A stretch of DNA of 64,000 nt from Comamonadaceae bacterium (GTDB lineage Bacteria; Pseudomonadota; Gammaproteobacteria; Burkholderiales; Burkholderiaceae_C): positions 62,001-126,000 of the forward strand of contig JAIXOM010000045.1 of assembly GCA_027486755.1 (NCBI GenBank). The letters are read 5' to 3'. Position 1 is the first letter of the stretch. Each line of letters starts with the position of its first letter. Below are positions 1 to 64,000 of the stretch, one piece after another. A program made the translations under genes and the position numbers. The notes under the pieces are model-generated. The model searched no databases. It saw only the letters and a program-made list of their open reading frames with translations, and was not told the DNA's origin.

Positions 1-50
1 CCGGCGGGCCGCAGGGGCAGGGCGCTGTAAAGGTAGTGGGGGTGGTCCAT
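1..50 (-). CDS. 5' end of a polysaccharide-deacetylase-like protein (partial)
   Basis: Only the first 16 codons and part of the next are inside the window; the gene runs leftward off the edge. The visible N-terminus (MDHPHYLYSALPLRPA) resembles the conserved start of polysaccharide deacetylases of the PuuE/allantoinase-like group, where an Asp-His...Tyr-Ser-Ala...Arg-Pro pattern precedes the deacetylase fold. It is divergent from the large catabolic unit that starts at 228, so both would share the intergenic region with the inverted repeat at 156-179. Such deacetylases often sit beside catabolic clusters for small nitrogenous or carboxylic compounds. The identification rests on very few residues. 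Confidence 0.4.
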   Translation of the reverse strand, partial: MDHPHYLYSALPLRPA

Positions 51-155
51 GGTGGTGCGAAGGGTAGCGCCCAAGACCGGTAGGATAGGCGCTGGAAAAC
101 CCCTGAATTTGTCGGTCACTTGACTTCCGGACCTGATGATTGCACAGTCGGGGGT

Positions 156-179
156 AATTGTCCTATTTATAGGACAATT
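156..179. promoter_or_regulatory. Perfect 24-bp inverted repeat, probable GntR-family operator
   Basis: Two 11-base arms, AATTGTCCTAT and its exact reverse complement, are separated by TT. The repeat lies about 50 bases upstream of the first gene of the catabolic unit and between divergent transcription units. Dyads with TTGTC-type half-sites are typical of GntR-family operators, and a GntR/HutC regulator is encoded at 7329 in the same unit. Pairing of regulator and site is inference. Confidence 0.6.
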
Positions 180-227
180 TGGAAACCCTTTAGCCTTTCC
201 CCTAAACCCATTTTTCGAGGACTGACC

Positions 228-1445
228 ATGACGTCTCAATCCCGCGTGTCTCGTCGTTTGATTTTGCAGGCCGGTGCGGCCGCCTCCGCGCTTGGCGCGC
301 CCGGTCTGCTGTTGGCCCAGGCCCGGTCGGTCAAGATCGGTCTGGTGCATCCGGTCAGCGGCGGCCTGGCCTACAGCGGCGGGCAGGGGCGTCTGGGCTG
401 CCAGTTGGCCATTGAAGAGATCAACGCTGCCGGCGGTATCAAGGCCATGGGCGGCGCCCGCCTTGAGGCAGCCCTGGGCGATTCACAGTCGCGGCCCGAG
501 GTTGGCGTCTCCGAAGTCGAGCGCCTGCATCAGGAGGGTGTGGCCGCCTATGTCGGATGCTTTTCCAGCGCCATCGCGCTGCCGGCCACCCAGGCAGCGG
601 CCAAGTACAACACGCCCTTCATGATCGATGTGGGCGTGTCCGACAACATCGTCAATCGCGGCCTGAAGAACGTCTTTCGCCTCGCCCCTGGCTTTGGCAA
701 GTGCGTCGACGACGCCATCGAAGGCCTGGGTCAGGTCAACAAGGCCGCCGGCGGCATCGCCAAGAAGGCCGTGCTGGTGCATGAGGAGTCCGAGTTCGGC
801 ACCGGCACTGCCAAGTTGCTGGCCGGCAAACTCCCCGGCATCGGTGTCGAGGTGGCCGAGGTCATCAAGCATGCCAACCCGACCCGCGACTTCACCAATG
901 TGGCCCTGCGCATCCGCAGCCTGCGCCCCGATGTGGTGATCATGAGCAACTACCAGAACGAGTATGTTTTGTTGGCGCGCACTCTGCATCAGCAGAAAGT
1001 TGATCTGGCGGCGATGTTCAGCGTACTCGGCGGCGGCTTCAACTACAAGCTGGTGCAGGAGCAGCCGGATGTGGCTCAGCACATGATGGACTTCAACCAT
1101 TGGTTCAACCCCCGCAATCCCAAAGCGGCCGATCTGCGCAAGCGCGCAGCCGACAAAGGCGCACTGTTCACCTTCGAGGTCTACTGCGGCTACAACTCGG
1201 TCAAGCTCTATGCCGACGCGCTGCAGCGTGCCGGCACTGCCGACAAGGAAAAGGTCATCGCTGCCCTGGAGGCCAGCACCTGGGCCGATCACTTCATGCC
1301 TTACGGCGCGACCAAGTTCGTCAATGGGCAGAACCAGGGCGGCAAGGCCGTGCTGCTGCAAGCGAGCAAGACCGACATCGAGGTGGTCTGGCCCAATGAG
1401 TTTGCGGCTGCCAAGCCCATCTTCCCCAAGCCCAAATTCAGCTGA
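228..1445 (+). CDS. ABC transporter substrate-binding protein, branched-chain amino acid (LivJ) type
   Basis: This is a 405-residue periplasmic binding protein of the Peripla_BP_6 family. It would deliver the substrate to the permeases and ATPases encoded just downstream. The N-terminus has a Tat-like signal (SRRLILQ followed by an alanine-rich hydrophobic stretch ending near LLLAQA), and the mature protein starts with the usual beta-strand VKIGLVHPVSGG. The ATG at 228 is chosen because CGAGG lies 7 bases upstream and the signal peptide begins there; an upstream in-frame start at 120 would add residues without homology-like character. The ligand cannot be read from sequence: this family binds amino acids, amides, aromatic acids and dicarboxylates alike. 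Confidence 0.9.
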   Translation: MTSQSRVSRRLILQAGAAASALGAPGLLLAQARSVKIGLVHPVSGGLAYSGGQGRLGCQLAIEEINAAGGIKAMGGARLEAALGDSQSRPEVGVSEVERLHQEGVAAYVGCFSSAIALPATQAAAKYNTPFMIDVGVSDNIVNRGLKNVFRLAPGFGKCVDDAIEGLGQVNKAAGGIAKKAVLVHEESEFGTGTAKLLAGKLPGIGVEVAEVIKHANPTRDFTNVALRIRSLRPDVVIMSNYQNEYVLLARTLHQQKVDLAAMFSVLGGGFNYKLVQEQPDVAQHMMDFNHWFNPRNPKAADLRKRAADKGALFTFEVYCGYNSVKLYADALQRAGTADKEKVIAALEASTWADHFMPYGATKFVNGQNQGGKAVLLQASKTDIEVVWPNEFAAAKPIFPKPKFS

Positions 1446-1458
1446 TCGAACGCTGAGG

Positions 1459-1482
1459 GCCGCTGTCCCCTCGGACAGCGGC
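1459..1482 (+). other. Hairpin after the binding-protein gene
   Basis: A perfect 10-bp stem (GCCGCTGTCC and its complement) with a 4-base loop begins 14 bases after the stop codon. There is no T-run. It probably protects the 3' end of the binding-protein mRNA or pauses polymerase. Confidence 0.5.
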
Positions 1483-1486
1483 TTGT

Positions 1487-1523
1487 GCGCACCGCCCGCC
1501 GCATCGGCGGGGTGCGCGGTTTT
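1487..1523 (+). terminator. Partial intrinsic terminator between binding protein and permease genes
   Basis: GCGCACC pairs with GGTGCGC and, inside it, CCGCCG pairs with CGGCGG around a CAT loop, with a 2-base bulge. GG and four Ts follow. The short T-run suggests partial read-through, a usual way of making more binding protein than membrane subunits. Confidence 0.5.
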
Positions 1524-1555
1524 CGGCTTTATTTACCGAATCAGGACAAGTCCAA

Positions 1556-2425
1556 GTGGATCCCACTATCCTGGCCGCAGCGGCCATCAACGGCTTGCTG
1601 ATGGGCGGCATCTATACCCTGGTCGCGTCGGGCCTGACGCTGATCTATGGGGTGTTGCACATCATCAACTTCGCCCACGGCAGCATGTTGATGCTGGCCA
1701 TGTTCGGCGTCTATTTCCTGCTGACCAAGCTGGGTATTGATCCCTATTTGGCGCTGCTGGTCATGGTGCCCGCCATGTACGCGCTGGGCTACCTGCTTTA
1801 CCGCCACATGATCGGGCGCCTTTCGCTTGGGCGCGATGAGAACATTTTGCTCATCACCTTGGGGCTGTCCATCCTGATCGAGAACCTGGCCTTGCTGTTT
1901 TTCAAGGGTGATTCGCGCACGGTGTCGCTTTCCTACAGCGACAAGATGTTCGAGCTCGGGCCGCTGCTGCTGGGCATGCCCAAGGTGATTTCCTTCGTCG
2001 CCGCCATGGTGCTGTGTGCGATGCTGGGCTTGTTCATCACCCGCACTGACACGGGCAAAGCCATACGAGCGGTGGCCAAGGAGCGCATGGGCGCGCGCCT
2101 GGTGGGTATCGATGTCGAGCGCATCTTTGCGGTGTCTTTTGGCATAGGTCTGGCCACATTGGGCGCGGCTGCCTGCTTGTTGATGCCGATCTTTTATGTC
2201 TCACCTTCTAGCGGGCATGTGTTCGTCATCGTCGCCTTCACCGTGGTGGTGCTCGGCGGCATGGGCAGCTTCCTAGGTGCGGTGCTCGGTGGCCTGATCG
2301 TCGGCCTGACCGAATCGTTTGGTGGCCTTTTCCTGGGCGAGAGCTTGGGGCAGATCGGCATTTCGCTGATCTTCATCCTCATCTTGCTGTTCCGGCCCTC
2401 GGGCCTGTTTGGAGACAAGCGATGA
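1556..2425 (+). CDS. Branched-chain-type ABC transporter permease (LivH family)
   Basis: This 289-residue inner-membrane permease has about eight hydrophobic segments and belongs to the BPD_transp_2 family. Typical LivH features are the N-terminal NGLLMGGIYTLVASGLTLIYG segment (shown shortened in the family as G-G-x-Y-x-L-x-A-x-G-L) and the cytoplasmic coupling region around KAIRAVAKERMGARLVGI. The start is GTG at 1556, with AGGA about 10 bases upstream. Its end overlaps the next permease gene by four bases (ATGA), showing translational coupling. Together with the 2422 product it forms the translocation channel of the importer. Confidence 0.9.
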   Translation: MDPTILAAAAINGLLMGGIYTLVASGLTLIYGVLHIINFAHGSMLMLAMFGVYFLLTKLGIDPYLALLVMVPAMYALGYLLYRHMIGRLSLGRDENILLITLGLSILIENLALLFFKGDSRTVSLSYSDKMFELGPLLLGMPKVISFVAAMVLCAMLGLFITRTDTGKAIRAVAKERMGARLVGIDVERIFAVSFGIGLATLGAAACLLMPIFYVSPSSGHVFVIVAFTVVVLGGMGSFLGAVLGGLIVGLTESFGGLFLGESLGQIGISLIFILILLFRPSGLFGDKR

Positions 2426-3384
2426 GCGCCGCCCGTCCATCCTGGCTGGGTCATGGCCTGTTGCTGCTCATTGCATTGGCCTTTCCCCTGCTCTTTAGTT
2501 CGCCCTTCATGGTCAATTTTGGCGTGCTGGCGCTGTTTTACGCCTTCATAGGCCAATCCTGGAACATCGCAGGCGGCTTTGCCGGCCAGCTTTCCTTCGG
2601 CCATGTGGCGTTTTTCGGCGTAGGCGCCTACGCCTCGACCATGGTGCAGATGCGCCTGGGCTGGAACCCCTGGATGGGCCTGCCGGTCTCTGCACTGGCT
2701 GGTGCGGCAGCCGGCTGGCTGATCGCGGTGCTGTCTTTCAGGGCAGGTCTGAAGGGCTCGTATTTCGCGCTGATCACGCTGGCCTTTGCAGAGGTGTTTC
2801 GCATCGTCGTCAACTCGGTGGAGGTGACCGGCGGCGGCCTGGGCATGCTCATTCCCATGAAGCAGACCGCTGCCAACTTCCAGTTTGGCGACCGCCGGGT
2901 GTTTTACTTCATCATCCTGGCCTTGACGGTGGCCTCGGTGCTGCTGGCCCTGTGGCTCAAGGCCTCGCGCTTTGGCGCCCGCTTGGCTGCGATCCGTGAG
3001 AACGAAGACTCGGCGCGGGCTCTGGGCATCAATACCTTCGCAGAGAAGACCAAGATCATGATGATCTCGGGCGCCATTGCTGGCATCGGCGGCTGCTTTT
3101 TTGCGCAATATTTTCTCTACATCGATCCGACGATTGCGTTTGGCGTCGACAAGTCGGTCGAGATGCTGCTGGTTAGCATGATTGGCGGCGCTGGCACGGT
3201 CTACGGGCCGCTGATTGGCGCGGTGCTACTGGCGGCCATCAGCGAAGTGACCCGCGCCTGGTTCACCATTCAGGGCCTGTCGCTGGTGCTCTATGGGGCT
3301 TTGTTGGTGGTGATCATCGCCTACCTGCCCAATGGCTTGATTGATTTGTTCAAGCGGCGCAGTCAGCGCCCTGGGAGTCCATGA
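2422..3384 (+). CDS. Branched-chain-type ABC transporter permease (LivM family)
   Basis: The 320-residue product is the second permease of the importer and pairs with the LivH-type subunit. It has roughly nine to ten hydrophobic segments. The LivM hallmark region LSFGHVAFFGVGAYAS lies near residues 53-68, and a second conserved block, RFGARLAAIRENEDSARALGI, is the loop that contacts the ATPase. The start overlaps the upstream stop, and the stop overlaps the ATPase gene downstream, so the five transporter genes are one translationally coupled unit. Nothing in the sequence fixes the substrate. Confidence 0.9.
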   Translation: MSAARPSWLGHGLLLLIALAFPLLFSSPFMVNFGVLALFYAFIGQSWNIAGGFAGQLSFGHVAFFGVGAYASTMVQMRLGWNPWMGLPVSALAGAAAGWLIAVLSFRAGLKGSYFALITLAFAEVFRIVVNSVEVTGGGLGMLIPMKQTAANFQFGDRRVFYFIILALTVASVLLALWLKASRFGARLAAIRENEDSARALGINTFAEKTKIMMISGAIAGIGGCFFAQYFLYIDPTIAFGVDKSVEMLLVSMIGGAGTVYGPLIGAVLLAAISEVTRAWFTIQGLSLVLYGALLVVIIAYLPNGLIDLFKRRSQRPGSP

Positions 3385-4133
3385 TGCTCAAGGTCACCAA
3401 CCTGACCAAGATCTTCGGCGGTCTCAAGGCGGTCGATGGCGCCAGCCTGGAGGTGGGCCAGGGCCGCATCGTGGCCTTGATCGGCCCCAATGGCGCCGGC
3501 AAGACGACCTTGTTTGCCTGCATCGCTGGCTTCCTGCCCATCAACCAAGGCCGTGTGGAGTTACTCGGTCAGGACATCACCGGCATGAAGGTGCATGACA
3601 TCGCCCGGCTGGGCATGGTGCGCACTTTTCAGATCACCCAGCCCTTTGCCAAGCTGACGGTGCTGGAGAACATCGCCGTCGGTTCTCACCAGTTGCACGC
3701 CCGCCGTGCCGACGCGCTGGCTCACGCACGCACCGTGGCCGAGCGGGTGGGCATGCCCGCGGCCATGCTCGATCAGCCGGCGGCCGAACTGACCGTGGCT
3801 GGGCGCAAGCGCCTGGAATTGGCGCGCGCCTTGGCTACCGAGCCCAAGCTTTTGCTGCTCGACGAGGTCATGGCGGGCCTCAATCCGCAGGAGATCGTCG
3901 AAATCATCGGCATCATCCGCAAGATCCGCGACGGCGGCGTCACCATTTTGCTGATCGAACATGTGATGCACGCGGTCATGAGCTTGTCCGAGCATATTTA
4001 TGTGCTGTCCTACGGCAAGATCATCGCGCAGGGCGCGCCGAAAGACATCGTGAACAACCGCGATGTGGTGGAAGCCTATCTGGGGCGGGGTGCTGCTGAG
4101 CAGATGGCGGCGGCGGAGGGTCAACATGCTTGA
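3381..4133 (+). CDS. Branched-chain-type ABC transporter ATP-binding protein (LivG family)
   Basis: This 250-residue cytoplasmic ATPase powers the importer. Walker A is GPNGAGKTT near residues 36-44, Walker B is LLLLDE, followed by the AGLN D-loop and a switch His in LLIEH. The signature motif is unusual: where LivG usually has LSYGQQ or LSGGQ, this protein reads LTVAGRKRLELARAL. Variant signatures of the L-x-x-A-x-R-K-R-L-E form do occur in LivG-like proteins of Burkholderiales, so it may still be functional. Two adjacent ATG codons are possible starts; GGGAG lies a few bases upstream. Confidence 0.88.
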   Translation: MMLKVTNLTKIFGGLKAVDGASLEVGQGRIVALIGPNGAGKTTLFACIAGFLPINQGRVELLGQDITGMKVHDIARLGMVRTFQITQPFAKLTVLENIAVGSHQLHARRADALAHARTVAERVGMPAAMLDQPAAELTVAGRKRLELARALATEPKLLLLDEVMAGLNPQEIVEIIGIIRKIRDGGVTILLIEHVMHAVMSLSEHIYVLSYGKIIAQGAPKDIVNNRDVVEAYLGRGAAEQMAAAEGQHA

Positions 4134-4827
4134 GATCCGTCAACTGCACGCCGGCTACGGCAGCATAGAGATTCTGCGCGGCGTCGATCTGGAGGTGGGT
4201 GCCGGCGAGATCGTGGCTGTCCTGGGCAGCAACGGCGTGGGCAAGTCCACCCTCAATAACAATATTTCGGCGCTTTACCGTCCCTTCTCAGGCTCAATCC
4301 GCTTTGAAGGCCAGGAGATGGTGGGGCTGTCTTCGAGCGAGGTGGTGCGCCGCGGCTTGATTCATGTGCCCGAGGGCCGGCGGATTTTCCCTAACCTTAA
4401 TGTGCGCGAGAACCTCGAGTTGGGCAGCCTGGTGCGCGGCAAGGAGCGGCGCTCGCAGAACATCGAGCGCGTGGTGGGCATTTTCCCAAGGCTGAAAGAG
4501 CGCTTTGACCAGCAGGCCGGTACGCTCTCGGGTGGCGAGCAGCAGATGCTGGCCATAGGCCGCGGCTTGATGTCCGAGCCACGCCTGCTCATCATGGACG
4601 AGCCCTCTTTGGGTCTGGCGCCCTTGCTGGTCGAGCAGATGTTCGAGCTGATACAGCGCATCAACCAGGACGGTATGCCTATTTTGCTGATGGAGCAAAA
4701 CGCGGTGCAGACCCTGGCCATTGCACACCGTGCCTACATCATCGAAAACGGTGTGATCGCAATGCAGGGCAAGGCCAGTAATCTGGTGCGTGACCCGCAA
4801 TTGCGTAAAAACTACCTGGGGCTCTGA
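4126..4827 (+). CDS. Branched-chain-type ABC transporter ATP-binding protein (LivF family)
   Basis: A 233-residue ATPase, partner of the LivG-type subunit. Walker A is GSNGVGKST, the signature is LSGGEQQ, Walker B is LLIMDEPS, and the switch His position is occupied by Gln in LLMEQN, which is normal for LivF. The ATG at 4126 overlaps the preceding stop and has GGAGGG 6 bases upstream; a longer in-frame start at 4063 lies inside the livG gene and adds no family-like sequence. After Walker A, STLNNNISAL replaces the more common TTLLNTISGL, a small local oddity. Confidence 0.9.
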   Translation: MLEIRQLHAGYGSIEILRGVDLEVGAGEIVAVLGSNGVGKSTLNNNISALYRPFSGSIRFEGQEMVGLSSSEVVRRGLIHVPEGRRIFPNLNVRENLELGSLVRGKERRSQNIERVVGIFPRLKERFDQQAGTLSGGEQQMLAIGRGLMSEPRLLIMDEPSLGLAPLLVEQMFELIQRINQDGMPILLMEQNAVQTLAIAHRAYIIENGVIAMQGKASNLVRDPQLRKNYLGL

Positions 4828-4830
4828 GCC

Positions 4831-5589
4831 ATGGATGCTGGCAGTCCTGAATTGAGCGGCCGGCATGCGTTGGTGACTGGCGCGGGATCAGGCATAGGCC
4901 TGGCCACAGTCCGTGCCTTGCTGGGTCATGGCGCTAAGGTGGCGGCGGTGGTGCAAAACGAGGCGCAGCGTGGGGCTCTGACTGGGCTGTTGCCCGCTGA
5001 GCGCATCTTGGTGCAAGACCTGCTTGACGACGCGGCCTGCGCCGCCTTGCCGGCCCTGGCCAGTGAGCGCCTGGGCGGGCTTGATGCGCTGGCCTGCTGC
5101 GCCGGCATCTTCTACAAAAAGGGTTCGGACGATACCCGTCTGGAGGAATGGCGCCACACCCTGGCGCTCAATCTGGACGCCACTTTCATCCTGACCCGCG
5201 CAGCGATTGCCTGTATGCGGGCCCAGCGGCGGGGCGATGCCGCCGTGGCGGTGATCAGCAGCCAGATTGGCCTGGTCGGCCATGTGCGCGGCGCGGCCTA
5301 TGCGGCCTCCAAGGCGGCGCTCAATGGCATGGTGCGCTCGCTGGCGCTGGAATGGGCCCCCGAGGCCTTGCGCGTCAATGCTGTCGGACCCGGGCCGGTC
5401 GATACGCCCATGGTGGCAGCCGCTGCCGCCGACCCGCAAGCCCTGGCGGCGATGCAGGCCACCATCCCCATGGGTCGGCTGGGCCAGCCCGAGGAAATCG
5501 GCGAGGTGGTGAGCTTTTTGCTGTCGCAAAGGGCGTCTTTCATCACCGGGCAAATTCTTTGTGTAGACGGCGGCTTTACCGCACGGTGA
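4831..5589 (+). CDS. Short-chain dehydrogenase/reductase (SDR)
   Basis: This 252-residue classical SDR is an NAD(P)-dependent oxidoreductase of about the standard family length. The cofactor motif TGAGSGIG lies near residues 16-23, the Asn of the tetrad in ALNLDAT, the Ser in VISSQIG, and the YxxxK pair in YAASK. The C-terminus has the usual PEEIGEVVSFLLS and GQILCVDGG blocks. It starts three bases after the transporter's last stop, so it belongs to the same operon and probably oxidises or reduces a hydroxyl/keto group of the imported compound or of an intermediate. SDR substrates cannot be deduced from sequence. Confidence 0.88.
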   Translation: MDAGSPELSGRHALVTGAGSGIGLATVRALLGHGAKVAAVVQNEAQRGALTGLLPAERILVQDLLDDAACAALPALASERLGGLDALACCAGIFYKKGSDDTRLEEWRHTLALNLDATFILTRAAIACMRAQRRGDAAVAVISSQIGLVGHVRGAAYAASKAALNGMVRSLALEWAPEALRVNAVGPGPVDTPMVAAAAADPQALAAMQATIPMGRLGQPEEIGEVVSFLLSQRASFITGQILCVDGGFTAR

Positions 5590-5593
5590 TGGC

Positions 5594-5923
5594 ATGAGCA
5601 GCCCGGGCGCGCCCACCCCCACGGCCTTGAAACACCTGGCCAGCGTGGTGCGCAGCAAGAACGCCGGCCCGCTGTGCTTGACGGTCGACCTGTTTTTCCG
5701 CGATCGGCCCGCTTATGAGCGCGCTATCGCCAGCTCTGCCTTGAGCGCACAAGGCGTTGCTGGGCTCTACGGCGTGCAGGCCGCGCAGGTTCGGCGCTTT
5801 GACCTGCCTGAGATCCTGGCCATCAAACTGGCGATGCCGCGCGCGCTGTGCGCGGGCGATCCGGGCGATGGGGACGTGTATGGCGCGCAGCAGCATGCGC
5901 CCTTGCTGGAGGTGCTGCTGTGA
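5594..5923 (+). CDS. DUF4387 domain protein (AtuA-associated small subunit)
   Basis: A 109-residue protein with the DUF4387 pattern: an N-terminal LASVVRSKNAGP block followed by LTVDLFF, and a C-terminal GDPGDGDVYG-AQQHAPLL block. Members of this family are almost always encoded next to, or fused with, AtuA/DUF1446 proteins, and here the stop overlaps the GTG start of exactly such a gene. The two presumably form one complex. Its biochemical role is not established. The Arg-Ser-Lys-Asn-Ala motif is the most conserved-looking part and a good candidate for ligand contact. Confidence 0.85.
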   Translation: MSSPGAPTPTALKHLASVVRSKNAGPLCLTVDLFFRDRPAYERAIASSALSAQGVAGLYGVQAAQVRRFDLPEILAIKLAMPRALCAGDPGDGDVYGAQQHAPLLEVLL

Positions 5924-7332
5924 GCGCGGTGGCGCGTCTGCTGAGCAGCCACAAGCCGGGGACAGAGCGCCTGCGGGTCTTGTCGGCTTCCGGCCAGCTC
6001 GGTTATGGCATTGCAGCCGAGTCCTTCGAGCGCGGGCTTGAGCGTCGTCCTCATGTCATTGGTTGCGACATGGGCTCCATTGACCCTGGGCCGTATTACC
6101 TGGGCTCGGGCCAGATCGCGGCGCCGCAGGCCATGGTCAGGCGCGACCTCGAGCGGGTTCTGTGCGCCGCCCGGGCGCTGGACGTGCCGCTGCTCATCGG
6201 CAGTGCAGGCACCGCCGGCGCTGGCCCGCATCTGCAAGCGACCTTGGCGCTGCTGCGCGAGGTGGCGCAGGCGCACCAGCTGTCATTGCGGGTGGCGACG
6301 GTGAGCAGCGACCTGCCGTCCGATCTGGTGGTGCAGGCCTTGCAGGACGGGCGCCTGCATGCGCTCGATGAAGCCACGCCGGGGGCAGGCCTGCCCGATG
6401 CCCAGGCGGTGCGTTCTTGCAGCCATATCGTGGCCCAGTGCGGCAGCCATACATTCATACAGGCGCTGAGCCTCAGGCCCGATGTGCTGATCGCCGGGCG
6501 CTCCTGCGACACCGCGATTTTTGCGGCATTGCCCATGATGCTCGGCTATGAGCCTGGCCTGGCCTTGCACATGGCCAAAATCATTGAATGCACCTCGCTG
6601 TGCTGCGAGCCGGGCGGGCGCGATGCCATGCTGGCTCAATTGGGCGAGAGCGATTTCGTGCTCGAGAGCATGAACCCCGCCCTGCGGGCCACTCCTGCGT
6701 CTGTGGCTGCCCACGCACTGTATGAGCAGGCCGATCCTTGGCAGGTCGATGAGCCTGAGGGTACGCTGGACCTGCGGCAGGCCCGCTATGAGGCGCTCGA
6801 CGAGCGACGCACCCGGGTCAGCGGCGCGCGCTTTAGTCCGCGCCCAGCGCCGACCCTCAAGGTCGAGGGCGCGGCGCGTGTGGGTGCCCGGGCGGTGTTG
6901 ATGGCTGGCGTGGCCGACCCTGGTCTGATTGCGCTGCTGCCCCAGGCCCTGCTCGAGGTTGATGCGCGCGCCCACCGGCTTCTGCCCGGCGCCTGGCAGA
7001 TGGTGCCGCACCTCTACGGTCAAGGCGCGGTGCGGCCGCTGCCCGCGGCGCAACGCAGCTCGCATGAGGTGGGGCTGGTGCTCGAATTTCTGGCCCCCGA
7101 GATGGAGCTGGCCCGCACCGCGGCGGCTGTCTTCAAGCAGAACCTGCTGCACTTTGGCTACCCCGGGCGTCTGAGCACTGGCGGCAACCTCGCTTTTGCC
7201 TTCACCCCCAGCGAATGTGATGCCCACGACAGCTACCGCTTCGTGCTTTATCACCTGCTCGAGGGAGTGGATCCGGATCAGGTGTTCGTGGTTGATGCGC
7301 AGGACTGGTCCTGGCAGGAAGAGGCGGCATGA
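5920..7332 (+). CDS. AtuA-family protein (DUF1446, acyclic terpene utilisation AtuA-like)
   Basis: The 470-residue product matches the AtuA/DUF1446 family named after a Pseudomonas gene needed for growth on acyclic terpenes. It has a Gly-rich N-terminal block (SASGQLGYG), an IGCDMGSIDPGPYYLG stretch and a central LIGSAGTAG loop, all typical of the family. The GTG at 5920 overlaps the stop of the DUF4387 gene (GTGA) and gives the family-like N-terminus MSAVARLLSS; a longer in-frame start at 5848 lies within that gene. Function of the family is unknown at enzyme level. The context with hydro-lyase, lyase and CoA-transferase genes argues for a step in carboxylate breakdown. Confidence 0.85.
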   Translation: MSAVARLLSSHKPGTERLRVLSASGQLGYGIAAESFERGLERRPHVIGCDMGSIDPGPYYLGSGQIAAPQAMVRRDLERVLCAARALDVPLLIGSAGTAGAGPHLQATLALLREVAQAHQLSLRVATVSSDLPSDLVVQALQDGRLHALDEATPGAGLPDAQAVRSCSHIVAQCGSHTFIQALSLRPDVLIAGRSCDTAIFAALPMMLGYEPGLALHMAKIIECTSLCCEPGGRDAMLAQLGESDFVLESMNPALRATPASVAAHALYEQADPWQVDEPEGTLDLRQARYEALDERRTRVSGARFSPRPAPTLKVEGAARVGARAVLMAGVADPGLIALLPQALLEVDARAHRLLPGAWQMVPHLYGQGAVRPLPAAQRSSHEVGLVLEFLAPEMELARTAAAVFKQNLLHFGYPGRLSTGGNLAFAFTPSECDAHDSYRFVLYHLLEGVDPDQVFVVDAQDWSWQEEAA

Positions 7333-8120
7333 CCGCGCGCCTGCCCTTGACCAAATACCACCAGATCTACCTGGTGCTGCGCGAGCAATTACAGGAAGGC
7401 CGATTTGCCCAGGGCATGCCGGCCGAAATGGAGTTGGCCCGCCAGTTTGGCGTGGGCCGGGTCACGGTGCGCCATGCGATGGAGCAGTTGGTGGCCGATG
7501 GACTGATCGTGCGAGTCGTCGGCCGCGGCACTTTCCCCAAGGCTGCGCCGGCCGCAGGCTTGATGCGCGATGCGGCGGTGCAGGCCCAGCCCACCCGCTT
7601 GGCCGGTTTGATGGAAAACATCGTCAGCGCCAGCCGCTCGACCACCGTCAAGGTGCTGGACTGGCGCACCGTGGCTGCGCCAGAGGCGGTGGCCAGCGCC
7701 TTGCTGCTGCCCCTGGGCGAGCCGGTCAAGAAGGCGGTGCGCCGACGCAGCTCGCGCGAGGGCCCGCTGTCTTACATCACCACCTATATGCCCTTGCACT
7801 TGGTGGCGGGCATGTCCCGGCGTGATCTGGCCAGCAAGCCCGTCCTGCAATTACTGGAAGAAGCCGGCGTCGAATTAGGGCGGGCGCAGCAGACGATTTC
7901 TGCCCGCCAGGCCGACGCGGTGGTAGCCCATGAACTGGGCGTGGCCATAGGCTCGGCGCTGCTGGCGGTGCGCCGGCGGGTGTTTGACGCGCAGGACAGG
8001 CCGGTGCAATGGCTCGAAGGTCTGTACCGGCCCGACCGCTATGAATATCTGATGGAAGTCTCACGCATCGGCAGTGTCGATGCGCGCATTTCGGTCAAGG
8101 ACCAGGGCAGTGCGGCATGA
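7329..8120 (+). CDS. GntR/HutC-family transcriptional regulator
   Basis: A 263-residue regulator with an N-terminal GntR winged helix-turn-helix (residues about 10-78, including MELARQFGVGRVTVRHAM and the wing VVGRGTF) and a C-terminal UTRA ligand-binding domain of the HutC class. The start overlaps the AtuA-family stop (ATGA), so it is made from the operon it probably controls. The perfect inverted repeat at 156-179 in front of the first gene is the natural candidate operator, with a pathway intermediate as inducer. HutC-type regulators are usually repressors released by ligand, but the sign of regulation cannot be read here. Confidence 0.9.
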   Translation: MTARLPLTKYHQIYLVLREQLQEGRFAQGMPAEMELARQFGVGRVTVRHAMEQLVADGLIVRVVGRGTFPKAAPAAGLMRDAAVQAQPTRLAGLMENIVSASRSTTVKVLDWRTVAAPEAVASALLLPLGEPVKKAVRRRSSREGPLSYITTYMPLHLVAGMSRRDLASKPVLQLLEEAGVELGRAQQTISARQADAVVAHELGVAIGSALLAVRRRVFDAQDRPVQWLEGLYRPDRYEYLMEVSRIGSVDARISVKDQGSAA

Positions 8121-8148
8121 GGGTGCTGCGGATCAAGGAGTTACACAG

Positions 8149-9426
8149 GTGAGTACACAGTCTGGGGCCGCGCAGACGCTGGCCCAAAAGCTGATTGCCA
8201 AGGCGGCGGGCCGCTCGCAGGTGGCCGTTGGCGAGATCGTCAACTGCCAGGTCGACCTGGCCATGTTCCATGACTCCTCCGGCCCGCGGCGGCTCAAGCC
8301 CATGCTGGAGGAACTGGGCGCGCAGGTCTGGGACAAGGCTAAGGTGGTGCTGGTGATGGACCACTATGTGCCCGAGCAGGACGACGATTCGCGCCGCATC
8401 GTGCGCATCGCCCGTCAGTGGGCGGTGGACCAGCAACTGCCGCATGTTTACGACAGCCAGGGCATCTGCCATGTGGTGCTGCCGCAAAAAGGCCACCTCA
8501 AGCCCGGCATGTTCTGCGTCGGCGGCGATTCGCATTCGCCCACCGGCGGCGCCTTTGGCACCTATATGTTTGGCATCGGGAGTACCGAGATGCTGGGCGT
8601 GGTGGTGACCGGGCAGATCTGGGTGCAGGTGCCGCGCACCTACCGCATGCGCTGGAACCAGCGCCTGGCGCCGGGCGTGACCGCCAAGGACATGATGCTG
8701 CACATGATCGGCCGCTTCGGCATGAATGGCGGCCAGTACCAGGCGGTGGAATTTTGCGGTGAGGCGGTCCAGGCCCTGTCCATGCAAGAGCGCATGACGA
8801 TGTCGAACATGAGCGCCGAGATGGGCTCGCAAGTCGGCCTGATTGCGCCCGATGCGGTGACCCAGCAATGGTTGGCCGGCGTTGGCGTGCCTGATGTTGA
8901 GATGGAGGGCTGGCAGACCGACGAGGGCGCCGATGCCACCACCTACGATTTCGACGCGGCCAGCTTGGCGCCCCAGGTCGCCGCGCCCCACAGCCCGGCC
9001 AATACACGGCCGGTTGGTGAATTTGCTGCCACTGCCATCCAGGTGGCTTATGTGGGCGCCTGTACCGGTGCCAAGCTCGACGATCTGCGCGCTGCGGCCA
9101 GCGTGCTGCGCGGTCAAAGCCTGCCGGCCGGTGTGCGGCTGATGGTCGCACCGGCCAGTGTGCAGGACCAGGCTCAGGCCGAAGCCGAGGGCGTGATGGC
9201 GGCCCTGCGCGGCTCGGGCGCCGAGGTGTTGCCCACCGCCTGCGGCGCTTGCTCAGGCTACGGCGGCAGCATTCCCGATGGTGCCAATGTGATCGCCACC
9301 ACCGCGCGCAACTTCAAAGGGCGCATGGGTTCGGCCACCGCCCAGGTTTACCTGGCCTCGCCCTATACCGTGGCTGCCTCGGCGCTGCGCGGACGCATCA
9401 CCGACCCCCGCGAGGTGCTGGCATGA
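8149..9426 (+). CDS. Aconitase/3-isopropylmalate-dehydratase-type large subunit
   Basis: This 425-residue protein is the large, Fe-S-bearing subunit of a two-subunit hydro-lyase of the LeuC/DmdA type. Visible motifs are GGDSHSPTGGAFG near residues 125-137, the first cluster cysteine in GACTGAKLDDLRAA, and the second and third in TACGACSGYG; all three are retained. The GTG at 8149 is chosen because AAGGAG lies 8 bases upstream; an in-frame start at 8074 overlaps the regulator gene. It would hydrate an unsaturated dicarboxylate or isomerise a hydroxy-acid together with the 9423 product. The isocitrate-lyase-family gene downstream fits the dimethylmaleate hydratase/dimethylmalate lyase logic better than leucine synthesis. 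Confidence 0.87.
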   Translation: MSTQSGAAQTLAQKLIAKAAGRSQVAVGEIVNCQVDLAMFHDSSGPRRLKPMLEELGAQVWDKAKVVLVMDHYVPEQDDDSRRIVRIARQWAVDQQLPHVYDSQGICHVVLPQKGHLKPGMFCVGGDSHSPTGGAFGTYMFGIGSTEMLGVVVTGQIWVQVPRTYRMRWNQRLAPGVTAKDMMLHMIGRFGMNGGQYQAVEFCGEAVQALSMQERMTMSNMSAEMGSQVGLIAPDAVTQQWLAGVGVPDVEMEGWQTDEGADATTYDFDAASLAPQVAAPHSPANTRPVGEFAATAIQVAYVGACTGAKLDDLRAAASVLRGQSLPAGVRLMVAPASVQDQAQAEAEGVMAALRGSGAEVLPTACGACSGYGGSIPDGANVIATTARNFKGRMGSATAQVYLASPYTVAASALRGRITDPREVLA

Positions 9427-9923
9427 GCGGCCCTCATAAAGTCTGGAAGCTCGGCGCCGACATCGACACCGACCAGCTCGCGCCCGGGGCCTATATGAAG
9501 CTGGGCATTGCCGATATTGCCACCCACTGCCTCGAAGGGGTGCGGCCTGAGTTTGCGGCCCAGGTGCGGCCGGGTGATGTGATAGCCGCTGGTGCCAACT
9601 TCGGCATAGGCTCATCGCGCGAGCAGGCGGCCGGCGCGCTGGTGCAATTGGGCGTCAAGGCGGTGATCGCGCCGTCCTACAGCGGCCTGTATTTTCGTAA
9701 CGCCTTCAATTTGGGCCTGTTGCTGCTGACCTGCTCCGAGGCCGAACGGCTGGAGGAGGGCGAGGCCATCACGCTCGATCTGCCCGGCCGCGCTGTGGTC
9801 CTTGGCAACGGCGAGCGCCTGGCCTGCGCGCCGATTCCGGACTTCCTGCTTGAGATGGTGCGTGCCGGCGGTCTCTTGCCCCAACTGAAGAAAACGCTGC
9901 AAGAGCGCAAGGAGTCCCTATGA
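9423..9923 (+). CDS. Aconitase/3-isopropylmalate-dehydratase-type small subunit
   Basis: The 166-residue product is the swivel-domain partner of the preceding large subunit (LeuD/DmdB type). The family features are the early GADIDTDQLAPGAYM block and the FGIGSSREQAAGAL motif near residues 60-73, which carries the substrate-binding Ser-Arg. The length is in the range of the archaeal-type/DmdB small subunits rather than the roughly 200-residue enterobacterial LeuD. Its ATG overlaps the large-subunit stop (ATGA), ensuring equal production of both subunits. Its stop overlaps the flavoprotein gene. Confidence 0.87.
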   Translation: MSGPHKVWKLGADIDTDQLAPGAYMKLGIADIATHCLEGVRPEFAAQVRPGDVIAAGANFGIGSSREQAAGALVQLGVKAVIAPSYSGLYFRNAFNLGLLLLTCSEAERLEEGEAITLDLPGRAVVLGNGERLACAPIPDFLLEMVRAGGLLPQLKKTLQERKESL

Positions 9924-11323
9924 GCAAAGCATCGAATTCGCCCAGCGTGGTGCGTGCCCAGGCCATGCCCGAAGGCTGTCTGGTGGTGCCGGCAGTCATC
10001 GTCGGTGGCGGCTCCTGCGGTTTGACGGCCGGCATCGCCCTGCGCCGCTTTGGCCTCGATGTGGTGGTGCTGGAGCGCGACGCTACGCCCACCGGCTCGA
10101 CCGCGCTGTCATCGGGCTTCATCCCGGCGGCGCAGACACGCTTGCAAAAATCCTTGGGCATTGCCGATACCTACGAGCTGCTCATTGAGGACGTGATGAA
10201 CAAGGCCCATGGCCAGGCGCCCCGGCCACTGGTTCAGGCCTATGTTCACGCCGTCACCGAGGCCATTGATGTGCTCGAAGCCAAGGGCCTGCCCTTTGAG
10301 ATCGTCGATGGCTTTCTCTACCCCGGCCATAGCGTGCTGCGCATGCACACCATGCCCGAAAAAACCGGCGCCACCTTCATGACCCGGCTTGAGCAGCTGG
10401 CTCAGCAGGAGGGGGTGGACATCCTCACCGAGGCCCTGGTGACCGAGCTGTGGGTGGACGCGCAGGACCGTATTTTGGGCGTGGGCTATCAAAGGCCGGA
10501 CGGCCGGCTTGAGCACCTGGGCTGCCAATGCCTGCTGCTGGCCTGCAATGGCTTTGGCGGCAACACGCAGATGGTCAGCGAGCTGCTGCCCGAGATGGTG
10601 CGGGCAGTGTTTGCTGGCCATCAGGGCAATGACGGCACTGCCATCGTCTGGGGCCAAAAGCTGGGCCTGCGCATGGCCGATCTGGACGCCTACCAGGGCC
10701 ACGGCTCCTGGGCCATTCCCCACAACGCACTGGTGACCTGGGCCTTCATCATGGAAGGCGGTGTGCAGATCAATGCCCTGGGCAAGCGTTTCAATGACGA
10801 GACTGGCGGCTATTCCGAGGCGGCGGTGCATGTGTTGGCCCAGCCCGGCTCCATTGCTTGGAATGTATTTGACCAAGCCCTGCTCGAATTGCTGCGCGGC
10901 TTTCCTGATTTTCGCGACGCTGAAGCGGCCGGCGCGCTGCGCACAGCCTCTGACGTGGCCGGCCTGGCCGCCCTGATTGGCTGCGATCGCAGCACCCTGC
11001 AAGCCACGCTCGATGAGATCGCGCCCGGCCAAACCGACAGCCTGGGCCGAAGCTTCAAACGCTCGCTCACAGCCCCCTACTATGCGGTCAAGGTGACCGG
11101 TGCGCTGTTTCACACCCAGGGCGGACTGGACATCGACACCGAAGCACGCGTGCTGCGCAGCGACGGCAGGCCCATGCCCAATCTGTTTGCCGCTGGCGGC
11201 GCGGCCCGTGGCGTCTCGGGTCGGGGTGCCGACGGCTATATGGCGGGCAATGGTCTGCTTAGCGCGGTCGGTGGCGGCTGGCTGGCTGCCGGCGTGATCG
11301 CCCATCAGTTGCAGCAGGCCTGA
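9920..11323 (+). CDS. FAD-dependent dehydrogenase of the fumarate reductase/succinate dehydrogenase flavoprotein family
   Basis: A 467-residue flavoprotein. The dinucleotide-binding motif VIVGGGSCGLTAGIALRRFG lies near residues 24-43 and the FAD C-terminal motif NLFAAGGAARG near residue 425. Its length and layout match soluble FAD_binding_2 enzymes such as tricarballylate dehydrogenase TcuA, 3-ketosteroid dehydrogenases and fumarate reductases. There is no signal peptide or haem-binding site. Placed between a hydro-lyase and a lyase, it could introduce a double bond into a succinate-like intermediate, giving the substrate for the hydro-lyase. The electron acceptor is unknown; no TcuB-like membrane partner is encoded nearby. 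Confidence 0.82.
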   Translation: MSKASNSPSVVRAQAMPEGCLVVPAVIVGGGSCGLTAGIALRRFGLDVVVLERDATPTGSTALSSGFIPAAQTRLQKSLGIADTYELLIEDVMNKAHGQAPRPLVQAYVHAVTEAIDVLEAKGLPFEIVDGFLYPGHSVLRMHTMPEKTGATFMTRLEQLAQQEGVDILTEALVTELWVDAQDRILGVGYQRPDGRLEHLGCQCLLLACNGFGGNTQMVSELLPEMVRAVFAGHQGNDGTAIVWGQKLGLRMADLDAYQGHGSWAIPHNALVTWAFIMEGGVQINALGKRFNDETGGYSEAAVHVLAQPGSIAWNVFDQALLELLRGFPDFRDAEAAGALRTASDVAGLAALIGCDRSTLQATLDEIAPGQTDSLGRSFKRSLTAPYYAVKVTGALFHTQGGLDIDTEARVLRSDGRPMPNLFAAGGAARGVSGRGADGYMAGNGLLSAVGGGWLAAGVIAHQLQQA

Positions 11324-11349
11324 GCCTGCATTCTTGAAAGATTTTCCTC

Positions 11350-12207
11350 ATGACCCTTGCACAAAGACTGCAGCAGCCCAAAGCCTTGCTGGCCCCCGGC
11401 ATCTACGACGCCCTGACTGCCCTGGTGGCCGAGCAGGCCGGCTTTGAGGCGCTCTACCTGTCGGGCGCCTCGATTGCCTACACCCGCTTGGGCCGCTCCG
11501 ATGTGGGCCTGACCACCGCCACCGAGGTGGCCGACAGCCTGGCGCGCATCACCGAGCGGGTCAGTCTGCCGGTGATCGTCGATGCCGATACCGGATTTGG
11601 CAATGCCCTCAATACCCAGCGCACCGTGCGTGCCTTTGAGCGCGCCGGCGCGGCCATGATTCAGCTGGAAGACCAGACCTTTCCCAAGCGCTGCGGCCAC
11701 CTCGACGGCAAGGGCGTGGTGCCGGTGGCCGAGATGTGCGGCAAGCTGCGCGCTGCACTCGATGCCCGGCACTCCAAAGACACCCTGATTCTGGCGCGCA
11801 CCGACGCGGTGGCGGTCGAAGGCTTTGACGCGGCGATGGAGCGCGCCGAGCAATACCTGGCCTGTGGTGTCGACGCGCTCTTCATCGAAGCGGTGCGCAG
11901 CCCGGAGCAAATGAAGGCCGCTTGCGGGCGTTTTGCAGCGCGCATTCCCATGCTGGCCAATATGGTCGAAGGCGGCAAGACCCCGGTGCACAGCGCGGCT
12001 GCGCTGGGCGAGCTGGGCTACCGCATCGTGATTTTCCCGGGCGGTACCGCCCGTGCTGTCTCGCACCTGCTGCGCCGCTACTACGCCAGCTTGCACCAGC
12101 ACCAGACCACCGCGCCTTTCAAGGACGAGATGCTGGACTTCGACCAGCTCAACGCCCTGATCGGTACCCCCGAGTTGCTGGAATTGGGTAAGAGGTACGA
12201 GGGCTGA
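11350..12207 (+). CDS. Isocitrate lyase/PEP-mutase-family lyase
   Basis: A 285-residue TIM-barrel enzyme of the ICL/PEPM superfamily. The metal-binding region VIVDADTGFGN is near residues 76-86 and the loop with the catalytic Cys, KRCGHLDGK, near residues 115-123, as in carbon-carbon lyases (2-methylisocitrate lyase, 2,3-dimethylmalate lyase, oxaloacetate decarboxylase) rather than true phosphonate mutases. The length fits PrpB/Dml-like enzymes. Following a DmdAB-type hydro-lyase, it probably cleaves a 2-hydroxy-dicarboxylate to pyruvate or another 2-oxo acid plus a carboxylate. No clear Shine-Dalgarno is seen; the leader from 11324 is short and T-rich. Confidence 0.85.
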   Translation: MTLAQRLQQPKALLAPGIYDALTALVAEQAGFEALYLSGASIAYTRLGRSDVGLTTATEVADSLARITERVSLPVIVDADTGFGNALNTQRTVRAFERAGAAMIQLEDQTFPKRCGHLDGKGVVPVAEMCGKLRAALDARHSKDTLILARTDAVAVEGFDAAMERAEQYLACGVDALFIEAVRSPEQMKAACGRFAARIPMLANMVEGGKTPVHSAAALGELGYRIVIFPGGTARAVSHLLRRYYASLHQHQTTAPFKDEMLDFDQLNALIGTPELLELGKRYEG

Positions 12208-12210
12208 GCC

Positions 12211-13362
12211 ATGTCTGCCCCCCGTCCGCTCGATCACATCACCGTCGTCTCCCTGGAGCAGGCGATTGCCGCTCCCTTGTGTACCCGGCACCTGGCCGAC
12301 CTGGGCGCGCGGGTGATCAAGGTCGAGCGCCCTGGCTCGGGTGACTTTGCACGCGACTACGACCAGCGAGCTCGCGGTCAGGCTTCGCATTTTGTGTGGG
12401 TCAACCGGTCCAAGGAAAGTCTGGCGCTGGACATCAAGCAGCCGACCCATTTGGCGGCGTTGCGGGCGCTGATTGCCCGGGCGGATGTGCTGGTGCAGAA
12501 CCTGGCGCCGGGCGCCACCGCCAGGCTGGGGCTCGACGCTGCGACGCTGCGCGCCGCGCAGCCCGGACTCATCGTCTGCGACATCTCGGGCTACGGGCAA
12601 GACGGCCCCTACCGCGATCGCAAGGCTTATGACCTGCTGATTCAGGGTGAAGCCGGGTTGATCAGTGTGACCGGCACGCCAGAAAACCCCTCAAAAACCG
12701 GCAACTCCATTGCGGATATTGCGGCCGGCATGTATGCCTATTCGGCCATCTTGGCGGCGATTATTCAGCGGGGCAAGACAGGCGAGGGCTCGCACATTGA
12801 TGTGTCCATGCTCGAGTCCCTGGTGGAATGGATGGGCTACCCTCTTTACTACAGCTTCGATGGTGCAGCGCCTCCCGCGCGAGCCGGCGCCTCGCACGCG
12901 GCGATTCAACCCTACGGCCCCTACCAAACCGGCAATGGTGGGGCGGTGATTTTGGGCGTACAAAACGAGCGCGAATGGCACCGTTTTTGCGAGGTGGTAC
13001 TGGGTCAGCCCGAACTGGCGGCCGATCCGCGTTTTGACAGTGTGGCCCGCAGAAGTGAGAACCGGCAGGCGCTTGAGGCTGTGATCCTGGCGGTTTTTGC
13101 ATGCATGAGCAGTGAGCAGGTCATGCAGCGCCTAGACCAGGCCCAGATCGCCAATTCGCGCATGAACACCATGGCCGAGGTTTGGGATCATCCGCAGTTG
13201 CGTGCCCGTGATCGTTGGACCCGCATCGGGTCGCCCGGTGGAACCCTGCCTGCCCTGTGGCCACCGGCCAGCCAGAGCGGCTTCGAGCCCTTTATGGGCC
13301 CAGTGCCCCAGGTGGGCGAGCACACGCAGGCCATCTTGCAGGAACTGGGCTTGTCGCTTTAG
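12211..13362 (+). CDS. Class III CoA-transferase (CaiB/BaiF family)
   Basis: The 383-residue product belongs to the formyl-CoA transferase/L-carnitine dehydratase family. It has the N-terminal L-E-x-A-x-A-A-P-L-C-T-R region and the KAYDLLIQGEAG block, whose Asp is the expected catalytic residue that forms the anhydride and thioester. The gene starts three bases after the lyase stop and ends the catabolic unit. It may activate the imported acid or a cleavage product by moving CoA from a donor such as succinyl-CoA. Donor and acceptor cannot be predicted. Confidence 0.88.
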   Translation: MSAPRPLDHITVVSLEQAIAAPLCTRHLADLGARVIKVERPGSGDFARDYDQRARGQASHFVWVNRSKESLALDIKQPTHLAALRALIARADVLVQNLAPGATARLGLDAATLRAAQPGLIVCDISGYGQDGPYRDRKAYDLLIQGEAGLISVTGTPENPSKTGNSIADIAAGMYAYSAILAAIIQRGKTGEGSHIDVSMLESLVEWMGYPLYYSFDGAAPPARAGASHAAIQPYGPYQTGNGGAVILGVQNEREWHRFCEVVLGQPELAADPRFDSVARRSENRQALEAVILAVFACMSSEQVMQRLDQAQIANSRMNTMAEVWDHPQLRARDRWTRIGSPGGTLPALWPPASQSGFEPFMGPVPQVGEHTQAILQELGLSL

Positions 13363-13398
13363 GGGCTGCGCTTACCCTGGGTCGACGGGTAGGCAAGG

Positions 13399-14136
13399 CT
13401 ACAAAAACCAGCGCGCCGCGCTGAGCAGCCCGATCATCACCGGCTGGTGCAGCATGTAGTAAGTCAGGCTCCAGCGGCCCAGTACGGCCAGGGCTCTGGT
13501 ACCTGTTGGCAAGGGGCCGCCCAGCCATTGCGGCCGGTGGCGCAGCAGCCAGCGCATGCCGGCAAAGCCCCAGAGCATGATGCCCAGCCAGGGCAGCAGG
13601 GGCACATAGTCCTCGGTGACGGGCTTGCGCGAGATCAGCCCCAGCCAGTTGAGCCAGGGCTGGTTGAGCACATCCAGGCTGGCGTGCGAGCGCACGATGC
13701 CCGGGCCCAGCCAAGCCAGGGTCAGCGCTGCTGCGCCGAGCAGCCACCATAGCGCGTCGCTGCCGCGCCAGCGCGCAGCGCTCAGGCGCAGGAGCAACAG
13801 CATCACCGCCATGCCATGGAGCACACCAAAGTAGATGAAGCTACCCGGAAACATCCACCAGGAACCCAGGCTGACCAGCAGGGCGCAGCCGGCGATCTGC
13901 AGCCAGCGGCGGCCGAAGGCTTGTAGGCGCTGACCCTGGTGCAGGGCCAGCGCCAGGCTGGCACCGGCGCACAGCAGAAACAGGCTGACGATGCAGCTGC
14001 GCTGCAGCGTCCAGCGGGGGTCGTTGTAGAAGTCCTGAGGCCACAGGCCAAAGTAGCTCAGGTCAAAGCTCAAGTGAAAGGCGGTCATCCAGACCATGGC
14101 CAGGCCGCGCAGGGCGTCGAGTCGGTCCGATCGCAT
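13399..14136 (-). CDS. DUF1624 (heparan-alpha-glucosaminide N-acetyltransferase-like) membrane protein
   Basis: A 245-residue polytopic inner-membrane protein. The N-terminal block RLDALRGLAMVWMTAFHLSF-DLSYFG is characteristic of the DUF1624 acyltransferase-like family, and five to six further hydrophobic segments follow. It lies 24 bases downstream of gspF on the same strand and may be transcribed as the tail of that operon, although no functional link to secretion is known. It ends 36 bases from the convergent CoA-transferase gene. The acyl donor and acceptor are unknown. Confidence 0.8.
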   Translation of the reverse strand: MRSDRLDALRGLAMVWMTAFHLSFDLSYFGLWPQDFYNDPRWTLQRSCIVSLFLLCAGASLALALHQGQRLQAFGRRWLQIAGCALLVSLGSWWMFPGSFIYFGVLHGMAVMLLLLRLSAARWRGSDALWWLLGAAALTLAWLGPGIVRSHASLDVLNQPWLNWLGLISRKPVTEDYVPLLPWLGIMLWGFAGMRWLLRHRPQWLGGPLPTGTRALAVLGRWSLTYYMLHQPVMIGLLSAARWFL

Positions 14137-14160
14137 GGGCTGGGAATCGCTGCCGGCTTT

Positions 14161-15387
14161 TTAGCGGGCCAGCTGGTTGAGTTCGATGATGGGCAGCAGC
14201 ACCGCCAGCACAATGAGCATGACGATCCCGCCCATGGCCACAATCAGCAGGGGTTCGAGGATGGTGGCCATTTGCATGGCCCGGCGCTGCACCTCACCGC
14301 CAAGCTGCACGGCTGCGCGTTGCAGCATCACCGGCAGGGTGCCGGTCTGCTCGCCCAGGCGGGCAAACATGGTCAGCAAGGTGGGAAAGCGCCGGTGGGC
14401 CGCCAGCGCGGCGGCCAGGGGCGCGCCTTCGCGCACCTGAACCAGGGCCTCTTGTGCATCGCGCCGCATGGCCCGGTTGTGCAAGGTATCGGTGGCCGCC
14501 TGCAAGGCGCGCAAGATGGGCACGCCCGACTGCGCCAGCATAGCCAGGGTGGCGGCAAATCGGGCCGCGTTATAGCCGCGCGAGAGCCGGCCCACCAGGG
14601 GTAGGCGCAGCCACAGGCCATCAAAGGAGATGCGCATCGCTTCGTTTTGCAGGGCCTGCCGCAGCACCAGAGCCAGGGCCAGCAAGGCCAGCAGGGCCCA
14701 GACGCCGTAGTTGCGCACCGCCTCGCTCAAGGCCAGCATGATCACGGTCAGGGCCGGCAGGGCTCGCCGACTGCCGGTAAACACCTCGGCCACCTGCGGC
14801 ACCACATAGCCGAGCAGAAAAATCACGATGGCCAATGCCACCGCACTGACGATGGCCGGGTACAGGGCCGCGCCCAGTAGTTTGGCGCGCAGGGCCAGGC
14901 CTTCCTCAAGGTCGCTGGCCAGGCTCTCCAGGACCCGATCGAACTCGCCGCCTTGTTCCCCGGCGGCAATCACCGCGCGGTAGGTGTCGCCAAACTCACG
15001 GGGCGCCTGCTCCAAGGCTTTGGCCAGGCTGGTGCCGGCGTTGACCTCGGCACGCAGCGCCGCGATGACGCGCTGCTGGCGCGGGTTTTCAGCCTCTTCG
15101 GTCATCACGGTCAGCGCCCGCTCAATGGGCAGGCCTGCTGCGACCAGGCCGGCGAGCTGGCGGGTAAAGATAGCCAAGCCAGCCGGGGTGTAGGCCCGTG
15201 CCGTCCAGAGATCGCGCTGCAGCCAGTGAGCGCCTTGCTTGGGCTGCTCGGTCGCCGCTTCGACCTGCATGGGCAGTAAAGCGCGAGCGCGCAGGGCGGT
15301 GCGCGCAGCCCGTGGGGAGTCGGCTTCGATCATCCCGCTTTGGTCCTTGCCCTGGCTGTCGATGGCTTTGTAGGCGTAGGCGGGCAT
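14161..15387 (-). CDS. gspF: Type II secretion system inner membrane platform protein GspF
   Basis: A 408-residue protein of normal GspF length. The N-terminus MPAYAYKAIDSQGK and the following region rich in Ala/Arg are typical, and two T2SSF domains (about residues 75-200 and 275-400) each end with a membrane segment. A conserved GEQGGEFDRVLESLA motif is in the first, and RLGEQTGTLPVML in the second. GspF sits in the inner membrane and couples the ATPase GspE to pseudopilus assembly. It follows gspE by 40 bases. Confidence 0.95.
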   Translation of the reverse strand: MPAYAYKAIDSQGKDQSGMIEADSPRAARTALRARALLPMQVEAATEQPKQGAHWLQRDLWTARAYTPAGLAIFTRQLAGLVAAGLPIERALTVMTEEAENPRQQRVIAALRAEVNAGTSLAKALEQAPREFGDTYRAVIAAGEQGGEFDRVLESLASDLEEGLALRAKLLGAALYPAIVSAVALAIVIFLLGYVVPQVAEVFTGSRRALPALTVIMLALSEAVRNYGVWALLALLALALVLRQALQNEAMRISFDGLWLRLPLVGRLSRGYNAARFAATLAMLAQSGVPILRALQAATDTLHNRAMRRDAQEALVQVREGAPLAAALAAHRRFPTLLTMFARLGEQTGTLPVMLQRAAVQLGGEVQRRAMQMATILEPLLIVAMGGIVMLIVLAVLLPIIELNQLAR

Positions 15388-15427
15388 GGTGGGTAAGGCG
15401 GGAGCAGAGTGCGCGGGTGCAGCAGCT

Positions 15428-16828
15428 TCAGTCGCGGGTGATGCGGACGAGTTCTTGCAGGGAGGTGACGCCGCTGGCGACCAGGCGCTGGCCGTCGTCG
15501 CGCATGAATTGCATGCCCCCCTGCAGCGCAGCGCTGCGGATGTCGGCTTCGGGGGCGCGCTCGTGGATCAGGCCACGGATGGCTTCGTCGGTGGCCAGCA
15601 GTTCAAAAATCCCGGTGCGTCCGCTAAATCCGCTGTGCCCACAGTGCGTGCAGCCGGCGCCATGGCAATGGCTGCACAGCTTGCGCACCAGACGTTGGGC
15701 CAGTACGCCCAGCAGGGAGGAGCTCAGCAAAAACGGCTCGATGCCCATGTCGGTGAGCCGGGTGACCGCACTGACCGCGTCGTTGGTGTGCAAGGTGGCC
15801 AGCACCAGGTGGCCGGTCAGCGAGGCCTGGATGGCAATCTGCGCGGTTTCAAAGTCGCGGATCTCACCGATCATGATGATGTCCGGGTCCTGCCGCAAGA
15901 TGGCCCGCAGCGCGCGCGCAAAGTCCAGCTCGATGCGCGCATTGACCTGGGTCTGGCCGATACCGTGCAGCTCGTACTCGATGGGGTCTTCCACGGTCAT
16001 GATATTGCTGCGGGTGGCGTCGAGCTCACCGAGGGCCGCGTACAGCGTGGTGGTCTTGCCCGAGCCGGTTGGTCCGGTGACCAGAACCAGACCGTGCGGC
16101 TGCTGCACCAGGGTTTCAAAGCGGGCCAGGGTCTGGCCCTGCATACCCACATCGCGCAGGCGCAGGCGCTGCCCAGACTTGTCGAGCAGGCGCAGCACCG
16201 CCCGCTCACCATGCGCGCTGGACAAGGTGGAGACGCGCACATCGACCGCCCGCGTGCCTATGCGCAGCGAGATGCGGCCGTCTTGCGGCAATCTTTTTTC
16301 GGCGATGTCGAGCTCGGCCATGATCTTCAGGCGCGAGATCAGCGCCGCGTGCAGCGCGCGGTGCGGCTGCACCACCTCGCGCAAGGTGCCGTCGATGCGA
16401 AAACGCACCGAGGAATGCTGCTCATAGGGCTCGATGTGGATGTCGCTGGCGCCGTCGCGGGCGGCCTGGGTGAGCAGGGCGTTGAGCATGCGGATGATGG
16501 GTGCGTCGTCGGCCATCTCCAGCAGGTCTTCGACCGCCGGCAACTCTTGCATCATGCGCGACAGGTCCACATCGGACTGCACTTGGTTGACCACCGCCGC
16601 CGCGCTCGACTCCCCCTGCGCGTAAACGCTGCTGATGCGTTGCACCAATTCTTCGGCCGGCAGGTGTTCCAGCTCCAGCGGCATGGCCCCGCTGCCGTGG
16701 CAGCGCATCACCTCGGCCAGGGCCTGGCGCTGGCTGCGCCCGCTGACCCACAAGGTCAGGCGGCCGCCGCTTTCGCCCAGCAGCAGCTCCGCGCTGCGGG
16801 CAAAGGCATAGGGCAAGAGGTAACGCAT
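15428..16828 (-). CDS. gspE: Type II secretion system ATPase GspE
   Basis: The 466-residue hexameric ATPase drives the pseudopilus. Visible are the Walker A motif TGPTGSGKT near residues 251-259, Walker B IIMIGEIRD near 317-325, and a zinc-binding four-Cys cluster at residues 385, 388, 393 and 396, which belongs to the GspE/PilB rather than PilT branch. The N1 domain is short, as in many betaproteobacterial GspE proteins. The gene starts four bases after gspD. It acts on the cytoplasmic face with GspL and GspF. Confidence 0.95.
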   Translation of the reverse strand: MRYLLPYAFARSAELLLGESGGRLTLWVSGRSQRQALAEVMRCHGSGAMPLELEHLPAEELVQRISSVYAQGESSAAAVVNQVQSDVDLSRMMQELPAVEDLLEMADDAPIIRMLNALLTQAARDGASDIHIEPYEQHSSVRFRIDGTLREVVQPHRALHAALISRLKIMAELDIAEKRLPQDGRISLRIGTRAVDVRVSTLSSAHGERAVLRLLDKSGQRLRLRDVGMQGQTLARFETLVQQPHGLVLVTGPTGSGKTTTLYAALGELDATRSNIMTVEDPIEYELHGIGQTQVNARIELDFARALRAILRQDPDIIMIGEIRDFETAQIAIQASLTGHLVLATLHTNDAVSAVTRLTDMGIEPFLLSSSLLGVLAQRLVRKLCSHCHGAGCTHCGHSGFSGRTGIFELLATDEAIRGLIHERAPEADIRSAALQGGMQFMRDDGQRLVASGVTSLQELVRITRD

Positions 16829-16832
16829 GGCC

Positions 16833-19019
16833 TCAGGGCTTGGCTGGCGCCGAAGGGGCGGGCGCGGTGCCCGGTATCAATGCGGGGGCCAGGCCCGAAG
16901 GCGGGCTGCCTGTGCCCACTGGCGCCAGCATCGGCGCACTTTGTAAGCGCATGGTCGGACTGGCCGGTGGCTGCGCACCTAGCTGCAGGCCGCGCATCAT
17001 GTCGTAGCGGTCTATGGACAGGGCTTGGCTGGCGGCCGCATCGCGCACCACCACCGGCCGAAGAAAGACCATCAGATTGCTCTTGCTGCGTTTGCGCGAC
17101 TCGTTGCGAAACAGGACGCCCAGCAGGGGAATGTTGCCCAGTCCGGGTACCTTGTCTTCGTTGCCTGAAAACTCGTCCTGCAGCAAACCACCAAGCACGA
17201 CTACGCTGCCGTCGTCGACCAGCACATTCGATTCGATCGATCGCTTGTTGGTGATCAGGCCGCTGGAGTTGATGGTCGGCGAGATGCTGGAGACTTCCTG
17301 GAAGATTTGCAGCTTGACGGTACCGTTCTCACTGATCTGCGGCTTGACCCTCAGCGTCAGGCCAACATCGCGCCGTTCGATGGTCTGGAAAGGATTGACC
17401 GAGCCGCCCGAGCCGGAGTTGGCGCTGGTGTACTGGCCGGTGATGAAGGGCACGTTCTGGCCGACCACGATCTTGGCCTCTTCGTTGTCCAGGGTGAGCA
17501 AGGTGGGCGTAGACAGGATGTTGCCATCGCCGCTTTCTTGCAGGAAGCGGCCCAGCATGCCCAGGGTGTAGACGCCGCCGGTGCGGTTGAAAAACCCGAA
17601 ATTGATGCCGCGCCCTGGCGCGACGCTGCCGCTGGCGCCCTGGGTTTGCAGGGTGATGATGTTGTTGCCGCCGGTGCCGAAATTGGTGCCCAAAAAGCCG
17701 ATGGTGCCGTCGCCCTTGCTGCCCAGCGGGCCCTGCCATTGAATGCCGAATTCCTCGGCCTTGTCAGCCCTTACCTCAACGATCAGGCTCTCGACCAGCA
17801 CCTGCGCCCGGCGGGTGTCGAGCTGATCAATCACTGAGCGCAATTGCCGGTACAACGGCTCGGGCGCACTGATGATCAGCGCATTGGTGGCCGGGTCGGC
17901 CTGAATCTGACCGCCGGTCGAGGGCGCAGTGGCGGTGCTGCTGCCTGCCGGACTGCCGGCCGGTGTCTGCTGCGCAGCTGCGCCTGGCTGAGCAGTACCG
18001 GATGTGCGGCCGTCGGCTGCCGCGATGGCTGCGCGCAGCGTGACTGCCAGCTTGGTGGCGTCGGCGTTCTTGAGATAGACCACATGGATATTGCCGCTGG
18101 GGCCAGCCTGGCTGCTGGGCTGGTCCAGGCGCTCGACCAGACTGCGGGCCAGTGCCAGGCGGGCCGGGTTGGCCGCCCGGATGACGACCGCGTTGGCCCT
18201 GGGCTCGGCCAGCAGCGTGGTGCGGTAGCTGGTGTCGGCTTGGCCCTGCGGCGCGCCAGTGGCAGCACCTTGGGATTCGATCAGCCGGCTGACCAGTGGC
18301 ACCAGATCCGCTGCAATCGCGTGCTTGAGCACCACAATTTCCAGGTCGCTGGCGTTGGGCACGTCCAGCGCGGCAATGATGCGTCCGACCCGCGCCAGGT
18401 TGTCGGCATAGTCGGTGACCACCAGCGAGTTGTTGCCTGGGTTGACGTTGATGGTGTTGTTGGGGCTGATCAGCGGACGCAGCACCGGCACCAGGTTGTT
18501 GGCACTTTCATGGCTGAGCCGGAAGATCTGGGTGACGATTTGGTTACCCACGGTGGTGGGCGTCTTTTCGGTGACGCTGCCGCCCTGCAGCTTGGCCTCG
18601 GCCTCGGGCACCACCTTGTAAAGGCCTGCAGTCTCCACCACGGCAAAACCTTGTAGTCGCAGCGCCGCCAGGAACTGGTTGTAGGCGGTGGCCTTACTTA
18701 CGGGGCGGTCGGTGTTGAGGGTCACCGTGCCTTTGACCCGCGGGTCGAGCACCACGCTGCGGCCGGTAATCAAGGCCATGGCACGGGCGACTTCGCCAAT
18801 ATCGGTGTTGCTAAAGCTCAGCGAAACCATATCGCTGGCAGCCGGCCGGGCCGATGCTGGCGGTGGACTGGCCACCGCCGGACCTGCTGCGCTTGCCGGG
18901 GGCGGCCCGGGCGGATTGGCCGCTGCGGTACGCGGCGGCAATGTTGGGCTTTGGGCCCAGGCGATGGCCGACACAGCCAAGCTGAGCGCGGCTGCGGTCG
19001 GGACGGTGTTGCGATTCAT
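16833..19019 (-). CDS. gspD: Type II secretion system outer membrane secretin GspD
   Basis: A 728-residue secretin forming the outer-membrane channel. After a signal peptide (MNRNTVPTAAALSLAVSAIAWAQS) and a Pro/Ala-rich spacer come the N0 domain (VSLSFSNTDIGEVARAMA), N1-N3 repeats (residues about 170-420, with a Gly/Thr/Ala-rich insertion in N3) and the secretin domain (about 430-680, including VPGLGNIPLLGVLFRN). The C-terminus is Pro/Ala-rich with no obvious S-domain. The ATG at 19019 is chosen because it begins the signal peptide; an upstream start at 19088 would lie inside gspN. Expected to be encoded with, or need, a pilotin that is not in the window. Confidence 0.94.
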   Translation of the reverse strand: MNRNTVPTAAALSLAVSAIAWAQSPTLPPRTAAANPPGPPPASAAGPAVASPPPASARPAASDMVSLSFSNTDIGEVARAMALITGRSVVLDPRVKGTVTLNTDRPVSKATAYNQFLAALRLQGFAVVETAGLYKVVPEAEAKLQGGSVTEKTPTTVGNQIVTQIFRLSHESANNLVPVLRPLISPNNTINVNPGNNSLVVTDYADNLARVGRIIAALDVPNASDLEIVVLKHAIAADLVPLVSRLIESQGAATGAPQGQADTSYRTTLLAEPRANAVVIRAANPARLALARSLVERLDQPSSQAGPSGNIHVVYLKNADATKLAVTLRAAIAAADGRTSGTAQPGAAAQQTPAGSPAGSSTATAPSTGGQIQADPATNALIISAPEPLYRQLRSVIDQLDTRRAQVLVESLIVEVRADKAEEFGIQWQGPLGSKGDGTIGFLGTNFGTGGNNIITLQTQGASGSVAPGRGINFGFFNRTGGVYTLGMLGRFLQESGDGNILSTPTLLTLDNEEAKIVVGQNVPFITGQYTSANSGSGGSVNPFQTIERRDVGLTLRVKPQISENGTVKLQIFQEVSSISPTINSSGLITNKRSIESNVLVDDGSVVVLGGLLQDEFSGNEDKVPGLGNIPLLGVLFRNESRKRSKSNLMVFLRPVVVRDAAASQALSIDRYDMMRGLQLGAQPPASPTMRLQSAPMLAPVGTGSPPSGLAPALIPGTAPAPSAPAKP

Positions 19020-19029
19020 GGGGAGACCC

Positions 19030-19848
19030 TCAACCGATGGTGATGTTGGAGCGCGCGCCCTCGCGCCGTCCGATGATATTGAGCACATTGCCCAGCGCCG
19101 GCTCCAGCGCCGGCTCGGTGCTGGCCTGGCCTTGAAAGCGCCAGCGCCCGGCCAGCCATTGCCCCTGCCCCTGCAGTTGCAGGGCGCCTTCGACGGTGGT
19201 GAGTGTGACCTGAACCTGTTGGGCCGCTTGCAGGTTCAAGCGGTAATTGCCCATAGGACTGACGGTGGACAGGGCCGAACCCAGGTTTTGCAGATCCAGC
19301 ATGGCTGCACCCCGCAACTGGGCCTGACCCGCGTTCCATCGCCAATGCAGGCCCTGCGTCTGCAATTGCAGCGTGCCGCTGGGCTTGAGGGTGTTCCAGG
19401 GCGTGCCCAGGCCGCTGAGGATGTCGGCCGGCCAGAGCGATTGTTGGTCGGCCAGGCTCAGGCGCGCAGCGCCGCCCTCCCAGCCCAGGCTGATGCGCAG
19501 CGGCTGGCTCATGCAGCACAGGGCCTTGAGGTCCAGGTCCACAGCGTTCCAGTTCAGGCCCAGCCGCCACTCGATGCGTTCGGGCAGCAGGGCCCGATCG
19601 CGGCTGCCCGGTCCGCCGGTGAGCAGCAGCCGCCCCGATCCCCGCCAGACGGTGCCCTGTGCGTCCAGCAGTTGCAGATGGCCGCTAACGGCCACCCCGG
19701 CAGCGAGCCAGCGCGCCGGCGCCAGGGCGAGCAGCGCCAGGCTTAAGCCCAGCAGTAATCCGAAGCAGGCCGCAAGCCAGGATCCGGCCCGCACGCCCGG
19801 TCTGACTCGGGCTTGTCGGTCGGTGACAGCAGCTTCGCGTCTGGCCAT
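19030..19848 (-). CDS. gspN: Type II secretion system protein GspN
   Basis: A 272-residue bitopic inner-membrane protein with one N-terminal hydrophobic segment (about residues 22-45) and a periplasmic domain with the GspN-like GxGxLxL-type beta patterns, for example ALQLQGQGQWLAGRWRFQG. GspN is present in only some type II systems and its role is not well defined. The ATG at 19848 lies two bases past the gspM stop. It ends 11 bases before gspD. Low sequence conservation makes the call depend partly on position between gspM and gspD, the gene order also known in Xanthomonas. Confidence 0.85.
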   Translation of the reverse strand: MARREAAVTDRQARVRPGVRAGSWLAACFGLLLGLSLALLALAPARWLAAGVAVSGHLQLLDAQGTVWRGSGRLLLTGGPGSRDRALLPERIEWRLGLNWNAVDLDLKALCCMSQPLRISLGWEGGAARLSLADQQSLWPADILSGLGTPWNTLKPSGTLQLQTQGLHWRWNAGQAQLRGAAMLDLQNLGSALSTVSPMGNYRLNLQAAQQVQVTLTTVEGALQLQGQGQWLAGRWRFQGQASTEPALEPALGNVLNIIGRREGARSNITIG

Positions 19849-19850
19849 GG

Positions 19851-20321
19851 TCAGGGCAATTCCAAGGTCATGCGGCCCGTCCAGAAACCAGGCTCGCTCT
19901 CCTGCAAATTGGCTTGCAGCACCCGGGCACCGATCTGCGGGCCGAGCGCTTGCAGCCAGGCCGCCAAGGCGGCGATGGGAACGCGCGGCAGCTCGACGGT
20001 CACCCGTTGGCCTTCGCCACCGAGCTGTGCGCCCAATTCTTTGACCGATTTTGTGAGGGCGACTCTGCTTTGCGCCGGATCGATGCGGGCCTGTTTTTGC
20101 AGGTCTTGTGCACGCGCTTGCAGCGCCAGCATGATGCTGCGCTGCTGCTCGGCTTGTAGGCGGCTGCTTGGTGCCTGCTGCCACAGCCGCCAGGCCGGCC
20201 CCAGTGCGAAAGTCCAGAGCAGCGCGACCAGCACCACTGCGGCCGCAGCCGACATCAGCAGCCGCTCACGCGGCAGGCGTGACTGCCACAGTTGCCGGGC
20301 CCTGATCAGGACTGGATTCAT
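19851..20321 (-). CDS. gspM: Type II secretion system protein GspM
   Basis: A 156-residue protein with one membrane segment near residues 23-45, a short coiled-coil-like stretch (RLQAEQQRSIMLALQARAQD) and a small ferredoxin-like periplasmic domain, the normal GspM arrangement. GspM binds GspL in the inner-membrane platform. The ATG at 20321 overlaps the gspL stop (ATGA), which supports this start over an in-frame codon 24 bases upstream. Family sequence conservation is weak; position and topology carry the call. Confidence 0.88.
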   Translation of the reverse strand: MNPVLIRARQLWQSRLPRERLLMSAAAAVVLVALLWTFALGPAWRLWQQAPSSRLQAEQQRSIMLALQARAQDLQKQARIDPAQSRVALTKSVKELGAQLGGEGQRVTVELPRVPIAALAAWLQALGPQIGARVLQANLQESEPGFWTGRMTLELP

Positions 20322-21526
20322 GGCGTACGCACCATCATTTGCCACTGTTGGCCTTGGCCTTGCAACTGGTAGCCGCGCAGGGCCAGGGCCGATTGAAGCG
20401 TCGCCACCTGAGCCGCTGGCAAGGGCCAGTCGCCCAGCGCCAACTGCCCGTTGCTGTAGTCAAGGCGCTTGATCGGCGGCGCGCCGGCTTGCGCCAGCAC
20501 GGAAAGCATCACCCCCAGGTCGCCGGCCTGCGGGCTGCCGCTGGCCAGGGCCAGCGCCTGCACCTCGCGCTGCATTTGCTGCACCGGCTCGATGATGAGC
20601 TTGACCTGCGGGAAGCTGCTGCGCAGGATGGCCTGTATCTCTTGCTGCCGCGATTTTTGCTGGCTCGACTCCTGCCAGGCCCAGCCCATCAGCCCCAGCC
20701 CCTGCACCAGAACCAGCGCCAGCAGGCCCCAGCGCAAGGGACGCCACTGAGCAGACCGCCATACTTGTGACCAGGCCCGCAACACCTTTTGGCGCCCTTG
20801 GCCGCCGGCCTTGGCTGCCAGATCGAACTGCGCCAGATTCCAATCGGACTGCGCCGCCTGCCATAGGCGCTGGGCGGGACTGATCAATTGAGCTGGCCGA
20901 TGCAGCCCTTCCTGCGCCGCCTCGGCCAATGCGGGTTCGGCCCACAGGGGCGCAGATTTGGCGTTGGCCAGTGTCGCGGCCCAGCTGTGCAGGACTTCGC
21001 GCAGGGGCTGGCGCAGGTGGGCCACCAGCACCCCTTGCTCATCGACGTGCACCAGTTGCGCCTGCTCGGCCTGACCGATAAGGTAGGTGGCGGTCGCCCC
21101 GGGCTCAAATTCGGGGACGATCTTTTGCACACTGCGTCCGGCTGCGTTCAGCACGGCCAGAGCCTCTTGCAGCCAGGTTTTTTGGCATACCGCTACCCAG
21201 CTGGTCGTGCCAACTTGTGCGCCTGGGGCCAGGGCCATGTGCAGCTGCGAAGGCTCGCTCAGCAGCTGGTCTTCCAGCAAGCCGGCCAGAGCTTGCTGCC
21301 AGCGCTGCCGGGGCAAGCGCGGCAGCGTCGCCTGGTGCCAAGACAGCATGGCAGCTGGCACCACCATAACCAGTTCCCGCGCAGCCGGCCATTGTTCGGG
21401 CAGGCCTTCGAGACGCCGGGCATCCGACGGCCTCAAGCCCTCCGGCCTGTCGAGGCCGCTGGTGATCAGCCAGGAAGACCAGGGCTCTCGCAACTCGGCC
21501 GGCGGGCAGGCAAGGATCAGGCTCAT
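20318..21526 (-). CDS. gspL: Type II secretion system protein GspL
   Basis: The 402-residue product has a cytoplasmic actin-like domain (about residues 1-240, with the family-like region around LLEDQLLSEPSQLHMAL), one membrane helix (WRPLRWGLLALVLVQGLGLM, near 260-285) and a periplasmic ferredoxin-like domain. GspL anchors the ATPase GspE to the membrane. It is the first gene of the secretion operon in this window: the 188 bases upstream contain no gene, so the pseudopilin genes that commonly precede gspL are absent here. A -10-like TACAAT lies at 21568-21563 on this strand, about 37 bases before the start. Confidence 0.9.
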   Translation of the reverse strand: MSLILACPPAELREPWSSWLITSGLDRPEGLRPSDARRLEGLPEQWPAARELVMVVPAAMLSWHQATLPRLPRQRWQQALAGLLEDQLLSEPSQLHMALAPGAQVGTTSWVAVCQKTWLQEALAVLNAAGRSVQKIVPEFEPGATATYLIGQAEQAQLVHVDEQGVLVAHLRQPLREVLHSWAATLANAKSAPLWAEPALAEAAQEGLHRPAQLISPAQRLWQAAQSDWNLAQFDLAAKAGGQGRQKVLRAWSQVWRSAQWRPLRWGLLALVLVQGLGLMGWAWQESSQQKSRQQEIQAILRSSFPQVKLIIEPVQQMQREVQALALASGSPQAGDLGVMLSVLAQAGAPPIKRLDYSNGQLALGDWPLPAAQVATLQSALALRGYQLQGQGQQWQMMVRTP

Positions 21527-21714
21527 GGGTTGGTTCAGGGCTTGGCGGCGAAGTGGTGTCGCATTGTAGGCAGGCGCCCCGAAAGAGAGCTTTTTTGACG
21601 TAGGTTCCAGCCTTCAGCCGGTATCAAACAAAGCCCTGTTTGGTGCCGCTTCATTGTGGCCGGGCGGCGAATTGGGCTATAGACCTAGTGCGTCCACTTT
21701 CTGGCTGACCGTCG

Positions 21715-22635
21715 TCAGCCGTTCAATCGCCGGTGGTAGAGCTCGAGCAGCAGCTCGGTGGTGCGTGCCGGTTGTTCTTCGTGCGACAGATGCCCTAAGC
21801 CCTCGAACTTGGAGATGCTGGCCTGCAAGCTGGGGTCTAGCCTGGGCAGCACCTGTTCGGCCTGTTCGGGGCGTACCGTTTTGTCGCCGGTGGCCACGAT
21901 CAGATCGAGCGGTACGCGCAGGCGTGGCAGGCGTTCGGCCAGGGCGTGTAAGTCCCATTGGGCCATCATGCCCAGGGCGGCGGCGGCGTGGCTGGGGCTG
22001 GCCACCAGCAAGGCATAGAGCGCGGTGCCTTCTTCGTCGATGCGCGAGCCTGTGCTTTGCAGCAGGCGCTCGGTGACTGCACGATCGCGGGCTTGGTAGG
22101 CAAACAGGCGCGGGATCCAGCTCATGCCCGCCATCAGCCGCGCCGCTGGCGCGAACAGTTGACCGGCCAGGCCATGCAGCGGCAGCAGCGCGCCGTTGAT
22201 GCTCACGATCAGCCGGGGGCCGGCCATACCGTCCAGGGCCATGCGCACCGCCACCGCCGCACCTGCCGAGTGGCCCACCATGAGATGAACGTGCGCCTCC
22301 ATGGCCTTGAGCAGGGCCTGCACGCCCTGGGCCATGCCCGGCAGGGAGAGCTGGGGTGAACTGGAGCCTTCGGCCGGCAACTGGGTGAAGGCGTGGCCGG
22401 GCAGGTCGACGCTGATCACCTGCATATGCCCGGCCAGCAGCGGTGCGACCTGGCGCCAGGAATGGGTGGACGCGCCGGTGCCGTGCAGCAGCAGCGCGGT
22501 GGGCGCTGTGGCCGAGGGCGCGGGCCAGTGCTGCACATGCCAGCGCAGGCCGGCGGCCTGCACGAAGCGGCTGCGCTCGCGGTGTGGCCAGCGCAGTCCC
22601 TCGCGCTCCCAGTCCAGGGCGGCCAGATCGTTCAT
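21715..22635 (-). CDS. bchO: Magnesium chelatase accessory protein BchO (alpha/beta hydrolase fold)
   Basis: A 306-residue alpha/beta hydrolase closely matching the BchO pattern: an N-terminal WPHRERSRFVQAAGLRWHVQ block, the oxyanion-hole region LLLHGTGASTHSWR, DLPGH, and a nucleophile elbow GHSAGAA with Ser near 123. A C-terminal GLGHLSHEE block supplies the His. BchO is encoded in photosynthesis gene clusters with the magnesium chelatase, although its exact role is unsettled. It follows bchD by 17 bases and closes the operon. This gene is what separates the locus from cobalt-chelatase-type ChlI/ChlD pairs. Confidence 0.92.
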   Translation of the reverse strand: MNDLAALDWEREGLRWPHRERSRFVQAAGLRWHVQHWPAPSATAPTALLLHGTGASTHSWRQVAPLLAGHMQVISVDLPGHAFTQLPAEGSSSPQLSLPGMAQGVQALLKAMEAHVHLMVGHSAGAAVAVRMALDGMAGPRLIVSINGALLPLHGLAGQLFAPAARLMAGMSWIPRLFAYQARDRAVTERLLQSTGSRIDEEGTALYALLVASPSHAAAALGMMAQWDLHALAERLPRLRVPLDLIVATGDKTVRPEQAEQVLPRLDPSLQASISKFEGLGHLSHEEQPARTTELLLELYHRRLNG

Positions 22636-22652
22636 CGTGCTTCAGTTCACAG

Positions 22653-24608
22653 TCAACCGGCCACCGGCCGAGCCAGCCGCACCGCCTTGGACATGCCTTG
22701 CGCATCGGCGTAGGGCAGGGGCAGGTAGTGGGCCCGCATGGTCTGGGCCAGTACCTGTGCGGTGGGCTGGGGCTGGGCCGAGGTGTCGATCAACAGGCAG
22801 GAGAACTGCTCCAGAGCCAGGGCCCGTGCGGCGGCCAGGGCGTCTTCACCGGCCTTGCCGCGTCCGGGGCTGCCGTCGCGGGCGATGTTGGCGCGGCCGT
22901 CGGTGAGCAGCACCACCACGGGCGCGTCGCCGCTGCGCGCGATCTGCCCGGCCAGCTTGTGCGCCGTCTCCAGTGCGCTGGCCAGCGGCGTGCCGCCGCC
23001 GCCGGGCAGGCCGGCCAGCGAGCGCTTGGCGCGGGCCAGGGAGCGGGTCGGGGGCAGCAGGACTTCAGCCCCGCTGCCCCGAAAGGAAATGACCGCCACC
23101 CGGTCGCGGCGCACATAGCAGTCGGCCAGCAGCAGCTCGACCGCGCCCTTGGCCTCGGCCAGGCGGTGCAGGGCCGAGGATCCTGATGCGTCGACCACGA
23201 AGACGGTGGTGGTCGAGCGCTGCTGCTTAAAGCGCATGATGTGAAAGTCGTCGCGGCGCACCTCAATGCGGCGCACAGCCGCTTTCGCCGGCTCGATCGG
23301 CCGACCCTGCTTGCGCAGGGCCTGCCAGGGCGCTGCCGCGCGCAGGGTGGCCAGCACGTTCAGGCGCGCGCCGTCGCGCAAGGCACCGCGCACCGCGCCC
23401 AGCGGCCGGCCGCGCCGCAGATTTTTTTGCGCGGCGCCAGAGCGGCCCGCGCCGGCAGAGGTCTGGCGGGCGATCTTGCCGGCCCGCAGCGCCGCCAGCA
23501 GCCCGGGCGACAGGCTGGCTTTGGCGGCGGTAATCATCACTTCCTGCAGTTCCTCGGCCGAGGGCAGCTCGAACTGCTTATCGCTGCCATCTTCATCTTG
23601 CTGCGGCTCTTCCTTGTGCGGCGGATTCTGCGGCGGGGGTGGCGGTGGGTCCTGCGCCGGTTCGGCGTCCTGCTCATTGGCTGCTTGCTCCTGAGCATCG
23701 TCCTCGGTCTGCTCGGGCGGCAGGGGCAGCCGGGTAGCCCGTGGGGCCAAGATCAGGCGGGCGGCCAGGGCGGCATGGGCGTCGCTGACTTCCCCAGAAC
23801 CTTCCAGGGCGGCTGCTGCCCGGGCCGCCTTGGCCGCCAGCAGGGGCGGGCGCAGGGAATCGATGCCCAGCATCAAGGCGGTACCGCACAAGGCCTGCAA
23901 CTGCCGCTCGCCCAGGCTGAGGCTGGGCAGACGTTCGCGTGCGGCCAGCACATCGGCTGCATTCAGGCCGGCCTCGGGCTCAAGCTCGGCTGCTTGCAAC
24001 AGCGCCTGCTGCTCGTCCTGCGGCTGCGGGGGCTCCAGCCAAAAGCCCAGCCTGTCCTGCAGGGCTTGGGGCGCGCCTTCATCATCGTCCTGGCCTTCAT
24101 CCAAGGCGATCAGGGTCAAGCTCAGGTCGAGCTGCTGGGCCAGGCCGTCGCGCTGCACTTGCAGCTGCCGGGTATCCAGTGCAGACGCCAGCTTGCCGGC
24201 CAGGTCTGCGCCTAAGCGCTCGGCCATGGTCAGCAGCAGCACGCCGCCGTGGGCCTGGCTGAGCAGGCCGGGCTGCAACACAGGCTGGCCGCGGCTGAGG
24301 GTGGCTGCCAGGTCCAGGCCGCCGAGCAAGGCGCTGTCGCTGATGCCCGCCGGCAGGCGTCGCCAGGGGCTGCCCACCGGCATCAGCGCCCGGAGCCGAT
24401 CGAGCCAGGCATCGCGCCAGGGACCGGGCGCAGAGCGCAGGCAGGCCCCACCCAGCCCGACCGGATCAACGGCCAGCAAGGCGGCGGCCCAAGCGGCATC
24501 GGCCTGCAGACTCAGGCCTTGTGCTTGCAAGGGGTCGGCGGCATCGGGCAAGCTTTGCATGGGGCGGCCTGTCAGCACGGCGGGCCTAGGCTTAGGTGGT
24601 CTGCGCAC
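22653..24608 (-). CDS. bchD: Magnesium chelatase subunit D
   Basis: A 651-residue subunit of the enzyme that inserts Mg2+ into protoporphyrin IX, the first committed step of bacteriochlorophyll synthesis. The N-terminal AAA+-like domain (about 30-290) lacks a usable Walker A, as in all BchD. A Pro/acidic linker spans about 300-348, including a run of six prolines. The C-terminal von Willebrand A domain has the MIDAS motif DASGS at about 473-477 and the LPGGGGTPLA loop. The GTG at 24608 follows the bchI stop by three bases with TAGGA just upstream; an ATG at 24560 is a possible alternative. Confidence 0.93.
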   Translation of the reverse strand: MRRPPKPRPAVLTGRPMQSLPDAADPLQAQGLSLQADAAWAAALLAVDPVGLGGACLRSAPGPWRDAWLDRLRALMPVGSPWRRLPAGISDSALLGGLDLAATLSRGQPVLQPGLLSQAHGGVLLLTMAERLGADLAGKLASALDTRQLQVQRDGLAQQLDLSLTLIALDEGQDDDEGAPQALQDRLGFWLEPPQPQDEQQALLQAAELEPEAGLNAADVLAARERLPSLSLGERQLQALCGTALMLGIDSLRPPLLAAKAARAAAALEGSGEVSDAHAALAARLILAPRATRLPLPPEQTEDDAQEQAANEQDAEPAQDPPPPPPQNPPHKEEPQQDEDGSDKQFELPSAEELQEVMITAAKASLSPGLLAALRAGKIARQTSAGAGRSGAAQKNLRRGRPLGAVRGALRDGARLNVLATLRAAAPWQALRKQGRPIEPAKAAVRRIEVRRDDFHIMRFKQQRSTTTVFVVDASGSSALHRLAEAKGAVELLLADCYVRRDRVAVISFRGSGAEVLLPPTRSLARAKRSLAGLPGGGGTPLASALETAHKLAGQIARSGDAPVVVLLTDGRANIARDGSPGRGKAGEDALAAARALALEQFSCLLIDTSAQPQPTAQVLAQTMRAHYLPLPYADAQGMSKAVRLARPVAG

Positions 24609-24611
24609 GTC

Positions 24612-25658
24612 CTAGCGCGGCAGCAGTTCGGCCAGGGCGCGCTCGACCCGTGCGGTCGAACCGGTATCGTCGAGCACATGGCGGCGCAGGCGGTGGCGTA
24701 GCGCAGCTGGGGCCACCTGCCGCAGATGGGCGTCGGTGACTTCAGGGTCACCTTGCAGGGCCGCGCTGGCGCGGGCCGCCCGCATCAGCGTCATGTCGCC
24801 GCGCAGGCCGTCGGTGCCCAGCGCCATGCACAGCTCAGAGGCGCGTTGGCGGGCGCTGTCCGGCACGGCGGTATCGTGCAGGCGCTTGCGTGCAGCTTGG
24901 ACTTTTTTGCGGATTTTTTCGGCCGGCTTGTCCCAGTGCGCACAGAAAGCGGCCGGGTCGCGCTCGAATTCTTCGCGGCGGCGTACCACTTCGACCCGGC
25001 TGGCCAGGTCGGCCGGGGTCTTGACTTCGACCGACAGGCCAAAGCGGTCGAGCAGCTGCGGGCGCAGTTCACCTTCTTCGGGGTTGCCGCTGCCCACGAG
25101 GACAAAGCGGGCGGGGTGCCGCACCGACAGGCCCTCGCGTTCGACCACGTTCTCACCCGAGGCGGCCACATCAATCAGCAGGTCGACCAGGTGGTCTTCC
25201 AGCAGGTTGACCTCGTCGATATAGAGAAAGCCCCGGTTGGCTCGCGCCAGCAGGCCGGGCTCGAAGGCCTTGATGCCTTGTGACAGCGCACGTTCCAGAT
25301 CGAGCGCACCGACCACCCGGTCTTCGGTGGCGCCCAAAGGCAGGTCGATCACGGGGACCGCTTGCGTGTGGGTTTTGAGCGTCTTGCCCTCCTGCAGCGC
25401 GCTGCGGCAGGTATCGCAGCAGCGGCCGGGCTGGCCGGGGTCGCAGCCGTAGGGACACCCGGTGACAACTTTCATCGGGGGCAGCAGCGCCGCCAGCGCC
25501 CGCACCGCGGTGGACTTGCCCGTGCCGCGGTCACCGAGTACCAGGACACCGCCCATGGAAGGATCGACTGCGGCCATTAGGATTGCCAGCTTCATCTCGT
25601 CCTGCCCGACGATGGCTGCGAAGGGGAAGGTATACGCCATGGTCGGCAAGTATGACAT
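24612..25658 (-). CDS. bchI: Magnesium chelatase subunit I (AAA+ ATPase)
   Basis: The 348-residue ATPase forms rings with BchD and drives Mg2+ insertion by BchH, which is not in this window. Walker A is GDRGTGKST near residues 42-50, Walker B FLYIDEVNLLEDH, and the sensor region GSGNPEEGELRPQLLDRFGL is strongly BchI-like. A Cys-containing insertion (CPYGCDPGQPGRCCDTC, about 68-84) is typical of proteobacterial BchI and may be redox-sensitive. The start is uncertain: ATG at 25658, or ATG at 25640 giving MAYTFPFAAIVGQ, which is closer to usual BchI N-termini. The TGT-N12-ACA site at 25676-25693 lies just upstream. Confidence 0.93.
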   Translation of the reverse strand: MSYLPTMAYTFPFAAIVGQDEMKLAILMAAVDPSMGGVLVLGDRGTGKSTAVRALAALLPPMKVVTGCPYGCDPGQPGRCCDTCRSALQEGKTLKTHTQAVPVIDLPLGATEDRVVGALDLERALSQGIKAFEPGLLARANRGFLYIDEVNLLEDHLVDLLIDVAASGENVVEREGLSVRHPARFVLVGSGNPEEGELRPQLLDRFGLSVEVKTPADLASRVEVVRRREEFERDPAAFCAHWDKPAEKIRKKVQAARKRLHDTAVPDSARQRASELCMALGTDGLRGDMTLMRAARASAALQGDPEVTDAHLRQVAPAALRHRLRRHVLDDTGSTARVERALAELLPR

Positions 25659-25675
25659 ATTGCAACAGCATCACA

Positions 25676-25693
25676 TGTCTAATTTATGTGACA
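25676..25693. promoter_or_regulatory. TGT-N12-ACA site, probable PpsR/CrtJ operator of bchIDO
   Basis: The sequence is TGT, twelve bases, then ACA, the known recognition pattern of the PpsR/CrtJ repressors of photosynthesis genes. It lies 18 bases upstream of the first possible bchI start. A -35-like TTAGAC on the minus strand (25682-25677) sits inside it, with TATGTC (25659-25654) 17 bases further as a possible -10. A second, degenerate TGA-N12-GCA occurs at 25653-25670. The regulator itself is not encoded in the window. Confidence 0.65.
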
Positions 25694-25765
25694 CATTAGG
25701 GTTTTCGCGGACAGACTCGCTGCATCTTTGCCTTGCAAATCCGCCGGTGGGCGGGCGGCGCGGCC

Positions 25766-25924
25766 TTAGGCAGACTGGCCAGGCTTTTCGCCGCGGGCTT
25801 TGTCGGCCTCGCGGGCCAGGCGTTCGGCCACGCTGCGGGCATGCGCACGCTTGGCGTCGCGGATCTGCCAGATGCCGAAGATCAGCACCACCACAAAAAT
25901 TCCCAACTCCAGCCAGATTCCCAT
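25766..25924 (-). CDS. Small single-span membrane protein (52 residues)
   Basis: This short reading frame encodes a hydrophobic helix (WLELGIFVVVLIFGIWQI, residues 4-21) followed by a charged, probably helical tail (RDAKRAHARSVAERLAREADK). GGGAG lies 7 bases before the ATG at 25924; an in-frame ATG at 25939 is possible but less well placed. Composition and codon use look like a real protein, and it is in the same orientation as bchI, whose promoter region starts some 70 bases after its stop. I do not recognise a family. It may be an envelope peptide unrelated to photosynthesis. Confidence 0.6.
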   Translation of the reverse strand: MGIWLELGIFVVVLIFGIWQIRDAKRAHARSVAERLAREADKARGEKPGQSA

Positions 25925-25968
25925 GACATGCTCCCGCATTCAGGCCCAATTTGGCCAATGCTTATTGT

Positions 25969-25997
25969 TTCACGCAGCTATTGCAACAATTTATATT
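25969..25997 (+). promoter_or_regulatory. Sigma70-type promoter for the DUF3422 gene
   Basis: TTCACG (25969-25974) and TATATT (25992-25997) are 17 bases apart and match the sigma70 hexamers at 4 and 5 of 6 positions. The surrounding stretch is markedly AT-rich for this genome. Transcription would start about 45 bases before the GTG at 26050. Confidence 0.5.
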
Positions 25998-26049
25998 AAT
26001 TAAGGCTCGGTGACGATAATCTGATAATTTCTTTTAACTACTATCGACC

Positions 26050-27363
26050 GTGATCCTACTGCCTGCCGACGACGCCCAGCGCGAGCTGCTGCACAACGAG
26101 ATCCATGCACGGCCCACCGCCCGCATCCGTTTACCGGCTCTGGTGGTTTATGTGGCGGTGCTCAATGAAGGCATCAGCCGCCAGCAAGAGAGCGAGCACC
26201 TGCGTCGACTGCCTGGTCAGGGGCACCTCCAGGCCGAGCAGTTGACCGGTAATTTTTTGCGCCTACGCTTTGCCACCCATACCGTTAAATGGGAGCGGCA
26301 TACCGAATTTACCCGTTATTCCATCGTACAGCACCTGCCCGAGCATGCCTACCTGGGTGCAAGCCAGCCCGAGTTGCTGTCGGAGTTGGTGGTCTCGCCC
26401 GACTGGCTGGCCGGCATACCTGGACGCACGATTACTGCCATCAAGCTGGTCATGACCCACGGTGATTTGTCCACGCCCGAACAGACCCTGGCCCTGGCCC
26501 GTCACTGGTTCGGCGATGCTCCCGTGGTCGCCTCGGTGGTTGGCAACACCGGCCATTCCTGGGCTGTGACCGACTTTATGGTGGGCCCGAGTGGTTTTGA
26601 GCGCATTCTGGTGTTGACCCCATCAAACACCTCGCCCGCGCGGGCCGGCCGGCTCTCCCAGCGCTTGCTGGAAATTGAAACCTACCGCCTGATGGCCTTG
26701 CGCGGTCTGCCGGTGGCCAAGGAGTTGAGCCCAGTGCTGGCGCAGGCGGAGACGCAGTTGTTGGACATTACCGCCCAGCTCGAGCGCAAGAAGGCTTCGG
26801 CGCGTGAGCTGCTGGAGCAATTGGTGGGGGTGGCCACTCGCATCGAGCGGGCTACCGCCGAGCACGCCTATCGCTTCTCGGCCACCCAGGCTTATGACAG
26901 CCTGGTGCAGCAGCGATTGACCGAGTTGCGCGAGCGGCCCTTGGCGGGCACGCAGACGATAGGCGAATTCCTTCAGCGGCGCCTGTCTCCGGCCATGGCC
27001 ACGGTGGTGGCCAGCTCGCAGAGACTGGGCTCGCTGGCCGAACGTATCTCTCGTGCCAGCGCCTTGCTGCGCACCCGGGTCGATATTGCCACCGAAGAGC
27101 AAAACCACCAGCTGCTGGAAAAGCTCACCCGCGGCCAGGAGTTACAACTGCGGCTGCAGATCACCGTTGAGGGCTTGTCGATTGCGGCCATCAGCTACTA
27201 CGTGATTGGTCTGCTGCTCTACCTGGCCAAGGCTTTATATGGCCTTGGGCTGCCTCTTCACCCTGAGATCGTGGTCGGTGCAGCGGTGCCGGTGGTTTTG
27301 TGGGCCGTTTGGCGCACGACGCGGCGCATTCACCAGGCCTTGCACAAGCACAAGGGCGTTTAA
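26050..27363 (+). CDS. DUF3422 family membrane protein
   Basis: A 437-residue protein matching DUF3422. The N-terminus carries the family's NEIHARP block (residues 15-21), the middle is a long, partly coiled helical region (about 190-350), and two hydrophobic segments near the C-terminus (about 380-400 and 405-425) anchor it in the inner membrane, with a basic tail. The start is GTG at 26050. DUF3422 proteins are widespread in proteobacteria and have no assigned function. It is transcribed away from the bch genes from its own promoter. Confidence 0.85.
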   Translation: MILLPADDAQRELLHNEIHARPTARIRLPALVVYVAVLNEGISRQQESEHLRRLPGQGHLQAEQLTGNFLRLRFATHTVKWERHTEFTRYSIVQHLPEHAYLGASQPELLSELVVSPDWLAGIPGRTITAIKLVMTHGDLSTPEQTLALARHWFGDAPVVASVVGNTGHSWAVTDFMVGPSGFERILVLTPSNTSPARAGRLSQRLLEIETYRLMALRGLPVAKELSPVLAQAETQLLDITAQLERKKASARELLEQLVGVATRIERATAEHAYRFSATQAYDSLVQQRLTELRERPLAGTQTIGEFLQRRLSPAMATVVASSQRLGSLAERISRASALLRTRVDIATEEQNHQLLEKLTRGQELQLRLQITVEGLSIAAISYYVIGLLLYLAKALYGLGLPLHPEIVVGAAVPVVLWAVWRTTRRIHQALHKHKGV

Positions 27364-27394
27364 GCCCAGGCTTGTGCGTCTGATTTTGCGGCTT

Positions 27395-27901
27395 TTATCG
27401 CCGCGCCAGCGATACGAAGCTGTAGCCCAGCCCGGTTTTGGAGACGCCGCTGCTGCGGCTCGCCTCCAGCCACTGCGCGCCCAACAGGGGCGCATAGGCA
27501 TCGCCTTCAAAGCTCTGCTCGATTTCCGTGACTTCAATCCGATCAGCCAGGGGCTCGGCCTGGGCGTAGATCTGCGCCCCCCCGATGACCCAGACCTCCT
27601 GGGCCTGCTCGCATAGCGCAAGTGCCTGCGCAAGGCCGTCCGCCCGCTCGGCGCCAGGCGCCTGCCAGTCGGCTTGACGCGTCAGCACGATGTTGCGCCT
27701 GCCAGGTAGGGGCCGAAAGCGCTCGGGCAGTGAGTCCCAGGTCTTGCGACCCATGATCACCGGATGGCCCTGGGTGAGTGTGCGGAAATGCGCCAGGTCT
27801 TCCGGCAGGTGCCAGGGCATGGTGCCGTCCTTGCCAATCACGCCGTTGGCGGCGCGGGCATAGATCAGCGCGATGCGTGGCCCCGTCTTATCCGCAGGCA
27901 T
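27395..27901 (-). CDS. folA: Dihydrofolate reductase
   Basis: A 168-residue enzyme of standard bacterial length that reduces dihydrofolate to tetrahydrofolate with NADPH. The conserved blocks are ANGVIGKDGTMPWHLPEDLAHF (catalytic acidic residue in LPEDL, near 34-36), VIMGRKTWDSLP and VWVIGGAQIYAQA. The start overlaps the thyA stop by one base (TGATG), as expected for an operon in which FolA recycles the dihydrofolate produced by ThyA. Confidence 0.97.
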   Translation of the reverse strand: MPADKTGPRIALIYARAANGVIGKDGTMPWHLPEDLAHFRTLTQGHPVIMGRKTWDSLPERFRPLPGRRNIVLTRQADWQAPGAERADGLAQALALCEQAQEVWVIGGAQIYAQAEPLADRIEVTEIEQSFEGDAYAPLLGAQWLEASRSSGVSKTGLGYSFVSLARR

Positions 27902-28731
27902 CAGACGGCCACCGGCGCCTTGATGGCCGGGTGGTGCTCGTAGCCCACCACCTCGAAATCTGCGAACTCGTATTCGAAGATGCTGGCCGGCGTGCGCCGG
28001 ATCACCAGCTGCGGGTAGGGCAGGGGCGTGCGCGAGAGCTGCAACTCAACCTGCTCCTGGTGGTTGCTGTAGATGTGGCAGTCGCCACCCGTCCAGATGA
28101 AATCGCCCACATCCAAGTCGCATTGCTGGGCCACCATGTGGGTGAGCAGCGCGTAGCTGGCAATATTGAAGGGCACCCCCAGAAAAATGTCGGCGCTCCT
28201 TTGGTAGAGCTGGCAGCTCAGGCGGGCCCGCTCGCTGCCTTGGGCCGGTGCCACATAGAACTGGAAAAAGGCATGGCAGGGCATGAGGGCCATCTTGGAC
28301 AGCTCAGCCACATTCCAGGCACTGACGATGATGCGGCGCGAATCTGGGTTGCTCTTGAGGGTCTTGATGACGTCGGCAATCTGGTCGATGTGCCCGCCAT
28401 CGGGCGTGGGCCAGCTGCGCCACTGCACCCCATAGACCGGACCGAGGTCACCGTCTTCTCGCGCCCATTCGTCCCATATGCTCACGCCCCGCTCATGCAG
28501 CCAATTGTTGTTGCTCGAACCCTGGAGGAACCACAGCAGCTCATAAATGATGCTCTTGAGGTGCACCTTCTTGGTGGTCACCAGCGGAAAGCCTTGCCGC
28601 AGATCGAAGCGCATTTGGTGGCCAAACACGCTCTTGGTGCCGGTGCCGGTGCGGTCGGGCTTGAACACGCCATGGGTGTTGACATGGCGCATGAAGTCCT
28701 CGTACTGCGAGAACGGGCTGGGGCTGGTCAT
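27901..28731 (-). CDS. thyA: Thymidylate synthase
   Basis: A 276-residue enzyme converting dUMP to dTMP using methylene-tetrahydrofolate. The catalytic Cys is in the [13 protein letters not shown] block (near residue 152); other family blocks are [18 protein letters not shown] and [20 protein letters not shown]. The ATG at 28731 gives the normal N-terminus; another at 28770 would add 13 residues. Neither has a clear Shine-Dalgarno sequence. The region upstream carries a REP-like hairpin and the repeat elements described below. Confidence 0.97.
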
Positions 28732-28770
28732 GGTGGGGCTAGGGAGATGGGGACGGATGAGAAGGGTCAT

Positions 28771-28798
28771 TGTAGGAGCGCCGCCCTCGGCGCGATGC
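28771..28798 (+). repeat. REP-like palindrome beginning GTAG
   Basis: The sequence starts TGTAGGAGC and contains the perfect 6-bp stem GCGCCG/CGGCGC (28778-28783 and 28788-28793) around a CCCT loop. A GTAG start followed by a short GC-rich hairpin is the layout of REP elements mobilised by RAYT transposases in several proteobacteria. Only one clear copy is seen in the window, about 40 bases upstream of thyA. Confidence 0.5.
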
Positions 28799-28839
28799 GG
28801 CTGCTGATCAAGCGCAGCATTTTTCAGAGGCGCTTTCGA

Positions 28840-28942
28840 GAAGGGCGCACGGATGGGCACTGCGCTGCTCGTGTCCCCCGCCTCGGCTAGCGCCTCGGCT
28901 CCTCCTCTACCTCGCCGCGCAGCGCCCACCCGCACGCCCTTC
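28840..28942 (-). repeat. Stem-forming repeat element, copy 1
   Basis: The left arm (28840-28868) and right arm (28914-28942) are complementary over 29 positions with 5 differences, around a loop of about 45 bases that contains the core GTCCCCCGCCTCGGCT followed by a second GCCTCGGC. Four of the five differences become G-U pairs in RNA of the minus strand. Copy 2 is nearly identical over 102 bases. Confidence 0.75.
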
Positions 28943-29021
28943 GGCAGTACGAGCGACGCGCCCTCTGTTTAGAAATTCCAGCAGCCCGGGTTTGGCCGCA
29001 GCCTGCAACCTTAACCTACGG

Positions 29022-29115
29022 CCGGTGCGTCGGGCCTGGCGGAGCGGCATAAAGGAGGAGCCGAGGCGCCAGCCGAGGCGGGGGACAGCCGCGCAGGCAG
29101 GCCCGATGTGGCGGT
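29022..29115 (+). repeat. Stem-forming repeat element, copy 3 (inverted, divergent arms)
   Basis: The core (AGGAGGAGCCGAGGCG and AGCCGAGGCGGGGGAC, 29053-29086) is the reverse complement of the copy 1/2 core with one substitution, but the flanking arms differ in sequence from copies 1 and 2. They still pair with each other, notably TCGGGCCTG (29030-29038) with CAGGCCCGA (29099-29107) and GCGGC with GCCGC next to the core. Confidence 0.65.
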
Positions 29116-29203
29116 CGTTACCCAGGCGCTTGTACGACTAGCTCCGCTAAGTGATTTTGCAGCGGTCTTTGGTGAAGCGCCCAACGCTTCAGGGCGTATT
29201 GAA

Positions 29204-29305
29204 GAAGGGCGCACGGGTAGGCACTGCGCTGCTCGTGTCCCCCGCCTCGGCTAGCGCCTCGGCTCCTCCTCTACCTCGCCGCGCAGCGCCCACCCGCACG
29301 CCCTT
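29204..29305 (-). repeat. Stem-forming repeat element, copy 2
   Basis: A direct copy of the 28840 element over 102 bases with two substitutions in the left arm (GGATGGG becomes GGGTAGG). Both substitutions keep the arms pairable when read as minus-strand RNA. It ends about 100 bases before the convergent end of the flavoprotein gene at 29408. Confidence 0.75.
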
Positions 29306-29407
29306 TGGTCTTTCAAGTGCTCCGCTCGCTGCGTAGAGGATTCATGCGCTGGCCGCTACCCGGTCTATTTCACAGGAAACGCCGCGCCCCAAAGTCCAAG
29401 CGGCTGC

Positions 29408-30832
29408 TTAGACCCTCAGTACCCGACCCGGATTGAGGATCCCCTGCGGATCCAAGGCGCGCTTGATGCTGCGCATCATCTCGAGGGCCACCGGGCTCTT
29501 GTGGTGTTCGAGCTCGCCCACCTTGAGGCCGCCCACGCCGTGCTCGGCCGAGATCGAGCCGCCGAAGGCGCGCACCGCTTCGTAGACCAGGCTGTTGACC
29601 CGCGCTTCCTGTGTTTTCAGAAATAGTTTGGCATCCCCGCCCGCAGGTGCCTGCACGTTGTAGTGCAGATTGCCATCGCCCAAATGCCCGAAATTGACCA
29701 CACGCACGCCGGCGATCTCGCCTTCGAGCAGGGCCTGGGCATGGCGCACAAATTCCGGGATGCGCGAGATCGGTACCGATATGTCGTGCTTGATGTTCAG
29801 CCCCTCTTCGGCCTGGGCCAGCGGGATGGACTCACGGACATGCCACAGCTGCTGCGCCTGGCTGATGTTTTCGGCCACCACCGCATCGCTGACCAGGCCT
29901 TGCTCCAAAGCTTGCTCCAGCAAGCGCTCGAGCATGGCCCGGGCGTGCTCGGGCGACTCGTGGTCGGAGTGTTCGAGCAGTACGCCATAAGCGCTGGTGT
30001 CATGGAACGGCACGCGCAATGGCGGAAAGTGCTTGACCACCAGGCTCAGCGCAAACTGGCTCATCACCTCAAAGCCGGTCAGGCAGGCACTGAGCTGCTG
30101 CTGTGCCAGGCCGAGCAGGGCGACCGCCTTTTCCATCGATTCGACTGCCGCCCAGGCGGTCAATTGCGCCGTCGGCAGGGGGTAGAGCTTGAGAGTGGCT
30201 GCGGTGATCACGCCCAGCGTGCCTTCGCTGCCGATGAAAAGGTCGCGCAGGTCATAACCGGTGTTGTCCTTGCGCAGGCCCGAGAGGCCCTCCCAGACCT
30301 CGCCCTGGGCCGTCACCACTTGCAGGCCTAAGCAAAGTTCGCGGGCGTTGCCGTAGCGCAGCACCTGCGTGCCGCCGGCGTTGGTGGCCAGGTTGCCGCC
30401 TATGGTGCAACTGCCTTCGGCAGCCAAGCTCAGGGGAAACAGCAGGCCCTCTTGCTGTGCGCGTTCCTGCAAGGCCTGCAGGATGCAGCCGGCTTCGACC
30501 GTCACGGTGAGGTTAGCCTTGTCGATGGCCAGCACCCGGTTCATGCGTTGCAGGCTGAGCACCACCTGGCGGCCAGAATCGTCAGGGGTGGAGCCCACCA
30601 CCAGCCCGGTGTTGCCTCCTTGTGGCACCATGCTCACCCCATGCCTTGCACACGCTTGCACCACCTGCGCCACCTGAGTGGCTGAGTCGGGTCGCACCAC
30701 CGCCAGCGCCTTACCGCGGCTCCTCTTGCGCCAGTCGGACTCCCAGGCGCTCAGATCGCCGCCTTTGAGCACATGGGCAGGCCCGCAGATCTGCGCCAGT
30801 TCTTGCAGCAGCGCAGAAGCGGGCTGGCTCAC
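29408..30832 (-). CDS. FAD-linked oxidase, D-2-hydroxyacid dehydrogenase (GlcD/DLD) type
   Basis: A 474-residue flavoprotein with an N-terminal FAD_binding_4 domain (VVRPDSATQVAQVV, PQGGNTGLVVGS, IGGNLATNAGGTQVLRYG, FIGSEGTLGVIT) and a C-terminal FAD-oxidase_C domain with the metal-site pattern NFGHLGDGNLHYN and AEHGVGGLK. This layout fits D-lactate, glycolate or D-2-hydroxyglutarate dehydrogenases; the length and the GxGNLHYN block favour D-2-hydroxyglutarate or D-lactate type. The GTG at 30832 overlaps the stop of the DUF2069 gene and gives a normal N-terminus; an upstream in-frame start at 30910 lies in that gene. Confidence 0.88.
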   Translation of the reverse strand: MSQPASALLQELAQICGPAHVLKGGDLSAWESDWRKRSRGKALAVVRPDSATQVAQVVQACARHGVSMVPQGGNTGLVVGSTPDDSGRQVVLSLQRMNRVLAIDKANLTVTVEAGCILQALQERAQQEGLLFPLSLAAEGSCTIGGNLATNAGGTQVLRYGNARELCLGLQVVTAQGEVWEGLSGLRKDNTGYDLRDLFIGSEGTLGVITAATLKLYPLPTAQLTAWAAVESMEKAVALLGLAQQQLSACLTGFEVMSQFALSLVVKHFPPLRVPFHDTSAYGVLLEHSDHESPEHARAMLERLLEQALEQGLVSDAVVAENISQAQQLWHVRESIPLAQAEEGLNIKHDISVPISRIPEFVRHAQALLEGEIAGVRVVNFGHLGDGNLHYNVQAPAGGDAKLFLKTQEARVNSLVYEAVRAFGGSISAEHGVGGLKVGELEHHKSPVALEMMRSIKRALDPQGILNPGRVLRV

Positions 30833-31203
30833 GGCTGCGGCTCCTCCACGCGCGGCGCTGCCAGCCTGACCCGCACATGCAGGGCGCAGGCGGTGAACAA
30901 GCTCAGGCACAGGACGACCTCGATCAGCCCCAGGATATTGCCCGGAGGCTTGTCGCTCCAGGCGCGCACTACCCCCTCAGTGAAGTAGAGCCAGACCATC
31001 AGGCTGACCCAGCGGTAGGTATAGAGCTTCCTTTTGAGCAAGCCCGCCAGCGGCAAGCACAGCGGCAGCACCTTGAGTGCCAGCAGTGAGCCGCCTGGCC
31101 GAATCGGGGCCAGCCACAGTTCCCATGCGAGCCCCAGGATGATCAGGCCGGCCAGGCTGCCGACGGCCAGCCAGCGGGTGAAGTCGACAGAGGGATTGTT
31201 CAT
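30829..31203 (-). CDS. DUF2069 family membrane protein
   Basis: A 124-residue protein with four hydrophobic segments and the DUF2069 pattern, including LPLAGLLKRKLYTYRWVSL-MVWLYFTEG. Its function is unknown; in many proteobacteria it is encoded near yihY-like or wrbA genes. Here it is divergent from the YihY gene with only about ten bases between start codons, and its stop overlaps the flavoprotein start (GTGA), so those two are co-translated. Confidence 0.85.
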   Translation of the reverse strand: MNNPSVDFTRWLAVGSLAGLIILGLAWELWLAPIRPGGSLLALKVLPLCLPLAGLLKRKLYTYRWVSLMVWLYFTEGVVRAWSDKPPGNILGLIEVVLCLSLFTACALHVRVRLAAPRVEEPQP

Positions 31204-31212
31204 GGGGATGGC

Positions 31213-32421
31213 ATGATACCGGGCATGCGGTTTTCAGCCCTCAAGCACGCCCTGATGCACTTTCCCTGGAGGGATACTGCGCGCACCCTGCGCGAGCGCT
31301 TTAGTGAAGACCGGTTGGGGCTGAGCGCCAGCAGCCTGACCTTCACCACCTCGATCGCCTTGGTGCCGTTTTTGACGGTGGCGCTGGCCATCTTCACCGC
31401 CTTTCCCATGTTCGCCAAATTGCAGGGGGTGGTGCAAACTTGGCTTGTGGAAAGCCTGGTGCCTGAACACATTGCCAGGCAGGTGCTCGGATACCTGAGC
31501 CAGTTCACCCGGCAAGCCAGCCGCCTGGGTGCTGTCGGACTGGCGGTATTGGTCCTGTCCGTGCTGACGCTGGTGATGACGATAGAGCGCACCCTCAATG
31601 GCATTTGGCGGGTGCAGCGGGTGCGGCCGCTGGTCCAGCGGCTTTTTATCTATTGGGGGGTGATCACCCTGGGCCCACTGCTGCTGGCCGCAAGCCTGGC
31701 CGCCACCTCGCAGTTCATGCCACTGCTGGCCGGCAGCAAGGCCCTGTCGGGCTTGAGTGCCTGGCTGCTCGACGCTCTGGAATTCGTGATGCACGCCGGC
31801 GCGATGGCTGCGCTGTTTCGCTACATGCCCAACACCCATGTCGCCTGGGGCCATGCCTGGAGTGGCGGCGTGTTCGTCGCCGCCGGCCTGGCCCTGGCCA
31901 AGGAGGTGCTGGCGCTCTATCTCAAGAGCGTACCGACCTACTCTGTAGTCTACGGCGCCTTTGCCACCGTGCCCATCTTGCTGGTCTGGATATACCTCGC
32001 CTGGTTGATCGTGCTCATGGGCGCCGTGGTTACTGCCTATCTGCCCAGCCTGCTCTCCGGCCATGCCCGGCTCCTGGGCCGGGTGGGCTGGCCTTTCGAG
32101 CTGGCGCTGGCCTGCGTGCAGCAACTGCACCGCATGCGCAGTACCCCGCCGCACGGCCTGAGTGCGCAAGCCCTGGCCCGGGCCCTGAACGTGGACCTGC
32201 TGCAGCTCGAGCCCCTGCTACAGACCCTCAGGCGAATCCAGTGGATCGCCGCTGTCGATTTGGCGGACGGGGCAGAGCCGGTCTGGGTCCTGCTGGCCGA
32301 CCCTGAGCAAACCTTGCTGGCTCCGCTGGCCGAAGTGCTGCTGCTTGAGCGCGGCCCGAGCACCGAGCGCTTTTGGCAGGGCAGCGGCTGGCAGGACATG
32401 AGGCTGAGCGAGGTGCTTTGA
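31213..32421 (+). CDS. YihY/BrkB family inner membrane protein
   Basis: A 402-residue protein of the family once misnamed ribonuclease BN. Six hydrophobic segments lie in the first 280 residues, with the family blocks LGLSASSLTFTTSIALVPFL and the amphipathic YSVVYGAFATVPILLVWIYLAWLI. A winged-helix-like C-terminal extension (about 300-400) is common in betaproteobacterial members. ATG codons at 31213 and 31225 are both possible; MRFSALKH from the second resembles relatives. Function unknown, presumably envelope related. Confidence 0.88.
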   Translation: MIPGMRFSALKHALMHFPWRDTARTLRERFSEDRLGLSASSLTFTTSIALVPFLTVALAIFTAFPMFAKLQGVVQTWLVESLVPEHIARQVLGYLSQFTRQASRLGAVGLAVLVLSVLTLVMTIERTLNGIWRVQRVRPLVQRLFIYWGVITLGPLLLAASLAATSQFMPLLAGSKALSGLSAWLLDALEFVMHAGAMAALFRYMPNTHVAWGHAWSGGVFVAAGLALAKEVLALYLKSVPTYSVVYGAFATVPILLVWIYLAWLIVLMGAVVTAYLPSLLSGHARLLGRVGWPFELALACVQQLHRMRSTPPHGLSAQALARALNVDLLQLEPLLQTLRRIQWIAAVDLADGAEPVWVLLADPEQTLLAPLAEVLLLERGPSTERFWQGSGWQDMRLSEVL

Positions 32422-32499
32422 GCATTCATGCGCCACTGCGGGGGGCGATGCTAAACTCTCAATGTTCCTACACGATGTACCACATCACGAGCGCTCAAT

Positions 32500-32862
32500 A
32501 TGCAGACCGTCAACATTCGGCAACTTAAGACCAATCCCAGTACTGCGCTGGCTGCCGCGCGCGCCGACGATATGGTCGTTGTCATGAACCGGGACCACCC
32601 ACAGGCCCTGCTGGTTGATCTGGAAAAGCTCGGGCTGCCCGACCTGCCGGCTGTGCGCGTGGCATTGGCTGTGTCCTTGTTTCGCAGCGCTGCTGTGTCG
32701 GCGGGATTTGCTGCCCGAATGGCAGGCAAACCATTGGCCGAAATGCTGACGCTGTTCTCCAGCCAGGGTATACCGCTTACTGGCAACGACAAAGCCGCTG
32801 CCGATGAAGCCCGCGCCGAAATGCGTGACGCCCGAGATTGGTTGGTCAAGTCCGCTGCGTGA
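32500..32862 (+). CDS. Antitoxin with Phd-like N-terminus and UPF0175-like C-terminus
   Basis: A 120-residue protein. Residues 1-45 (MQTVNIRQLKTNPSTALAAA, then VVVMNRDHPQALLVDLEKLG) resemble the Phd/YefM DNA-binding domain. Residues about 58-95 (ALAVSLFRSAAVSAGFAARMAGKPLAEML and the following SSQGIPL) resemble UPF0175, a family that neutralises DUF3368 PIN toxins. Its stop overlaps the GTG of a DUF3368 gene, the usual partner. It would bind DNA to repress the pair and block the toxin. The partner gene is frameshifted, so its present role may be vestigial. Confidence 0.75.
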   Translation: MQTVNIRQLKTNPSTALAAARADDMVVVMNRDHPQALLVDLEKLGLPDLPAVRVALAVSLFRSAAVSAGFAARMAGKPLAEMLTLFSSQGIPLTGNDKAAADEARAEMRDARDWLVKSAA

Positions 32863-33375
32863 ATCGGCGCGTCGTTATCGCCGATGCAGGGCCGCTGATT
32901 GCGCTGGCAGGTACAGAGGCGCTTGACCTCCTGCGCCAGTTGTTCGGCCGCGTGTTCATCACCACCACAGTCTGCAATGAAATCTTGCCTGTCAGGGCTG
33001 CCTTCGCTGACGCCGACTTACTGCTTACTGGTAAGCGCCTTATCCGAAGGCTGGATCAATGTGGTCGAAGTGCCGACTTCTGATGACAAGCTGCTCAACC
33101 CGGGTATCGACGCAGGTGAAGCCAGCACCCTACAGGTGGCCAAGCATTGGCGGGAGGCGGGAGACGCTGTGCTCGTCGTGATGGACGATCGCGCGGGTCG
33201 GCTGGAAGCCAAGAGTCATGGACTTGCCCTCATCGGCTCGGCGGCGGTGATCGGTCTGGCGAAGACGGAAGGCTTAGTCCCTGCTGCACGCCCATTGTTG
33301 GAGCAGATGGTGGCGTCTGGCTATTTCATTGGGCCGTCTATCGTCTCTGCGGTATTGGCAAGCGTGAACGAATAG
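32859..33375 (+). pseudogene. DUF3368 PIN-domain toxin, frameshifted
   Basis: The first frame starts with GTG at 32859 and reads NRRVVIADAGPLIALAGTEA, with the PIN-domain Asp, through FITTTVCNEI, then diverges and stops at 33083. The continuation of the family, SALSEGWINVVEVP through GEASTLQVA and DDRAGRLEAK, is in the next frame and ends at 33375. The switch falls around 33020-33045, in a CTTACTGCTTACTGG run where a short duplication may have added a base. PIN domains of this kind cleave RNA. With the frameshift no full nuclease would be made unless translation slips or the assembly is wrong. Confidence 0.75.
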
Positions 33376-33584
33376 CAATCAGGTCATGACCGTTTTCTTT
33401 CTGGAGGCCGGATTTCTGGGGTCATGCTTTTCGGGATGAATGGGGTGGTTTGGTGCCTTCACTTTATGGCCACACTGATGGTGCCTTTGGGCACTTCTTG
33501 TCGGCTGGTCTGAGCGCTCCTCGCGTCCGCCCATTGCTCTGCGCGGACTTTTTCTATCGGGCAGGGCAAAAGCCGTTTTCAGAT

Positions 33585-34673
33585 TCAGCCCAGCTTGAGC
33601 GGCGCGGCGTAGCCCGTCATTTCGAGGTAGCCCAGGCCGACGCGGCGCCCCTGTCCGTCGCGCAGTTCGCTCAGTCCTTCCCAATAAATGCCGCCTGTCG
33701 AGTTGCGGCTGTCGAGTTCCTGGTTGTCGAGCAGGGCGGCGACGGTATGGCTGCCGGCCGGGCTGTCGATTTGCCACTGCACCGGATAGCGCGCCCGAGA
33801 GTTGGGGCTGACCCAATGGCGCATGGGCTGCATGCGCACCTGTTCGGGGGCAAAGCTGATGCTCGCGCCACCGGCCTTGCGAAACGAGCCGCCGGCCCAC
33901 AGGGCGCTGCCGTCGGCACGGCGCAGGTTGAAGGCGGTGAGCGCGCTGCCGTCGTCCAGGTTCATGCCTATCCAGTCCCAGCCTACCGCATCGGGATGCA
34001 GGATTTCTTCGCTCCATTCATGGTCCAGCCAGGCCCGGCCTTCAACGGCCATGCGCCGGCCCTGCACACTGATGGTTCCTTGGGCGTCCAGCTGCGGCTG
34101 GCTGTAGTAGTAGCTGGCCTGCCTTTCCTGGGGCCCCTTGCGCGACAGGCCCTGCTGGCCTTGAAGCAGCAGTGGCTGGGTGGTTTTGAACACCAGCTCC
34201 AGCCCGATATCGCGGGCCGGCAGGCTGGCGCGGTAGGTGCTGGCCTGAGGCGGGCCTTCGCGCCTGAGCTGCCAGCGCTCCAGGCGCAGCGCGGTGTCTT
34301 CGGTGGACGCCTGCGCCAGCCCAAAGCCTTCGCGGGCTATGGCCTGGTCGTGCCAGAGCCGCCCGCCTTGCACATCGCTCACCGCCACATGGGCGAAGAT
34401 GAGCTGGCGTGCGGCAAAGCGCGAGCGCATGCCTTGGGTCACATCCACCCGGCTGCGAAAGAAGGTGAGCTGAAAGCCCAGCGGTCCGCCCTTGGGCTGC
34501 AGTCCGTAGCCAGTGATGTACCACCACTCGGTGCGCAGCTGCGGGTGGGCGCCAAAGTCGCGCGGAAAGACGAGTGCCTGCGCCGGCAGGGCCAGCGCGT
34601 CCGGGCTCGCGGCGGGCAGCAAGGTGCCGGCCAGGGCCTGCATCAGGGCGCGGCGGTGTAGCGGGCTGGGCAT
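33585..34673 (-). CDS. AttH/CrtC-type lipocalin-like protein (ABC-transporter associated)
   Basis: A 362-residue protein of the CrtC_N/AttH family. A Tat-like leader (HRRALMQALAGTLL) precedes the family blocks EWWYITGYGL, FQLTFFRS, AWLDHEWSEEIL and WDWIGMNLDDGSALTAFNLR. The ATG at 34673 overlaps the permease stop (TGATG). Related proteins are carotenoid 1,2-hydratases in phototrophs and AttH, encoded with AttE-G ABC transporters in Agrobacterium and many other bacteria. The operon partner here is an FtsX permease, so the AttH role (a periplasmic, probably lipid-like ligand handling protein) is preferred. The substrate is unknown. Confidence 0.82.
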   Translation of the reverse strand: MPSPLHRRALMQALAGTLLPAASPDALALPAQALVFPRDFGAHPQLRTEWWYITGYGLQPKGGPLGFQLTFFRSRVDVTQGMRSRFAARQLIFAHVAVSDVQGGRLWHDQAIAREGFGLAQASTEDTALRLERWQLRREGPPQASTYRASLPARDIGLELVFKTTQPLLLQGQQGLSRKGPQERQASYYYSQPQLDAQGTISVQGRRMAVEGRAWLDHEWSEEILHPDAVGWDWIGMNLDDGSALTAFNLRRADGSALWAGGSFRKAGGASISFAPEQVRMQPMRHWVSPNSRARYPVQWQIDSPAGSHTVAALLDNQELDSRNSTGGIYWEGLSELRDGQGRRVGLGYLEMTGYAAPLKLG

Positions 34674-37252
34674 CACCAGTCCTCCTTGACCGCCAGCACC
34701 GCCTGTGCGCTGGCGGCAGCGCGGCCGGCCAGCCAGGCGGTCAGGGTGCCGGCGGCCATCACCGCCAGCGCCAGGGCGAGCAGGCTCAGGGTGGGGATGT
34801 GCAGGTCCATGGTCCAGCGAAAGCTTTGGGGGTTGATCACATGCACCAGCACCAGCGAGACCCCCAGGCCCAGCAGCAGGCCGGCAGCGGCGCCTGCGGC
34901 AGTCCAGGCCAGGCCCTCGCCGGCGACCACCGCCAGCACCTGAGCGCGTGTCAGCCCCAGATGCGCTAGCAAGCCAAACTCCTTGCGGCGCGCCAAAACC
35001 TGCGCGCTGAAGCTGGCGGCAACCCCGAACAAGCCTATGCCTATGGCCACAGCCTGTAACCAGTAGGTCACCGCGAAGCTGCGGTCAAAAATGCGCAGCG
35101 ACATGGCGCGGATTTCGCCGCTGGAGGCCATCTCCAGGCTGGGCCAGGCCGGCTGTGCCTGCTGCAGGGTCAGGGTGATGGCCTGCTGCACGGCGGCTGC
35201 GTCCTGCCCGGGCTTGAGCCAGAGCGCCAGGTCATTGATGCGGATATCGCCGCTCAGGCGCCGGTAGTCGCGCTCGTCCATCATGACAGCGCCAAACTGG
35301 CGTGCATAGTCGCGCCAGATGCCAGCCACAAAGTAGGTGGGTGCTTGGGCGCCGGCCTCGCCCAAGGCTGTCTGCCAGCGCATGAAGGGCTGCCCGGCGC
35401 GCGCTCCGTAAAGATCGACCATGGCCTCGCTGACGTAGATCGGAATCTGCCCCTGCGGCACCGGCAGGGGGTCGTCGAGCAGCGGCAGGCTCAGGCGGGG
35501 CTGGCTGAGATCGCGGGCGATCAGGCTCACCGGCGGCTGGCCGGCCTCCAGGGTGAGGGAGCGTACCCGCAGGGTATCGATGCGCTCGATACCGGGCAGG
35601 CTGCGCAGCTTGGCCACCAGTGCCGGTTCAAAGTAGACGGTATCGGCAGCCGCCGCATTGCTGCTGCTGCGCAGGTAGAGATCGGCAGGCAGTATCGTTC
35701 CCAACCATTGATCGACCGAGAGCCGAAAGCTGCTGACCATCACCGTCAGCGCCACCGCCAAGCTCAGGGCCGCGACCACGCCGCTGACCGCTACCGCCGC
35801 GCTTTCTCGCATGCGGCCGGCGCGCTCAATGGCTAGCAGTGGCAAGAGCCTGTGACCGAGCAAGCGCTTGCCCGCGGGGTAGAGCAGCGCGATCAGGCCG
35901 GGTAGAGCGCCAATACCGCCCACCAGCATCAGCGCCACCGCCGCATAAGCGGCCAGGGCCATGCCGGCAATCGGCGGCATAAGGGCCAGCAGGCCGCTGG
36001 CCAGCAGCAGGCCCAGGCTCCAGCCCAGACGGTGCTTGCCCGCTGCTTGTAGGCCTAAGCCCTTGAGGGTTTGCGCCGGCGGCAATTGCCCGGCGGCCCG
36101 CGCAGGCCACCATCCGCCCAGGGCGGCGGCTACTACACCCAGGCTGCCGTAGACCAGGGCGGCAGCCGAGTTCCACTGCAGGCGCGGCTCGGTGCCCGGG
36201 AAATAGCCGCCCCCCAGATCGCCGCCCAGCGCGTGTAGGCCGAGGGCTGCCAGCGTCGTGCCGAGCGCAAGGCCGGCGGCGCTGCCCAGCGCTCCCAAAA
36301 TCAGCGATTCGGCCAACACCCATTGCTGGCGCTGGCGGGCGCTCAGGCCGAGCACGCCCAGCAGGGCCAGTTGGCCTGATCGCTTGGCCACGCTCAGCCA
36401 CAGCACAGAAAACACCAGGAAGGCGCCGGTGAACAAGGCCACCAGGGCAAGCACGGTCAGATTGACCCGGTAGGCCCGCGACAGCTGGCTGATCCGCGAT
36501 GTCGCTTCGGCCGGCTCGACCACCAGCAGGCGAGCCGGCCAGTTGGGCAGCGCCTGCCACTGCGTCTGTGCCGCCGCGCGCTCGGCGCCCGCGACCAAGC
36601 GCACATCAATGCGGGTGAGTTCGCCGCCACGGCCAAACAGGTCTTGCGCCGCGCCCAAGTCCATCACCGCCAGCGGTGGCCCGCCAGCACTCACGCTGCC
36701 AGCCACCCGCACCTCAAGCACCTGGCTGCCGCTTTGCAATTGCAAAGGCCCGGCACCGAGCTGCTGGCGCGCGCTGGCATTGAGAAACACGGTGGCCGGC
36801 GCGAAGACCGACCAGCGCTGGACCGTGTCGCTTTGCCCTTGGTCTTGTGGGCCTGCCGCGCTGTCTGGTCGCGGCAGCAGGGCGGGCGTGATAGGCGCCA
36901 CCCGCAGCGCGTCCAAGCCCAGCAGCCTGAGTTTGACGGCTTTGCCGCCGACGATGGCCGAGGTCGCCAATTCCAGCACCGGGCTGGCTGCCGCCACCGC
37001 AGGCGCCTGCATCACCAGGCCATAGACCTCCTCGTCAAATGGCCCCTGGGCTGCACGCAGCTCCAGATCGCTTTGCCCGGCTATGGATCGGCTGGCCTGG
37101 GCGAATTCGCTCAGCGCCGAAGCATTGATCAGATGCACCGCAAAAGCCAGTGCCACCCCGAGCATCACCGCCAGCACGGCTGCGCCATGGCGCCAGGGGT
37201 GGTGGCGCAGTTCCTGCCAGGAGCAGGTGCGTAGGAGCTGAAGGATGATCAT
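34673..37252 (-). CDS. FtsX-family ABC transporter permease (AttF/G-like)
   Basis: An 859-residue permease with two FtsX modules. One membrane segment near the N-terminus (HGAAVLAVMLGVALAFAVHLI), a large periplasmic domain, then a membrane block around 265-385, further segments around 410-470, a second periplasmic domain and a final block of three helices (about 730-845). The length matches the 800-850 residue permeases that work with LolD-like ATPases and AttH. Its ATPase is encoded at 37662, separated by 410 bases and an antitoxin gene on the opposite strand, which is unusual for such a pair. Confidence 0.87.
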   Translation of the reverse strand: MIILQLLRTCSWQELRHHPWRHGAAVLAVMLGVALAFAVHLINASALSEFAQASRSIAGQSDLELRAAQGPFDEEVYGLVMQAPAVAAASPVLELATSAIVGGKAVKLRLLGLDALRVAPITPALLPRPDSAAGPQDQGQSDTVQRWSVFAPATVFLNASARQQLGAGPLQLQSGSQVLEVRVAGSVSAGGPPLAVMDLGAAQDLFGRGGELTRIDVRLVAGAERAAAQTQWQALPNWPARLLVVEPAEATSRISQLSRAYRVNLTVLALVALFTGAFLVFSVLWLSVAKRSGQLALLGVLGLSARQRQQWVLAESLILGALGSAAGLALGTTLAALGLHALGGDLGGGYFPGTEPRLQWNSAAALVYGSLGVVAAALGGWWPARAAGQLPPAQTLKGLGLQAAGKHRLGWSLGLLLASGLLALMPPIAGMALAAYAAVALMLVGGIGALPGLIALLYPAGKRLLGHRLLPLLAIERAGRMRESAAVAVSGVVAALSLAVALTVMVSSFRLSVDQWLGTILPADLYLRSSSNAAAADTVYFEPALVAKLRSLPGIERIDTLRVRSLTLEAGQPPVSLIARDLSQPRLSLPLLDDPLPVPQGQIPIYVSEAMVDLYGARAGQPFMRWQTALGEAGAQAPTYFVAGIWRDYARQFGAVMMDERDYRRLSGDIRINDLALWLKPGQDAAAVQQAITLTLQQAQPAWPSLEMASSGEIRAMSLRIFDRSFAVTYWLQAVAIGIGLFGVAASFSAQVLARRKEFGLLAHLGLTRAQVLAVVAGEGLAWTAAGAAAGLLLGLGVSLVLVHVINPQSFRWTMDLHIPTLSLLALALAVMAAGTLTAWLAGRAAASAQAVLAVKEDW

Positions 37253-37374
37253 GGGGTGCGTAGTTTCGCGGGTTTGCGGTCCAGGTTTGAATTCAAGTGG
37301 TTTTTGTGACCCTAAATCGATTTCAGCAAAATCATCGATTGCTCACCAAATAGTTCACCTTGGAGTGGTCGTCC

Positions 37375-37560
37375 ATGACCAGCATCACGATCCGCAACCT
37401 GGAAGACGATATCAAGCAGCGCCTGAGGGTACGCGCTGCCTTGCACGGGCGATCCATGGAGGAAGAAGCCAGAGACATCCTTAGGCGCGTCCTGGCCGAG
37501 GCAGAGCCGCCCCGCCATCTCGCCGCCGCGATTCGTTCTCGCTTGAGTCCCGTTGGATGA
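37375..37560 (+). CDS. FitA-like ribbon-helix-helix antitoxin, orphan
   Basis: A 61-residue protein with the FitA/VapB pattern: the beta-strand SITIRNLEDDIKQRLRVRAA, then GRSMEEEARDILRRVL and a basic tail (HLAAAIRSRLSP) that in FitA wraps the toxin. TGGAG lies 9 bases before the ATG at 37375. A PIN-domain toxin (FitB) should follow, but the 101 bases downstream contain only a short nonsense frame before the convergent ATPase gene. It is therefore a solitary antitoxin or a decayed module inserted between two ABC-transporter genes. Confidence 0.82.
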   Translation: MTSITIRNLEDDIKQRLRVRAALHGRSMEEEARDILRRVLAEAEPPRHLAAAIRSRLSPVG

Positions 37561-37661
37561 AGAGATGAAGCTGCTGTTCAGGCGGCGCTGGTAGTCCGAT
37601 GTTGGACAGCGGATGGCCAGCGCTGCAAAGCCCGGCCGCAGGCGGGCCGGGCCCGAACCGC

Positions 37662-38324
37662 TCAGGCCGGCTGCAGCCCTTGCGCGGTCAGGCGCAGCAC
37701 CCGGTCGGCGCGCGCTGCGGCCGGCTCTGAATGGGTCACCAGCACCAGGGCCGAGCCCTGGCTGCGGGTTTGGGCGCTCAGCGCGTCCATGACCTGGGCG
37801 GCGGTGCCTGGATCCAGGTTGCCGGTAGGCTCATCGGCCAGCAGCAGGGCCGGGCGGTGGACCAGCGCCCTGGCAATGGCCACCCGCTGCAGCTGGCCGC
37901 CCGAAAGCTGCTGCGGCAAACGCTCGCCCAGGCCGCTCAGGCCCAGGGCGTCGAGCAGTTGGCTCACCCGCTCGGGCTCCTTGCGGCCCAGCAGCATCAG
38001 GGGCAGGGCGATGTTCTGGTTCACGTCCAGGTGCGGCAGCACATGGAAGGCCTGGAACACAAAGCCCACATGCTGACGCCGCAGCAAGGCGCGTGCGTCG
38101 TCCACCAGGCCATCGAGCGTTTGGCCGCACAAGAGCACCTGGCCCGCGTCCCAGGAGTCCAGGCCGGCCATGCAGTTGAGCAAGGTGGACTTGCCCACGC
38201 CCGAGTCGCCCACGATGGCCACAAACTCGCCGGCGGCCAGTTCAAGGTTCACCCCTTCGAAGATCCTGGCTTGCCCGTAGCGCTTGGCCAGTCCCTGGAT
38301 CTGCAGCGGTGAGGATGCGGCCAT
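37662..38324 (-). CDS. ABC transporter ATP-binding protein (LolD/AttE-like)
   Basis: A 220-residue ATPase of the LolD/MacB class. Walker A is GDSGVGKST near residues 42-50, signature LSGGQLQRVAIARAL, Walker B LLLADEPTGNLD, and the switch His in VTHS. It should pair with the FtsX permease at 34673. The ATG at 38324 is used; a GTG at 38330 that overlaps the miaA stop is equally possible and adds two residues. It is probably co-transcribed with miaA upstream. Confidence 0.9.
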   Translation of the reverse strand: MAASSPLQIQGLAKRYGQARIFEGVNLELAAGEFVAIVGDSGVGKSTLLNCMAGLDSWDAGQVLLCGQTLDGLVDDARALLRRQHVGFVFQAFHVLPHLDVNQNIALPLMLLGRKEPERVSQLLDALGLSGLGERLPQQLSGGQLQRVAIARALVHRPALLLADEPTGNLDPGTAAQVMDALSAQTRSQGSALVLVTHSEPAAARADRVLRLTAQGLQPA

Positions 38325-38326
38325 GT

Positions 38327-39301
38327 TCACGCCGGCCCCCACAGGGCTAGCACCCGGGCCAGCACCCGGTCTTGCGCGTCGGGCGCGTCGCAGGCCACGA
38401 CCTGTCTGTGTGCCATGCTGCGCAGCCAGGTGATCTGGCGCTTGGCCAATTGGCGGGTGGCGGCAATCCCACTGCTGCGCAGGGCTTGGAACTGTGCGGG
38501 GCTGAGCGTGGGGGGCTTGCCGCCCGTACCGGCGTTGACTGCTTGCAGCGCCTGCCAGCATTGGCGGTAGCCGACGCAGCGCATGGCGGGCAGGTCGGGG
38601 TGCAAGTCGCTGCGCTGCATCAGGGCCCAGACTTCCTCCAGCAGGCCTTGTGCCAGCATCTGGTCAAAACGGACGACGATGCGCTCATGCAGCCAGGCGC
38701 GGTCGCCGGGCTCCAGTGAAATCAGTGCGATCGGCAGGCTGTCCTGCTTCGACGCTTGCTGGTGGAAAGATGAGAGCGTGCGCCCCGTGACCCGCCAGAC
38801 CTCTAGCGCGCGGGCGATGCGCTGGGCATCTCCCGGCGGCAGCCGGGCGGCGGTGGCGGGATCGACTTGGGTCAGCTCGGCATGCAGGGCCGGCCAGCCG
38901 CGGGCCGCGGCCTCTTGGGCGATCAGCTCGCGCACCGCGGGCGTGGCCGGTGGCATGTCGTCGAGTCCGTCCATCAGCGCCTTCAGGTAGAGCATGGTTC
39001 CGCCCACCAACAGGGGGCGCCGGCCGCGGGCGCGAATCTCTTCGATCAGGCGCAGTGCGTCGCGCCGAAAATCGGCCGCGCTGTAGGGCTGCAGCGGGTC
39101 GCGGATATCGATCAGGTGGTGCGTCACACTGGCCAATTCCGGCGCCGAAGGTTTGGCGGTGCCTAGGTCCATGCCCCGGTAAACCAGGGCTGAATCGACG
39201 CTGATGATTTCTACCGGCCAGCGCGCGGCCAGCGCCAGCGCGGCAGCGGTCTTGCCGCTGGCGGTCGGGCCGGTCAAGGCGATCAGGGTGGCTTCTGGCA
39301 T
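38327..39301 (-). CDS. miaA: tRNA dimethylallyltransferase
   Basis: A 324-residue enzyme that prenylates A37 of tRNAs reading UNN codons. The P-loop GPTASGKT is at about residues 11-18, followed by [20 protein letters not shown] and HHLIDIRDP, all diagnostic. It ends overlapping the possible GTG start of the ABC ATPase gene. In many Burkholderiales miaA lies near mutL, as it does here with two small genes between them. Confidence 0.96.
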
Positions 39302-39458
39302 GGCGAGGGGCGGGTGCGCTGGTGCTCGGGGTGTCGCAGATCAGGAGTTGAGCCTCACAGCGGCAGCGCGCGAGGTTAGCAGATGCCATGTGGCGTGTGA
39401 TTGGCGGGGCCGATGCCGAGCCGGGCTCTTCTACACTGGTGGGCTCAAGCGCTTTGCC

Positions 39459-39947
39459 ATGAACAGCCCTATTTCACCCTCTGATTCTTCTTCCACGCCA
39501 AACCTGGCCTGGGCTTCGCAGCCGCCCACCTTGGCCTGGGCCCTGGGCCTGGCCGGACTTATCCCCTTTGTGCTGGGCGCTGCCTTGCAGTGGTATGGGC
39601 CGCCAGGCTGGCGCATGCTGGCCGGCATGGCCCTGCTCAGCTACGGGGCGGTGATCGTGAGTTTCCTGGGCGGCATTCATTGGGGCCTGGCCATGCGGGC
39701 CAGCCCGGTGCCGGTGGCCAGGCTGGTATGGGGGGTGCTGCCCAGCCTGCTGGGCTGGCTGGCCGTGCTGCTCGACAGCCCCTGGGGCCATCTAGTATTG
39801 GCGCTGAGCTTGCTGGCTTGCTTTGCGGTGGACCGGACGGTTTACCGTGAGCTGGGTCTGGACGCCTGGCTGGCGCTGCGCGCTGTGCTCACGCTGATTG
39901 CCGCGATAGCTCTTGTGGCGGGGGCGGCTGCTTATTGGATGATTTGA
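39459..39947 (+). CDS. DUF3429 family membrane protein
   Basis: A 162-residue protein with a Ser/Pro-rich N-terminus and five hydrophobic segments. The block FLGGIHWGLAM (near 70-80) is the family mark of DUF3429, whose function is unknown. The ATG at 39459 is preferred; in-frame codons further upstream run through the miaA promoter region and have no family likeness. It has its own upstream region of about 150 bases shared with the divergent miaA gene. Confidence 0.83.
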   Translation: MNSPISPSDSSSTPNLAWASQPPTLAWALGLAGLIPFVLGAALQWYGPPGWRMLAGMALLSYGAVIVSFLGGIHWGLAMRASPVPVARLVWGVLPSLLGWLAVLLDSPWGHLVLALSLLACFAVDRTVYRELGLDAWLALRAVLTLIAAIALVAGAAAYWMI

Positions 39948-40109
39948 TGGGTAGCCGCAAAAGCGCAGGCCGATGACGCCCTTTGGCGCTGGTATCCGAC
40001 ACCGAATGTCCTCGCGTCTGCCTCGCACTGATGCCCCAGTCGTGCTACCTTCTGTGTGCGAGAACGTCCTGTTCCGCGCAGCTCAGCCATTCCGAATGTG
40101 ACGTCAGCT

Positions 40110-40340
40110 ATGGGGCCGAATCATTACACCTTGATGGATCTTTTCGCCCAGCTGGGCTTGGCCAGCGATGTGCACAGCATGGACTTGTTCATGACGCAGC
40201 ACAGCCTGCGGAGTGACTCGCTGCGCCTGGAAGAGGCAAGGTTTTGGAGTCCCTTCCAGCGCAGTTTCTTGCAGGAGCAATGGCTGGCCGACAGCGACTG
40301 GGTTGTGGTGATTGACCGGCTCAATTTGGCGCTGCACTGA
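40110..40340 (+). CDS. DUF2789 family protein
   Basis: A 76-residue acidic protein matching DUF2789: LMDLFAQLGLASD, then FMTQHSLRSDSLRLEEA-RFWSPFQRSFLQE and DWVVVIDRLNLAL. The fold is predicted to be a small helical bundle and its function is unknown. The ATG at 40110 gives the family N-terminus (MGPNHYTLMDLF). It converges on mutL, with a small hairpin between the stops. Confidence 0.82.
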   Translation: MGPNHYTLMDLFAQLGLASDVHSMDLFMTQHSLRSDSLRLEEARFWSPFQRSFLQEQWLADSDWVVVIDRLNLALH

Positions 40341-40362
40341 GCCCATGTTTGGCTCGCCGGTC

Positions 40363-40379
40363 CTGCGGCGGTGCCGCAG
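40363..40379. terminator. Hairpin between convergent DUF2789 and mutL genes
   Basis: CTGCGGC and GCCGCAG form a perfect 7-bp stem around GGT, ending next to the mutL stop. It has no T-run on either strand, so termination is only suggested by position. Confidence 0.35.
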
Positions 40380-42341
40380 TCAGCGCCCGCGCATGAACAG
40401 GGCGTCGAGCTCGCGCACGGTGATCTGGCGCCAAGTGGGGCGGCCGTGGTTGCATTGGTCTGAGCGCTCGGTTTGTTCCATCTGACGCAGCAAGGCGTTC
40501 ATTTCTTCCAGGCTAAGGCGCCGGTTGGCCCGCACCGCGCTGTGGCAGGCCAGGGTGGAGAGCAGCTCATTGCGGGCGCGGGTCAGCACCTGCTGGCCTT
40601 CGTGTTGGGCCAATTCGGCCAGCACGCTGCGCGCTAGCTCGACCGCATCGCTGTCGGCCAGATGGCTGGGGACGGCCCGCACCGCCAGGGTTTTGGGCGA
40701 GAGGGCGCTCACCTCCAGGCCCAGGGCCAGCAAGGTGTCCTGCGCTTCTTGGGCAGTGGCAATTTCCTGTGGCGTGGCGGCAAAGCTGGCGGCGATCAGC
40801 AGCGGTTGGCTGGTGATGCCGCTGTGTTCGAGCTGACCCTTGAGGCCTTCGTAGACGATGCGCTCATGCGCGGCATGCATGTCCACCACCACCAGGCCCT
40901 GGTTGTTTTCAGCCAAGATGTAGATGCCTTGCAGTTGCGCGATGGCCCGCCCCAGCGGCCAGTCGCCCTCAGGCAGTGCGGGCGCATTAGCCTGGTTGGT
41001 GCTTGCTGCGGACCAGGCAGGGGCGGGCGGCTCGGCTGCGAAGAGAGTCGTCGCAGGGGCAGTGGGCCAGGAGGAGGGCGAAGCTAGAGCTGATGAAGCC
41101 GGCGATGAGCTCGGGGATGTGCTCGGGGGTGGGGTGCCTGGCCACATGGCCGACATGTCGTTGATGCGCGCGTCCTGCCGCAGGGGCAGGCCACCTTGCT
41201 GCCAGGCGGGGGGTCTGTTGATGCTGGCCGGTGGCCAGCCGCGCTCCGCTGCCGTTCCTGCAATTGCGGGCCCGGCTTGGGTGCCGGCAGCCGCTTCGCT
41301 GCCAGCGGTCAGCGCTGCGCGTGGCGCGGCCAGCGCATTTTCAACCGCGTGCAGCACCGCCTGATGGACCTCGCGGCTGTCGCGAAAGCGCACCTCGATC
41401 TTGGTGGGGTGGACATTGACATCGACCCGCATCGGGTCGATCTGCACATACAGGGCATAGACCGGCTGCCGGTGGCCGTGCAGCACATCCTCATAGGCGC
41501 TGCGGGCTGCGTGGCTGATGATCTTGTCACGCACGAAGCGGCCGTTGACATAGGCAAACTGCTGGTCGGCGCGGGCGCGGGCCAGCTCGGGCAGCCCGAC
41601 CCGGCCGCGCACACGCACCACCGGCCCGGGGCCGCTGGAGGCGTAGTCGACCTCCAGTGACTGCTGGCCGAATTCGTCACCCAGCACGTCGGCCAGCCGG
41701 CGCGCTGGCCCATCGGCGGGCGCAGCGCGCCACTGCTCGATCATCTTGCCCTCATGCCAGATCGCAAAGCCCACATCGGGCCGGGCCAGCGCGTGCCGGC
41801 GGACTGCGTCTATGCAGTGCGCCAGCTCGGTGGCGTCGGCCTTGAGGAATTTGCGGCGGGCTGGGGTTGCAAAAAAGATCTCGCGCACCTCGACCGTGGT
41901 GCCAATGGCGCGGGCTGCCGGCTTGAGCTCGCCCGTGCGGGCGTCGAGCTGCCAGGCGTGCTCGGCATCGGCGGTGCGCGAGAGCACGCTCATGTCGGAA
42001 ATCGAGGCAATGGCGGCCAGCGCTTCGCCGCGAAAACCCATGGTGCTGACCGACTCCAGGTCGTTCAGTGAGCTTATTTTGCTGGTGGCGTGGCGCTTGA
42101 GGGCCACCGGCAACTCCTCGGGCGCAATGCCCAGGCCGTTGTCTTCGACCCGGATCATGCGCACCCCGGCTGCCGATAAGCGAAGCACGATCTCGCTGGC
42201 GCCTGCGTCGAGCGCGTTGTCGAGCAACTCGCGCACCACGGAGGCGGGCCGTTCGACCACCTCGCCAGCGGCGATCTGGCTGATCAGCTCATCGGGCAGT
42301 TCACGAATGGGGCGGCGAGGAGGGAGGGCGGTGTCTGGCAC
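40380..42341 (-). CDS. mutL: DNA mismatch repair protein MutL
   Basis: A 653-residue mismatch-repair ATPase. The GHKL motifs are clear: ELLDNALDAGAS, RVEDNGLGI, RHATSKI and MGFRGEALAAIASIS, within residues about 20-110. A low-complexity Ser/Pro/Ala linker spans about 355-450. The dimerisation domain contains DMHAAHERIVYE, which matches the endonuclease motif DQHA-x2-E-x4-E except for Met instead of Gln, and ends with CNHGRPT. Such a motif fits a lineage without MutH. Confidence 0.96.
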   Translation of the reverse strand: MPDTALPPRRPIRELPDELISQIAAGEVVERPASVVRELLDNALDAGASEIVLRLSAAGVRMIRVEDNGLGIAPEELPVALKRHATSKISSLNDLESVSTMGFRGEALAAIASISDMSVLSRTADAEHAWQLDARTGELKPAARAIGTTVEVREIFFATPARRKFLKADATELAHCIDAVRRHALARPDVGFAIWHEGKMIEQWRAAPADGPARRLADVLGDEFGQQSLEVDYASSGPGPVVRVRGRVGLPELARARADQQFAYVNGRFVRDKIISHAARSAYEDVLHGHRQPVYALYVQIDPMRVDVNVHPTKIEVRFRDSREVHQAVLHAVENALAAPRAALTAGSEAAAGTQAGPAIAGTAAERGWPPASINRPPAWQQGGLPLRQDARINDMSAMWPGTPPPSTSPSSSPASSALASPSSWPTAPATTLFAAEPPAPAWSAASTNQANAPALPEGDWPLGRAIAQLQGIYILAENNQGLVVVDMHAAHERIVYEGLKGQLEHSGITSQPLLIAASFAATPQEIATAQEAQDTLLALGLEVSALSPKTLAVRAVPSHLADSDAVELARSVLAELAQHEGQQVLTRARNELLSTLACHSAVRANRRLSLEEMNALLRQMEQTERSDQCNHGRPTWRQITVRELDALFMRGR

Positions 42342-42436
42342 GCGCGGATTGTAGGTCTGGGCTTGTGGGGCCAGGGCGACCTCCTTCCAAGCGGCGCATG
42401 CGCAGGGCCTAGGCCGGCGTGCCAGAATCCGCTCCC

Positions 42437-43078
42437 ATGGAGCTGGTAACTTTTCTCATCGATTTCATCTTGCATGTGGACCGCTACTTGGCGGCGTTCA
42501 CCCGCGACTATGGGGCCTGGGTCTATGCCCTGCTGTTTCTGATCATCTTCGTCGAGACGGGTGTCGTGCTGATGCCGTTTTTGCCGGGCGATTCGCTGCT
42601 GTTCATCGTGGGTACCTTGTGCGGAGCTCAATTGCTCAGCCTGCCCCTGGTCATGACTTTGCTTTTGGTGGCGGCGGTGTTGGGTGACCAGTGCAATTAC
42701 ATGGTGGGGCGCTGGGTGGGACCGCGGGTTTTTGCCTGGCCCGATTCGCGCTTATTCAATCGCGCTGCCTTCAATCAGGCGCATATGTTTTACGAGCGCT
42801 ACGGTGGCATCACCATCATCATTGCGCGTTTCATGCCTTTTGTTCGTACCTTCGCGCCCTTTGTGGCGGGCGTGGCCGAGATGAACCGGTCACGCTTTTC
42901 TGCCTACAACCTGATCGGAGCCTTGCTCTGGGTGGTGGGTCTGTGCAGCGCTGGCTATATTTTTGGCAATATGGCCTGGGTACAGCAAAACCTGAGCAAG
43001 ATCATTTGGGCTTTGATCATCGTGCCGGGCTTGATCGCGATGTTCGGCGCCTGGCGGGCGGGTCGCAAGGCGGCCTGA
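42437..43078 (+). CDS. DedA family inner membrane protein
   Basis: A 213-residue polytopic protein. The DedA blocks FVETGVVLMPFLPGDSLL, LGDQCNYMVGRWVG and RFMPFVRTFAPFVAGVAEM are all present; the acidic residue in FVETG and the Arg pair in the last block are those needed for function in E. coli relatives, which are implicated in lipid carrier recycling and proton-motive-force homeostasis. The ATG at 42437 gives the normal start. It is divergent from mutL, and a CAGAAT hexamer lies 8 bases before the ATG. Confidence 0.92.
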   Translation: MELVTFLIDFILHVDRYLAAFTRDYGAWVYALLFLIIFVETGVVLMPFLPGDSLLFIVGTLCGAQLLSLPLVMTLLLVAAVLGDQCNYMVGRWVGPRVFAWPDSRLFNRAAFNQAHMFYERYGGITIIIARFMPFVRTFAPFVAGVAEMNRSRFSAYNLIGALLWVVGLCSAGYIFGNMAWVQQNLSKIIWALIIVPGLIAMFGAWRAGRKAA

Positions 43079-43106
43079 GGCGCGGCGCGGCCATGCACCC
43101 AGCGGG

Positions 43107-44468
43107 CTAGAGCGGCCGGTTGCGCGCCAGCGGCGGGTTTTTCGCAAAGTAGCGTTCGATGCCGCGCATCAAGGCCTCGGCCAGTTGCTGTTGGTAGTCG
43201 GGCTCGCGCAGTCGCAATTCTTCATCGGGGTTGCTGATAAAGGCGGTCTCCACCAAAACACTGGGAATGTCGGGCGCCTTGAGCACGGCAAATCCGGCTT
43301 GCTCTACCCTGGGTTTGTGCAACTTGCCCACCCTCGAGAGTTCGCCGAGCATGGCGCCGCCGAGCTGCAGGCTGTCGTTGATCTGCGCAGTGGTGCTCAT
43401 GTCTAGCAGGGTTTGGCGTACGCCCTGGTCGCGCACCCTGAGGTTGACCCCGCCGACCGCATCGGCCGAATTCTCCTTGTCGGCCAGCCAGCGTGCGGCG
43501 CTGCTGCTGGCCCCCCGCTCGCTAAGCACAAACACGCTCGCGCCTTGCGGCCGGGGGGTAAAAAACGCATCGGCATGGATGCTGATCAGCAGGTCGGCCT
43601 GCACCCGGCGCGCCTTTTGCACCCGCACCTGCAGGGGCACAAAGTAATCGGCGTCACGGGTCAGCACCGCCCGCATATGAGGCCGGGCATTGATGCGCTC
43701 GCGCAGCAGCAGGGCGATTTGCAGCACCACATCTTTTTCTCGGGTGCCGCCCGGACCGATGGCTCCCGGGTCTTCACCGCCGTGACCCGGGTCGAGCGCG
43801 ACGATGATCAATCTGTCGCTGGCCTGTGGCCGCGCCGAGGCCGCTTTGGGCGCAGCCTCAGGTGCAGCTTGTGGTGGGGTCGACGCCGCTGAACCACTGG
43901 CGCGGCGATCGCGTTCGGCGATCAACTCGCCCAGGGGATCGGCCGGGACGGCGGTCCCGGGCCTGGCGCTGCTGGCGGCTGGGCCCTGGCGCTGCTGCAG
44001 ATCGGCGATCAGCGCCTCCAGAGGGTCTGGGGGTTTGCTGGGGTAGAGGTCCAGTACCAGCCGGTGGCGGTAGCCAGCGATAGGCCTGAGGCTGAACACC
44101 TGGGGCGACACCGCCTGCTTGAGTTCAATCACCAGCCGCAGGCCCTGCGCGCCTTGTAAGCTGTAGGGGCTGATGCGGATGGCGGCGATGTTGGGGTCGT
44201 CGCTGCGGACCTTGCCCACTAGCTCCTCCAGGCCCGCTTGCAGTTGCAAGCCCTCGATGTCCAGCAGCAAGCGGCTGGGATCGGCCGATGGGCTGGGGCT
44301 GGCCTTGAGCAGTTCGTCGGACTCCAGCGTCAGCCGGGTGTAGTCCTTGGCAGGCCACAGGCGCACCGCCAGGATTTGCGCTGCGCTGGCAACTTGGCCC
44401 GCGCCCAGCCACAGCACCAGGCTGCTGGCCTGCAGCCATTGCCTGCGGTTAGAGCCTTGATCGCTCAT
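43107..44468 (-). CDS. amiC: N-acetylmuramoyl-L-alanine amidase AmiC type
   Basis: A 453-residue periplasmic zinc amidase that splits peptidoglycan during cell separation. A twin-arginine signal (NRRQWLQASSLVLW) is followed by an AMIN domain (about 32-145), a Pro/Ala/Ser linker (150-218) and an Amidase_3 domain. Zinc ligands are the His in LDPGHGGEDPGA (near 230), the Glu in GTREKDVVLQ and the His in SIHADAF. Its ATG overlaps the tsaE stop by four bases. AmiC is normally activated by NlpD/EnvC-type proteins not seen here. Confidence 0.94.
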   Translation of the reverse strand: MSDQGSNRRQWLQASSLVLWLGAGQVASAAQILAVRLWPAKDYTRLTLESDELLKASPSPSADPSRLLLDIEGLQLQAGLEELVGKVRSDDPNIAAIRISPYSLQGAQGLRLVIELKQAVSPQVFSLRPIAGYRHRLVLDLYPSKPPDPLEALIADLQQRQGPAASSARPGTAVPADPLGELIAERDRRASGSAASTPPQAAPEAAPKAASARPQASDRLIIVALDPGHGGEDPGAIGPGGTREKDVVLQIALLLRERINARPHMRAVLTRDADYFVPLQVRVQKARRVQADLLISIHADAFFTPRPQGASVFVLSERGASSSAARWLADKENSADAVGGVNLRVRDQGVRQTLLDMSTTAQINDSLQLGGAMLGELSRVGKLHKPRVEQAGFAVLKAPDIPSVLVETAFISNPDEELRLREPDYQQQLAEALMRGIERYFAKNPPLARNRPL

Positions 44469-44977
44469 GCCAGGCTAGCGGCCAGTTGCCAACCGGTGGG
44501 GCTGCCCGGCTGAAGGCGCAGTTGGCGCGGCGCGGCTTCATCTTCGCGGCCTGGCAGACTGCTGATGAAGAGCTTGAGGTCGGCCGGCGGCAGGTGGCCG
44601 GCTGCCCGCTCGGGCCACTCCACCAATTTCAGGCCCGGGCCGGCAAATAGATCGCGCAGGCCCGCTTCCTCCCATTCCTCGGGGGTGTTGAAGCGGTAAA
44701 AGTCCAGGTGCGAGAGAGGGATCGCACCGAGCTGATAGCTTTCCAAAATGCCGTAGGTAGGGCTTTTGATGCGGCCCTGTACGCCCAGGGCCCTCAGCAG
44801 ATGGCGGGCGAGGGTGGTCTTACCGGCGCCCAAATCTCCGTGCAATTCGATCAAGGCATGGCCGGGATCGGGCAGGGCGAGTAGCGCCCGGGCCAGTTTT
44901 TTGGCAAAAGCCTCGGTATCGGCCTCGCTGGCCCACACGCTGCTTTCTAAAATACCGCAATGGTCCCTGATGCTCAT
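44465..44977 (-). CDS. tsaE: tRNA threonylcarbamoyladenosine biosynthesis ATPase TsaE
   Basis: A 170-residue P-loop protein needed with TsaB, TsaC and TsaD for t6A37 modification of ANN-decoding tRNAs. The Walker A GDLGAGKTT (near 45-53) and the blocks SPTYGILESY and HLDFYRFNTPEEW are diagnostic. The ATG at 44977 lies inside the 5' end of the divergent queG gene, so the two coding regions would overlap by 18 bases; a GTG at 44938 is an alternative start that avoids this. The amiC gene follows with a four-base overlap. Confidence 0.93.
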   Translation of the reverse strand: MSIRDHCGILESSVWASEADTEAFAKKLARALLALPDPGHALIELHGDLGAGKTTLARHLLRALGVQGRIKSPTYGILESYQLGAIPLSHLDFYRFNTPEEWEEAGLRDLFAGPGLKLVEWPERAAGHLPPADLKLFISSLPGREDEAAPRQLRLQPGSPTGWQLAASLA

Positions 44978-46051
44978 CACCTTGTGTCTCTGATCCGGGA
45001 CTGGGCCCGTGAGCTGGGATTCTCGCAAATCGGCGTGGCGGGTGTGGATTTGGCCTCGGCCGAGCCCGGGCTTGCGGCCTGGCTGGCCGCCGGCTTTCAT
45101 GGGCAGATGGATTACATGGCCAGCCATGGCATGAAGCGGGCCCGGCCCGCCGAACTGCTGCCCGGCACGGTCAGCGTCATCACCGCCCGCATGGATTACC
45201 TGCCTAGAGACACAGCTGGCGACTGGAGCAGCCAGGAATTGGAGCGCCTGCAGCGGCCTGGTGAGGCGGTGGTTTCGGTCTATGCGAGGGGCCGCGATTA
45301 CCACCGGGTGCTGCGCGCGCGCCTGGCCCAACTCGGCCAGCGTATTGCCCAGGAGGTTCTGGGCCTGGGTCACCGGGCTTTCACCGATTCGGCGCCGGTG
45401 CTTGAAGCGGAATTGGCAGGCCGCAGCGGCCTGGGCTGGCGTGGCAAACACACGCTGGTCCTCAGCCGCGACGCCGGCTCGATGTTCTTCCTCGGCGAGG
45501 TGTTTGTGGATATGGCCCTGCCGCCCACGGAGGCTGCCGAGCCCCATTGCGGCACTTGCAGCGCCTGCCTGGATGTTTGTCCCACCCAGGCCATCGTGGC
45601 GCCGCACCGGCTCGACGCCAGGCGCTGCATTTCCTACCTGACGATCGAGCATGCGGGCTCCATTCCGGAGGACCTGCGCGCGCTCATGGGCAACCGCATC
45701 TATGGTTGCGACGATTGCCAACTGGTCTGCCCCTGGAACAAATACGCCCGCCGCAGTCCGCTGCCTGATTTCGATGCCAGACCTTCGCTAACCGGCAGGC
45801 AACTCCTGGAACTCTGGGCCTGGAGCGAAGAGGACTTTCTGCGCCATACCGAAGGCAGCCCGATCCGGCGCATAGGCCACGAGCGCTGGCTGCGCAATAT
45901 CGCGGTGGCTCTGGGCAATGCGCTGAGCCAGGGGGCGGGTGATCCCGCCGACATTCGGGCCGCGCTGCAAATGCGCATGGAGCATCCGAGCGTTCTTGTG
46001 CGCGAGCATGTGAGCTGGGCTTTGGGCGCAGGTGCAAAAGCCCCGGCTTAG
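44960..46051 (+). CDS. queG: Epoxyqueuosine reductase
   Basis: A 363-residue cobalamin-dependent enzyme for the last step of queuosine synthesis in tRNA. The N-terminal part has GVAGVDLA and the FHGQMDYM block. The two 4Fe-4S clusters are visible in CGTCSACLDVCP (near 195-206) and CDDCQLVCPWNKYA (near 251-264), with a HEAT-like C-terminus. The ATG at 44960 follows TAAAAT by six bases, so the mRNA may be leaderless or nearly so. Confidence 0.95.
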   Translation: MVPDAHHLVSLIRDWARELGFSQIGVAGVDLASAEPGLAAWLAAGFHGQMDYMASHGMKRARPAELLPGTVSVITARMDYLPRDTAGDWSSQELERLQRPGEAVVSVYARGRDYHRVLRARLAQLGQRIAQEVLGLGHRAFTDSAPVLEAELAGRSGLGWRGKHTLVLSRDAGSMFFLGEVFVDMALPPTEAAEPHCGTCSACLDVCPTQAIVAPHRLDARRCISYLTIEHAGSIPEDLRALMGNRIYGCDDCQLVCPWNKYARRSPLPDFDARPSLTGRQLLELWAWSEEDFLRHTEGSPIRRIGHERWLRNIAVALGNALSQGAGDPADIRAALQMRMEHPSVLVREHVSWALGAGAKAPA

Positions 46052-46123
46052 CCGTCAATGCAAGCCCAGGCGTCAAAAGCGGTCAGGCCCTTGCCCTCCG
46101 ACGCGCCTCGTTTCGGCGCCTGC

Positions 46124-47032
46124 TCAGTGACCGGCCAGGTGCATAGCCAGCGGCAAGCTCAGCAAGCCCATCACGGTGGAGGTCGTGACCAGCGCCGCCA
46201 CCATGGCGCCGTCATAGCCCATGCGGGCGGCCAGCACATAGGCGCTCGAAGCAGTCGGCAAGGCCGAAAACGCCAGCAGCACCAGGGCTTGGGTCGGCTC
46301 CAGCTTGAGCGCGCGCGACAGGCCATAGGCGATCAGGGGCAGCAGCAGGTGCTTGATGCCAATAAGGCTCAGGCCCAACAGTTTGGTCCGTGCCAAAGCT
46401 GCCAGTTGCATGCCGGCGCCTGCGGCCATCAGGCCCAGGGCCAGAGAGGCCGCGCCGATGCGGCCCACGGCTGGCTCGAGCCAGACAGGCATGCGAAAGC
46501 CCAGCAGGTTGGCTACCAGAGCACTGGCAGTGGCCAGAATCAGCGGGTTGCTCAGGAGTTCGCGCCCAAAATGGCGCTGTGACTGTCTGGCCATAGGCCA
46601 GACCGCGGCCGTGTTAAACACCGGCACACAAATGCCGATCAGCACCGCAATCAGCAGCAGCCCCTGGGCTCCGGCCAGACGTTCGGCCAGGGCCAGCCCG
46701 ATGAAGGAATTGAAGCGAAAGCCGACCTGCGCGGCCGCTGCATGGGCCCGCCTGTCGATGTGTCGGCCCAGCAAGGGCAGATAGGGCAGGGCGTAGCTCA
46801 GGGCAATGGCTGCAGCGGCCAGCATCAATCCGCCTGCAACTAAGCCCGAGGCGGCCTGCAATTGCAGCGGGCTTTTGACGATGGAATGAAACAGCAGGAC
46901 GGGGAACAGGAAGAAATAGACCAGCTTCTCGACCTGATCCCACACCGGCCTGTTGAGCGCTGTGTAGCGACAAATTAGGAAGCCGCAGGCGATCAGACAA
47001 AAGTCTGGAAATAACAAACTTAGATAATTCAC
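46124..47032 (-). CDS. AEC family transporter (auxin efflux carrier-like)
   Basis: A 302-residue membrane protein with about ten hydrophobic segments. The start, GTG at 47032, gives NYLSLLFPDFCLIACGFLICR, the typical N-terminus of proteobacterial AEC permeases; an in-frame start at 47098 would add a basic stretch unlike the family. AEC proteins export or import small organic acids. The neighbour on the other side is a Bug-type carboxylate-binding protein, but the two are divergent and not obviously linked. Confidence 0.87.
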   Translation of the reverse strand: MNYLSLLFPDFCLIACGFLICRYTALNRPVWDQVEKLVYFFLFPVLLFHSIVKSPLQLQAASGLVAGGLMLAAAAIALSYALPYLPLLGRHIDRRAHAAAAQVGFRFNSFIGLALAERLAGAQGLLLIAVLIGICVPVFNTAAVWPMARQSQRHFGRELLSNPLILATASALVANLLGFRMPVWLEPAVGRIGAASLALGLMAAGAGMQLAALARTKLLGLSLIGIKHLLLPLIAYGLSRALKLEPTQALVLLAFSALPTASSAYVLAARMGYDGAMVAALVTTSTVMGLLSLPLAMHLAGH

Positions 47033-47152
47033 CGTCCAAGAATAACCGCTGCGCTTGCGGGTTCTCCTGATGCGGGTCGGCCCCGCCTGGACTAACATTC
47101 AAGGGTCTAATATGCTTCCCTCATGCGCACGTACAAAAAGGACCCTATAGCC

Positions 47153-48121
47153 ATGATGATCCGCCGCTCAGCTCTCCTGGCCCTTGCCTTGACCGCCCTG
47201 CCCGGGCTGGTTCTGGCACAGGCCTATCCCAGCAAATCCATCAAGCTGCAGGTGCCGTTTGCGCCGGGCGGTACGACCGATATCATTGGGCGGGTGATTT
47301 CAGAGCCGCTGGGCAAGGCCTTGGGCCAGAGCGTGGTGGTAGAGAACCGCGCCGGTGGCGGGGGCGTGGTGGGTGCCAATGAAACCGCTAAATCTGCGCC
47401 TGATGGTTATACCTTGGGCGTGGCCACCGTCTCGACGACGGCGGCCAATCCGGCCATCAACCCCAAGATGCCCTACAACGTCCTGACCGACTTCACCCCC
47501 ATCATCAACATCGCGGCCACACCCAACATCATCGCGGTGCATCCGAGCTTCCCGGCCAAGGACTACAAGGGCTTTCTCGAAGAGATCAAGCGCAACCCCG
47601 GCAAGTACTCCTATTCATCATCCGGCACCGGCGGCATAGGCCACCTGCAGACGGAGTTGTTCAAGAGCCTGACCGGCACCTTCATCACCCACATCCCCTA
47701 TCGGGGCGCCGGGCCAGCTCTGAATGACACCGTAGCCGGCCAGGTGCAGATCATTTTTGACAACCTGCCTTCGGCCCTGCCCTTTATTCAGCAGGGGCGC
47801 CTGATTCCCATCGTAATAGCTGCGCCCAAGCGACTGGCGGCCCTGCCCAATGTGCCGACCTTCAAGGAAGTCGGGCTCGAGCCGGTCAACCGCCCGGCTT
47901 ATTACGGCATCGTCGGGCCCAAAGGCTTGCCCAAGGATGTGGTCGACAAGATCCACGCCGGTGTCAAAAAGGCTTTGGAGGATCCCGCCACTCGCAAGCG
48001 CATTGAAGACACCGGCTCGGACATCATCGGTAACACGCCCGATCAGTTTGCAGCCCAGATGAAGGCCGAGTTTGAGGTCTACAAAAAGGTGGTCGAAAGC
48101 GCCAAGCTGCGGCTGGAGTGA
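47153..48121 (+). CDS. Bug-family tripartite tricarboxylate transporter binding protein
   Basis: A 322-residue periplasmic protein of the TctC/Bug family. The signal peptide is [18 protein letters not shown] ending near VLAQA. Family blocks follow: [39 protein letters not shown] and [19 protein letters not shown]. No TctA or TctB membrane genes are nearby, which is normal for the large Bug families of Burkholderiales. The ATG at 47153 has AAAAAGGA about 10 bases upstream; an ATG at 47123 is less likely. A strong terminator follows. Confidence 0.92.
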
Positions 48122-48138
48122 CGAGTCTGAGGCACCAG

Positions 48139-48174
48139 CCGCCGCTGCGCCTAAGGTGCTGCGGCGGTTTTTTT
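48139..48174 (+). terminator. Intrinsic terminator after the Bug gene
   Basis: CCGCCGC pairs with GCGGCGG, with further pairing inside around a TAA loop, and seven Ts follow. It separates the binding-protein gene from xerD. Confidence 0.85.
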
Positions 48175-48197
48175 ATGCGCCCAGCTTGGGAGTTCGT

Positions 48198-49094
48198 GTG
48201 ACGGCCAGCGGTATTGATGAGCTTGGCGCCTTTCTCGACGCCGTCTGGCTGGAAGATGGTCTGGCGCCCAACACCCTGGCCGCCTACCGCCGCGACCTGA
48301 GCCACTACGGCCTGTGGCTGGCTCAGCGCGCCAAAGCGCTCGACGCCACCGGCGAGGCCGACCTGCATGCCTATTTCGCTGAGCGCCACGCCAGCTCCCG
48401 CGCCACCTCGGCCAATAGGCGCTTGACGGTATTCAAGCGCTACTTCCGCTGGGCCCTGCGCGAAGGCCGCATCCGGGAGGACCCGACCCTGCGTCTGCAG
48501 GCTGCGCGCCAGCCGCTGAGGGTGCCCAAAAGTTTGAGCGAGGACATGGTCGATCGTCTGCTTGGTGCGCCCGATCTGCAGACGCCGCTGGGCCTGCGCG
48601 ACAAGGCCATGCTGGAATTGCTCTACGCCAGCGGCTTGCGGGTCAGCGAGCTGGTCGGACTGAAAACCTTTCACCTGGGCATGAACGAGGGCGTGCTGCG
48701 CGTGATGGGCAAGGGCAGCAAGGAGCGGCTGGTACCGTTCGGAGCGGTCGCGCGCGAGCATCTGCAGGCCTACCTCAGCCAAGCGCGGGCCATGATTTTG
48801 GCCGGTCAGCAGACCGAAGACCTCTTCGTGACTGCCCGCGGCCAGGGCATGAGTCGGGTGATGTTCTGGATGATCATTAAAAAGTACGCGCTGCTGGCCG
48901 GCATCAGCGTGCCGCTGTCGCCACACACCCTGCGCCATGCTTTTGCCACCCATTTGCTCAACCACGGCGCTGACCTTCGCGCAGTGCAGATGCTGCTGGG
49001 CCACAGCGATATTTCTACAACGACCATCTACACCCACGTGGCGCGCGAGCGTTTGCGCCAGGTGCATGCGGCCCACCATCCGCGCGGCGCTTAG
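48198..49094 (+). CDS. xerD: Site-specific tyrosine recombinase XerD
   Basis: A 298-residue recombinase that resolves chromosome dimers at dif with XerC and FtsK. Catalytic residues are visible: Arg148 in SGLRVSEL, Lys172 in GKGSKE, His243 and Arg246 in HTLRH, His269 in GHSDIS and the nucleophile Tyr278 in TTIYTH. GGGAG lies five bases before the GTG at 48198. Being full-length and in a core context, it is the chromosomal XerD and not an element integrase. Its stop overlaps that of the convergent methyltransferase gene. Confidence 0.95.
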   Translation: MTASGIDELGAFLDAVWLEDGLAPNTLAAYRRDLSHYGLWLAQRAKALDATGEADLHAYFAERHASSRATSANRRLTVFKRYFRWALREGRIREDPTLRLQAARQPLRVPKSLSEDMVDRLLGAPDLQTPLGLRDKAMLELLYASGLRVSELVGLKTFHLGMNEGVLRVMGKGSKERLVPFGAVAREHLQAYLSQARAMILAGQQTEDLFVTARGQGMSRVMFWMIIKKYALLAGISVPLSPHTLRHAFATHLLNHGADLRAVQMLLGHSDISTTTIYTHVARERLRQVHAAHHPRGA

Positions 49095-50368
49095 GACGAT
49101 GGCAGGTACATATGTTCACGGCTAAAGGGGTAGTCGCTCTGGCAGCCTGGCAGTTCATGGGTATCGATCTGTCCTGAGGGCTTGGCGGCCAGCATCTGGT
49201 GCAATGCCATCCAGCCTTGTTCAAAACCCATGGCGCAGCCCGCCAGGTAGATGCGGTAGGCCCGCAGGACTTTGCCGCCTTGCTCGTTGCCGAGTCGGGC
49301 GCTGAGGACCTGTTGGGCGGGCCCGAGCTGAGCTTCCAGGGCGTCTGACCAAGCCCACAGGGTACGGGCATAGTGGGGGCGCAGGTTCTCGGTATCGACC
49401 ATCTCCAGGCCGGCATCGGCCATGGCTGCCAGCACGCTGCTGGTGTGCAGCAGTTCGCCGCCGGGGAAGATGTACTTTTCAATGAAGTGGCCCATGCCGG
49501 CGCCAAGCTGGTAGTGCTGGGTGCCGCCAGCGGTGATGCCGTGGTTCATCAGCAAGCCGCCCGGCCGGAGCAAGCGCCGGACCTTTTCAAAGTACTCGGG
49601 TAGCCTGGCCCGGCCGACATGCTCGAACATGCCGACCGAGGCGATCTTGTCGTAGGGCAGGCTTTCGTCGAGGTCGCGGTAGTCCAGGAGCAGCATTTGC
49701 ACCTGGTCTTGCAAGCCCCGTTTCCTGATCAATCCCTGGACATGAGCATGTTGTTGGCGCGACAGCGTGATGCCAGTGGCGTGGGCCCCATGCCGCTCAG
49801 CCGCCCACAGCAAGAGTGCGCCCCAGCCCGCGCCGATATCGAGAAAGCGCTCACCGGGTTTGAGCATGAGCTTGCGGCAGATGAGTTCGAGCTTGGCTTC
49901 CTGAGCCTGGGCCAGGCTCATCTCGGCTTGCCGGAAGTAGGCGCAGGAGTAGACGCGCCGGGGGTCCAGCCAGAGGGCATAGAAGTCGTCGCCGACGTCG
50001 TAGTGGTGCTGGATTTGCGCCGCATCGCGCTGGCGGGTGTGCATGAGCAGCGAGCGCAGCCCTTGCAGCCAGGCGCTGCCCAGGGCCGATTTGGGCTGGA
50101 CCGCATGGCTTGGCACCATGGCTGCGGTAGCCGCCATGATCTGGCGCATGCTGCCTTCGAGTTTCAGGCGCCCCTCGACATAGTCCTCCGCCAGCGCGCC
50201 CACTTGCGCGGCCCGCAGGCGGCCCAGGCTGGACCAGTGGTGCAGCTGTACCCGCACGGGCGCTTCTTGCGGACCAATCAATTGGCCCGAAGGTAGCTGC
50301 AGTTGCAGGGCCGGCCAAAGCGTGGCCACCGGCTGGTTAGGGCGCAGGAGCATCAGGCTACCTCTCAA
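49091..50368 (-). CDS. Cyclopropane-fatty-acyl-phospholipid synthase-family methyltransferase
   Basis: A 425-residue SAM-dependent enzyme of the CFA synthase family, which methylenates unsaturated acyl chains of membrane phospholipids. The SAM site is FLDIGAGWGALLLWA (near 176-190), and the family blocks QIQHHYDVGDDFYALWLD, YSCAYF and MFEHVGRARLPEYF are present. Residues 1-100 form the CFA N-terminal domain. An ATG at 50353 (MLLRPNQP) may be the true start. A related methyltransferase could make other branched lipids. Confidence 0.9.
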   Translation of the reverse strand: MRGSLMLLRPNQPVATLWPALQLQLPSGQLIGPQEAPVRVQLHHWSSLGRLRAAQVGALAEDYVEGRLKLEGSMRQIMAATAAMVPSHAVQPKSALGSAWLQGLRSLLMHTRQRDAAQIQHHYDVGDDFYALWLDPRRVYSCAYFRQAEMSLAQAQEAKLELICRKLMLKPGERFLDIGAGWGALLLWAAERHGAHATGITLSRQQHAHVQGLIRKRGLQDQVQMLLLDYRDLDESLPYDKIASVGMFEHVGRARLPEYFEKVRRLLRPGGLLMNHGITAGGTQHYQLGAGMGHFIEKYIFPGGELLHTSSVLAAMADAGLEMVDTENLRPHYARTLWAWSDALEAQLGPAQQVLSARLGNEQGGKVLRAYRIYLAGCAMGFEQGWMALHQMLAAKPSGQIDTHELPGCQSDYPFSREHMYLPSS

Positions 50369-50574
50369 TCGTTTTGCATGCGGCGTTTTTGCATGCGCTG
50401 CGGCCTCATGGGCCGCCGCTCAGAAATGCTAAGGGGGTGGCTGGTCTGCAGACAAGCGCTACCGTCTGAACTTGGCCTTCTTTAGCCGCTGGCCTACGCC
50501 GACCCGGCGTGGCCGCTGGCTGAGCAGCAGGCTCTTGTCCGATGGGCGGGCGCCGGCCGCTGCCGGCTGCAGCA

Positions 50575-51378
50575 TCAAGGCCCGAGCTGAGCCAGCTCCT
50601 GCGGTGTGAAGCCCGCAGCGCTGCGGGCGCTCAGGTTGAAGGGGCCCCGAGGGCGGGGCGCGCCATAGTGCTCAGACAAGCTCACTTGCTGTGCCAGCGG
50701 GTCCAGCCCGCCCTGCTCGCACAGCCAGCCGAACCAGTGGTTGCCGATGGCCACATGGTCGATCTCATCGCGCAGGATCAGCTCGACAATTTCTGCCCCC
50801 CGCCGGTCGCCGGCTGAGCGCAGCTTGTGGGCGATGGCCGGGGAAGCGTCGAGCCCGCGTGCCTCCAGAATGCGCGGCACCACCGCCAGCCTGGCCAGCA
50901 GATCATCTTGTGTGCGTCTGGCCATGTCCCACAGTCCCTCGTGGGCGTCAAAGTCTCCGTAGCGGTAGCCCATGGCCTGCAGATGTTCGTGCAGCAGCGA
51001 AAAGTGCAGCGCCTCCTCGCGCGCCACCTTGAGCCAGTCGCGGTAAAAATTCTCAGGCATGGCAGGAAAGCGCCAGATCACATCGAGCGCCAGGTCCATC
51101 GCATTGCATTCGATATGGGCCAGGGCATGGATCAGGCCGGCGCGACCCTCGGGGCTGCCCACAGCCCGCTGAGGCACCTCTCGGGGTGGCAACAGGCGCG
51201 GCCGCTCAGAGCGGCCGGGCAGGCCTTCGGGCTCGCTCCAGTGGGCTTGGGCATCCAGGGGCAGATGCTCAGGCCACTGGCTTAAAGCGAGCGCCTTTTC
51301 ATCGGCATCGCGCAGGACGATCAGCGCCAGCGCGTGACTGCGTAGACAGGTCATCAGACGATGATACGGGTAGTCCAT
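50575..51378 (-). CDS. DUF455 ferritin-like protein
   Basis: A 267-residue protein whose helices carry the ferritin-like metal motifs typical of DUF455: HALAHIECNAMDLALD, VAREEALHFSLLHEHL and LRDEIDHVAIGNHWF, giving Glu and Glu-x2-His ligands for a di-iron centre. Function is unknown; relatives in tRNA modification (MiaE-like) share the fold. An ATG at 51354 (MTCLRSHALAL) is an alternative start. The 206 bases between this gene and the methyltransferase gene hold nothing recognisable. Confidence 0.86.
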   Translation of the reverse strand: MDYPYHRLMTCLRSHALALIVLRDADEKALALSQWPEHLPLDAQAHWSEPEGLPGRSERPRLLPPREVPQRAVGSPEGRAGLIHALAHIECNAMDLALDVIWRFPAMPENFYRDWLKVAREEALHFSLLHEHLQAMGYRYGDFDAHEGLWDMARRTQDDLLARLAVVPRILEARGLDASPAIAHKLRSAGDRRGAEIVELILRDEIDHVAIGNHWFGWLCEQGGLDPLAQQVSLSEHYGAPRPRGPFNLSARSAAGFTPQELAQLGP

Positions 51379-51480
51379 CTAACCGGGTTAATCCGGCTTT
51401 GTAAGAGCCGCCCATGATGTCTGGGACGCAAAGTGACACCAGGCTCCTACAATCTTCGATTTTCCAGCGAGAGGGCGCCC

Positions 51481-52005
51481 ATGGCGGTTTATCAGATCGG
51501 CGATGTCATCCCCCAGATTCATGACAGTGCCTGGGTGGCGCCTAGCGCGCAGGTGATGGGCCGGGTGGTGCTGGAGCAAGACAGCAGCGTCTGGTTTGGC
51601 GCGGTGCTGCGCGGCGACAACGACCCGATCCGCATAGGCAAGGGCAGCAATGTGCAAGACGGCAGCGTGCTGCATTCTGACCTCGGTCAGCCGATGACGG
51701 TGGGCGAGTATGTGACGGTGGGGCATCAGGCCATGCTGCACGGCTGCACCATCGGCGACGGCTGCCTGATCGGCATTCAGGCGGTCATTCTCAACGGTGC
51801 GCGCATCGGGCGCAACTGCCTGGTCGGCGCTGGCGCGCTGGTGACTGAGGGCAAGGAGTTCCCAGAGGGCTCGATGATCCTGGGCAGTCCCGCCAAAGTG
51901 GTGCGGCAGCTCACGCCCGAGCAGATCGAGAACATCCGCCGCAATGTGCTGGGCTATGTGGACAACGCCCGCCGCTTCAAGACGGGTCTGCAACAGATCG
52001 GGTGA
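51481..52005 (+). CDS. Gamma carbonic anhydrase-family protein (YrdA-like)
   Basis: A 174-residue left-handed beta-helix protein with hexapeptide repeats. The three zinc His positions are seen in [16 protein letters not shown] (two His five apart), as in gamma carbonic anhydrases and YrdA. It may hydrate CO2 or be an inactive homologue. GAGAGGG lies just upstream of the ATG at 51481, and a TACAAT hexamer at 51447-51452 is a likely -10. Confidence 0.92.
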
Positions 52006-52077
52006 GCCCAAGCGCGCTGGCCGTCTGTGGGTCGGTTTTCTGAAATTTCTTCAGCCTGAAAGGGGCGCTGCCCGGCC

Positions 52078-53055
52078 ATGTCCGAGTTGCATAAATTCAT
52101 TTTTGAGGGCCTGCCGGTACGCGGCATGCTGGTTCGTCTGACCGAGGGCTGGCGGGAAGTGCTTGCCCGCCGACGTGTGGCCGGCGGCTATCCGTCCGAG
52201 GTGCAAGACCTGCTCGGGCAGATGTTGGCTGCCGGTGTGCTGATGCAGGGCAACATCAAGTTCAATGGCGCCCTGGTGCTGCAGATCTTTGGCGACGGGC
52301 CGCTCAAGCTGGCAGTGGCAGAGGTGCAGTCGGACCTGAGCTTTCGCGCCACGGCCACCTTCGGCCCGGCTGGAGCCGGTGCAGTGCCCGCAGGCGCCAG
52401 CCTGAGCCAGATGGTCAATGTGGACAACCAGGGACGCTGCGCGATCACGCTGGACCCCAAGGACAGGCTGCCCGGTCAGCAGCCTTATCAGGGCGTGGTG
52501 CCGCTGTTTGGCGACCACCACGAGAAGCTGGACAAGCTCAGCGAGGTACTCGAGCATTACATGCTGCAAAGCGAGCAGCTCGATACCTGCCTGGTGCTGG
52601 CGGCCAACGCTGAGGTGGCTGCGGGCCTGCTGATCCAGCGCCTGCCGGTGATGGGGCAGGGCAATCTGGCTGGGCAACTGGACCGCGACGCCAATGAAGA
52701 TCAGATTGGTCGCAGCGAGGACTATCAGCGCATTGCCATGCTGGCGGCCACCCTCAAGCCGCAGGAGTTGCTGAGCCTGGGGGCCGACGAGATCTTGCAC
52801 CGCCTGTTCTGGCAGGAGAGTCTGACCCGCTACGAGCCCCTGCGGCCGCGTTTTGCCTGCAGCTGCTCACGCCAGCGGGTCAGCGGTATGCTGCGCGGTC
52901 TAGGCGCTGCCGAAGTCGAGCAAATTTTGGCCGAGCAGGGACGGGTAGAGGTCGGCTGCGAGTTTTGCGGCGTGCTCTATCACTTTGACGCGGTTGACGC
53001 CGCGCAGATCTTCACCGAAGGCAGCAAGCCGCCGGCCCCTGGCGGCGTTCACTAG
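52078..53055 (+). CDS. hslO: Hsp33 redox-activated chaperone
   Basis: A 325-residue cytoplasmic holdase switched on by oxidation and heat. The C-terminal zinc switch has the complete C-x-C and C-x2-C pairs: Cys261/Cys263 in FACSCSRQRV and Cys294/Cys297 in GCEFCG. The N-terminal domain begins LHKFIFEGLPVRGMLVRL, typical of the family. Its stop overlaps the end of the convergent unknown gene by four bases. Confidence 0.95.
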   Translation: MSELHKFIFEGLPVRGMLVRLTEGWREVLARRRVAGGYPSEVQDLLGQMLAAGVLMQGNIKFNGALVLQIFGDGPLKLAVAEVQSDLSFRATATFGPAGAGAVPAGASLSQMVNVDNQGRCAITLDPKDRLPGQQPYQGVVPLFGDHHEKLDKLSEVLEHYMLQSEQLDTCLVLAANAEVAAGLLIQRLPVMGQGNLAGQLDRDANEDQIGRSEDYQRIAMLAATLKPQELLSLGADEILHRLFWQESLTRYEPLRPRFACSCSRQRVSGMLRGLGAAEVEQILAEQGRVEVGCEFCGVLYHFDAVDAAQIFTEGSKPPAPGGVH

Positions 53056-53570
53056 AGGCTGGGCGGCCTGGCTTGCCGCTCGGCTTGTATCTGCCCCAGC
53101 AGGATGTGTTCGCAAACCGGGTCATCGCATTTTTCGCAGGCCAGGCGCCAGCCGGGGCGGCCCAGGGTTTGCGCGCCGGCGGGCATCAGGGCCCGGTCAC
53201 GCACGGCCAGGGCGGCCAGAGCCTGCTGCAGTTGCTGGGCCTGCGAACCTCTGAGGGCCTGGAAACTTTGCTGCTGTGCCAGCAGCGATTGCCGCAGCGC
53301 CCTGTGGGCCTGTAGCGCGCTCAGCTCGGGCTCTTGGCCATCGGTGTTGCCCTCGTCCCAGGGCAGCAGCAGGCAAAAGTCGATAGAGCCGATGTCCGCG
53401 GTCTCAGTCCGGTCTGCGAACTGCCAAGCCTGCGGGCCCGCGCTGGCCTGCCTTGCCACTGCCGCACCCAATGCCGCACTGAAGTTGCGCGCTGCGCTGG
53501 CATCGTGGCTCAGCACCAGGACTTTGATGGCAGCAACTGCTGCGGTCTGAGCGGGCGACGCCATCGCCAC
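53052..53570 (-). CDS. Unknown protein with a Cys-rich C-terminal motif, last gene of the eno operon
   Basis: A 172-residue protein I cannot assign. The first half has alternating hydrophobic segments (IKVLVLSHDASAARNF) that suggest a small alpha/beta domain; the middle is a Gln-rich helix (QQQSFQALRGSQAQQLQQAL). The C-terminus carries RLACEKCDDPVCEHILL, a C-x2-C-x4-C pattern that could bind a metal. It follows ftsB by three bases and is probably co-translated with it. A second ATG at 53564 could be the start. Confidence 0.65.
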   Translation of the reverse strand: MAMASPAQTAAVAAIKVLVLSHDASAARNFSAALGAAVARQASAGPQAWQFADRTETADIGSIDFCLLLPWDEGNTDGQEPELSALQAHRALRQSLLAQQQSFQALRGSQAQQLQQALAALAVRDRALMPAGAQTLGRPGWRLACEKCDDPVCEHILLGQIQAERQARPPSL

Positions 53571-53573
53571 GCC

Positions 53574-53861
53574 TTATTTGGCGTTACTAAATTGCACGAA
53601 GATCTCGTTGGGCTTGACCATGCCGAGCTCGCTGCGGGCCTTTTCTTCGACCATGTCCAGCCCTTCTTTGAGGTCGCGCACCTCGGATGCCAAGCGTTCG
53701 TTTTCGCCTTGAGCTTGCTGGTTCTGACGGCTCATCTCGTCAAGCCTGAGCTGCATCTGTCTGACATTGGGCACGCTGCCGCGGCCAAACCAGATCTGCG
53801 CCTGCAGCACCAGCAGCAGGGCCAGCAAGAGGCCGGTGACGAGGCGTTTTCCCAAGATCAA
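53574..53861 (-). CDS. ftsB: Cell division protein FtsB
   Basis: A 95-residue bitopic protein with an N-terminal membrane helix (LVTGLLLALLLVLQAQIWFG) and a Gln/Glu-rich coiled coil (QMQLRLDEMSRQNQQAQGEN), ending with ARSELGMVKPNEIFVQF, typical of FtsB. It forms the FtsQBL complex at the septum. No ATG is available near the right position; a TTG at 53861, with GAAAGA just upstream and seven bases after the eno stop, is the likely start. Confidence 0.87.
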   Translation of the reverse strand: MILGKRLVTGLLLALLLVLQAQIWFGRGSVPNVRQMQLRLDEMSRQNQQAQGENERLASEVRDLKEGLDMVEEKARSELGMVKPNEIFVQFSNAK

Positions 53862-53868
53862 GAGTCTT

Positions 53869-55182
<1,314 letters not shown>

Positions 55183-55198
55183 TTAAAAAAATAGGGAC

Positions 55199-55489
55199 TC
55201 AGGTACCTTCAACCAGCAGCATGCGCATCACTGCCGCACCCTGGCGGGCAGCGCGGGCGCTGGCGTATTCTGGCGATGCCTCGAATTGCCGGGCTTGCTC
55301 GGTGGAGGGGAACTTCAAAATGACCAGCCGCTCGGGCTGCCAGTCGCCTTCGATGACCTCGATGGCGCCGCCGCGCACACAAACCTCGGCGCCATAGGCC
55401 TGCATGGCCAGCGTCGAGAGCTTCTTGTATTGCTCGTACTGGGCGGGGTTGGTGACGCTGACATTGGCAATGATGTAGGCACTGGGCAT
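55199..55489 (-). CDS. DUF1330 family protein
   Basis: A 96-residue protein of the dimeric alpha+beta barrel type. The N-terminus AYIIANVSVTNPAQYEQYK and the central GGAIEVIEGDWQPERLVILKFPS match DUF1330, a family of unknown function. It begins five bases after kdsA and is conserved at this position between kdsA and eno in many Burkholderiales. Confidence 0.9.
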   Translation of the reverse strand: MPSAYIIANVSVTNPAQYEQYKKLSTLAMQAYGAEVCVRGGAIEVIEGDWQPERLVILKFPSTEQARQFEASPEYASARAARQGAAVMRMLLVEGT

Positions 55490-55494
55490 GGTGT

Positions 55495-56352
55495 TCAGGC
55501 GGTGAAATTGTTTTCCAGAAAGCCGTTTTGCTTGGTGGCGCGATCGAGCACGACCAGGGTTTCGAGCAGGGCCTGCATATGCTGGAGCGGCACGGCATTC
55601 GGTCCGTCCGACCAGGCCTCCTGAGGCCGTGGATGGGTTTCCATGAACAGTCCCGCCACACCGGCGGCCACGCCAGCGCGGGCCAGCACAGGCACCATCT
55701 CGCGGGCGCCGCCACTGACCTGCCCAAGACCGCCAGGCTTTTGCACCGAGTGGGTGACGTCGAACACCACCGGTGCGCCCGTGTTGCGCATTTCGGCCAG
55801 GCTCGTCATGTCGGCCACCAAATTGTTATAGCCAAAGCTGACCCCGCGCTCGCAGGCCAGGAAACGGTCTTCGCTCAGGCCGGCCTCCCGTGCTGCGCTT
55901 CTAGCTTTTTCGATCACGTTCTTCATGTCCCAGGGCGCGAGAAATTGCCCCTTCTTGATGTTGACGGGCTTGCCCGACTGCGCCACCGCGCGTATGAAGT
56001 CGGTTTGCCGGCACAAAAAGGCGGGCGTCTGCAGTACATCGACCACGCTGGCGACGGTGGCGACCTGTGACTCGTCGTGTACGTCGGTGAGCACCGGTAG
56101 CTTGAGCTGGCGGCGCACTTCGTCCAGGATCTTCAGGCCGGCATCGATGCCCACGCCGCGCTGGCTGGCACCCGATGAGCGATTGGCTTTGTCGAAGGAG
56201 CCCTTGTAGATCAGGGGGATGCCCAGCGGCTCGCAGATGTCCTTGAGCCGGCCGGCGACGTCGATCGACATCTCCAGGCCTTCGATGGAGCAGGTGCCGG
56301 CGATCAGAAAGAAAGGCTGGTCCAGCCCGGCCTCGAAGCCACAGAGCTTCAT
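55495..56352 (-). CDS. kdsA: 3-deoxy-D-manno-octulosonate 8-phosphate synthase
   Basis: A 285-residue TIM-barrel enzyme that condenses PEP and arabinose 5-phosphate to make KDO-8-P for lipopolysaccharide. Diagnostic blocks are [48 protein letters not shown] and [12 protein letters not shown]. It follows pyrG by 28 bases. The His-rich metal-dependent features of some KdsA are not needed to make the call; the class (metal-dependent or not) was not resolved. Confidence 0.97.
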
Positions 56353-56380
56353 GCGCAGACCTTCGTGCGCTGCGCTGCCA

Positions 56381-58090
<1,710 letters not shown>

Positions 58091-58169
58091 TTATAGGCGT
58101 GCCTCTGCGGCTGCGAACCATTGCAAACTGTCCGGTCGGCGGCTCGGCCGCATCCGTTACAGTCTCGCC

Positions 58170-59411
58170 ATGCAACCGATGGACCCATCCCAAGCCCTGG
58201 CCGGCAAGCATCTGGTGCTTGGCCTTTCGGGCGGCATTGCCTGTTACAAGGCAGCCGAGTTGTGCCGCGCCCTGGTCAAGGCCGGGGCGACGGTGCAGGT
58301 GCTCATGACCGATGCGGCTGCGCAGTTCATCACCCCGGTGACGATGCAGGCCCTTAGCGGCCGTCCGGTCTACACCAGCCAGTGGGACGCCCGCGAGGGG
58401 AACAACATGGCGCACATCAATCTGTCGCGTCAGGCCGGTGCCATTGTGGTGGCGCCGGCCAGCGCCGACTTCATGGCCAAGCTCTTGCACGGCGGCGCCG
58501 ATGAACTGCTCAGCCTGATGTGCCTGGCCCGGCCGATCGATAAGGTGCCCCTGATATTGGCGCCGGCCATGAACCGCGAGATGTATGGGCACCCGGCGAC
58601 GCAGCGCAACCTGACCCAACTGCGCTCAGACGGCGCCCATGTGCTGGGCGTGGGCGCAGGCGAGCAGGCCTGCGGCGAGGTGGGCGACGGACGCATGCTC
58701 GAGCCCGAGGAACTGCTCGAAGAGCTTCAGGCATTTTTCACCCCCAAGCGCCTGGCTGGAGAGCGTGTTTTAGTGACGGCCGGGCCGACCTATGAAGCGA
58801 TAGATCCGGTGCGCGGCATCACCAACCTGTCCAGTGGCAAGATGGGTTTTGCCATCGCGCAGGCCGCCTGGCGTGCTGGCGCCGAGGTGACTTTGGTCGC
58901 GGGGCCGGTGAGTCTGGCCACGCCCCGGGGCGTGCGTCGCATTGATGTTCGCTCGGCCGAGCAGATGTGGCAGGCGGTGCAGCCTTGCGCTGAGCAGGCC
59001 AGCGTTTTTGTCGCGACGGCTGCCGTGGCCGACTGGCGGCCGGTCAGCGCCGCCGATCAAAAAATTAAGAAGACCGAGGGCGGGGCAGCGCCGGCCTTGA
59101 GCTTTACCGAAAACACCGACATCCTGGCCAGCTTGGCCCGCTCTGAGCGGGCGCGCAGCGGGCAGCTTTACTGCGTGGGCTTTGCCGCCGAAAGTCAGGA
59201 CCTGCTGGCCCATGCCCAGGCCAAGCGTGAGCGCAAAGGGGTGCCGCTTTTGGTCGGCAATATCGGGCCGCAGACCTTTGGCCTGGACGACAACGCGCTG
59301 CTCTTGGTCGATGCCCACGGCTGCGAAGAGCTGCCGCGCGCGCCCAAGCTGCAATTGGCCTGCCGCCTGATTGAACGCATCGCCCAGGACCTCAGAAAGA
59401 CAAGCTCATGA
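58170..59411 (+). CDS. coaBC: Bifunctional phosphopantothenoylcysteine decarboxylase/synthetase
   Basis: A 413-residue fusion for two steps of coenzyme A synthesis. The CoaC flavin domain (about 12-185) has [19 protein letters not shown] with the catalytic His, LAPAMNREM and the active-site Cys in [13 protein letters not shown]. The CoaB domain (about 195-405) has [21 protein letters not shown] and the Lys-containing AVADWRP...KIKK loop. The ATG at 58170 is six bases after TACAGT; an ATG at 58179 is also possible. It overlaps dut by four bases. Confidence 0.95.
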
Positions 59412-59854
59412 AAGTGGATGTCAAGATACTCGACGAACGGCTGCACCAAGCCATGCCGGCCTATGCCACCCCGGGCAGCGCCGGCCTCGATCTGCGGGCT
59501 TGTCTGGATGCGCCCCTGACCCTGCAGCCCGGTGCCTGGCAGTTGGTGCCGACCGGCATGGCCATGCATTTGCAAGACCCAGGCTTTGCAGCGCTGATCC
59601 TGCCGCGCTCAGGCCTGGGGCACAAGCACGGCATCGTGCTGGGCAATCTGGTCGGCCTGATTGACAGCGACTATCAGGGCCAACTCATGGTCAGCGCCTG
59701 GAACCGCAGCACCCAGGCCTTCACCATAGAACCCATGGAGCGCATTGCGCAGTTGGTGATCGTGCCTGTGGTGCAGGCCCAGTTCAATTTGGTGACTGAA
59801 TTTGCCGCCAGTGAGCGTGGTGAAGGCGGCTACGGCTCAACGGGCAAGCGCTGA
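59408..59854 (+). CDS. dut: dUTP diphosphatase
   Basis: A 148-residue trimeric dUTPase. All five motifs are visible: [49 protein letters not shown] and [10 protein letters not shown]. It lowers dUTP and supplies dUMP for thymidylate synthase. Pairing with coaBC in one transcript is a widespread arrangement. Its stop codon lies inside the palindrome at 59849-59866. Confidence 0.97.
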
Positions 59855-59871
59855 AGTACTTCAGCGGCTTG
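59845..59871. terminator. Palindrome between convergent dut and slyD genes
   Basis: CGCTGAAGT at 59849 is followed directly by its reverse complement, giving an 18-bp perfect palindrome that includes the dut stop. CAAGC and GCTTG extend the stem past a one-base bulge. There is no T-run, so it may be a bidirectional terminator or an mRNA end-protecting hairpin. Confidence 0.45.
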
Positions 59872-59885
59872 CTCGCTGATTCGAT

Positions 59886-60413
59886 TCAGTGCAGACGCGG
59901 CTCGCCGGTCAGAGGCGAGGATTCGAGCTGGAAAAATCCGGTGCCCAAGGTGCCCGCGCCGACTTCTTCCAGACTCGCAGCACGTACCGATGCGATACGG
60001 ACCTGCAGCCGTATGGCCATGCCGGCCAGCGGATGATTGCCGTCGATCACCACATGCTCGGGATAGATGTCGGTGACGGTGTACATCAGGTCCTGGGGCG
60101 CCTCGCGGCCGACGCCGGGGGGCAGGGCGCTGCCCTCGTAAATCATGCCTTCTTCGAGCTCTGCCGGAAAAAGGCTGCGCGCTTCGAGGAACACGCGCTG
60201 CTCGTCGTAGTCGCCAAAGGCGTGTTCAGGCTCCAGGTGCAGTTCGACCTTGTCGCCCGCCTCTTTGCCCAGCAGACCCAGTTCGACCGCTGCAAGCAGG
60301 TCGCGGCCACCGAGCAGGAATTCGACCGGCTCATCCAATTCATCGAGCACCTCGCCCAGGCTGTCTTTCATCACCCAGGTCAGGCCGACCACACAAGACT
60401 CGGAAATTTTCAT
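59886..60413 (-). CDS. slyD: FKBP-type peptidyl-prolyl isomerase, SlyD-like
   Basis: A 175-residue cytoplasmic isomerase/chaperone. The FKBP part (EPVEFLLGGRDLLAAVELGLLG, with a VELHLEPEHAFGDYD block) is interrupted by the insert-in-flap domain, as in SlyD. The C-terminus lacks the His/Cys-rich metal-binding tail of the E. coli protein, as is common in betaproteobacteria. The ATG lies only 14 bases from the divergent roxA start. Confidence 0.9.
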   Translation of the reverse strand: MKISESCVVGLTWVMKDSLGEVLDELDEPVEFLLGGRDLLAAVELGLLGKEAGDKVELHLEPEHAFGDYDEQRVFLEARSLFPAELEEGMIYEGSALPPGVGREAPQDLMYTVTDIYPEHVVIDGNHPLAGMAIRLQVRIASVRAASLEEVGAGTLGTGFFQLESSPLTGEPRLH

Positions 60414-60427
60414 CCGACAATTGTCCC

Positions 60428-61618
60428 ATGGAACCCACGCAAGTTTTAAGCCTCCTGGGCGGCCTCAGCCCCACTCAATTCATGCGCCGGCATTGGCAAA
60501 AAAAGCCTTTGCTGGTGCGCCAGGCCATCCCCGGCATCAAGCCCGTACTCAGCGCCGCGCAACTGTTTGCGCTGGCCGGCCGGGACGAGGTGGAGTCGCG
60601 CCTGATCACCCACAGCCCGGCGCGTCGTGGCCAGGCTGCCTGGAGGCTTCAGCGGGGCCCATTTGCGCGCCGGGCCCTGCCACCGCTGGCCCAACCTGGT
60701 TGGACCTTGTTGGTGCAGGGGGTGGATCTGCATTCAGAGGCTGCTCATGAATTGATGCAGCGCTTTCGCTTCATCCCCGATGCCCGGCTCGACGATTTGA
60801 TGATTTCATACGCCAGCGAAGGCGGCGGGGTCGGGCCGCATTTCGACAGCTATGACGTGTTTTTGCTCCAAGCCAGCGGCAGCCGGCGCTGGCAGATCAG
60901 TGCCCAGACGGACCTGAGCCTGCAAGCCGATGCGCCGCTCAAAATCCTGAGCCGCTTTGCACCGCAGCAGGAATTTGTGCTTCACGCGGGCGACATGCTC
61001 TACCTGCCGCCTGGCTATGCACACGATGGCGTCGCGCAGCCTGGCACCGGCGCTGACGGTAGGCCGCAGGCCTGCATGACTTATTCCATCGGTTTTCGGG
61101 CGCCGGCGCAGCGCGAATTGGCGGCTGCCTTGCTGACTCGCCTGGCTGAAATGACGCAGGACGAAGACGGCGAGGCAAGGCCGAAACTCTATCGGGACCC
61201 CAGCCAGCCAGCCAGTTTCAACCCAGCGCAGGTGCCGCCGGCTTTGCTGCGCTTTGCCGAGCAGGCGCTGGCGCGGGCTCTGCGCGAGCCGCAGGCTTTG
61301 GCGTCTGCCTTGGGGGAATATTTGTCGGAGCCCAAGCCCAATGTCTGGTTTGAGTCCGGGGATCAAGCCGCTGAGGGTCTGCAAAAAGGGCAGGGGGTTC
61401 GCCTGCATCCGCGCTCGCGCATGCTTTACGACGAGCAGCGGATCTTCATCAATGGGGAAGCTTTTGTGGCCCGGGGCACCGATGCCCGCTTGATGCGCCA
61501 GCTGGCCGATGAGCGCCGTCTGCCCGCGGCAACCCTGGCCCGCCTGAGCCCTTCTGCGCGTCAGCTGCTCGGTCACTGGCTGGAGGACGGCTGGCTGCTG
61601 GCTGATTTGGCGGGCTAA
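60428..61618 (+). CDS. roxA: Cupin-like ribosomal protein oxygenase (RoxA/YcfD type)
   Basis: A 396-residue JmjC/cupin_8-type, Fe(II)- and 2-oxoglutarate-dependent oxygenase; the E. coli homologue hydroxylates an Arg of ribosomal protein L16. The iron ligands are His138 and Asp140 in VGPHFDSYDVF and His199 in GYAHDG. The N-terminal block FMRRHWQKKPLLVRQA and the winged-helix-like C-terminus are typical of the ribosomal oxygenases. The substrate assignment follows the family. Confidence 0.88.
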   Translation: MEPTQVLSLLGGLSPTQFMRRHWQKKPLLVRQAIPGIKPVLSAAQLFALAGRDEVESRLITHSPARRGQAAWRLQRGPFARRALPPLAQPGWTLLVQGVDLHSEAAHELMQRFRFIPDARLDDLMISYASEGGGVGPHFDSYDVFLLQASGSRRWQISAQTDLSLQADAPLKILSRFAPQQEFVLHAGDMLYLPPGYAHDGVAQPGTGADGRPQACMTYSIGFRAPAQRELAAALLTRLAEMTQDEDGEARPKLYRDPSQPASFNPAQVPPALLRFAEQALARALREPQALASALGEYLSEPKPNVWFESGDQAAEGLQKGQGVRLHPRSRMLYDEQRIFINGEAFVARGTDARLMRQLADERRLPAATLARLSPSARQLLGHWLEDGWLLADLAG

Positions 61619-61694
61619 ATTCAGTGCGCCCGGGGACAGCAACTGCCCAGCCCTTGGCCCCTTGCCGGCCATCTTGAGGGCGTCGTGCACCGAC

Positions 61695-61725
61695 TTGGAC
61701 AAAGCACAACCCTAGGGCTTATACT
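61695..61725 (+). promoter_or_regulatory. Possible promoter of the small lipoprotein gene
   Basis: TTGGAC (61695-61700) and TATACT (61720-61725) match sigma70 hexamers at 5 of 6 positions each but with a long 19-base spacer. The leader to the ATG at 61841 would be about 110 bases. Confidence 0.4.
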
Positions 61726-61840
61726 AGGAGGCTGGGTTGGGTGAGCTCGAGTTGCTCAGCCTGGCGAAGGCCTGGAGCTTCACGTTCTAGGTTTTCGGCG
61801 AAGTGGAAAATATTTTTCTCATTCATCAAGGAATCAAAAA

Positions 61841-62032
61841 ATGAACAAGTCTCTCGTTCTGGCAGCCGTTATCGCCGCCGCCGCCCTGGCTGCTTGCGGC
61901 AAAAAAGAGCCGGCACCGGCTCCCGCTCCCGCACCGGCTCCTGCCGCTGCTCCCGCTCCCGCACCTGCAGCTGACGCATCGGCTCCTGCCGCTGCTCCTG
62001 CTGCTGCTCCCGCAGCTTCGGACAAGAAGTAA
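61841..62032 (+). CDS. Small Ala/Pro-repeat lipoprotein
   Basis: A 63-residue lipoprotein. The signal peptide MNKSLVLAAVIAAAALAAC ends in a lipobox (LAAC, Cys19), followed by GKKEP and then an Ala-Pro repeat to the end, closing with SDKK. The repeat resembles the flexible spacers that span periplasm or peptidoglycan. It has its own leader and a strong terminator, so it is a single-gene unit and may be abundant. The DNA of the repeat is itself quasi-periodic (GCTCCCGCTCC-like units), making length variation likely. Confidence 0.8.
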   Translation: MNKSLVLAAVIAAAALAACGKKEPAPAPAPAPAPAAAPAPAPAADASAPAAAPAAAPAASDKK

Positions 62033-62049
62033 TCTTCTGCCTCCGGACG

Positions 62050-62075
62050 AAAAAGCCGCCCTCGGGCGGCTTTTT
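62050..62075 (+). terminator. Intrinsic terminator of the lipoprotein gene
   Basis: AAAAAGCCGCC and GGCGGCTTTTT form an 11-bp stem around CTCG, with the T-run on the plus strand and an A-run that could serve the convergent hydrolase gene as well. Confidence 0.88.
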
Positions 62076-62081
62076 CTTTGG

Positions 62082-62846
62082 CTAGCCCACGGAGATCCAG
62101 GGCGTACCGCTGCGTGCATCGGCCACCTCGATCGCCACCGCATCGCCTAGACCAGCAATTAATGCCGCCCTGGCCAGATCGGGTCGATTGTTTTTCAGAC
62201 TGAGGTGGGCCGCTATCACCTGGCGCAAGGGGCCGCCTCGCAACTGGCTGGCCAGCTCGGCAGCCTGCTCATTGGCCAGGTGGCCGAGCTCACCGCCCAC
62301 CCGATGCTTGAGGAAGGCAGGGTAGGCTGATTCGGCCAGCAACTGCCGGTCGTGGTTGCATTCGAGCAGCAGGGTGTGGCAGTCACTGAGTCGCTCGCGC
62401 ACCGACGGCGGAACATGGCCCAGGTCTGTGAGCACCCCCAGGGCGTGCGCACCATCCGTGCAGTGCAGTTGCAGCGGCTCCCGCGCGTCGTGGGGAACGG
62501 CAAAGGCCCGCAGCTCTAGATCGCCCCAGTCAATGGTTTGGTCGTGGCCGGTCAGGCGCAGCAAGCCCTGGTAATCCAATGCGCCGCTGGCCCGCCAAGT
62601 GCCTTCGCTCATCCAGACTGGGATGCGGTACTCGCAAGCGATGTGGTGCGCGCAGCCGACGTGATCGCTGTGTTCATGGGTGATGAACAGGCCGTCGATT
62701 TGCGCCAGCTCCAGCCCAGCCACAGCCAGGCGCTGCCTCAGGACGCGCGGGCCCAGGCCGCAATCGATCAACAGGCGCTTGTTACCGGCCTCAACCAGGG
62801 TGGCGTTGCCGGTGCTGCCGCTGCCCAGGCTGCGCAGTCTGAGCAC
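62082..62846 (-). CDS. Metallo-beta-lactamase-fold hydrolase (YycJ/WalJ-like)
   Basis: A 254-residue MBL-fold protein. The metal motif ITHEHSDHVGC is near residues 55-65, preceded by LGSGSTGNATLVEAG and LLIDCGLGPR, typical of the YycJ group; later His/Asp ligands are in LLLECNHD and AAHLS. YycJ-like proteins have been proposed as nucleases linked to DNA repair. It lies seven bases after bamC, an order conserved in betaproteobacteria. Confidence 0.9.
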   Translation of the reverse strand: MLRLRSLGSGSTGNATLVEAGNKRLLIDCGLGPRVLRQRLAVAGLELAQIDGLFITHEHSDHVGCAHHIACEYRIPVWMSEGTWRASGALDYQGLLRLTGHDQTIDWGDLELRAFAVPHDAREPLQLHCTDGAHALGVLTDLGHVPPSVRERLSDCHTLLLECNHDRQLLAESAYPAFLKHRVGGELGHLANEQAAELASQLRGGPLRQVIAAHLSLKNNRPDLARAALIAGLGDAVAIEVADARSGTPWISVG

Positions 62847-62853
62847 GGATCGC

Positions 62854-63978
62854 TTATCTCAAGTCTTCGGCGATCAGTTGCAAAATGCGCTTGGCACTGG
62901 CCGATGTGTCCGGTGCGCCTTCAGCATTGAGCACCGCGACTGTGCTGGTTTGGCCTTCGCCGCGTACCGAGATGCGCAATTTCAAAGGCGCGGCGGTGGG
63001 TGTGCTGCTGAACATACGTCCGAAGAATCCTGGGTCCTTCTTGTCTGCGGTGGGCTCCACATAGCGCACGAAATACAGACCTTGGGCGCGATCACGGTCT
63101 TCCACCGTAAAGCTGGTCCTGTCGAGCGACAGGCCGACGCGGCGCCAAGCTCGGTCAAAACCCTCATTGATTTTCAGGGTCGGCTGGCTGCCGGCCGCGA
63201 CCTGGGCCACTGGCTGCTGCGTGACGGTAGCCACTGAGCGGGCTCGCTCGCCGGGCACGCCGAGCTTGATCATCAGGCGGCGCAGGAACTCTGTTTCCAG
63301 CTCCGGGTCGGCTGGCCGTGGCTGCCAGATGGTGCTGCCGGTGCTGGCATTAGGTACGGTCTCGACCATGCCTCGGTGGCTGATGTAGATCTCGGTGCCA
63401 TCGCTGCCCCGCTCAAGCCGGGTGCGGAATTTGTCGCGCTCGCCGGTGGAGTACATGCCGTCGAACACCCGTCCGAGGGTGCGGCGGATGATGTCTTGCG
63501 GCAGTTTGGCACGGTTCTCGGCGAAGTCGGTCTCGATGATGCCAGTGTTAGCCTGCTCGATGGTTAGCAGGAAGCCGTTTTCCTGCCAAAACTCACGCAC
63601 CGTGTCCCACAAAGCCTCGGGCGGACGCTTGACCACCAGCCAACGCTGATTGCCGGCGCGCTCAATGCGCACGTCGCCAAGTTGGTTCGGGGCCGTGCTG
63701 GCGGCGACAGCAGAGGCGCCAGTGGCCTGGCCTGCTTGGTAGCCGCTGGCCGTGACGGTTCCGCCGGGCACCGCGTAACGGGCATCGCGGCTGAGCTGGG
63801 TCAGGTCGGGGGGTACGTCGAGCGAGGGCGACTTGCTTTGGCCAGCAGACTTGTAGTCAACGCGGTCGCCTTTGATGAGTTCGCCCACGCTAGAGCAAGC
63901 GCTCAGCGCGAGCAGCAGCGCCAAGGCCAGGAAAGATTTACCGCTGGGTACGCTGCTGGTGCGCAATGGGAGGGTCAC
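62854..63978 (-). CDS. bamC: Outer membrane protein assembly factor BamC
   Basis: A 374-residue lipoprotein of the BAM complex that inserts beta-barrel proteins in the outer membrane. The lipobox is in ALLLALSACSS (Cys near 28). An unstructured segment with VDYKSAGQSKSPSLDVPPDLTQ, the region that lies along BamD, is followed by two helix-grip domains (about 100-225 and 260-370). The GTG at 63978 has AAGGA six bases upstream; a TTG at 63993 is possible. The 22 bases to the window edge probably belong to the end of the preceding gene. Confidence 0.93.
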   Translation of the reverse strand: MTLPLRTSSVPSGKSFLALALLLALSACSSVGELIKGDRVDYKSAGQSKSPSLDVPPDLTQLSRDARYAVPGGTVTASGYQAGQATGASAVAASTAPNQLGDVRIERAGNQRWLVVKRPPEALWDTVREFWQENGFLLTIEQANTGIIETDFAENRAKLPQDIIRRTLGRVFDGMYSTGERDKFRTRLERGSDGTEIYISHRGMVETVPNASTGSTIWQPRPADPELETEFLRRLMIKLGVPGERARSVATVTQQPVAQVAAGSQPTLKINEGFDRAWRRVGLSLDRTSFTVEDRDRAQGLYFVRYVEPTADKKDPGFFGRMFSSTPTAAPLKLRISVRGEGQTSTVAVLNAEGAPDTSASAKRILQLIAEDLR

Positions 63979-64000
63979 TTGAAGTCCTTGCAATTCGGAG

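Follow-up and report, generated by a model that had tools for sequence, protein, structure and literature searches.

The window under study is the whole stretch of 64,000 nucleotides analyzed from a Comamonadaceae genome. Within it, the intergenic stretch between a thymidylate synthase gene (27901-28731, minus strand) and a FAD-linked oxidase gene (29408-30910, minus strand), both identified by Pfam, contains three imperfect palindromes of about 100 bases each at 28840-29306. Copy 1 (28840-28942) and copy 2 (29204-29306) carry arms of type A, and copy 3 (about 29020-29115), which carries arms of type B, sits between them in the opposite orientation and is divergently paired with copy 1. As stated in the initial annotation of this locus, copies 1 and 2 are direct and nearly identical repeats, and copy 3 is inverted with a retained core and with arms that are unlike those of the other two copies yet complementary to each other. 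Copies 1 and 2 have 100 of 103 bases in common. The core of copy 1 (28872-28907, minus strand) reads GAGGAGGAG, an apical hairpin, and CGGGGGACA, with G instead of A as its first base; that of copy 2 lies at 29236-29271 on the minus strand; and that of copy 3 (29052-29087, plus strand) reads AAGGAGGAG, an apical hairpin, and CGGGGGACA. The 36-base core of copy 3 differs from those of copies 1 and 2 at two positions. With a core pattern of 32 letters, one of them left free, each of the three copies was matched without a mismatch; 100 shuffles gave an expectation of 0.00 matches.

The strand reading GGAGGAG was the best-folding single strand in every one of the three copies. Its fold z-scores against shuffled sequences were -6.39 for copy 1 (minus strand), -4.80 for copy 3 (plus strand), and -7.73 for copy 2 (minus strand), compared to -3.9, -1.0, and -4.3 for the respective opposite strands. 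Functional strands are arranged in the order minus, plus, minus along the array (copies 1, 3, and 2). The two cores of the window pair are also able to pair with each other, at 82% over 56 nt.

A search of the 4.0-Mb genome with the core GTCCCCCGCCTCGGCT identified 30 copies at no more than one mismatch, of which 27 were exact and 15 were found on each strand, and the backward-read control of the core pattern had 0 matches in the same genome. The initial annotation had considered that the copies might number only three, with no pairing in any others, or that the repeat might correspond to the end of a known transposon. Neither was observed: the copies are far more numerous and their arms pair, and the analysis did not find a known transposon end that matches them. 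Among the copies of this genome, arm types A and B share one core, and in the arrays they alternate in opposite orientations with recurring spacings. Several contigs have a boundary within or near one of these arrays, namely the starts of C23, C40, and C42, both ends of C33, and the ends of C16, C22, C29, and C41. The true copy number is therefore probably above the count in the assembly, and the hairpin repeats are a likely cause of the assembly breaks. One copy near a contig start (L027) has one arm of type A and the other of type B, which may reflect a chimeric assembly; it was left out of the alignments A1-A4, and it was kept in the pairing and G.U counts of 175 elements described below.

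Other short repeats were seen next to the arrays. A GTAG-tagged REP-like palindrome adjoins the window array at 28772-28797 on the plus strand, and palindromes of this type (GGAGCGCCGCCCTCGGCGCGATG, tagged with GTAG or GTGG and counted at up to 3 mismatches) lie beside the arrays, sometimes in tandem, in 14 of the 30 fetched and partly overlapping loci, corresponding to 9 of 17 sites in the genome. Simple tandem repeats of the CACACC type directly adjoin some arrays, for example in the flanks of loci L001 and L011.

A stricter core pattern was found in only three of 61 genomes, namely the window's own genome and two others from a sample of 36 further members of the genus, and the named contigs that contain it are Comamonadaceae metagenome bins. 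The thymidylate synthase (thyA) site varied among relatives: the same triplet was present in G021, a single A-type hairpin with a shorter core and one altered but still paired arm position was present in G033, and no hairpin was found there in G007. Covariance models built from the A and B types had matches in 36 and 33 of 87 genus genomes, respectively. Many of these matches retain little besides AAGGAGGAG and CGGGGGACA, with the apical hairpin between them and the outer arms unrelated in sequence, and at the 26 loci read, most of the other genus genomes showed arms unlike the A and B types. The presence of 30 copies with two arm types in one genome and of other arms at the loci read from most other genomes of the genus suggests a lineage-specific amplification. 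The core proposed in the initial annotation is also longer than necessary: AAGGAGGAG and CGGGGGACA recur across the family, and the 18 letters that separate them in this genome are its own apical hairpin.

A generalized pattern, AAGGAGGAG-N(6-28)-GGGGGACA, was used for a wider search. Its matches within the family covered 77 of 141 genera and 163 of the 399 genomes sampled, and control matches occurred in one genome. In the sample of the order, 18 of 399 genomes had it; the same family accounts for seven of these and two further families for the remaining 11, and there was one control match. In the sample of the class it was found in four of 369 genomes, with three control matches. Two of the four class positives come from a different family within the class and had 13 and three matches. 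At the three distinct places read from these two genomes the arms pair (at one imperfectly, as judged by eye), and the minus-plus layout was observed at two, which indicates that the matches are not due to chance. The hairpin repeat is real, widespread, and structurally clear.

The anatomy of the hairpin was determined on the strand reading AAGGAGGAG from sets of 172 to 175 elements, which are non-redundant by their flank letters but include relatives and do not represent independent events. Each unit is a hairpin of about 100 nt composed of an outer stem of free sequence, two near-invariant purine-rich strands, and a free apical hairpin. The outer stem (P1) has a median length of 24 bp, with 22-25 bp in 108 and 18-33 bp in 157 of 172 elements; the counting rule returned 0-6 bp for 15 of the 172. 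The paired fraction is 0.80 at position 30 and drops to 0.35 by position 33. In most copies a 3x3 internal loop, often with GCA opposite GGA, is followed by an inner helix (P2) that is commonly of 5 bp (GCGGC/GCCGC, GCGAA/TTCGC, GGGAC/GTCCC, or versions with tandem G.A). As exceptions, P2 is reduced to one pair in some copies, and the copies from that different family within the class continue directly into the stem. The tetranucleotide GATC, often a palindrome closing the outer stem, was in excess at both stem bases, with 31 and 26 occurrences among 172 elements against shuffled maxima of 18 and 16.

Between the inner helix and the apical hairpin lies a purine joint, with T-N-AAGGAGGAG on the 5' side and CGGGGGACA on the 3' side, and with the T at position -2 in 168 of 175 elements. 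Its four GG tracts are nearly invariant, with A or G between two tracts, although this conservation is partly ascertained, because the search demanded those motifs (up to 2 mismatches each) together with paired arms. The combination GGAGG/GGGGG accounted for 153 of 174 elements, followed by GGAGG/GGAGG (5) and GGGGG/GGAGG (3), and GGGGG/GGGGG was not found (0). Such a joint may form either a two-tier quadruplex or a set of opposed purine mismatches. The apical hairpin (P3) occurred in 109 distinct sequences. Its stem had at least 3 bp in 93 cases, 58 of which had a three-base loop, and 31 of these 58 loops were of the GNA type. GNA triloops are specially stable in DNA.

The claim of the initial annotation that a conserved core and arms changing in concert reflect selection on structure is strongly supported by covariation in 20 elements and by stem pairing in 175. 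The covariation set comprised 20 gap-free elements of 31 with a 9-nt apical hairpin, as the other 11, which have a shortened inner helix, were shifted by the aligner and excluded. In this set, 95.5% of the cells were paired, compared to 67.2% after shuffling; the covariation score was 0.817, compared to 0.255; and 153 cells, compared to 49, had changes on both sides, with such changes in 24 of 28 pairs. None of 500 shuffles matched any of the five covariation measures, and sliding the partner by 1-3 columns reduced the pairing to 33-42%. Among the 175 elements, each of the outer stem positions 9-30 was paired in 79-97% of cases, against shuffled means of 39-77%. The strong covariation signal appears only once other genera are included: within the A and B families of the type found in the window's genome it was weak, with one both-side pair each, a level that 56 and 121 of 500 shuffles also attained.

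The wobble pairs were strongly biased toward one strand. The outer stems of the 175 elements contained 352 G.U and 41 A.C oppositions, with more G.U in 140 elements and more A.C in eight, and the G.U ratio of 0.896 exceeded the shuffled mean of 0.635 and maximum of 0.663. A duplex or a symmetrical cruciform would be indifferent to which strand carries the wobble, so the bias argues for selection on one strand in its folded, single-stranded form. The same strand again folds better with DNA folding parameters, and the folding preference therefore fits RNA and DNA alike. The free outer sequence, combined with a retained hairpin shape and two short motifs, is a clear sign of a folded single strand preserved by evolution.

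Copies were grouped by pattern into 102 clusters, of which 51 contained a single copy and 51 contained two or more. The divergent pair, exactly minus-plus, made up 41 of the 51 multi-copy clusters; the 45 clusters of two copies included these 41, two plus-plus, one minus-minus, and one plus-minus. Across all 47 minus-plus neighbors, the gap from core to core was 103-213 bases. With a looser pattern, a minus-plus partner was found for five of the 51 single copies, and 11 others are near a sequence end. The gene context was derived from a simple ORF score, by which nine of the 41 pairs were left uncalled and three were apparently inside ORFs; for the 29 with both neighbors called, the neighbors were convergent in 10, co-directional in 15, and divergent in four. 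Pairs are thus usually located beside gene 3' ends. Single copies had no clear orientation bias relative to co-directional neighbors, as judged from few cases.

Some pairs have been retained at orthologous sites. One pair recurs in eight species beside (upstream of) a gene whose product starts with MFNKILIANRGEIACRVI, which we take to be a biotin-carboxylase-like protein from reading its sequence. Hairpin 1, the spacer, and the flanks of this site align across the eight species. Hairpin 2 has one set of arms in three species and a very different set in the other five, and both sets are self-complementary. Between one representative of each group, the arms of hairpin 2 are identical at 11 of 23 (5' arm) and 14 of 23 positions (3' arm), compared to 22 of 23 and 21 of 23 for hairpin 1 in the same two representatives. 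These values for hairpin 2 are above the quarter expected by chance, and descent with fast change is therefore possible. From the alignment, the difference could reflect either substitution of a different copy by way of the core they share or very fast compensatory change. A second set of pairs, near another gene, also recurs in eight species as judged by eye.

Further readings of the repeat were rejected. The motif AAGGAGGAG is not a ribosome-binding site, as a start codon follows 4-10 nt downstream in only four of 172 elements. A phage or plasmid origin was not supported, given that window positions 28740-29400 had no blastn match in phage or plasmid records, and the exact core of this genome had no match in viral contigs. 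Excision, an insertion event, or a target-site duplication was not seen among the copies examined.

Two published elements resemble the repeat, though the likeness is one of description and not of sequence, and the window repeat may be identical to either. The Beta-proteobacterial repeat element (BRE), as described in the accessible part of the report by Hot et al. (2011; PMC3110155), is about 90 bp in full length and 40-60 bp in partial (conserved) form, has a mean GC content of 69%, and is mostly intergenic. It occurs in Comamonadaceae, Bordetella, and Azoarcus, with 29 copies in Polaromonas sp. JS666, 13 in Delftia acidovorans, and four in Rhodoferax ferrireducens, and it was found through bprJ, a small RNA detected by Northern blot. 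Size, intergenic location, and GC content fit the window repeat, and the host range may do so as well, the named contigs with the stricter core being from Comamonadaceae. In contrast, BREs are described as tandem copies that directly adjoin or lie only a few bases apart, and as conserved in sequence, unlike the spaced divergent pairs observed here, and the same part of that report mentions neither paired hairpins nor exchangeable arms (PMC3110155). The second candidate, Burkholderiales-1, is likened from its table entry alone: there it is listed as a candidate structured RNA of Burkholderiales with an RNA status of "?" and without an Rfam number (Weinberg et al., 2010; PMC2864571). Since BRE or Burkholderiales-1 could be the same element, the status of a new family, which the initial annotation had proposed, is not established. 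A further description of the window repeat was not found in the literature searched, which excludes most subscription papers.

Other repeats are similar in organization. Stem-loop repeats of the ERIC/NEMIS type are also intergenic imperfect palindromes of about 100 nt, but they retain the sequence of the stem, which is free in the window repeat. REPINs and BIMEs share more features, as they too are inverted hairpin pairs with spacers, mostly beside gene ends in intergenic regions and amplified within genomes, whose two cores are able to pair with each other. The window repeat differs from them in that its hairpins measure about 100 nt, the stem of roughly 24 bp is free in sequence, and the purine joint inside hardly varies; no GTAG/CGTC tag excess or link to a RAYT was found.

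We give a probability of about one half to the reading that the hairpins are a dispersed, non-autonomous, structured repeat of REPIN/BIME-like organization that is recognized by a factor acting in trans, where both the mobility of the repeat and the existence of the factor are what we infer. The natural unit would be a divergently oriented pair of hairpins of about 100 nt. The putative factor would read one folded single strand per hairpin, either RNA or single-stranded DNA exposed at a fork, and would recognize the purine strands AAGGAGGAG and CGGGGGACA held between the apical hairpin and the outer stem of about 24 bp. If only shape and stem length matter outside the purine strands, the arms could drift or be swapped freely as long as both change together. 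Copies would multiply within genomes, each lineage amplifying its own arm types, and would settle mostly next to gene 3' ends, with some pairs persisting across species. Against this reading weighs the half of the clusters (51 of 102) that are single-copy by pattern. The recurrence of two sets of pairs in eight species each is fitted as well by a host function as by a selfish element, and the many G.U pairs lean slightly toward RNA as the selected strand.

The RNA possibility also underlies the strongest competing explanation, which we consider somewhat less probable: a structured RNA family whose hairpins act in transcripts as a 3'-UTR stabilizer, an RNase III-type processing site, or a small RNA, with the divergent pair giving one correct fold from either side. 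The strong tolerance of G.U on one strand, an outer stem near 24 bp whatever its sequence, and the location beside gene ends all agree with such a role, as does the origin of BRE, so far as its description applies here, in a transcript detected on Northern blots (PMC3110155). However, Rfam 15 gave 0 matches at the gathering threshold in the 64-kb window, and relaxed thresholds gave only sub-threshold microRNA and snoRNA matches (16 loci; window positions 28500-29500). TTTT was found in 0 of 172 3' flanks and no U-tract follows the hairpin, which rules out an intrinsic terminator. The lack of a clear sense bias in single copies and the DNA-stable GNA type of 31 of the 58 apical triloops further count against this explanation.

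Membership in a REP/REPIN family moved by a RAYT (a Y1 HUH transposase) was not accepted and is unlikely. Inverted pairs, hairpins, a location near gene ends, and within-genome amplification are features of REPINs according to the part of the source available (PMC3116915), and the GTAG/GTGG-tagged REPs beside 9 of 17 sites of the window's genome would also agree with it. The diagnostic tags nevertheless gave a different picture at the hairpin bases of 172 elements. GTAG/CTAC occurred in 6 and 10 elements, below the shuffled values of 17.7 and 17.3, and CGTC/GACG, with 24 and 25 against 31.8 and 33.3, was not in excess either. On the 5' side of the stem base GTGG/CCAC was overrepresented: it occurred in 54 of 172 elements, against a shuffled mean of 32.7 and maximum of 42, and mostly took the form of CCAC scattered outside the stem (42 of 172). 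On the 3' side it was in deficit (25 against 37.4). The search for linked genes, which covered Y1 only, did not associate a transposase with the hairpins: the surroundings of 34 distinct Y1 loci (about 1.5-2 kb on each side, less at contig ends) contained no copy, although only 16 of these loci come from element-bearing genomes. Y1 presence was likewise not associated with the element, as Y1 genes were detected in 126 of the 163 genomes with it and in 166 of the 236 without it (Fisher p = 0.14), and 37 of the 163 element-bearing genomes had no detected Y1 gene. Units of about 100 nt are also longer than REPs, for which the accessible part of another report gives 20-40 bp (PMC3733652).

The only Y1 gene found in the window's own genome (L031, C1:27283) has no adjoining repeat copies and is not flanked by a GTAG/GTGG-tagged REP. 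It is bounded by inverted GGGGTCAGATACC stretches, resembling a tyrosine transposase flanked by terminal inverted repeats (TIRs) instead of REPs.

Least probable by far is that the hairpins are remnants of integron attC sites or of the end of a classical transposon (MITE), which the long inverted repeats, the patchy distribution, and the attC habit of keeping structure over sequence might suggest, but each stem pairs with itself and differs in sequence between copies, leaving no fixed terminal repeat, and the attC boxes R' (GTTRRRY) and R'' (RYYYAAC) occur at the stem bases at or below chance (1 and 0; 0 and 2 of 172).

A bolder and distinctly tentative extension is that these hairpins represent a class-wide kind of repeat selected for shape, with a free-sequence stem of nearly fixed length and a joint of GG(A/G)GG facing GG(G/A)GG, possibly a two-tier G-quadruplex between two helices, read on one strand by an undescribed factor. 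Whole arms would be replaced in concert at fixed sites, and the element would be inherited as a structure and not as a sequence. Whatever its cause, a strongly structured and strand-specific repeat for which there is no Rfam model is present in 77 of the 141 sampled genera of one large family. It offers a natural experiment, in which the putative factor would read shape and two short motifs and the arms are a free variable, and it makes the factor and the question of RNA versus DNA directly testable. It also raises the question of mechanism, namely how the two arms of a hairpin diverge jointly while the site stays the same.

Two other observations were made in the window. At 22653-25658, adjacent genes had Pfam matches of the Mg-chelatase type, to a ChlI-like AAA protein and a partner with a VWA domain, and this gene content suggests possible bacteriochlorophyll synthesis in the organism. 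At 32500-32862 lies a small ORF whose antitoxin-like matches are weak (UPF0175 above the cut-off, Phd/YefM below it); a short ORF follows, and the two are possibly a toxin-antitoxin pair.
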